From positions 1-32,121 of the forward strand of contig JAMCZU010000027.1 in the NCBI GenBank assembly GCA_023485405.1: 32,121 bases of DNA, read 5' to 3'. A program made the translations under genes and the position numbers. Position 1 is the stretch's first letter, and each line of letters starts with the position of its first letter. Origin of the DNA: Patescibacteria group bacterium (GTDB taxonomy: Bacteria > Patescibacteriota > UBA1384 > UBA12157 > JAENIV01). Below are positions 1 through 32,121 of the stretch, one piece after another. A model generated the notes under the pieces. The model saw only the letters and a list, made by a program, of their open reading frames with translations, was not told the DNA's origin and ran no database searches.

Positions 1-771
1 GCGACCTTGGTTGATTTGGCTATTCGTGGTTTTATTTTAATTATCAATAAAGGAAATGGGGAATTTAGTTTTGGCAAACTCCGGGCCAAAGATATTGAAA
101 AAACTACTGGTTTAGAGCCTTTTGAAAGAGATTTACTTTCAAAAATATTTTTAACACCAGCCTATAAGAGCACTCTTGGTGATGTGGAGATGCGGATTGG
201 TCGCCATATTTTTTCGCGCAAGATTGCGCAATTTTATTTAGGAGTTTATAACTTTGCCACCAAAAAAGGTTATTTTGTCCGCAATCCAGCCAAAGTTCAT
301 TTAGTTTATAAATATATGGGAGTAGCGCTGTTATTTTTATCTCTAGTTGGTTTTGCGATCGGAGCCATTACCGGCGCTGATCCGAAATTTGGTTTGCTTT
401 TTTGGGTTGGTGGGATGATTGCCGCCTTTTTTATCATTAAACTCTCGCCTTTTATGCCAGCAAGATCAGATTTAGGTGCCGCGGAACTGAAAAAATGGTT
501 AGCTTTTCGTAAGTATTTGTCGAGTCGAAAATCGCTTCAAGCCAAAGACGTTTTACAGGGTAAATTTGAAGCATATTTGCCCTACGCGGTGGTTTTAGGG
601 GTGGAAGTTGACTGGGCTCACAAATTTTTGAAAGAACCTTTTGCGGCTCCTTCCTGGTATGAATCAGGTGAAAAAACAGTGACTTTAGAAAATTTTATTG
701 GCGAATTTTTCCCTTTCATTGGTTATGTCGCCGAAAATTTAGCTCGTTCTCACGAACCAACAGTGGAATAA
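1..771 (+). CDS. DUF2207-like membrane protein, C-terminal part (5' truncated by window)
   Basis: Open frame runs from base 1 to TAA at 769-771; two hydrophobic TM stretches followed by a GAAELKKWLAFRKYL...YLPYAVVLGVEVDWAHKF pattern typical of DUF2207 C-termini. Confidence 0.65.
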   Translation, partial: ATLVDLAIRGFILIINKGNGEFSFGKLRAKDIEKTTGLEPFERDLLSKIFLTPAYKSTLGDVEMRIGRHIFSRKIAQFYLGVYNFATKKGYFVRNPAKVHLVYKYMGVALLFLSLVGFAIGAITGADPKFGLLFWVGGMIAAFFIIKLSPFMPARSDLGAAELKKWLAFRKYLSSRKSLQAKDVLQGKFEAYLPYAVVLGVEVDWAHKFLKEPFAAPSWYESGEKTVTLENFIGEFFPFIGYVAENLARSHEPTVE

Positions 772-840
772 TTACGAAGTAATTAAGTACGAAGTACGAA
801 ATGAAAAGTACGAAGTACGAAATGAAATAATAAAAAATAA

Positions 841-1200
841 ATGATAAAAAACTATCAAGATATTGAAGAAAGATCATTTGATTTTGCAGTACGAATCATT
901 AAAATGGTTTTAAAGTTACCAAGCAATCCTGCTACTTGGACTATTGGAAAACAATTAATTGACTCCTCGACATCAATAGACTCTAATATTGTTCAGGCGC
1001 GTTCAGGACTTTCGAAAAAAGATTTCATTAATCATATGAAAATTGCCCGTAAAGAGGCAAAAGAAACATATCGATGGATTGAGATGGTCGTTGCTGTTGG
1101 AGTAATAGCACCAAATCAAACAGAATCTCTACTAAAAGAAAATGAGGAAATTATTAAGATATTAGTCACTATTATCAAAAACTCTCTTAAATCTTCTTAA
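841..1200 (+). CDS. four-helix-bundle protein (23S rRNA intervening-sequence protein family)
   Basis: 119 aa, IGKQLIDSSTSIDSNIVQARSGLSKKDFINHMKIARKEAKETYRWIE pattern of the TIGR02436-type family. Confidence 0.8.
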   Translation: MIKNYQDIEERSFDFAVRIIKMVLKLPSNPATWTIGKQLIDSSTSIDSNIVQARSGLSKKDFINHMKIARKEAKETYRWIEMVVAVGVIAPNQTESLLKENEEIIKILVTIIKNSLKSS

Positions 1201-1269
1201 CTAATTTTTTGTACTTAAATTACTTTGTAATTTGTACTTCTTATTTATTTCATACTTATTACTTAGTCC

Positions 1270-1842
1270 TTAATTTTTTACTTTCCCTAAAAACTGGATT
1301 GGCCAGAGGACGTAGTAAGGTTTGCCAATAATATCGCGTTTTGGGCAGATCCCCCAAACGCGGGAATCAGAGGAATTAAGACGGTTATCACCCATTAAAA
1401 AATAATCTTCTTTACCTAATTGTTTAGTCATACTGGGGTAAGTCAGCGTGCCGGGGGGGAGATACGGTTCCGCTAATTTTTGATCGTTGATATAAACTTC
1501 GCCTTTAGAAATAGTGACTTTTTCGCCAGGAAGGCCGATGACTCTTTTAATGTATTTGACATGTTCCGGGTCACCGGGAAACCTTAAAATAACGGGGTCG
1601 CCTCGCTGTGGTGCGCCAAAAAGATAATGCCAGCGATCGGCAATAATATATTCACCCGAATGAAAATTTGGTTCCATACTTTGGCCATCAACAATTGAAA
1701 GGGTGCCAATATAAAAATGAACTAAAGTGCCGAGCACAATTAAAACAATTAACCATTTGGTTAATTCATAAACACAACCCGTGCCGTAAAAAACTTTTTG
1801 CCAAGGTGAAAGTTTTGGTGGAATATTAGAACTGTTATCCAT
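1270..1842 (-). CDS. lepB: signal peptidase I
   Basis: N-terminal TM, VDGQSMEPNFHSGEYIIADRW (catalytic Ser box), KYIKRVIGLPGEKV (catalytic Lys box), FLMGDNRLNSSDSRVWG. Confidence 0.93.
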   Translation of the reverse strand: MDNSSNIPPKLSPWQKVFYGTGCVYELTKWLIVLIVLGTLVHFYIGTLSIVDGQSMEPNFHSGEYIIADRWHYLFGAPQRGDPVILRFPGDPEHVKYIKRVIGLPGEKVTISKGEVYINDQKLAEPYLPPGTLTYPSMTKQLGKEDYFLMGDNRLNSSDSRVWGICPKRDIIGKPYYVLWPIQFLGKVKN

Positions 1843-1864
1843 TCCCTTCCTTTAAAAAAACAGT

Positions 1865-2182
1865 TTATTTTTTAGTTTTAGGACTTGTTTTGGTTTTGGT
1901 AGCCGTTTTTTTAACGGCTGTTTTTTTGGCGACAGGTGCAACTTTTTTTTCTGCTTTTGGCGTTCCGAACTTCTTCGCAATACTTGATTTCAAATGTCCA
2001 GCTTTATTTTTAGAAATAATGTGTCGTTTGGCCATTTTGTCAATGACAGAAATTGTTTCATTAGTATTTTCTTTATTTACTTTTTTCAAAGAAAGTTTGA
2101 GTTTTTTTTCTAACTCAACATTATGAGCGCGTTTGCGCTCTGATGAAACATAAGCTTTTTTAGCTGATTTAGTAATAGGCAA
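1865..2182 (-). CDS. rpsT: 30S ribosomal protein S20 with Lys/Ala-rich C-terminal tail
   Basis: MPITKSAKKAYVSSERKRAHN...KKVNKENTNETISVIDKMAKRHIISKNKAGHLKSSIAKKF. Confidence 0.85.
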   Translation of the reverse strand: MPITKSAKKAYVSSERKRAHNVELEKKLKLSLKKVNKENTNETISVIDKMAKRHIISKNKAGHLKSSIAKKFGTPKAEKKVAPVAKKTAVKKTATKTKTSPKTKK

Positions 2183-2257
2183 GGGAACCTCCGTAAATGA
2201 CTAATTAGAAATTTTAAATTAACTATTTCCGTTTCACTTTATCATAACTCTTTACCC

Positions 2258-2287
2258 TTGACAAGAGCTTAACTATTTTGTTATTCT
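2258..2287 (+). promoter_or_regulatory. sigma70-like promoter for the DHH gene (TTGACA-18-TATTCT)
   Basis: TTGACA at 2258-2263, TATTCT at 2282-2287; ATG at 2296. Confidence 0.55.
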
Positions 2288-2295
2288 ATAAAGCT

Positions 2296-3459
2296 ATGGA
2301 ATTAACACCGAAACAACAAACAACCGAACAAATTAAAGCAGCGAAAAAAATTTTGCTGTTGACTCATACCAGCCCAGATGGTGATGCTCTCGGGTCACTT
2401 TTGGCTTTGTCTTTAGTTTTAAAACAACTTGGCAAAGAAGTCACCGCGGTAGTACCAGATCAAATTGCGGCTTCACTAAAATTCTTGCCTAACATCGGTG
2501 AAATCTTAAAAAGCTTTTCTTCGGCTAAAGATTTTATTATTACGATTGATACTTCTAAAGTTCAAATTGATCGTTTGGGTTACAAACATATTCCTCAAGA
2601 AAGTAAACTCAATATTGTCATTACTCCCATTGGCGGCACTTTTGAAGAAAAAGATGTCGCTTTTTCTCACGGTTCACCTAAATTTGATTTAATGATCGTC
2701 TTGGATTCACCGGATCTAGAACGACTCGGCTCGCTTTATGACAGCCAAAGCGCGCTTTTTTATGAAACGCCGGTGATTAATATTGATCATCACGCTGGCA
2801 ATGACTTTTTTGGTAAAATTAACTGGGTTGATTTAACCGCCACTTCCACGGCGGAAATTTTGGTTTCACTGGTTGAATCATTGTCACGAGAAAAAAGTTT
2901 GCTCAATGAAGATGTGGCGACAGCTTTACTGACTGGCATTATTACCGATACTGGTAGTTTTCAGAATGTAAATACTACTCCTAAGTCTTTAACAGTAGCA
3001 GCGCAATTAGTCGCGGCCGGTGGTCGTCAACAAGAGATTATCCGTCATATTTTTAAGACCAAACCTTTATCAACGTTAAAACTTTGGGGTAAGATTTTAG
3101 CCAAAGTTCAATCCGAACCAGAGTTTCGTTTTGTTTGGTCAAAAATTGAAAGAAATGATTTTACTGAAACTGGGGCGGAAGAAGCGGAAACAACAGGTAT
3201 TATTGATGAGCTTCTAAAAACCGCGCCGAATATTGATTTTGCAATGCTCATTACTGAGCGCCAAGATGGTGTTCACGGGTCACTTCGGGCTGTTTCACCC
3301 GGTGTTGATGTTTCAGCGATTACTAAGTTGTTTGGTGGGGGTGGTCACGAAGCTGCCGCCGCTTTTCAAATGTATGGTGCTAATTTGGCCGAAAAAGAAT
3401 CGGAAATTTTGGCAAAAATTCGTGATTATCAACAAAAAAGAGCGGGAAGCTTGATCTAA
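2296..3459 (+). CDS. DHH/DHHA1 family phosphoesterase (NrnA/RecJ-like)
   Basis: HTSPDGDALGSLLAL, VINIDHHAGN, LLTGIITDTGSFQN, LFGGGGHEAAAAF motifs; start taken as ATG 2296 rather than the track's 2278. Confidence 0.88.
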   Translation: MELTPKQQTTEQIKAAKKILLLTHTSPDGDALGSLLALSLVLKQLGKEVTAVVPDQIAASLKFLPNIGEILKSFSSAKDFIITIDTSKVQIDRLGYKHIPQESKLNIVITPIGGTFEEKDVAFSHGSPKFDLMIVLDSPDLERLGSLYDSQSALFYETPVINIDHHAGNDFFGKINWVDLTATSTAEILVSLVESLSREKSLLNEDVATALLTGIITDTGSFQNVNTTPKSLTVAAQLVAAGGRQQEIIRHIFKTKPLSTLKLWGKILAKVQSEPEFRFVWSKIERNDFTETGAEEAETTGIIDELLKTAPNIDFAMLITERQDGVHGSLRAVSPGVDVSAITKLFGGGGHEAAAAFQMYGANLAEKESEILAKIRDYQQKRAGSLI

Positions 3460-3483
3460 ATTAAATAAATTCTTAACCTCAAA

Positions 3484-3506
3484 TGATACACCTCGGAGGT
3501 GTATCA
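3484..3506. terminator. perfect 10-bp hairpin with CGG triloop after the DHH gene, no U-tract
   Basis: TGATACACCT-CGG-AGGTGTATCA. Confidence 0.45.
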
Positions 3507-3545
3507 ATGGTTTATCAAAATAGTTGTGGTCAGCCTATAGACAGG

Positions 3546-3574
3546 TTGACTTTTTTAGGTTTATTTGGTATAAA
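3546..3574 (+). promoter_or_regulatory. sigma70-like promoter (TTGACT-17-TATAAA)
   Basis: TTGACT 3546-3551, TATAAA 3569-3574. Confidence 0.6.
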
Positions 3575-3631
3575 TTAAATAACTTCAAGGCAATAGGGCC
3601 TTAAGCACCTTTCCAATAGGAGGAAAGAATA

Positions 3632-4486
3632 ATGGATGAGCGAAAAGTAGCGGAAGTAATGGTTATTAGCGCGATGGCATTCAAGCAGCCAACTCGGGTA
3701 GTGAGGCATTTCTTGAATTTGGCTGATACGGTGCCAGGTATTACAGACGATCTTATCCACGACGCCGTGGGTCAGCTTCAACACAAACTGGGCGAAAGTC
3801 CAACTGATGCTCCAAGATTGTTGCTTGGAATCGAGCTTGTCTTGGCTATGTGTGGTCAAGACGAAAAGCAAGTGGCAATAACCTCTAGAGTTGAAAAGGT
3901 GTTGAAGCAATATGCCAAAATTCTGACGGAGATGATCTTAGAAAACGATAGTGTCACCTTTGCTAATTGCGGAAGATTCAAACCATTTTCTAGAGATGAT
4001 TATGAGTTGGTGCTGGACATTGCCCAGTTTATCGCGGTCAGTGCTGGGCAAGATTCTGCCGGGGCAGTTAACACTTTGATTCGGACGATTGTGGCGAGAG
4101 CGCCGGAAGAAGTATTGGAGGCAAAAATCTGCCAACTTGAGTCGCCTGATTTTTGTAGAGATAGAAAAGAAAACCGTGAAAGGTTTCACGAGGTTTTTGC
4201 TGTAGAGTATCTGAAGCGATCTTATGGCATGTGGCAAGTACTGATGCGACTAAGGCATCCTCAGTCGACGAAATTGGTAACTCGAGACGATTGGGAGCAT
4301 TTTGCTTCGATGCATGAAGAACAACTTTGGGAGACACTCAGACGGATTTGTGAAGTAACTGAGCCAACCTCCAGTCAGTTGGTAAAACGTCAACTTATTA
4401 CCAGTGAGTTGATGAGGCGATATCATGATGATAATTTAGTAATAAATTGGTATAGAGAGAATTTTCCTCATTTAGTCAGGATTTAA
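3632..4486 (+). CDS. hypothetical protein, 284 aa, no recognised family
   Basis: Long ORF with promoter, strong SD (AGGAGG 3618-3623), ATG and downstream GC-rich terminator. Confidence 0.8.
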   Translation: MDERKVAEVMVISAMAFKQPTRVVRHFLNLADTVPGITDDLIHDAVGQLQHKLGESPTDAPRLLLGIELVLAMCGQDEKQVAITSRVEKVLKQYAKILTEMILENDSVTFANCGRFKPFSRDDYELVLDIAQFIAVSAGQDSAGAVNTLIRTIVARAPEEVLEAKICQLESPDFCRDRKENRERFHEVFAVEYLKRSYGMWQVLMRLRHPQSTKLVTRDDWEHFASMHEEQLWETLRRICEVTEPTSSQLVKRQLITSELMRRYHDDNLVINWYRENFPHLVRI

Positions 4487-4491
4487 CAAGT

Positions 4492-4514
4492 AGCCCCGCC
4501 ATGGCGGGGCTTTA
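4492..4514 (+). terminator. intrinsic terminator
   Basis: AGCCCCGCCATGGCGGGGCT perfect palindrome followed by TTTATAAAA. Confidence 0.8.
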
Positions 4515-4557
4515 TAAAATCTTGCAAAAAAATAAAACCTGTGCTAAACTTAAAATA

Positions 4558-4809
4558 ATGAATAAAGACTTAATTAAAAAATACCAAACTCATGCCAAGG
4601 ATACCGGCTCGACCGAAGTTCAAATTGTTCTTTTAACTGAACGATTAATGGAATTGGCCAAGCACTTAAAGAAATTTCCGAAGGACGCTGATTCACGCCG
4701 CGGTCTTTTAATTATGGTGGGCAAACGTCGCCGACTTTTAAATTACTTGCGCAAAAATGATCTAAAATCCTACGAAAAATTAATTAAAGATTTAGGACTA
4801 AAGAAATAA
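4558..4809 (+). CDS. rpsO: 30S ribosomal protein S15
   Basis: MNKDLIKKYQTHAKDTGSTEVQIVLLTERLMELAKHLKKFPKDADSRRGLLIMVGKRRRLLNYLRKND; real start is ATG 4558, not 4501. Confidence 0.95.
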   Translation: MNKDLIKKYQTHAKDTGSTEVQIVLLTERLMELAKHLKKFPKDADSRRGLLIMVGKRRRLLNYLRKNDLKSYEKLIKDLGLKK

Positions 4810-4810
4810 T

Positions 4811-4896
4811 TTCAAATTTAAAATTCTAAATTTCAAATCAATTTCAAAATTCGAATTTTAAAATTTAATTAAAATTGAAAATTTAAAATTAAAAAT
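4811..4896. repeat. AT-rich imperfect palindromic intergenic repeat (copy 1)
   Basis: caaatttaaaattctaaatttcaaatcaatttc ... ttaaaattgaaaatttaaaattaaaaatt; same vocabulary as copies at 12.8, 18.2, 19.65 and 20.87 kb. Confidence 0.6.
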
Positions 4897-4980
4897 TCGA
4901 AGGATTGACGGGTGTATGGCGGATAAGAAAATGAAAGATATTTTTATCTTCTTACTTGCTTTACACGCTCTCACCTTCGA
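4897..4980 (+). promoter_or_regulatory. nested stem-loop in the pnp 5' leader
   Basis: TCGAAGG(4897-4903)/CCTTCGA(4974-4980), GTGTA(4912-4916)/TACAC(4962-4966), TAAGAA(4924-4929)/TTCTTA(4949-4954), GATA(4937-4940)/TATC(4945-4948) all nest. Confidence 0.6.
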
Positions 4981-4993
4981 TTAGAAAGGTAAA

Positions 4994-7102
4994 ATGAAAG
5001 AGGAAATCTTTACGACCAAATTTGGAGGGCGGGATTTAATTATTTCTAAGGGAAAGTTAGCCCAACTAGCATCTGGTTCAGTGACGGTTCGTTATGGCGA
5101 TACAGTTGTATTGGCCACGGCGGTAGTGGCGGCAGAACCTCGCGAAGATATTGATTTTTTCCCTCTTTTGGTTGATTACGAAGAGCGGCTTTATGCCGCC
5201 GGCAAAATTTCTGGCAGCCGATTTATCAAACGTGAGGGTCGTCCTTCGGAAGCGGCGATTTTAACTTGTCGGTTAATTGATCGGCCGATTCGACCTTTGT
5301 TTCCTAAAGGTTTTAAAAATGATGTCCAGGTAGTGATTACAGTTCTTTCTTTTGACAGCGAAAATGATCCAGATATTATCTCCATTATTGCTGCGTCTGC
5401 TGCCCTGTCGCAATCATCAGCTCCTTTTGAGGGACCAGTCGCGGCTGTCAGAGTAGGACAAATTGATGGTCAATTTATTGCCAATCCACCACTTGGTGAA
5501 CTTGAAAAATCAACTTTGGATTTAGTCGTGGCGGGTACTTATGATAAAGTTTTGATGTTAGAAGCAGGCGCTTTGGAAGTTGATGAAAAAACCATGGCTG
5601 AAGCCATTAAATTTGGTCTTGAGGCAATGAAACCGGCTCTGGAGATTCAGAAAAAAATTATTGCTGAAGATAAGCAAACAGTTGAAAAAATTGAAGAGCC
5701 AGAAATTATTAAAGAAGTAAAAAAATATCTGGGTAAAAAATTAGCCCAAGTAGTTTATGAAGTTGACAAAGCTAAAAGAGAAGAACAAATTAGTGCTTTT
5801 GAAAAAGAAGTTTTGGAAAATTTTGAAGGCAATTATAAGCAAATTGATCTTCGCAGTGCTTTTGGTCAAATTTTGGAAAAAGAAGTCCGTCAGGCGGTGA
5901 TTGAAAAAGAAATACGTCCTGATGGCCGTAAAATTGATGAGATTCGGGAAATTAAGATTGAGGTGGCTTTATTGCCACGGACGCATGGTTCCGGTCTTTT
6001 TAGTCGCGGTCAAACTCAAGTTTTATCTATTGTGACTTTAGGTCCACCTTCAGAAGAACAAATTATTGAAACAATGGAAGAAGAAGGCACCAAGCGTTAT
6101 ATGCATCACTATAATTTCCCGCCGTTTTCCACCGGTGAAGTTCGACCAATGCGGTCGGTTTCGCGGCGTGAAATTGGTCATGGGGCTTTAGCGGAACGAG
6201 CACTTCTTCCTGTTTTGCCATCGCGTGAAGACTTTCCTTATACCATTCGAGTTGTTTCTGAAGTTTTGTCTTCAAATGGTTCAAGCTCAATGGCTTCCAC
6301 TTGTGGTTCAACTCTGGCTTTGATGGATGCGGGTGTACCAATTAAAACACCAGTAGCGGGGATTGCCATGGGCTTAATGACAGCAGAAGATGGTAAAAAA
6401 TACAAGGTTTTAACCGATATTGCGGGGATTGAAGATTTTGCTGGCGATATGGATTTCAAAGTCACAGCCACTAAAAAAGGGATTACGGCAATTCAGTTAG
6501 ATACCAAGCTGAAAGGTCTGAGAGCTGAGATCTTAGAAGAAGCATTAGTGCGCGCTCGCAAAGCTAATGATCAAATTTTAGAGAAAATTGCGAAAGTAAT
6601 TGAGATGCCTCGAGCAGAGCTTTCAGCTTATGCGCCGCGAATTCAATCAATTACGATTCCTCAAGATAAAATTGGGGAAATCATTGGTCCAGGCGGTAAA
6701 AATATCCGTAAGATTATTGAAGATTGTGGTGGTAAAGAATTAATTAGTATTGATATTGAAGATGATGGTACCGTGACAATTGCTTCAACTGACGCGGCGA
6801 TGGCCAAAAAAGCGATGGACTACGTGGCTGGGGCGACTCGCGAAGCCAAAGTGGGTGAAATTTACGAAGGGCCGGTCACTGGTATCGTTAAAGATCGAAT
6901 GCGGGGCAATGAAATTGGGGCGATTGTGCAAATTTTACCTAATCAAGATGGCATGGTGCATATTTCCCAAATTGCCAATGAACGGGTTAACAATATTGAA
7001 GATGTGCTAAAAATTGGTCAAACGGTAAAGGTTAAAGTAATGGAAGTAGACAAAGAACGCGGTCGAGTTTCGCTCTCAATCAAAGACGCCAAAGAAAGAT
7101 AA
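4994..7102 (+). CDS. pnp: polyribonucleotide nucleotidyltransferase
   Basis: Two RNase PH domains ([28 protein letters not shown]), KH domain ([15 protein letters not shown]), S1 domain. Confidence 0.97.
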
Positions 7103-7134
7103 AATTTTTATAGAAATTAAATATAGGAGATTAA

Positions 7135-7830
7135 ATGGAATCGAGCCATGAATTTAGCCCGGAGCCATTTGACAACGAATTATCTGACCAAGATCAGGAG
7201 TTAGAAAGCCGAGAGGATATTTTAGCTTTTGCCAAGGAAATTTCTCAAGAATTTGACAAAAAAGGTAATATTAAAAAGATTGGAATTACTGGAAGTGTTG
7301 CTCGCGGTAAAGAATATCCAAATGATGCAGATTTAATTTTTATTATTGATGAAAAAGCTTTTTTTGAATATAATACCTCAACAATTTTTGATACCAAGAA
7401 ACAATATTCTTTTTTAGCGCAAGTACGAGAAATGCTCAAAAACAAGGATGAAAAAAAAGAAAATTTTCTTTTTCAAAAAGTGCTTGGTCTTAACAACAAA
7501 GATGCGAAAAATATGGCTTTACTTATAGGATTGAAATCTCTCTCGATCGGTGTGGATATTATTTTACTACCCGATAAAATTTATGAAGAGGAAACTGATT
7601 TTCTGATATCGACTCAAACTGACCCGACTTTTTTATCAAATCTTGCTAAGGACTATCAAGAGCTTGATCCTGAAAGTGATAATTTTAAACCTGCACAAAT
7701 GTATTCCGAAGAAGAAATGGATCAAATTAGAAAAATAGAATTTGATGCGCTTAAAAAAATCTCTACTGATCCAAATCATTTTATGTATAAAATTTATGAA
7801 GAACATCCTGTTAAAAAACATTATAGATAA
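7135..7830 (+). CDS. nucleotidyltransferase-domain protein
   Basis: KIGITGSVARGKEYPNDADLIFIID matches the GS-x9-DxD Pol-beta-type NTase signature. Confidence 0.7.
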   Translation: MESSHEFSPEPFDNELSDQDQELESREDILAFAKEISQEFDKKGNIKKIGITGSVARGKEYPNDADLIFIIDEKAFFEYNTSTIFDTKKQYSFLAQVREMLKNKDEKKENFLFQKVLGLNNKDAKNMALLIGLKSLSIGVDIILLPDKIYEEETDFLISTQTDPTFLSNLAKDYQELDPESDNFKPAQMYSEEEMDQIRKIEFDALKKISTDPNHFMYKIYEEHPVKKHYR

Positions 7831-7905
7831 GTGATTAAGGTTAAGGTGGTTGAAATAGGTCGCAAATATAGCCGAGTTTCTCTTTCAATCAAAGACGCCA
7901 AGTAA
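7831..7905 (+). pseudogene. duplicated/remnant 3' tail of pnp (S1 domain end)
   Basis: Frame reads [24 protein letters not shown]-stop, versus pnp C-terminus [25 protein letters not shown]; the DNA run tcaatcaaagacgccaa is identical in both. Confidence 0.75.
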
Positions 7906-7929
7906 TGAGATTTGTGGTATAGTAGAAAT

Positions 7930-8103
7930 ATGAAAACCATCACGGCACAGGAAAGACAAAATCAAATTTATCGTAAAATGTCGGCGCAAAAAAAGGCGGA
8001 AATAACCTTTGCTTTTTATCGTGTTGGCAAATATTTGGATAGTTTAAAAAATGGAAAAATATCCCGAATTAAAAAACCTGGTAAAAATAGCCAAAGTTCT
8101 TGA
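7930..8103 (+). CDS. small protein (57 aa) overlapping the downstream NTase gene
   Basis: ATG 7930 just downstream of a TATAGT -10-like box; overlaps the 8051 start by 53 nt in another frame. Confidence 0.6.
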   Translation: MKTITAQERQNQIYRKMSAQKKAEITFAFYRVGKYLDSLKNGKISRIKKPGKNSQSS

Positions 8104-8617
8104 CGGGTTAAAAATTCCTTATTATATTACCGGTGGTTTTGCTGTTTCAATTTATGGCCGACCTCGTTTTACCGCCGATATTGATATGGTAATAAAAATG
8201 TCGCATCCAACAGTGAGAGATTTTACCACAAAATTACAAGAAATATTTCCGAAAGGTTATGTTGATGAAAATCAAATCAATGATGCTTTGGCTTGGCGGG
8301 GGGAATTTAATATTATTGACCCAGAAAGTGGCCTAAAAGTTGATTTTTTTATCACTAAAGATGATGAATTTGAAAAAGAATGTTTTAAGAAAGCTCGCCC
8401 ACAAGATATTGGGTATAAAGTCAATTTTACTAACCCCGAAAATTTAATTATTTCAAAGCTTATATGGTATCGAAATTCGGAATCAACTAGACAGTTGGAA
8501 GATATCGCCTCAGTGGTAGATATTCAAAAAAAATTAGATCAGCAATATCTGACTTTATGGATTAGTAAACTTGGCCTAGAGCAAGAATGGCGAAAATCGA
8601 GGAAGCTAAACAAATGA
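8051..8617 (+). CDS. nucleotidyltransferase (AbiEii/DUF6036-like)
   Basis: YYITGGFAVSIYGRPRFTADIDMVIKM (GGx...DxD NTase core), later IISKLIWYRNSESTRQLEDI. Confidence 0.7.
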   Translation: MEKYPELKNLVKIAKVLDGLKIPYYITGGFAVSIYGRPRFTADIDMVIKMSHPTVRDFTTKLQEIFPKGYVDENQINDALAWRGEFNIIDPESGLKVDFFITKDDEFEKECFKKARPQDIGYKVNFTNPENLIISKLIWYRNSESTRQLEDIASVVDIQKKLDQQYLTLWISKLGLEQEWRKSRKLNK

Positions 8618-9387
8618 AACTAACTATTTTAGGCTCGGGAACTTATCAGCCGGAATTGAAGCGGCATTCGTCTGCCTATCTTTTGGAGGTAGGCAAAGAA
8701 AAGATTTGCTTTGATTTTGGACGAGGAGCAACTGATCAGCTTTTAAAGCTTGACATTAGAATTACCGAAATTGATGCATTATTTATTTCTCATTGGCATG
8801 GTGATCATGTGGCTGATTTAATTGCGCTTTTACATTACACAACTGCGCCGCTATCAAATGACGTTTCACTTTTAAGGCCAATCAGAACGAAACCGCTTAA
8901 AATTTATGGACCAAAAGGAACGGTTGAAAATATCAGAGCATTTTTAAATATTATTCGATATGGTAAGAACGAGCTTGCTAATCTCGAAGTTGAGGAACTA
9001 TCTGAAGATGAAATTGGTTCTAATCATTGGACAGTCCATTCCTACTTAACAGATCATAAGCCAAATGCTCTTTGTTTTCGATTGGAGGCTGAAAATAAAA
9101 TTTTTGCTTACTCTGGCGATACTCTCGAATCTGAAGGTCTTAAGAAAGCTATCAAAAATGCCAATTTAGCGATTATCGAAGCTGGTTGGCCGGAAGAAAT
9201 TAATCCAAAAACGCATATGACTGGCCAAAAAGCAGGTAGAATCGCGCAGGAGCAAAATGTTGAAAAGTTGATTTTAACTCATATGTCGCCACTTTATCTA
9301 AAGAATTTTGATCCCGCACAAGATGCTCAAAAGCATTTTCGAGGCGAGATTATTTTAGCCAAAGATTTGATGAAATTTGAGATCTGA
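8614..9387 (+). CDS. ribonuclease Z-like metallo-beta-lactamase fold hydrolase
   Basis: MKLTILGSGTYQPELKRHSSAYLL, FISHWHGDHVADL, YSGDTLESEG, LTHMSP; ATGA overlap with the preceding gene. Confidence 0.85.
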   Translation: MKLTILGSGTYQPELKRHSSAYLLEVGKEKICFDFGRGATDQLLKLDIRITEIDALFISHWHGDHVADLIALLHYTTAPLSNDVSLLRPIRTKPLKIYGPKGTVENIRAFLNIIRYGKNELANLEVEELSEDEIGSNHWTVHSYLTDHKPNALCFRLEAENKIFAYSGDTLESEGLKKAIKNANLAIIEAGWPEEINPKTHMTGQKAGRIAQEQNVEKLILTHMSPLYLKNFDPAQDAQKHFRGEIILAKDLMKFEI

Positions 9388-9390
9388 AAT

Positions 9391-9419
9391 TTGACAATTT
9401 TATACAATTATGTTATGAT
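9391..9419 (+). promoter_or_regulatory. sigma70-like promoter TTGACA-17-TATGAT
   Basis: TTGACA 9391-9396, TATGAT 9414-9419. Confidence 0.65.
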
Positions 9420-9471
9420 ATAATCAACATCAAAACAGGATCTCTTTTAATCGAAGGAAATTTTAATTTCA

Positions 9472-10035
9472 ATGACTTTAGACGAAATTGCGATCGAAGT
9501 TCGCAAATGTACTAAATGCGCTCTTTCAAAAGGGCGAAAAAATGCCGTTCCGGGCGAAGGAAATTCCAAGGCTGAGATTCTTTTTATTGGTGAAGGGCCC
9601 GGTCAAAACGAAGATGCCCAAGGTAAACCCTTTGTCGGAGAAGCCGGTAAATTTTTAGAAGAAATGCTCTCTCTAATTAATTTTAAAAGAGAAGATGTTT
9701 TTATTGCCAATGTGGTTAAATGTCGCCCGCCTCATAACCGAGATCCGCTTGAAGAAGAAGTTGACGAGTGTGTTCGCAACTATTTATACGGTCAAATTAA
9801 AGCCATTAAACCAAAATTGATTGTGACTTTAGGTCGTCACTCGATGAGAGTCTTTTTTCCCCAAATTAAATCAATCTCATCGGTTCATGGCAAAGCTTAT
9901 AAAAAAGCTGACCAGGTCTATTTAATTCTTTATCATCCCGCGGCCGCTTTGTATCAAAGAAGTCTCGCCGAACAAATGAAAGAAGATTTTAAACAAATCC
10001 CAGAGATATTAGAAAAAATTAAAAAAGGAAATTAA
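9472..10035 (+). CDS. uracil-DNA glycosylase, family 4
   Basis: CTKCALSKGRKNAVPGEGNSKAEILFIGEGPGQNEDAQGKPFVGEAGKFL, NVVKCRPPHNRDP. Confidence 0.92.
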   Translation: MTLDEIAIEVRKCTKCALSKGRKNAVPGEGNSKAEILFIGEGPGQNEDAQGKPFVGEAGKFLEEMLSLINFKREDVFIANVVKCRPPHNRDPLEEEVDECVRNYLYGQIKAIKPKLIVTLGRHSMRVFFPQIKSISSVHGKAYKKADQVYLILYHPAAALYQRSLAEQMKEDFKQIPEILEKIKKGN

Positions 10036-11754
10036 ATGAATATTACAACTTTGCCCAGTAACGGGCCACAAACAAAACCCTTAAAAGTTTTTCGCGCTTT
10101 TACCCCGCGATTACGCATTATCCCCTTAGGTGGTAATGGTGAAATCGGTAAAAACATGATGATCTACGAATACGGTGATGATATTATCATTGTTGACTGT
10201 GGCATCATGTTCCCGCGCGGCGAAATGCTCGGGATTGATTTTATCATTCCTAACATCGCTTATTTAGAGGAACGAAAAGACAAAATTCGTGGGATTGTCT
10301 TTACTCATGGTCATGAAGACCATATTGGAGCTATACCTTATATTTGGCCGAAACTGCAAGCGCCAATTTTTGCGACCAAACTGACCGCTGGTTTTATTGA
10401 AGCGAAAATGACCGAATTTGGTCAACAACCAAATATTCGGGTAGTTACCGCTGGTGACAAGATTCAATTAGGAGTTTTTAAAATTGAATTTATCCCATTT
10501 TCTCATACTTTCTTAGATGACGTTGGGTTAGCAATTAATACCCCGGAAGGGATGGTTGTCCATATTGCTGACTTTAAGTTAGATCCGCAAAAACTCGAAT
10601 CCCAAAAAGTAATTGAAAAATTGGCACAGATGGGAGAACAAGGTGTCAAATGTTTATTACTTGAATCTACTAATGTGGAATATAAAGGCACACCAGTTTC
10701 CGAAAGTGTGGTTCACGACACGATTTCAGCGATTTTTAAACGGGCAAAGGGCCGACTAATTGTCACTTCTTTTGCTTCGTCTTTAGACCGAATTCAAGGT
10801 GTTTTGAACTCGGCGGCACGGACTCACAAAAAAGTAGCCATTTCCGGTCGTTCGATGGATAAAGCCATTAATATTGCGATGAATTTAGGTTATCTTAAAG
10901 TGCCGCGAGGGATTTTAGTAGACTTAAGACGAATCGAGCATATTCCGGACAATCAATTGATCATTCTTTGTACTGGTTCTCAAGGAGAAGAATATTCTGC
11001 CTTAGTCAGAATGGCCAGTGGTGAACACAAACAAGTTAAAATTAAAAAAGGCGACACAGTGGTGATTTCCGCTTCCGCTATTCCTGGTAATGAGCGCACA
11101 ATTTCCGATACCGTCAATAACTTATTTAAAGAAGGTGCCGATGTCTTTTATGGCAGTGAAGCGCAACGAATTCACTCTTCAGGGCATGCCAAACGGGATG
11201 AATTGCAGTTAGTGATTGAAAAAGTTAAACCAGAATATTTTATTCCAATTCATGGTGAATATCGTCATTTAGTTTTGCATACTCGGTTAGCCGAATCTTT
11301 AAACGTCAAAGAAGGTAACGCGGTGGTGTTGGAAGATGGTCAGATTTTTGAAATTCAAAGTGGCACTGGTCGCATTGCCAACGAAAAGACCGATGCTTCG
11401 TATGTTTTAGTTGATGGCTTAGGTGTAGGTGATGTGGGCAATATTGTCCTTCGTGACCGCCAGGCAATGGCTAAAGACGGTATTTTTGTGGTGATTCTGA
11501 CGGTTGATCACGAAAACGGTAAGATTGTGACTTCGCCTGATATTATTTCGCGCGGTTTTATTTATATGCGTGAACGAGAAGATTTGGTTTACAAAGCACG
11601 TCAAGAAGTCAAAAGAATGTTTACCCGTCACAACGAAAAATATCCAGCTAACTGGGACTTTATTAAGAAAGCCATTCGTCAGGAAATGGGCGAATTTCTC
11701 TATAAAGAAACCGAACGCCGCCCAATGATCATTCCGGTGATTATCGAGGTCTAA
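10036..11754 (+). CDS. rnj: ribonuclease J
   Basis: LRIIPLGGNGEIGKNMMIYEY, FTHGHEDHIGAIPY, HTFLDDVGLAI, IHSSGHAKRDEL, IPIHGEYRHL. Confidence 0.95.
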   Translation: MNITTLPSNGPQTKPLKVFRAFTPRLRIIPLGGNGEIGKNMMIYEYGDDIIIVDCGIMFPRGEMLGIDFIIPNIAYLEERKDKIRGIVFTHGHEDHIGAIPYIWPKLQAPIFATKLTAGFIEAKMTEFGQQPNIRVVTAGDKIQLGVFKIEFIPFSHTFLDDVGLAINTPEGMVVHIADFKLDPQKLESQKVIEKLAQMGEQGVKCLLLESTNVEYKGTPVSESVVHDTISAIFKRAKGRLIVTSFASSLDRIQGVLNSAARTHKKVAISGRSMDKAINIAMNLGYLKVPRGILVDLRRIEHIPDNQLIILCTGSQGEEYSALVRMASGEHKQVKIKKGDTVVISASAIPGNERTISDTVNNLFKEGADVFYGSEAQRIHSSGHAKRDELQLVIEKVKPEYFIPIHGEYRHLVLHTRLAESLNVKEGNAVVLEDGQIFEIQSGTGRIANEKTDASYVLVDGLGVGDVGNIVLRDRQAMAKDGIFVVILTVDHENGKIVTSPDIISRGFIYMREREDLVYKARQEVKRMFTRHNEKYPANWDFIKKAIRQEMGEFLYKETERRPMIIPVIIEV

Positions 11755-11771
11755 TTATATTTATCGTTAAT

Positions 11772-11804
11772 CCAAAAAAGCTCTTTAAAACGGGGCTTTT
11801 TTGG
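11772..11804. terminator. bidirectional intrinsic terminator after rnj
   Basis: CCAAAAAAGC ... GCTTTTTTGG. Confidence 0.75.
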
Positions 11805-11808
11805 TATC

Positions 11809-11874
11809 AAAAAAGCGCAATCGGAAATCGGCCCAAATTTACTTTAAATTATTGACCGTTCGTTGCGCTTTTTT
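11809..11874 (-). terminator. 12-bp inverted repeat, probable terminator of the minus-strand ncRNA
   Basis: AAAAAAGCGCAA (11809-11820) / TTGCGCTTTTTT (11863-11874). Confidence 0.6.
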
Positions 11875-12004
11875 GTTATAGACTCGAGTCCGTCCCTACC
11901 TTCCGGAAATCGGAGAGTAAGAATGGGAGTCTGTTCCAATCCCTTCCTTGTGAGGTGCTTGGACAACCTGCTTTCGCGAGTTATCCACAATTTGTTAAGG
12001 GATT
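11809..12004 (-). ncRNA. candidate structured ncRNA, about 195 nt, unassigned class
   Basis: Minus-strand promoter TTGACA(12038-12033)-17-TATGAT(12015-12010); domain 1 closed by AATCCCTT/AAGGGATT with internal TTGTG/CACAA, GATAAC/GTTGTC and GC-GAAA-GC; domain 2 closed by AGACTC/GAGTCT; ends in a terminator; no ORF. Confidence 0.6.
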
Positions 12005-12121
12005 ATAATATCATAATATATTAATTTTAGTTTGTCAAGCGTCTAACCAGTTATTGATGAATTAAGATAGAAAAGTTATGAAATTTTTTTATCGAATAAC
12101 CTTAAATATTAGTAAAGCGCA

Positions 12122-12191
12122 GATCCCGCAGACGACGCTTCTGCAATAACAGGACGTAGTCCGTTTTGCAGAAAGGAGTTATGCTGGGATC
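12122..12191. other. long nested hairpin in intergenic region
   Basis: GATCCC/GGGATC, TTCTGCAA/TTGCAGAA, GGAC-gta-GTCC nested. Confidence 0.6.
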
Positions 12192-12232
12192 AATAGCTAA
12201 ACCAGTAATTAGTGACTAAAATATAAAAAAGC

Positions 12233-12261
12233 TTGACGTAAAGTCAAAAATAGTGTAGACT
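12233..12261 (+). promoter_or_regulatory. sigma70-like promoter TTGACG-17-TAGACT
   Basis: Boxes at 12233-12238 and 12256-12261. Confidence 0.55.
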
Positions 12262-12301
12262 ACTAAAGTGTCTGATTATTCTGATTGAAAGAGGAGGAAG
12301 T

Positions 12302-12505
12302 GTGTTAGCAGATAATAAACTAACAAAAAGAGAGCGGGAAGTACTTTCCCTGATATTTGAAGGGAAGAGTAGTCAAGAAGTAGCTGATGATTTGTATGTG
12401 AGCAAACGAACGGTCGATTTCCATCTTAGTCGAGCCTATGAAAAGCTAGGTGTGTGCAACCGTTTTCAGGCTTTCAACAGACTGGCTCCCGCTTTGTCCC
12501 TCTAA
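12302..12505 (+). CDS. stand-alone LuxR-type HTH protein (67 aa)
   Basis: LTKREREVLSLIFEGKSSQEVADDLYVSKRTVDFHLSRAYEKLGVCNRFQAFNRL matches the LuxR/GerE HTH; GTG start with gaggagga SD. Confidence 0.88.
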   Translation: MLADNKLTKREREVLSLIFEGKSSQEVADDLYVSKRTVDFHLSRAYEKLGVCNRFQAFNRLAPALSL

Positions 12506-12532
12506 AACAGAGCTCTCGTTCCAACTTTTGCG

Positions 12533-12561
12533 CCCCCTGTAAATTTACAGGGGGCCTTTTT
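12533..12561 (+). terminator. intrinsic terminator with 22-nt perfect palindrome
   Basis: CCCCCTGTAAATTTACAGGGGG followed by CCTTTTT. Confidence 0.85.
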
Positions 12562-12636
12562 CTTGACTTGGACTTAAATTTATGATATACTAGTTTAATA
12601 TCAGATAAATCCGCTAACCGCGGACAAAGGAGAGGT

Positions 12637-12780
12637 ATGAACACCGAAAATATTGGGGAAATTTCACGGGAAATCAATCAGGAAGCTAAAGCCGAAGTAA
12701 TTGAAGTGCAAACCGATCCGGAAACTGGCAAATTGGTTGAGTTTCATCGTGAATCTTTAGAGCCTGAAAAAACCGCCTAA
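12637..12780 (+). CDS. small acidic protein, 47 aa (not in supplied ORF track)
   Basis: MNTENIGEISREINQEAKAEVIEVQTDPETGKLVEFHRESLEPEKTA; SD aaaggagagg, upstream TTGACT-17-TATACT, downstream AAAACCGC...GCGGTTTTTT terminator. Confidence 0.7.
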   Translation: MNTENIGEISREINQEAKAEVIEVQTDPETGKLVEFHRESLEPEKTA

Positions 12781-12793
12781 CAAGCGGTTTTTT
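12771..12793 (+). terminator. intrinsic terminator overlapping the end of the small ORF
   Basis: AACCGCctaacaaGCGGTTTTTT. Confidence 0.75.
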
Positions 12794-12805
12794 GGAACAA
12801 AAAAC

Positions 12806-12945
12806 CGCAATTTTACAATTTACAATTCTCAATTTCCAATCAATTTTCAATGACCCAATGTCTAAATGTTTGCTGTCTTTAATTTGTAAATTAATAAATT
12901 TAAGTCATTTATTGAAAATTAGAAATTAAAAATTGAAAATTTTAA
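12806..12945. repeat. AT-rich imperfect palindromic intergenic repeat (copy 2)
   Basis: tttacaatttacaattctcaatttccaatcaattttcaatg ... attgaaaattagaaattaaaaattgaaaatttt. Confidence 0.65.
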
Positions 12946-13022
12946 TCTATTTTTTGATTTGAACCTTTGTATATTAAAATGCTATAATATAATTAAATTA
13001 GTCTGATACAAGGAGTGGATTT

Positions 13023-15167
13023 ATGGCCAAAAGAAAATATCGTCGAAAGGGCCAGAGGCTTTCTATTTGGGAAGAATTAGACTGGACCATGAATCCCGAC
13101 ACCACGCGTGATGTGGTGGCGGTTATTTTAATTATTTTAGGTTTTATTATCTTTTTAGGGATGTTCAATTTAGCTGGCTCGTTTGGCCGCTTTTTTATTC
13201 GCTGGTCGGTTGATTGGTGGGGACTAATTGGCTATTTAGTGCCTTTTATCTTTCTTGGCTATGGTGTTGTCCTCTTGATGCCCAATCGCTTTCAACTCAA
13301 ACCCACTTCCGTCATCGGCGCCGTGCTTTCTTTGATTTTTGTGCCGGCCATGATCAGCCCCTTGGGTGGCATGATTGGCTCTGGTATCCGCTCGCTTTTT
13401 GCCAGTTTTTTGGGACCATACGCTTCGCTGATTTTAGTTTTTGCCCTGGCGATTATTTCGCTTTTGATTACTTTTAACACTTCTATTCGCGCTTTGTGGC
13501 AGCGTTTAGGGGCGGGCGGGGCTGAAGGCGGCATTAAAATCAATGAACCGCGCGCTTCGGTTTTTACGACCTTACAAGGCCGAAATCTGCCGGCAAAATA
13601 TCCTCAAGCTTCAACCGGCGATGTGGCGTGGGAATATCCATCGTCAGATTTGTTAGAGGACAATGCTTCCAAGGCGACCCCCGGCAATATTGCCAAAAAT
13701 GTGGAAATTATTCAGAAAGCGTTGAAAGATTTTAGTGTGGAGGTGACGATGGGCGATGTCAATGTTGGCCCGACGGTGACGCAATATACTTTAAAACCGG
13801 CGCCGGCGGTCAAGTTAACTCAAATTACCGCTCGAACTAACGATCTGTCGCTGGCCTTAGCCCAACATCCGATTAGAATTGAAGCACCGATTCCGGGTAA
13901 AGCGGCAGTGGGGATTGAAATACCAAATAAAGTGGGGGCGGTGGTTTCGATGAAAGAAATTTTGCAGTCCGAGGAATTTAAAGGAAAAAAGTCAAATTTA
14001 ACCTTGCCTTTGGGTCGCGATGTGGCTGGCAATCCTTACATTGCTGATTTGAAAAATATGCCTCATCTTTTGATCGCGGGGGCGACCGGGGCGGGAAAAT
14101 CGGTTTGTATTAATAGTATGATTATTTCGCTTTTATACCAGAATTCACCGCAAGATCTAAGGTTGATTTTGGTTGATCCGAAACGGGTGGAATTTACGCA
14201 CTACAACGGTATTCCTCATCTTTTATCGCCGGTGGTTCACGATGTTGACAAAACCATCTCGGCGCTCAAATGGACGGTGGCGGAAATGGATCGTCGTTTT
14301 CGACTTTTTCAAGAAACTAATCGGCGCAATATTGAAGCTTACAATGCTAACCCCACTAATGGTCGCATTCCTTATATTGTCGTTTTTATTGATGAATTGG
14401 CTGATTTAATGGCTCAAGCAGCCAACGAAGTAGAAGCAGCGATTGTCCGTTTAGCTCAAATGGCTCGAGCCACTGGTATTCATTTGGTGATGGCGACTCA
14501 AAGACCATCAGTTGATGTGATTACGGGATTAATTAAAGCTAATATTACTAACAGGATTGCCTTTGCGGTCGCCTCTCAAGTTGACTCTCGGACTATTTTG
14601 GATTTGTCCGGTGCGGAAAAATTACTGGGTCACGGTGACATGCTTTATATTGGTAATGAATTAGGTAAGCCAAAACGGGTTCAAGGAGTGTTGATCACGG
14701 ATAAAGAAATAACTAAAGTGACGGAATTTTTGAAAGCCAAAAGCGCGCCTCAATATGATGAGACTATTCTTGACTATCGGCCAAATACCGGTCACGGCGT
14801 GGGTGGCGAATTAATGGCTGAAGATGAACTTTACAATGATGCCAAAGAAACCGTGGTGATGGCCGGCAAAGCCTCGGCTTCGCTTTTGCAACGGCGTTTG
14901 CGGGTTGGCTACGCTCGGGCCGCTCGACTCTTAGATATTTTAGAGCAAGAAGGCGTGATTGGTCCGCCCGATGGGGCCAAGCCTCGTGATGTGATGATTG
15001 ATCCGATTGCGTTAGAGCACGAACGTCAACAGGTCAGAGCGCCTTTAAATCAAGCACCTAATTACCCGCGATTTCAAAATACGATGCCGTCTTCACCACC
15101 GACTCAACCACCTGCTTATCCTTTATCAGAAAATAGGGATAATCAACCTCAAGAATACCAAGAATAA
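13023..15167 (+). CDS. ftsK: DNA translocase FtsK/SpoIIIE
   Basis: 4 TM N-terminus, HLLIAGATGAGKSVCINSMI Walker A, VVFIDELADLM Walker B, C-terminal gamma domain QRRLRVGYARAARLLDILEQEGVIGP. Confidence 0.97.
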   Translation: MAKRKYRRKGQRLSIWEELDWTMNPDTTRDVVAVILIILGFIIFLGMFNLAGSFGRFFIRWSVDWWGLIGYLVPFIFLGYGVVLLMPNRFQLKPTSVIGAVLSLIFVPAMISPLGGMIGSGIRSLFASFLGPYASLILVFALAIISLLITFNTSIRALWQRLGAGGAEGGIKINEPRASVFTTLQGRNLPAKYPQASTGDVAWEYPSSDLLEDNASKATPGNIAKNVEIIQKALKDFSVEVTMGDVNVGPTVTQYTLKPAPAVKLTQITARTNDLSLALAQHPIRIEAPIPGKAAVGIEIPNKVGAVVSMKEILQSEEFKGKKSNLTLPLGRDVAGNPYIADLKNMPHLLIAGATGAGKSVCINSMIISLLYQNSPQDLRLILVDPKRVEFTHYNGIPHLLSPVVHDVDKTISALKWTVAEMDRRFRLFQETNRRNIEAYNANPTNGRIPYIVVFIDELADLMAQAANEVEAAIVRLAQMARATGIHLVMATQRPSVDVITGLIKANITNRIAFAVASQVDSRTILDLSGAEKLLGHGDMLYIGNELGKPKRVQGVLITDKEITKVTEFLKAKSAPQYDETILDYRPNTGHGVGGELMAEDELYNDAKETVVMAGKASASLLQRRLRVGYARAARLLDILEQEGVIGPPDGAKPRDVMIDPIALEHERQQVRAPLNQAPNYPRFQNTMPSSPPTQPPAYPLSENRDNQPQEYQE

Positions 15168-15168
15168 T

Positions 15169-17247
15169 ATGGATAATAATCAAGCACAATCAAATTTAGA
15201 GGCTTTGTATTCGATTTCCCAAATTGCCGCTGGGGCTGAAGATTTACCAAATCTTTGGGGTCCTTTATTGGATGAAGTTTTGGCGGCTTTAAAAGTTGAT
15301 GCTGGTTCTTTAATGATTTTAGAGGGGGATTTTTTAGTCAGAAAAGCAGCCCATGGTTTAGGTGATATTTTAAAAGAGCCCCCCATTCCTTCGGATCAAG
15401 GTGGTATTTCTTGGCGAGTAGTTAAAACTCGTAAACCAGCCGTGGTTACAGACTTAAAAGTCGAAAAAGTGGCTTCCCAAGTACTTTTGGAAGGAAATTT
15501 TCATTCCTTAATTGCCATGCCGATGATGGTTCACGATCAAATAATTGGGGTAATGAGTGTTTTTACGCGCAAAGAGAGGCAATTTAGTCAAACGGATCTT
15601 AATTTTTTCGGGGTGATTGCTAATCAAGCGGCTTTAGCAATTATTTCAATTCAATCAGCCGAACTTTTACGCGAAAATCGTAAGCGTTTAGATGAGTTGG
15701 AAGCCTTAAATCAAATTTCTCAAAGTATTACGACTTTATTTGATTTTGAAGGAACACTTTATTCAATCCTAGTCTCTATTGTGAAAATGTTTCATGGAGA
15801 TATTGGGTTGGTGGCTTTATTTGATCATAAGAGCCATCTTCTTCATGGCGCAAGTCCGGCTTTTGGCTTAAATGCTCGTCAGATCAACGATTTTCGTTCG
15901 CGCAGTGACGAAGGGGTGATGGGAGAAGCCTTTTGCAAAAGCATCCCTATTTTGGCAAACAAAGTTGACCAAGAAACAGCTACTGTTCTTAAGAGGGCAA
16001 GAATTAATGGGATCAAAAGTATTATCGCTGCGCCTTTAAAAGTTAAATCGCAAACTTTAGGGGTGATTCAAGTTTTTTCTCAAAAAGAAAATAATTTTCA
16101 TTTGACCGATTTAAGACTGGCTTCAATTTTAGCCTCGCAAGCAGCGATTATTGTTAATTCTTCAACTATGTATCGTCAAATTGAGGAAGAACGAAAAAAA
16201 GACGAAGCCTTATTGATTTCTATTGGCGATGGTGTGCTGGCGATTGATCAAAACCAAAAAGTTATTCATTTTAATAAAGCAGGCGAGGAAATCACTGGTT
16301 TTTTAACGGAAGAACTCTTTGGTAATTATTTTAGAGAAACTTTAGGTTTATTTAATAAAGAAAAACTGCTGGTCGAAGCCAAAGATTCTCCTCTGGACAA
16401 AGTTTTAAAAACTGGTGAACCGATTGTTTCGAAAGAATATTTTTTGCGCAAACGGGGAGGTACTTTTTTCCCAGTTTATCTTTCATTGGCGGCTATCCGT
16501 GATGTCGAAGATAAGATTATTGGGGCGATTGTGGTTTTTAGAGATATCACTTCGGAAATTGAGCTTGAGGAGATGAAACAAGAACTTATTTCTTTATCTA
16601 CTCATGAACTTCGCGCCCCGATTACCGCGATTAAGGGTTATTTATCAATGATTTTAGATGGTGACACAGGGGGAGTGAACGGTAAAACCAAAGAAATGCT
16701 TGAACAATTAACAATTATCAATCAAAGGTTGGCTGATCTAGTGGATGATTTACTTAACGTTGATCGAATTGAGCAAGGGAGGATAAAAATTGGTTTACAA
16801 CCAGTTGATTTGGCGATGATGATCACTCAAACAGTCCGGGAATATCAACCTCAGGCTCATGAAAAAAAACTGGCTCTGACTTTTGATGATAAACCAATTC
16901 CTTATGTTAAAGCTGATCCGACGCGTTTGTGCCAAGTTTTAAATAATTTAGTCAGTAACGCTCTTAAATATACTAAACAAGGTTCAGTTGGAATTATGGT
17001 TCAGCGAAACGAAAAAGAAGTAATTTGTTGCGTCAAAGATACAGGGGTGGGTATTAGCGAGCCTGATCAAAAAAGGCTTTTTGAAAAATTTTATCGAGTA
17101 AAGACACCGGAAACAATCGAAGTCACTGGAACAGGTCTCGGACTTTGGATTACACGGAAATTATTGGAGATGATGGGTGGAAAAATTTGGTTTGAGTCGG
17201 TTGGAGGTAAAGGTTCAAGCTTTTACTTTAGCTTGCCCGTTGCTTGA
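15169..17247 (+). CDS. GAF-GAF-PAS sensor histidine kinase
   Basis: Two GAF-like modules, PAS (AGEEITGFLTEELFG), HisKA LSTHELRAPITAIKGYL, HATPase GTGLGLWITRKLLEMMGGKIW. Confidence 0.92.
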   Translation: MDNNQAQSNLEALYSISQIAAGAEDLPNLWGPLLDEVLAALKVDAGSLMILEGDFLVRKAAHGLGDILKEPPIPSDQGGISWRVVKTRKPAVVTDLKVEKVASQVLLEGNFHSLIAMPMMVHDQIIGVMSVFTRKERQFSQTDLNFFGVIANQAALAIISIQSAELLRENRKRLDELEALNQISQSITTLFDFEGTLYSILVSIVKMFHGDIGLVALFDHKSHLLHGASPAFGLNARQINDFRSRSDEGVMGEAFCKSIPILANKVDQETATVLKRARINGIKSIIAAPLKVKSQTLGVIQVFSQKENNFHLTDLRLASILASQAAIIVNSSTMYRQIEEERKKDEALLISIGDGVLAIDQNQKVIHFNKAGEEITGFLTEELFGNYFRETLGLFNKEKLLVEAKDSPLDKVLKTGEPIVSKEYFLRKRGGTFFPVYLSLAAIRDVEDKIIGAIVVFRDITSEIELEEMKQELISLSTHELRAPITAIKGYLSMILDGDTGGVNGKTKEMLEQLTIINQRLADLVDDLLNVDRIEQGRIKIGLQPVDLAMMITQTVREYQPQAHEKKLALTFDDKPIPYVKADPTRLCQVLNNLVSNALKYTKQGSVGIMVQRNEKEVICCVKDTGVGISEPDQKRLFEKFYRVKTPETIEVTGTGLGLWITRKLLEMMGGKIWFESVGGKGSSFYFSLPVA

Positions 17248-17287
17248 AATCAGTAAATAAAAATATATACTAAAAAGAGAGGCGTTT

Positions 17288-17674
17288 ATGCCAAACAAAG
17301 GAAAAATTCTTCTAATTGAAGACGACATCACACTATCGCGTATGTATGAAAAGAAATTTCAGAGTGATGGGTACGAGGTAGTGACGGCTTATGACGGTTG
17401 GGATGGTTTAAAAAAAACAGTGAGTGAAAAGCCAGCTCTGATTTTGTTAGACATTATCCTGCCAGGATTAGATGGTTTAGCTGTTTTTAAAAAGATGCGC
17501 TCACAAACAGAGACCTTCAACACGCCGGTCATACTTTTGACTAACATTGGCGAAGAAGACGCGATTTACGAGAGTTTCAAACTTGGTGCGGTAGACTATT
17601 TGGTGAAATCCGAAGTGACACCGGCTCAAGTAGTGGAAAAAGTAGAAGGTTTTCTGAAAGAAAGAAAAAAATAA
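17288..17674 (+). CDS. response regulator (receiver domain only)
   Basis: ILLIEDDITLSRMYEKKFQSDGYEV, LILLDIILPGLDGL, PVILLTNIG, DYLVKSE. Confidence 0.93.
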   Translation: MPNKGKILLIEDDITLSRMYEKKFQSDGYEVVTAYDGWDGLKKTVSEKPALILLDIILPGLDGLAVFKKMRSQTETFNTPVILLTNIGEEDAIYESFKLGAVDYLVKSEVTPAQVVEKVEGFLKERKK

Positions 17675-17701
17675 TTCGTTAACCACGGAGTGGAGGGTGT
17701 A

Positions 17702-18214
17702 GTGCAAAAATCTGCAAAAGGTGGCTTTAGTTTTGTACAAATTTTGATTATTTTAACTCTTGTGGCGCTCTTAATTGCGGGAGTTATTTTCATTATTAAA
17801 CCTTCTAAAGTGCTTGAGAAAAGTCGTGATAGTCAACGGTTTAGCGATATGAAAAATCTTTCAACAGCGATCAATCAATATTTAGCTGATAGTCACGATT
17901 TTAAGGGATTAGTGGGGCCATATTCTTCGATTGATACTGGTTTTAAAGATGATTCAGTGCGTCAAAAAATTGACGGGACTGGTTGGGTTCCAATAAACTT
18001 TAAATTAATTTCGACGGGTGCGCCTTTTGATACTTTACCGCTTGATCCTTTAAATAGCGCCATCTACAATTATCGTTTGGGTGTTTCGGTTAGTAGTAAA
18101 ACCTATGAAATTGATTGTGTCTTTGAAAGTCCGGAAAATATTTCTCGTCACTCGACCGATGGTGGCAACAATCCTAATGCTTATGAACTCGGCACCGATT
18201 TGACAATCCTGTAA
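17702..18214 (+). CDS. type IV pilin/type II pseudopilin-like protein
   Basis: GGFSFVQILIILTLVALLIAGVIFIIKPSKVLEKSRDSQRFSDMKNLSTAINQYL prepilin-like N-terminus; GTG 17702 with GGAGG SD. Confidence 0.75.
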   Translation: MQKSAKGGFSFVQILIILTLVALLIAGVIFIIKPSKVLEKSRDSQRFSDMKNLSTAINQYLADSHDFKGLVGPYSSIDTGFKDDSVRQKIDGTGWVPINFKLISTGAPFDTLPLDPLNSAIYNYRLGVSVSSKTYEIDCVFESPENISRHSTDGGNNPNAYELGTDLTIL

Positions 18215-18216
18215 GC

Positions 18217-18350
18217 CAATTTCTAAATCCTAATTTCTAATGTCGAATCAAATCCCAATGCCCAATGATCAAATGTCTAAAAGTTTGACATTTAACATTT
18301 AAACATTTAAATTTTTATTAGACATTTGGATTTTAGATTTAGGATTTTTT
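18217..18350. repeat. AT-rich imperfect palindromic intergenic repeat (copy 3)
   Basis: aatttctaaatcctaatttctaatgtcgaatcaaatccc ... attagacatttggattttagatttaggatttttt. Confidence 0.65.
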
Positions 18351-18352
18351 TT

Positions 18353-18955
18353 ATGTCTTTATTTACTAATTTACTTTTTTGGGTCCCGTTAGTGCTTTCA
18401 AGCCTGATCATTTTATGGCTTTTTTATTTAGAGTTAAGATCGAAAGTTTCTTCTAAAACAGCTGGTCGAGCCCTAACCGCCATTATTTTAATTTATTTTT
18501 TGCAAATTGCCACCCAGGCAGTTTATATTTACATTAAATTTAAAGGTGATCAATTCGGCAAATATCTTTTGCCGCCAAAAAGTAATTATTTCTATCAAAT
18601 TATTTGGCAAATGAGTTCTTCTTACGTTTTTGCTTTGGCCATTGGTCTTGTTTTAGTCTTGGTATTATTGCTTTTGCGTCAAGTTTTTAAAGCAGAAATA
18701 TTAGATCGCGCTGATTTTTTTATTTTGCTTTTAACTGTTTCTGTGGTAGGTGCTTCAAGTGTGCTTGTTTTAATTTTGGGCAGCTTTTTTCTGATGACTT
18801 TCTTTCTATTTGGTTTTAGCTTAAAACAAAAAAAGCTTAGTACGCGGGCAAGATTAACCTTGGCGCCTTTTTTACTCATTACTGCTTTTGCGATCTTAAT
18901 TTTAAATAATTTTGATTTTTATGTTAAATTTTTGCAATTGCTCCGTTTGACCTAA
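18353..18955 (+). CDS. multi-pass membrane protein, unknown function
   Basis: Several long hydrophobic segments; ATG 18353. Confidence 0.7.
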   Translation: MSLFTNLLFWVPLVLSSLIILWLFYLELRSKVSSKTAGRALTAIILIYFLQIATQAVYIYIKFKGDQFGKYLLPPKSNYFYQIIWQMSSSYVFALAIGLVLVLVLLLLRQVFKAEILDRADFFILLLTVSVVGASSVLVLILGSFFLMTFFLFGFSLKQKKLSTRARLTLAPFLLITAFAILILNNFDFYVKFLQLLRLT

Positions 18956-18981
18956 ACCATTTCCTTTGTTTTAATTAAACC

Positions 18982-19644
18982 GTGGCAAAATTTATAAAAA
19001 AAATTCTCAGTGAAAAAACTTTAGGTGAAAAACTGCGAACTCTTCGGAAACGCAAACACTTAAGTTTAGAACAGACTGAAGAACAGACAAAAGTTAGGAT
19101 CAAATATCTCGATGCTTTAGAGCGTGGAGCTTATGGCGAGTTACCGGCTAATGTTTATATTTTAGGTTTTCTGGCGAAATATGCCGAGTTTTTGGATGTA
19201 CCGAAAGAAGAATTAATTGATGCTTTTCATCGTGAAAGAGGAACAACTAACTTGCCCAAAGAAATTGCGCCAGAAACTCAGATTAAGGAAAGAAAAGCCT
19301 ATTTGACCCCGCGAATGGTTGTTTTAGCGGTGATTATTTTGATTTTAGCTGGGTTTGTGGGTTATATTTTTTATGCGGTGGAAAATTTTACTTCCCCACC
19401 AAATTTAGAGATTCAATCTCCTTCGACTGAAACTGTTATCCGTCAAGACAGAGTTGAGGTTGTGGGCAAAACTGACGAAGGTGCTTCTTTAAAAATTAAT
19501 GATCAAGTTGTATTTTTAGATGACAGAGGAAATTTTCGTGAAACAGTCAAACTTCAGGCTGGTTTGAATAATATTGAACTTCGAGCGACCAATCGAACTA
19601 AAAAAGAAACAGTTAAAATTATAAAAATTTTAGCAGAATATTAG
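18982..19644 (+). CDS. RodZ-like HTH/TM protein with C-terminal Ig-like domain
   Basis: LGEKLRTLRKRKHLSLEQTEEQTKVRIKYLDALERGAYGELPANVYILGFLAKYA, TM, C-terminal beta-rich domain; GTG start. Confidence 0.85.
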   Translation: MAKFIKKILSEKTLGEKLRTLRKRKHLSLEQTEEQTKVRIKYLDALERGAYGELPANVYILGFLAKYAEFLDVPKEELIDAFHRERGTTNLPKEIAPETQIKERKAYLTPRMVVLAVIILILAGFVGYIFYAVENFTSPPNLEIQSPSTETVIRQDRVEVVGKTDEGASLKINDQVVFLDDRGNFRETVKLQAGLNNIELRATNRTKKETVKIIKILAEY

Positions 19645-19760
19645 TTTAAAAATTTTCAATTTCTAATTTTCAATTTTCAATGAATTTTAAATGATTTAAT
19701 GTTTTAAAATTATTTCACTTGAAATTGATTTGAAATTTAAAATTTAAAATTTAAAATTGG
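19645..19760. repeat. AT-rich imperfect palindromic intergenic repeat (copy 4)
   Basis: aattttcaatttctaattttcaattttcaatgaatttt ... gaaattgatttgaaatttaaaatttaaaatttaaaattgg. Confidence 0.65.
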
Positions 19761-19787
19761 TAATGTACGGAGGGCAGAAAGGAAACT

Positions 19788-20810
19788 ATGGCGACGGAGA
19801 ATACTAAGGGAGGAGACGGAAATAACAAAGCCAAGAAGGAAGCTTTAGAAATGGCTTTGGGGCAGATCGAAAGACAGTTTGGTACTGGCGCAATTATGCG
19901 TTTTGGCCAAAAGGAAAAGTTACAAGTTGAATCTATTTCGACTGGTTCAATCTCATTAGATTTAGCTCTTGGTGTTGGTGGTTTCCCCCGGGGTCGAATT
20001 GTAGAAATTTATGGGCCGGAATCAACTGGTAAATCAACCTTAGCCATCCATGCGATTGGTCAAGCTCAAAAAAGTGGTGGCATTGGTGCTTTTATTGATG
20101 CTGAACATGCTTTTGATCCCGATTACGCGCGAAGGTTGGGGGTCAATGTCGAGGAACTTTTAATTTCTCAACCAGATACGGGCGAACAGGCGTTGGAGAT
20201 CGCTGAAACCTTAGTCCGGTCTAACGCAGTTGATGTCATTGTGGTGGACTCTGTTGCCGCTTTAGTGCCACGAGCAGAAATTGAAGGCGAGATGGGTGAC
20301 GCTCAAATGGGGATGCAAGCCAGATTAATGTCTCAAGCTTTAAGAAAATTAACCGGGGCTATTTCTCGTTCTAAAGCGGTGGTTATTTTTATCAATCAGC
20401 TCAGGATGAAAATTGGGGTAATGTTTGGTAATCCCGAAACCACCGCTGGTGGGATGGCCTTGAAATTTTACTCTTCAGTTCGTTTGGATATTCGTCGGGT
20501 TGAACAAATTAAAGATGGCGATATCCCGATTGGCAATCGAGTTAAAGTTAAAGTGGTTAAAAATAAAGTGGCGCCACCGTTTCGCACGGCCGAATTTGAT
20601 TTGATGTTTAGTGAAGGTATTTCGAAAGAAAGTGACTTGATTGATCTAGGAACAAAATTAGGCGTGGTTTCAAAAGCGGGCTCGTGGTATCAATTTGGGA
20701 CTGAAAAGTTGGGTCAAGGCCGAGAAGGAGCCAAACAGTTCTTGCGTGAAAATCCTAAAATTGCCAAAGCAATTGAGGAAAAGATAACTGAGAAAGTGGA
20801 AAAAGAGTAG
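19788..20810 (+). CDS. recA: recombinase A
   Basis: [81 protein letters not shown]. Confidence 0.98.
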
Positions 20811-20819
20811 CGTTCGCAA

Positions 20820-20851
20820 GTATCCGTCAAAAGAGTTACTTTTGAGGATAC
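20820..20851. terminator. stable hairpin downstream of recA, no U-tract
   Basis: GTATCC-g-TCAAAAG-agtta-CTTTTGA-GGATAC. Confidence 0.5.
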
Positions 20852-20865
20852 ATTGCTCACTTTGA

Positions 20866-20923
20866 AAATTTAATCATTGAAAATTGATTGAAAATTTAAA
20901 ATTAAAAATTGAAAATTGGTAAT
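20866..20923. repeat. AT-rich palindromic intergenic repeat (copy 5, shorter)
   Basis: aaaatttaatcattgaaaattgattgaaaatttaaaattaaaaattgaaaattggtaat; ends in the same AAAATTGGTAAT as copy 4. Confidence 0.6.
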
Positions 20924-20925
20924 CT

Positions 20926-21348
20926 ATGTCAGATCCTTTTAAAATTGCTCTTCATTTTTTAAAATTTCGGCCACGAAGTGTTTTTGAAATAAGGGAAAAA
21001 TTACGAAGTAAGAAGTACGAAGAAAAAGAAATTGATAAAGTTATTAATGTTCTAAAAAAGAATCAATTGTTGGATGATAAAAAATTTGCTAAAATGTGGG
21101 TAGCGGATCGAAATCTCTTAAAGCCGAAAGGATCGTATCTTTTAAAATTGGAGCTTAAAAAATTAGGAGTTTCGAAAAGTATTATTGAAACAGTTTTAAA
21201 ATGTCAAAATGAAGAAGAATTGGCGCGAAAAGCTTTACAAAGTAAAAGCCGATTAGAAAATGCAGATTTCCAAAAAAAAGCAGCCTTTTTACAGAGAAGA
21301 GGGTTTGGGACAAGCGTAATATACAAAGTTTTAAGAGATAAGAAATAA
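20926..21348 (+). CDS. recX: regulatory protein RecX
   Basis: ALHFLKFRPRSVFEIREKLRSKKYEEKEIDKVINVLKKNQLLDDKKFAKMWVADR; adjacent to recA. Confidence 0.88.
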   Translation: MSDPFKIALHFLKFRPRSVFEIREKLRSKKYEEKEIDKVINVLKKNQLLDDKKFAKMWVADRNLLKPKGSYLLKLELKKLGVSKSIIETVLKCQNEEELARKALQSKSRLENADFQKKAAFLQRRGFGTSVIYKVLRDKK

Positions 21349-21422
21349 GAGAGAAGAGAAACCGGGTTGCCGTAATTCATATATCTTATTTCATATTTCT
21401 TCAAACTTATTGAGGAGGGGTC

Positions 21423-23750
21423 ATTAGTAATATTGTTTGGTTTCGCGATGTTTCTAAAGAAGATGTCGCCATTGCCGGTGGCAAAGGGGCAAATTTAGGT
21501 GAACTCACCCGCGCTGGTTTACCGGTCCCACCCGGTTTTATTGTCACTTCCACGGCTTATTTTAATTTTTTAAAAAAGACTGGCCTCGATAAAAAAATCA
21601 GGAGAATTTTATCGGGCATTGATGTTGATAACAGTAAAAGGCTTAACAAGATTGCTTTAGAAATTCAAAATGAAATTTTGGCTAAGCCAATGCCAGCAAT
21701 TTTGTCAAAGGAAATTTCCGCTGCTTATCAAAAACTTTATACCACTTCTTCTTCGGCCATTTTTGTGGCCGTGAGATCTTCCGCTACCGCGGAGGATTTG
21801 CCGACCGCTTCTTTTGCCGGTCAACAAAAAACTTTTCTCAATATTTCAGGTTCAGATGGAGTAATTAAGGCAGTGCGGCAAGCTTGGGCTTCACTTTTTG
21901 AGGCACGAGCAATTTACTATCGGGCAGTGCATAACTACGATCATCTGAAAGTGGGTATCGCAGTACCAATTCAAAAAATGATTCAGTCGGAAAAGTCGGG
22001 TATTATGTTTACGCTCGATCCAGTCACCTCAAACAAAGAAAAAATTGTCATTGAGGCCGGCTGGGGGTTGGGAGAAGCCATTGTTAGTGGTAGCGTCACG
22101 CCCGATCGTTATGTTGTTCAAAAAAGTGATTTAGAAATTTTAGAAAAAAATATTGAAGCTCAAGCCTGGAAAATTGTTAAAGTAGATAAAGAAAATAAAC
22201 ACATTACTTGTACCAAAGAAGAACAAAAAGCTCAAAAACTAACTGACGAAGAAATTAAAAAAATAGCCGAATTTGGTAAAAAAATTGAGGAGCACTATAA
22301 ATTTCCTCAAGACACCGAGTGGGCCATTGAAGGAAATAATATTTATTTTGTGCAGAGCAGACCAGTCACGACGATTAAAAAAGAACTTAGTACTGAGAAC
22401 TTAGAACTTAGTAATGAGACTCTCAGTTCTCAGACCTCAGCTCTTAGTTCTAATAAGGGTAAACTCGAAGTAATTTTAAAAGGGATTGCCGCTTCTTTAG
22501 GAATTGCCTCAGGACCAGTGAAAATTATTCATTCGCCTAGTGAAATTGATCAAGTTTCAGAAGGTGATGTTTTGGTAACTGAAAAAACCAGTCCTGACTA
22601 TGTGCCGGCAATGAAAAGGTCAGCCGCGATTATTACGGAAACTGGCGGTCAAACTTCACATGCCGCGATTGTTTCAAGAGAACTGGGTATTCCTTGTGTA
22701 GTTGGTACGGGTACTGCCACCCATGTTCTAAAAATGGGTCAAATTGTTTCTGTTGATGGGGCGAAAGGTTTTGTTTATAAAGGTAAAGTTTCGCGTCAGG
22801 AAGCACCACCAGGCAAAGAAGATGGCGGCGGTTTTACGGAAGAAGTGCCCGTGACCGCGACTAAAGTTTATGTCAATTTAGGTGAACCGTCAGCGGCGGA
22901 AAAAACAGCCAAACTGCCTTGTGATGGGGTAGGATTAATGCGAGCGGAATTTATGATTGCCGAAATTGGTGAGCACCCACGCGCTTTGGTTAAGGCTGGC
23001 AAATCAGAAATATATGTTAATAAACTAGTTGAAGGTTTAAGCGAAACTTGCAAAGCTTTTTCGCCTCGACCGGTAGTTTATCGGGCGACCGATTTTAAAA
23101 CCAATGAATATCGTAATCTTAAAGGTGGTCAAGATTTTGAACCACAAGAAAATAACCCGATGATTGGTTATCGGGGGGCTTTTCGTTATGTCAAAGAGCC
23201 GGATTTATTCAAATTAGAGTTAGAAGCAATTAAACGTGTTCGCGGAATGTATGAAAATTTATATCTAATGATTCCGTTTGTTAGAACAGTTGAGGAATTT
23301 GAAAAAGTTCTTGATTTGGTTGAAGAGTCAGGTCTTCGCCGTGGTCCGGATTTTAAACTTTGGATGATGGTTGAAGTACCTTCGAACGTAATTTTGATTA
23401 ATCAGTTTTGTGAATTAGGGATAGATGGTGTCTCGATTGGTTCGAATGATTTGACTCAACTTATTTTAGGGACTGATCGAGATAATGAGAATTTAGCGGA
23501 AGAATTTGATGAGCGTAACGAGGCGGTTAAAATTGCCATAACTCATGTGATTAGAAACTGTCGAGCTCGGCATATTAGTGTTTCTATCTGTGGTCAGGCA
23601 GCTACCACTTATCCGGAAATTGCGGAATTAATGGTCAAGGAAGGAGCGACCTCTGTTTCAGTTTCGCCTGACTCAGTGGTGGCGACCAGACGTTTAATTG
23701 CTTCCGTCGAAAAGAAAATAATGCTCTCAAAGATTATTGATGAGGTTTAG
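21423..23750 (+). CDS. ppsA: phosphoenolpyruvate synthase, apparent ATT start
   Basis: Frame upstream of the track's ATG 21678 reads ISNIVWFRDVSKEDVAIAGGKGANLGELTRAGLPVPPGFIVTSTAYF, the expected PPDK N-terminus; in-frame TGA at 21411-21413, then GGAGGGG SD and ATT at 21423; also ETGGQTSHAAIVSRELGIPCVVG. Confidence 0.92.
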   Translation: MSNIVWFRDVSKEDVAIAGGKGANLGELTRAGLPVPPGFIVTSTAYFNFLKKTGLDKKIRRILSGIDVDNSKRLNKIALEIQNEILAKPMPAILSKEISAAYQKLYTTSSSAIFVAVRSSATAEDLPTASFAGQQKTFLNISGSDGVIKAVRQAWASLFEARAIYYRAVHNYDHLKVGIAVPIQKMIQSEKSGIMFTLDPVTSNKEKIVIEAGWGLGEAIVSGSVTPDRYVVQKSDLEILEKNIEAQAWKIVKVDKENKHITCTKEEQKAQKLTDEEIKKIAEFGKKIEEHYKFPQDTEWAIEGNNIYFVQSRPVTTIKKELSTENLELSNETLSSQTSALSSNKGKLEVILKGIAASLGIASGPVKIIHSPSEIDQVSEGDVLVTEKTSPDYVPAMKRSAAIITETGGQTSHAAIVSRELGIPCVVGTGTATHVLKMGQIVSVDGAKGFVYKGKVSRQEAPPGKEDGGGFTEEVPVTATKVYVNLGEPSAAEKTAKLPCDGVGLMRAEFMIAEIGEHPRALVKAGKSEIYVNKLVEGLSETCKAFSPRPVVYRATDFKTNEYRNLKGGQDFEPQENNPMIGYRGAFRYVKEPDLFKLELEAIKRVRGMYENLYLMIPFVRTVEEFEKVLDLVEESGLRRGPDFKLWMMVEVPSNVILINQFCELGIDGVSIGSNDLTQLILGTDRDNENLAEEFDERNEAVKIAITHVIRNCRARHISVSICGQAATTYPEIAELMVKEGATSVSVSPDSVVATRRLIASVEKKIMLSKIIDEV

Positions 23751-23753
23751 GTC

Positions 23754-23782
23754 TTGACAGCTGGTTTTTATTTTGTCATAAT
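23754..23782 (+). promoter_or_regulatory. sigma70-like promoter TTGACA-17-CATAAT
   Basis: Boxes at 23754-23759 and 23777-23782. Confidence 0.65.
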
Positions 23783-23853
23783 AAATAACATCAGATTGTA
23801 TGTACCTCGCAAGGAAGGGAGGTGGGCAGGTTGCTAAATAGTGGTTGAAAAAG

Positions 23854-23906
23854 CCTTTGTTCTTGAAGTGTAGGGCAGTACAGTAATACAAACACAAGAA
23901 CAAAGG
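23854..23906 (+). promoter_or_regulatory. 12-bp perfect stem overlapping the Shine-Dalgarno of the 23918 gene
   Basis: CCTTTGTTCTTG (23854-23865) / CAAGAACAAAGG (23895-23906); SD AAAGGAGGG at 23902-23910. Confidence 0.65.
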
Positions 23907-23917
23907 AGGGCACAGAA

Positions 23918-24133
23918 GTGGTTTCGCTGAAAGAGATCGGACTGAATGGAAGGGTAAAGCTTTCAGGTGCCGAGCGCCGGCATGTAAGGCGACTTTGCCA
24001 AAGTGATAGCTATGGGGCAGAGATGGCTATCATCGGGATCATCCGTTCCGCAATGTCTCGCAATGGCAACGGGCACAAGCACAAGATGCCGTCTCGTGTA
24101 GCGGCGTTCAACCGGGTTTCACCTGTCTGCTAA
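23918..24133 (+). CDS. small basic protein (71 aa), possible divergent relative of the 12302 LuxR-type protein
   Basis: GTG start with strong SD; KLSGAERRHVRRL... and C-terminal SRVAAFNRVSP vs NRFQAFNRLAP; shares the same terminator palindrome. Confidence 0.65.
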   Translation: MVSLKEIGLNGRVKLSGAERRHVRRLCQSDSYGAEMAIIGIIRSAMSRNGNGHKHKMPSRVAAFNRVSPVC

Positions 24134-24166
24134 GTAGGCAATCTCATCTCTTTGTTCGTTTTTATC

Positions 24167-24197
24167 AGGCCCCCTGTAAATTTACAGGGGGCCTTTT
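24167..24197 (+). terminator. intrinsic terminator, 28-nt perfect palindrome
   Basis: AGGCCCCCTGTAAATTTACAGGGGGCCT then TTT; inner 22 nt identical to 12533-12554. Confidence 0.85.
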
Positions 24198-24230
24198 CAG
24201 TTATAGAAAGAATTGGTACAATATAGTTCA

Positions 24231-24245
24231 TGGAGAGGTCGCATA
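24231..24245 (+). repeat. duplicated tRNA-Ser 5' end fragment
   Basis: TGGAGAGGTCGCATA identical to 24339-24353. Confidence 0.8.
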
Positions 24246-24339
24246 AGCAAAGCTTGTTATCCTGACGAATAATAACAACCTGCTGACGCAGAACGTTTTG
24301 TGCTCTTTACAATTAATATTCGTTTGACAACTAGTTTGT

Positions 24340-24429
24340 GGAGAGGTCGCATAGTGGCCGAGTGCGCTCGCTTGGAAAGCGAGTAGGTCCGCAAGGGCCT
24401 CGCGAGTTCGAATCTCGCTCTCTCCGCCA
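24340..24429 (+). tRNA. tRNA-Ser(GGA), CCA encoded
   Basis: GGAGAGG...TCTCTCC-G-CCA acceptor, anticodon arm ctcgc-ttGGAaa-gcgag, long variable arm, gagTTCGAATctc T-arm. Confidence 0.95.
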
Positions 24430-24623
24430 GCAGCAGTTTGGAACTTTTCTTAAGGTGTGGAACAGAGTAAAAGATGAGGTAAAAGCGAGAAGAACCGTTT
24501 AAGGTTCTTTTTGTTGTTAAATGGACCCGTTTTGGTGCTTTTCTACAACCACGAGGAAGGGATTCGAACTTTTTTCTAAACCTTGAAAAGTGCCTTAGTT
24601 TGGAACTTTTTGAGTAGAATGAG

Positions 24624-26000
24624 CTATTTGATGATGAGTTCTCGGTTTTTGAGATAAATTGTGATATTTAAGCAGCCGATCAGCTCTCGTTTTTGATCTT
24701 TGGTGCCATCTTGGAAAATATAGCGTATGAATCCTGAAAGATCGATATTTTGTTCAATTTCGCTGTTATTAGGTTGGTAATCCTGTAAAGTCGTCTTAAT
24801 AACCATGAATTTGTCTAATTCCGGCTTAAGAATCTCTTTGGACCGGATTTCTTTAATTGAAACGTTCTTAAGCAAACAGGAAAGTTGCTCGACAAGTTTT
24901 TCTTCTCTTAGATAACGTTCATTGCAATCAAAGTTGTTAAACTGAGTGCAATGATAGTAAACATACCTTTTAATTTCACCGCTTTTGTAACGTTTGAACT
25001 TTTCTTGGGCGCTAATACCAGAATTACAGCTACCACATCTAAAGATTCTCGTAAAATCAAATTGTTTCGTTCCCGGTTTAGATTTAGGGGCGACTGTCAT
25101 CTTTTTTTGAACTGCATCAAAAAGCTCCCGGGAAATTATTGGTTCGTGCGCTCCTTTATACCACTTACCACTGCCTTGAGGAAATTCAAATAGCGAGCAA
25201 TAAAAAGTATTGTTTAGCATCCTGTAAATGACACTTAAGTTAAGAACATTGCCATTCCTACTTCGCAAATCAGTTTCGTTTTTCAACCATTCATAGACAT
25301 CACGACCGGAATATTTTTCATAGGCTACTTTTTCAAATATCTGTTTAATGATGGGAGCTCTTGCTTTATCAACAAAAACCTTTTTCATCCCTTTGCCCGA
25401 ATAGTGATCGTTTTCGTATCCTAAAGGCGTTAAGTTCGGTCTAAAACCCATTTCGCATTTGGCTCGGAACCCTCTTTTAACATTGATGCCCCTATTGTCG
25501 TTTTCCAATTTTGCCTGCGAGCAGAGAATCATAAGAAGAAATTTATCGTTTGGGCTATTGGTAAAAATTTGACCGTGAGTTCTAATTTCCTTTAGATAGC
25601 CGTTATCCATAAGGTCGATGATTGAACCCAGATCACCGGCATTTCTCGATAACCTGTCTGGTGCCCAACTAATAACTCCTTGGAATAAACCGTTCCTAAT
25701 ATCGGCCATCAATTGATTTAAGACTGGTCTTGTGCCGGTCATTTTGGCTGAATGGCTCTCTTTTTTGATATCAGTTACTAAAAGTCCTTCATTTTGAGCA
25801 TATGTGGCCATTTCTTTGATTTGGGAGTCGATTGAAAGGGCTTGGCGTTCGTCGTCTTCGGTACTTTTGCGCGCGTAAAGACAGTACTGAATTGTCGCTT
25901 TTTCTGCTTGAACTGCCTCAACAGGCCTCCCATTTTCTTCTTTAGGCAGCAAAATTGGCGAAGTATTGGTTAAATTTACTCCTTGAGTGTCCATTTTCAC
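24624..26000 (-). CDS. large serine recombinase
   Basis: YCLYARKSTEDDERQALSIDSQ, GVISWAPDRLSRNAGDLGSIIDLMD, recombinase domain, zinc ribbon FRCGSCNSG...YYHCTQFNNFDC. Confidence 0.95.
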   Translation of the reverse strand: MKMDTQGVNLTNTSPILLPKEENGRPVEAVQAEKATIQYCLYARKSTEDDERQALSIDSQIKEMATYAQNEGLLVTDIKKESHSAKMTGTRPVLNQLMADIRNGLFQGVISWAPDRLSRNAGDLGSIIDLMDNGYLKEIRTHGQIFTNSPNDKFLLMILCSQAKLENDNRGINVKRGFRAKCEMGFRPNLTPLGYENDHYSGKGMKKVFVDKARAPIIKQIFEKVAYEKYSGRDVYEWLKNETDLRSRNGNVLNLSVIYRMLNNTFYCSLFEFPQGSGKWYKGAHEPIISRELFDAVQKKMTVAPKSKPGTKQFDFTRIFRCGSCNSGISAQEKFKRYKSGEIKRYVYYHCTQFNNFDCNERYLREEKLVEQLSCLLKNVSIKEIRSKEILKPELDKFMVIKTTLQDYQPNNSEIEQNIDLSGFIRYIFQDGTKDQKRELIGCLNITIYLKNRELIIK

Positions 26001-26160
26001 TCCTTTACCTTATAGGTCAAGGGAGATGATACCGCCCCTGTTGGGGAAGTCAAGGCCTAATTTTTTGAAATCAGCCATAATGCCATTAAACCAGTAAAAA
26101 GCTTCCAAATTCATTTTACTTATGTTAAAATCAGAGTAGAAATTGCACATTATTTAATTT

Positions 26161-26290
26161 GGCCTAACCCTTAAGTTTTCTTAAGGCATGGCAATAAAAC
26201 CTATAAGAGATTTTAAGCTCGTCGTCAGAGCACTCTTATAGGTCGTATCTCGAAAGGGATATGGGTGATCGCAAGATCATCGCTGGCGGC
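26161..26290 (+). ncRNA. candidate structured RNA with four successive hairpins, two capped by GNRA tetraloops
   Basis: GCC-taac-CCTTAA-gttttc-TTAAGG-cat-GGC; ACCTATAAGAG/CTCTTATAGGT; TATCTC-GAAA-GGGATA; GGTGATC-GCAA-GATCATC. Confidence 0.55.
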
Positions 26291-26331
26291 GGGCTTTTTG
26301 TATTCCGACGTCCTAAATTCGATCAAAAAAA

Positions 26332-26730
26332 ATGAATATTGAAACCGTAGAACAATTTATCAAAAGAAAAAACGATTCATTCACAAAGAAAAATACTATT
26401 AATGTCAAAGATATTGGCAGAAACGGTAGGCATTTTTTTGTGCGAGAAGCTTGGACATTTATGCCTCAAGGAAACATGTCGGATAAGGTTTTTGTTATTG
26501 AGCGTCTAAGAAAAGATTCATATGAGGGCGAATTGTCTTATAAAGATAGTTGGAACAGGGGTGATATTGAGTATCGAGTTGGATATTATATTGTTGGTAA
26601 AATTGGTCGAGCCAACGGACGCTGGATTTGGGGTCAATTCTGTCCCATCATCCCAGCGGAAGATTTTATTAAATTATTAGAAAAAGCCAAAGAAGAAGGC
26701 ACAATAAAATTTGATAGAAAGGAAACATAA
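26332..26730 (+). CDS. hypothetical protein (132 aa)
   Basis: ATG ORF, ends abutting the next gene. Confidence 0.65.
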   Translation: MNIETVEQFIKRKNDSFTKKNTINVKDIGRNGRHFFVREAWTFMPQGNMSDKVFVIERLRKDSYEGELSYKDSWNRGDIEYRVGYYIVGKIGRANGRWIWGQFCPIIPAEDFIKLLEKAKEEGTIKFDRKET

Positions 26731-27290
26731 TGAGCGAACAAAAAAAGGGGATGTCAACTTTAGCAAAATTCGGCATTGGTTGCGGAGGCTTTATAGTTTT
26801 AATCATTATTATCGCTGTGATTTCTTTCAGTGGATCTTCAACTACGACACCAAGCTCTAATGGCAATCAAAACCAAAATAAACAAACGGAAGCTAAAAAA
26901 GAGTTTGCCCTCGGAGAGACAATTAATCTTAAAGACCATCAATTAGTGGTGAGCAATTTAGATGCCAATTATCAAACCGGTAATCCATATGAAAAGCCCC
27001 AAAGCCCAGATAACAGTTTTGTAATAGTAGATATTGCTGTTACCAATACAGGAAATAGGGATTTATTGGTTAATGATTGGGGTTTCAAATTGGAAGATGA
27101 AACGGGTACTCAAAGAAACACGTCATGGTTTTCTGGCGTTGATGGGCTATTACAATCAGTTACTCTTTCGCCGAATGGTAAAACATCGGGAAAGCTGGCT
27201 TTTGAAGCTAAAACGGGTAGTAGCAAATTAATCCTCCACTATTCTGGAAATATATCAAGCGGTGGTGAAATAACAATTAAATTAAAATAA
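26730..27290 (+). CDS. DUF4352-type membrane-anchored protein
   Basis: N-terminal TM, low-complexity linker, FALGETINLKDHQLVVSNL...NSFVIVDIAVTNTGNRDLLVNDWGFKLEDETG. Confidence 0.8.
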   Translation: MSEQKKGMSTLAKFGIGCGGFIVLIIIIAVISFSGSSTTTPSSNGNQNQNKQTEAKKEFALGETINLKDHQLVVSNLDANYQTGNPYEKPQSPDNSFVIVDIAVTNTGNRDLLVNDWGFKLEDETGTQRNTSWFSGVDGLLQSVTLSPNGKTSGKLAFEAKTGSSKLILHYSGNISSGGEITIKLK

Positions 27291-27303
27291 TCCATAAATC
27301 TTA

Positions 27304-28785
27304 TTATCTTGGACCGGCGTACCAAGGAGGTGGACCGTCGATAATAGTTAATCTTGGCTCAGATTTGGAGTTTTCTTCAATAATTTTTATCACAACCATG
27401 GTGAAGGCGTCGACCATGTCGTCATGAGGCACGCTGCCAAAATATACCATTTGATCAACAAATTCCACGGCGCCATATCTAGGAATAAGAACAACGCCAT
27501 TAAATATTACGGGAATTGTTCGTTTTAGACGGATATCTTTTCCCTCATGAATCGGTACTTCCTCAGCTTCTACTCCCTCATGTCTTAACTGTTCTATAAT
27601 CGAGCTTTGATAACCAACTGATTCGATATATTTGGTAATATATTCACCGGAATTTGCGTCCCGATCTAGTGTTTTTAATCTTTCAATACTTTCTCTGAAA
27701 TCTAACTTTTCGTTGATAATATATGGCAAGACGAAGATCCTCATATTCTCGTCATAACCATAAACTCTACAGATTATAACCGCAGTGTAATCATTTTTCC
27801 CACCTTTTTTAAGAGCCAGATCGACTCCACAATAGGTGCCCCGGTAGGGCATATCAGGATCGTCGTTTCTGGGTAGCTCGTCATAACGGTGAATCCATTC
27901 GGGATGAATTATTTGATCAACCTCAGGCAAAATGTGGAGTAAATATTCTTGTTCGAAAACGCGATCGCCAACACTATGACGTAATTCTTCAATTGATTCT
28001 GGATTTGGATACATCCCCGGCCACATACATTTTTCTTCCTCATCAATTAAAGGAAATTCTTTATATAAACCACCTCGCTTATTTTTTAGTATTTCCTCAT
28101 TTAACCGACGAACTAGACAATCTTCGTGTAATAGATTTGATATTACAATAATCTTGGTATTTAAATTACCCATTGGTACTATATCTCGGCAAAACCAGTT
28201 GAACATTTTATCTCTATTATCCGGGTTTTTCACACCCTCTAAATCCTCAAGATCGTCGCAAACTACAACATCGGGTCGGTGAGAACCGTGAATCATTCCG
28301 CGTAAACTCTGACCAGAGGAAACACACATTATTCTTGCTTTGTATCTTGCAACAACCACGGTTAACGCACCCCATTTGTCGTCGCCGTAAAGTGGCCCAA
28401 AATCTTTTTTTAATAACTCATTATTTTCAAGTTCTTCTCGGATATTTGCCATTCGCATTTCTGCTTGTTGTTGATCTTTGCAAATGATTAAAATAAATTT
28501 CTTCTTCTGCTCGCCAATAATACTCCATATAGGGTAAACCAAATCCATCATTGTGGTCTTACCTGATTGACGGAAACTAACAATTAAGGCAAGTTTAATC
28601 GACTCATCGCGGGCAATTTCTAAGATTTCTTTTTGGAAAGGAGCGATTTCAAATTGAGGGTCACGAGGGAGATAAATATAGAAAAACCAATAGGGGCTTT
28701 GCATTGCTAAATGGATTCTAAAGTTCCTATCTTTAATAATCCGTTCGTTTATTTCTTCATTTGGCGTTTTCATCCTTGTCCTCAT
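27304..28785 (-). CDS. phage terminase large subunit
   Basis: Walker A-like SFRQSGKTTMMD, Walker B VVVCDDLED, nuclease GVDLALKKGGKNDYTAVI and HDDMVDAFTMV. Confidence 0.93.
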   Translation of the reverse strand: MRTRMKTPNEEINERIIKDRNFRIHLAMQSPYWFFYIYLPRDPQFEIAPFQKEILEIARDESIKLALIVSFRQSGKTTMMDLVYPIWSIIGEQKKKFILIICKDQQQAEMRMANIREELENNELLKKDFGPLYGDDKWGALTVVVARYKARIMCVSSGQSLRGMIHGSHRPDVVVCDDLEDLEGVKNPDNRDKMFNWFCRDIVPMGNLNTKIIVISNLLHEDCLVRRLNEEILKNKRGGLYKEFPLIDEEEKCMWPGMYPNPESIEELRHSVGDRVFEQEYLLHILPEVDQIIHPEWIHRYDELPRNDDPDMPYRGTYCGVDLALKKGGKNDYTAVIICRVYGYDENMRIFVLPYIINEKLDFRESIERLKTLDRDANSGEYITKYIESVGYQSSIIEQLRHEGVEAEEVPIHEGKDIRLKRTIPVIFNGVVLIPRYGAVEFVDQMVYFGSVPHDDMVDAFTMVVIKIIEENSKSEPRLTIIDGPPPWYAGPR

Positions 28786-29215
28786 CTTTCATTTCTTGTA
28801 GGTCAGGTACCGGAACCATGACCGGTTCTGGCGCTGCTAATTCCAAAGCTTTTTTAATCAAATCTTCTTGCTCAGCTGTTAAAGACAGGGGTTCATTACT
28901 TTTAGCCGACACTTCAAGTTTATTAATAAATTTGGGATTTCTGTGATTTAACCAGTAGAAAACTGCTTGGAGATTGCCATTTTGAATTGCGGCCAGTAGT
29001 TGACTTTCGGCCAAGTCTGAAACAATACCGGCGCCTTCTTCGATAGCCACTTCGACGCTCAAAGCAAATTCCTCATCCTCATGAATCCAGCGATAGTATG
29101 TCGATCGACCAACCTCACATTTCTTACAAGCGATTTCGACAATTGGTGTTTGTTTGAGCTGCTCGATGATCTGATTTTTTTGTTTTTGTTGACGGTGTTC
29201 AATAGTATTACTCAT
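28757..29215 (-). CDS. phage terminase small subunit-like HTH protein
   Basis: TPIVEIACKKCEVGRSTYYRWIHEDEEFALSVEVAIEEGAGIVSDLAESQLLAAIQNGNLQAVFYWLNHRNPKF; overlaps the terL start. Confidence 0.8.
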   Translation of the reverse strand: MSNTIEHRQQKQKNQIIEQLKQTPIVEIACKKCEVGRSTYYRWIHEDEEFALSVEVAIEEGAGIVSDLAESQLLAAIQNGNLQAVFYWLNHRNPKFINKLEVSAKSNEPLSLTAEQEDLIKKALELAAPEPVMVPVPDLQEMKDEDKDENAK

Positions 29216-29228
29216 TTCAAACCCCTTT

Positions 29229-30563
29229 CTAATTCATTTTTATTGGTTTAGTGTGGGTTAGTATCTCGATGCGTCGTAGGATTACCTGCGCATAAGTTGG
29301 ACTTTTCTCAATTAGATAACAACGGCGTTTCATTTTAAGCGCGGCGGCTGCCGTGCTGCCTGAACCCCCAAAGGGTTCAATAATTAAGTCATTTCTTCGA
29401 GTTAAAACCTTGATGTATGGTATGAGAATTTCCAACGGTTTTACGCCGAAAATGATCGATTGCCCCGAAGATTTTTCGTCAGCTGCATTATATTCAATGA
29501 AATCTGTGGGACAAATCGCTTTTCCTTTTCCGTAATTTTCCCAGTGTGGTTTTCCGGAAATTGCGTAAAGAGCGGTAGAATACTCTTCCTGAAGCCCATC
29601 TTTTTCAATTTCTAGGTTGTACTTGATATCTTGACCCTTAGAAGCTCCAACCATGGCTATATCATGCTTTGAAAAGAACCTATATTTTGAAGCAAAAGCC
29701 TGATTGCGATTAGGCAAATGCCAGACAATCATGTTTTTTACGGACCAATGTTTCTCAATTTCGCCCCAAATGTTTCGGAGGTTGCGCCAGTTTTCGTAGA
29801 CTATAATGCTAAATGATTCTTTTTGAATCTTAGCGACATTTTTCATCCAAAGTTCGGTAAAGTTTTCCGGCAAAACGTCAGTCTCTAAATATCTTCTATT
29901 TCGTTTCGAGCCAAAACCCAAAGTTGGTTTACCGTGACGCTTGGCGTTTAAGTAATCGAGCTGATATGGGGGATCGGTGAGGCAAAGATCGGCGCGTTCG
30001 TTCCCCATAAGTTTTAAGACATCGGCTTCAATGGTGCTGTCGCCGCAAAGTAATTTGAATTGATTCTCACCGATAGTGTAAATATCTCCTTTTTGCACTG
30101 TGATTTTTTGAATGTCTAATTTTTTCAATTCTTTTTCCAAATCCCAATTTTCCGGTGTATTTTCAATGCCAAAGATGTCGTCAAGTGCCTCTGAATCAAA
30201 CCCAATATCAGTGAGAAGATTCTCATCAAAAGCCTTAAGCAAATCAAAATCAAACTCTCCTAAATTTTTATTGAGACGAATATTAAGTTCTTTCTCTTTT
30301 TCAATATCTGGAATTTGGATGTAAACTACCGGAACTTCGGTATAGCCCAAATCCTTAGCTATTTTTAACCTGAAATGGCCGCCAATTACAATGTTTTTGC
30401 GATTCTCGGCACCATTTACCAGTAGGGCATCGACCAGCCCATACTTTTTGATACTCTCGGTCAGATCACTGACTGCCTTGTCTGACCACCGGCGTGGATT
30501 GTATACGCTCGGTTTTAAGTCTTTAACCGGCACATACACAACCTTCAGTTGTTCTTGAGGCAT
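29229..30563 (-). CDS. ParB-like nuclease domain fused to DNA methyltransferase
   Basis: VKDLKPSVYNPRRWSDKAVSDLTESIKKYGLVDALLVN...VIGGHFRLKIAKDLGY; LCLTDPPYQLDY; EPFGGSGSTAAAALKMKRRCYLIEKSP. Confidence 0.92.
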   Translation of the reverse strand: MPQEQLKVVYVPVKDLKPSVYNPRRWSDKAVSDLTESIKKYGLVDALLVNGAENRKNIVIGGHFRLKIAKDLGYTEVPVVYIQIPDIEKEKELNIRLNKNLGEFDFDLLKAFDENLLTDIGFDSEALDDIFGIENTPENWDLEKELKKLDIQKITVQKGDIYTIGENQFKLLCGDSTIEADVLKLMGNERADLCLTDPPYQLDYLNAKRHGKPTLGFGSKRNRRYLETDVLPENFTELWMKNVAKIQKESFSIIVYENWRNLRNIWGEIEKHWSVKNMIVWHLPNRNQAFASKYRFFSKHDIAMVGASKGQDIKYNLEIEKDGLQEEYSTALYAISGKPHWENYGKGKAICPTDFIEYNAADEKSSGQSIIFGVKPLEILIPYIKVLTRRNDLIIEPFGGSGSTAAAALKMKRRCYLIEKSPTYAQVILRRIEILTHTKPIKMN

Positions 30564-30581
30564 AATGCCTCCTTTCTTTTG

Positions 30582-30596
30582 GCGAGCAAAGCTCGC
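30582..30596 (-). promoter_or_regulatory. hairpin immediately upstream of the methyltransferase SD
   Basis: GCGAGC-TTT-GCTCGC on the minus strand, followed by CAAAAGAAAGGAGGCATTATG. Confidence 0.55.
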
Positions 30597-30621
30597 AATT
30601 ATTACTTACTTTTTAAAACAC

Positions 30622-30679
30622 AAAAAAATCCGATGTTTTCATTCGGGCCTCAAAGGGCCTCATCGGACTTCAAAGAGTC
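30622..30679 (-). promoter_or_regulatory. attenuator-like leader: terminator hairpin plus twin hairpins with identical hexaloops
   Basis: Minus strand TCCGATG...CATCGGA-TTTTTTT; GACT-CTTTGA-AGTC and GGCC-CTTTGA-GGCC. Confidence 0.6.
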
Positions 30680-30732
30680 TTAATTTAATATTTTATTGTT
30701 GAAATTACGAGTTATCTTCTAACCTTGCTTAC

Positions 30733-30762
30733 ATTATACCATATTTCTTGTTATATTGTCAA
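30733..30762 (-). promoter_or_regulatory. consensus promoter for methyltransferase-terS-terL operon (TTGACA-18-TATAAT)
   Basis: TTGACA at 30762-30757, TATAAT at 30738-30733 on the minus strand. Confidence 0.75.
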
Positions 30763-30877
30763 ATCTTGGGGCATTAAATCTTATAGCCATACCAAATAGT
30801 TGATTGTAATTGACAAATATAATAGGTGTAATTACAGGTATTAAATTACAATAAATGACAAGAACTGACAGAAGGTA

Positions 30878-30906
30878 TTGACAAAATATATATAGTATGC
30901 TATGCT
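30878..30906 (+). promoter_or_regulatory. sigma70-like promoter TTGACA-17-TATGCT
   Basis: Boxes at 30878-30883 and 30901-30906. Confidence 0.65.
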
Positions 30907-30912
30907 TATTCA

Positions 30913-31178
30913 TTGCCGTAAAGTTTTTGCTGGTCTTCTCACTGTTAAGGACCAAAGCTCTGGCGAGGACAGAGTCTCCGATATTAAATCGGAGGAGACG
31001 TAAGATTGACCCTTGTGGTCTATATCCCAAGTTTCTCCTTTAAGGATGGATCGGTTAAGCTTTATGCGAATGGTTTAAAGTAACAAAATCGGGAATAAAT
31101 TTAAGATTATAAGCCCGCGTTATTACTTTAAGGCATCCACTTGGGAAGGGCTGGGTGCCCAGTGAGCCGAAATAAACT
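30913..31178 (+). ncRNA. candidate long structured leader RNA or ncRNA
   Basis: Stems TGGTC/GACCA, CTCTG/CAGAG, CTCCGAT/ATCGGAG, TTAAAGTAA/TTACTTTAA, GGC+CACT(t)GGG/CCCAGTG+GCC downstream of a promoter and upstream of ORF 31188. Confidence 0.55.
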
Positions 31179-31187
31179 TTCGACTTA

Positions 31188-31646
31188 GTGGAGCATCTTA
31201 TCGCAAAGGTGGTGAAAACAATACAACCAGTCGAAAAACGAATAAAGCAAAGAATGGACAAGGCGTTTGCCATAATCCAACGTCTTAACGTCCGTATGCC
31301 AGTAAAAGGCAGACGTGACGAAAAGATAATCAAGGAGTTATGGAACGACTTGTTTCTTCTCAAAGAGGACGTTCTTCGTGAATACAAGCCAGCTTTCAAG
31401 AGGGCGAAACGGCTCTTTGATGAAGGGTGGCGCATCGAAGATACATCCAAAGAAGAGTATTACGGGGTTAAATGCACCCTGTATCACAACGGCGACACTT
31501 ACGAAGTCTACGATGACGGCTGCAATGTGTTTGGGTACTGGGAGCAAATCTTCAAGCACCTGGGCATAGAGGGCATCAAGTCCGGCTTCTATGGCATCGC
31601 CTGTGTCCGCTATCTCTTCGACCTCACGGCTGAGGAGAAGAAGTAG
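31188..31646 (+). CDS. hypothetical protein (152 aa or shorter; start uncertain)
   Basis: Open frame with GTG start, amphipathic basic N-terminus, terminator downstream; no family recognised. Confidence 0.6.
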   Translation: MEHLIAKVVKTIQPVEKRIKQRMDKAFAIIQRLNVRMPVKGRRDEKIIKELWNDLFLLKEDVLREYKPAFKRAKRLFDEGWRIEDTSKEEYYGVKCTLYHNGDTYEVYDDGCNVFGYWEQIFKHLGIEGIKSGFYGIACVRYLFDLTAEEKK

Positions 31647-31653
31647 TGGCTTT

Positions 31654-31681
31654 GGGGCTCGGTTTCTGCCGTGCCCCTTTA
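31654..31681 (+). terminator. intrinsic terminator
   Basis: GGGGC-t-CGG-tttctg-CCG-t-GCCCC followed by TTTAATTT. Confidence 0.7.
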
Positions 31682-31737
31682 ATTTAAAAAATGTTGTAGC
31701 TATAATAATATTAAGAGGGAAACTATTGGGAGGCAAA

Positions 31738-32121
31738 ATGCTTTCGATTTTAGAAAAATTAGGGCTATCGGAAAAAGAAGCTAAAGTTTATTTAGCTACT
31801 TTAGAATTAGCCCAAGATACAGTTCAAAACATTGCTAAAAAAGCAGGTGTTAATCGTCCGACCACCTACTTTATTTTAAAGAAATTAATGCAATTAGGTC
31901 TAATTAGTACTCTTGAGAAGGGTAAAAAAACGTTGTTTATCGCTGAAAATCCTAAAGAATTGGAGAATTTATTAGATGAGAGGGTGCGAGATATTGAACG
32001 TGGTAGAAAAGAATTAAAAGACAATATGAATCAGTTGCTAGCGATTTATAATATTAAGCAAGGAAAACCGATAGTGAAATATTTTGAAGGGCTTGATGGT
32101 TTAGAAGCAATGGATAGATAT
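31738..32121 (+). CDS. TrmB-family transcriptional regulator, 3' truncated by window
   Basis: MLSILEKLGLSEKEAKVYLATLELAQDTVQNIAKKAGVNRPTTYFILKKLMQLGLIS; open to the window end; SD gggagg. Confidence 0.88.
   Translation, partial: MLSILEKLGLSEKEAKVYLATLELAQDTVQNIAKKAGVNRPTTYFILKKLMQLGLISTLEKGKKTLFIAENPKELENLLDERVRDIERGRKELKDNMNQLLAIYNIKQGKPIVKYFEGLDGLEAMDRY

Follow-up and report, generated by a model that had tools for sequence, protein, structure and literature searches.

A complete terminase without a capsid: a probable family of integrative phage satellites in the Patescibacteria

Introduction

The Patescibacteria rank with the most diverse groups of bacteria, and only a small number of their mobile elements are understood. 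The stretch of DNA considered here ("the window") is one whole contig (G000:C20, 32,121 bp) of a Patescibacteria MAG of 833 kb in 37 contigs, estimated at 95% complete. Beside a tRNA-Ser gene it carries a large serine recombinase, both terminase subunits and a DNA methyltransferase, packed together with no portal, protease or capsid gene in view. What is a packaging motor doing in an integrated element with nothing of its own to package into? The original prediction, made from the sequence of the window, offered a packaging satellite or a domesticated or decayed prophage, and leaned against simple decay. The comparisons below suggest that the window element is probably a member of an integrative phage satellite family, found across the Patescibacteria, with a complete terminase and no capsid.

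Gene content of the window

From left to right, the region runs from the end of ppsA through tRNA-Ser(GGA), the recombinase (−), a LOOT RNA (+), a 132-aa ORF and a DUF4352 gene (both +), and TerL, TerS and the ParB-methyltransferase (all −) to the end of the contig. The contig stops about 1.56 kb beyond the methyltransferase, and the element's right end falls off it. The features are:

24340..24429, + strand: tRNA-Ser(GGA), the insertion site, 3' end toward the recombinase (ARAGORN, Rfam)
24435..24448, + strand: direct repeat AGTTTGGAACTTTT, copy 1, 14 bp, starting 6 nt past the tRNA
24597..24610, + strand: direct repeat AGTTTGGAACTTTT, copy 2, 14 bp, directly beyond the recombinase stop
24624..26000, − strand: large serine recombinase (integrase), core gene (PF00239 2.6e-20, PF07508 1.1e-11, phrog_95 7.8e-58)
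26161..26281, + strand: LOOT RNA (RF03000), a structured small RNA (94.5 bits; cut-off 46.4)
26332..26730, + strand: 132-aa cargo protein, no Pfam or PHROG family
26730..27290, + strand: DUF4352 cargo protein with an N-terminal hydrophobic stretch (PF11611 7.8e-20; phrog_806 4.6e-26)
27304..28785, − strand: TerL, core gene (phrog_38 1.1e-77; conserved motifs; fold match to large terminases)
28757..29215, − strand: TerS, core gene (phrog_24579 3.5e-8; 40-member family alignment; weak fold matches)
29229..30563, − strand: ParB-N plus N6/N4 DNA methyltransferase, core gene (PF02195 1.9e-9, PF01555 2e-20, phrog_498 1.8e-70)

Gene calls and the Pfam and PHROG matches bear out the gene list of the original prediction: the recombinase, two small proteins, TerL, TerS and the ParB-methyltransferase are all present and intact beside tRNA-Ser, and the window contains no structural gene. 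The LOOT RNA inside the element had been missed. The catalytic motifs said to be intact were found in both proteins, with Walker A (FRQSGKTT at 71), VVCDDLED at 174 and nuclease residues D322 and DD455-456 in TerL, and YARKS and PDRLSRN in the recombinase. The predicted fold of TerL has its best PDB matches among phage large terminases (PhiV-1, 1.7e-20; HK97, 4.1e-14). The identities and catalytic motifs of the recombinase, TerL and methyltransferase are solid. The TerS assignment combines moderate PHROG scores, gene position and the 40-member family; the top fold matches are to Sf6 and other small terminases, none of them significant (best E 0.31).

Several of these proteins have recognizable relatives. 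The recombinase is 62% identical to that of G078, and the methyltransferase 62–71% identical to relatives with the same fused form. The DUF4352 protein has a 58% identical relative in L179, in the same position beside TerL, and the 132-aa protein has one relative, at 56%, among 60 other genomes.

Insertion site and mobility

The recX-ppsA-tRNA-Ser(GGA) order is conserved in genomes of the same family (G001) and the same order (G002, where recA is included as well). Unrelated genes follow the tRNA in both, with neither recombinase nor terminase, so the block was most simply inserted beside the tRNA in the window's lineage. Comparison of occupied and empty tRNA-Ser loci, proposed in the original prediction as a way to define both ends of the element, thus yielded a site without the element but no position for the right end. 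This end is not placed because the contig stops, repeat searches of the window found no attachment repeat that joins the tRNA side with the right flank, and the TrmB-like regulator tried for right-flank synteny belongs to a family that is multicopy in relatives and does not adjoin tRNA-Ser there. The 14-bp repeat AGTTTGGAACTTTT, with no third copy elsewhere in the genome, could be a remnant or core of an attachment site, or the mark of an earlier integration. Two tRNA-like stretches also lie nearby. At 24224–24245, 108 bp before the intact gene, the first nucleotides of tRNA-Ser and some upstream bases are copied, perhaps as a truncated tRNA remnant; at about 24550–24572 (−), between tRNA-Ser and the recombinase, there is a T-arm-like stretch, GTTCGAATCCCTTCC; L044 has a similar one after its recombinase.

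Two relatives are bounded on both sides. In L052, direct repeats of 34 bp overlap the 3' end of a tRNA-Ser and enclose the whole block in 9.6 kb; in L090, repeats of 29 bp overlap the 3' end of a tRNA-His and enclose 18.8 kb. In most other relatives no flanking repeat rose above control level, where the next best scores also lie. Among full-length recombinases with a tRNA no more than 250 bp from the stop, the tRNA is convergent with the recombinase in 12 of 12. Insertion at tRNA 3' ends is frequent in this family, and several genomes (G024, G067, G198, G384) hold at least two different elements.

A recurring four-gene core

TerL relatives were sought first in related genomes and then, with an 11-row profile, in GTDB genomes (the best 80 of 209 relatives were kept) and in IMG/VR, where the profile gave 37 matches and a single-sequence search with the window TerL none. 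The combination of recombinase, ParB-methyltransferase, TerS and TerL, which the original prediction had suggested looking for in related genomes, recurs across the Patescibacteria, in genomes from many candidate phyla as well as in IMG/VR. Among 149 TerL loci, of which 62 are flanked by 8 kb or more on either side, 133 include the methyltransferase, 103 the recombinase, and 95 both. Gene order is nearly everywhere methyltransferase-TerS-TerL-recombinase, with zero to several cargo genes between the last two; where there is more cargo, it usually lies on the other strand, upstream of the methyltransferase. When 133 loci were clustered all against all, four families stood out as common, with members in 130, 121, 119, and 102 loci; DUF4352, which ranks next and is also in the window, occurs in just 31. 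The core consists of four genes only: ParB-methyltransferase, TerS, TerL and serine recombinase.

When 382 genomes were drawn evenly across the phylum, the family TerL was found in about one in ten (40, including a few true prophages or fragments), compared with 11 that have a PF04860 portal. Of the best 80 among the 209 GTDB loci, nearly all are assigned to Patescibacteria lineages or to unnamed bacteria; three carry the labels Bacillota, Omnitrophota, and Pacearchaeota and may be binning errors. Two variations on the core were seen. Elements of Peregrinibacteria/Peribacteria type (L101, L114, L059, L096, L126, L131, L150, L177) have a tandem double TerL, and in L196 a very different TerL (9645–11099; 136 bits vs. 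480–780) lies beside the usual methyltransferase, TerS and recombinase, possibly a motor swap.

Structural genes, resident prophages and selection

True prophages do occur in the sampled genomes. In four of them (L163–L166) the gene immediately after a more distant TerL is a portal gene, and then come a protease and a major capsid gene. HMMs for portal, protease and capsid, built from prophage proteins, matched no element locus except for one 136-aa ORF at chance level. Apart from that ORF, matches in the 149 loci are confined to those whose TerL is unrelated or in the portal-linked clade, and the block was nowhere seen as the left arm of a full prophage, the arrangement that the original prediction had named as evidence against it. 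Its other reservation, that structural genes might lie just outside the window, can be answered in part: none are found in relatives of the element, and the window's own genome (95% complete) has no match to portal PF04860 or HK97-type capsid PF05065, but the contig end leaves the immediate neighbourhood out of view. By the same two families, the co-resident phage that the original prediction suggested looking for did not turn up in the host genome.

In a TerL tree of 50 rows, a single branch parts portal-linked from element TerLs (support 100/99; 200 of 200 bootstrap trees). The tree was built without L194, L196 and L197, the last two of which gave very long branches in a first tree. Because its root is not fixed, no claim is made as to whether the element or the prophage TerL came first. 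The IMG/VR contig L149, in which methyltransferase and TerL are followed by a portal fragment, has a TerL that groups with phages. Elements and portal-bearing prophages share a genome in G198, G067, and G037. This amounts to a portal-bearing prophage in 3 of 36 genomes vs. 8 of 346 (Fisher p 0.075), an enrichment that is only suggestive, and in these three genomes element and prophage have no long DNA in common, only chance-sized k-mers.

Element TerLs are under strong purifying selection: in relatives, pairwise dN/dS is 0.014–0.09 for almost every pair whose dS was usable, and TerS, methyltransferase and recombinase gave similar values. The terL dN/dS proposed in the original prediction thus applies to relatives; the window TerL is itself a long branch (best identity 43%) with no near relative, so the case for it is its intact frame and motifs.

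Cargo and the LOOT RNA

Cargo was tallied for 124 proteins from TerL-recombinase intervals and bounded elements. ResIII helicases account for 10 of these; cargo also includes KAP/STAND NTPases, type I and Eco57I restriction-modification enzymes, DUF4352 proteins, SNase, and reverse transcriptases of the diversity-generating type with bAvd partners. No structural family is among the 25 commonest PHROG/Pfam matches. A PADLOC tally consists mostly of reverse-transcriptase models and adds little. Reverse transcriptase and bAvd pairs (diversity-generating retroelements) were noted in L078, L081, L090, L110, L060, and L115 (clusters 7 and 13).

Elements whose cores are alike have swapped cargo. L084 and L088 have about 88% DNA identity in the core, one with a KAP NTPase and the other with a type I restriction enzyme. 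L095 (Falkowbacteria) and L097 (Uhrbacteria), lineage labels from short-contig bins that can be wrong, share 5.1 kb at 92.6% and carry an Eco57I-type enzyme and a STAND-like NTPase, respectively. LexA/S24-type repressors, present in 20 loci and mostly upstream of the methyltransferase, suggest damage-inducible control by analogy with prophages. LOOT RNA occurs in 83 of 382 Patescibacteria genomes and is absent from all 14 control genomes. Of its 125 matches, 15 are no more than 10 kb from an element TerL, against about 0.3 expected by a hand estimate from genome sizes if they were evenly spread. It may be a mobile-element RNA.

What the element may be

A terminase and an integrase are prophage hallmarks, and a few members of the family do decay, with a stop in the TerL of G003 and fragments in G007 and G081. 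Decay of a prophage, with the structural genes lost here and the remaining genes as relics, is nevertheless rejected because the block recurs without structural genes (the same four genes in about 100 loci), its TerLs form a clade distinct from portal-linked ones, relatives have low dN/dS indicative of purifying selection, some are bounded, and their cargo is swapped. The window ORFs are intact, and neither structural-gene remnants nor relaxed selection emerged from the HMMs, dN/dS or the TerL tree. We consider decay very improbable, in agreement with the leaning of the original prediction; the best reading is the first of its options, a packaging satellite that uses its own terminase and a borrowed capsid.

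There are two further alternatives. The element could be a domesticated defence island, in which TerS and TerL have ceased to package the element and instead disturb the packaging of infecting phages, and the recombinase spreads the island by other routes. The cargo is indeed rich in restriction-modification and NTPase defence genes, and in many carriers, among them the window's host, no resident helper was detected; but all ATPase and nuclease motifs of TerL are kept, a complete TerS-TerL pair is what packaging requires, and mobility across lineages would need another explanation. This seems unlikely, if less so than an autonomous element with an unrecognized shell of its own, its capsid and portal hidden among unknown cargo or past the contig end. 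Numerous cargo ORFs belong to no known family, and the window element runs off the contig on its right, both of which leave room for such genes. Against this, no common shell gene is detectable by sequence, since no non-core family is in more than 31 of 133 loci; the commonest cargo matches are likewise devoid of structural families, and both bounded elements are small (9.6 and 18.8 kb). We regard an own shell as improbable.

For a packaging satellite, a cycle can be proposed in which infection by a tailed phage, or its induction, would lead the recombinase to excise the element. The methyltransferase might mark or protect element DNA, TerS would select it, and TerL would dock on the portal of helper proheads, so that the element ends up packed in particles of the helper. 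After entry into another cell, insertion beside a tRNA would again fall to the recombinase. Maintenance is probably paid for by the cargo (restriction-modification, KAP/STAND NTPases and reverse transcriptases; here the DUF4352 and 132-aa proteins), through host protection or surface-protein variation. Both the encapsidation of the elements and their dependence on a helper are inferred.

If these are satellites, they add a packaging strategy, with own TerS and TerL and a borrowed shell, and give defence genes a way to move between very small genomes. Terminase-based virus calls in Patescibacteria would then be inflated: 34 of the 37 IMG/VR contigs with an element-family TerL (L116–L152) have no portal in the stretch examined, and may be satellites, not viruses. 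Groundwater Patescibacteria are reported to have a high density of defence genes, with phages and prophages making up 73% of their mobile elements (PMC12259885); elements of this kind could explain part of both findings. The chances seem even that terminase-only satellites are, phylum-wide, a main shuttle of defence and retroelement cargo among Patescibacteria lineages, that they have kept a motor lineage distinct from the one in resident phages, and that they are catalogued as viruses or prophages.

Comparison with known systems

A phage satellite in the broad sense is not a phage, and encodes mechanisms or signals that favour its packaging in phage-made particles (PMC11389934). The elements described here have no full structural gene set in their loci, and the window's own genome has no match to the two portal and capsid families searched. 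They encode an integrase and integrate at specific chromosomal sites, as seen from the recombinase, the bounded L052 and L090, and the empty sites of G001 and G002 (the window has the tRNA side only). Their TerS and TerL genes, with intact motifs, would be able to redirect packaging. They resemble P4-like satellites, PICIs, PLEs, and PICMIs in being small and integrated, with an incomplete virion gene set, an integrase, packaging or regulatory functions, and often anti-phage cargo. They differ from satellites in general in a core with a complete TerS-TerL motor and no capsid gene, a large serine recombinase, and a Patescibacteria host. VEIMEs and tycheposons of marine bacteria are also integrative elements proposed as satellites (PMC11389934).

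Tailed prophages of Patescibacteria (L163–L166, L168) have portal, protease and major capsid genes after TerL, and a TerL clade separate from that of the elements; the TerLs of L163–L166 are of the same broad family. The P4 gene set comprises sid, psu, delta, and the alpha primase. No window ORF matched the P4 gene families (Pfam, PHROG), and the cargo tally covers the 25 commonest families. The integrase of a prototypical PICI is of the tyrosine type, whereas here it is a serine recombinase. P4 and prototypical PICIs use the TerL of their helper (PMC10690885); in the elements TerL is present and conserved.

A helper need not be resident, since none of 17 prophages of its own strain detectably mobilized an E. 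coli cfPICI (PMC11389934). No literature joining Patescibacteria with phage satellites was found (subscription papers and preprints were outside the scope), and a search on candidate phyla radiation, terminase and serine recombinase returned inovirus work and no such satellite. As far as this search reached the family was previously unnamed, which is not proof that it has never been described.

Close parallels are the cfPICIs and the Mulch and Flayer satellites of Streptomyces, which carry small and large terminase genes, but together with capsid genes (PMC10690885). They have their own portal and major capsid and take tails from the helper, whereas the elements here have neither portal nor capsid, and so not the capsid, portal, connector and terminase set that defines a cfPICI. 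Because the defining features of both groups were tested and are absent, the element family is best taken as a kind of phage satellite that is neither a PICI nor a cfPICI.
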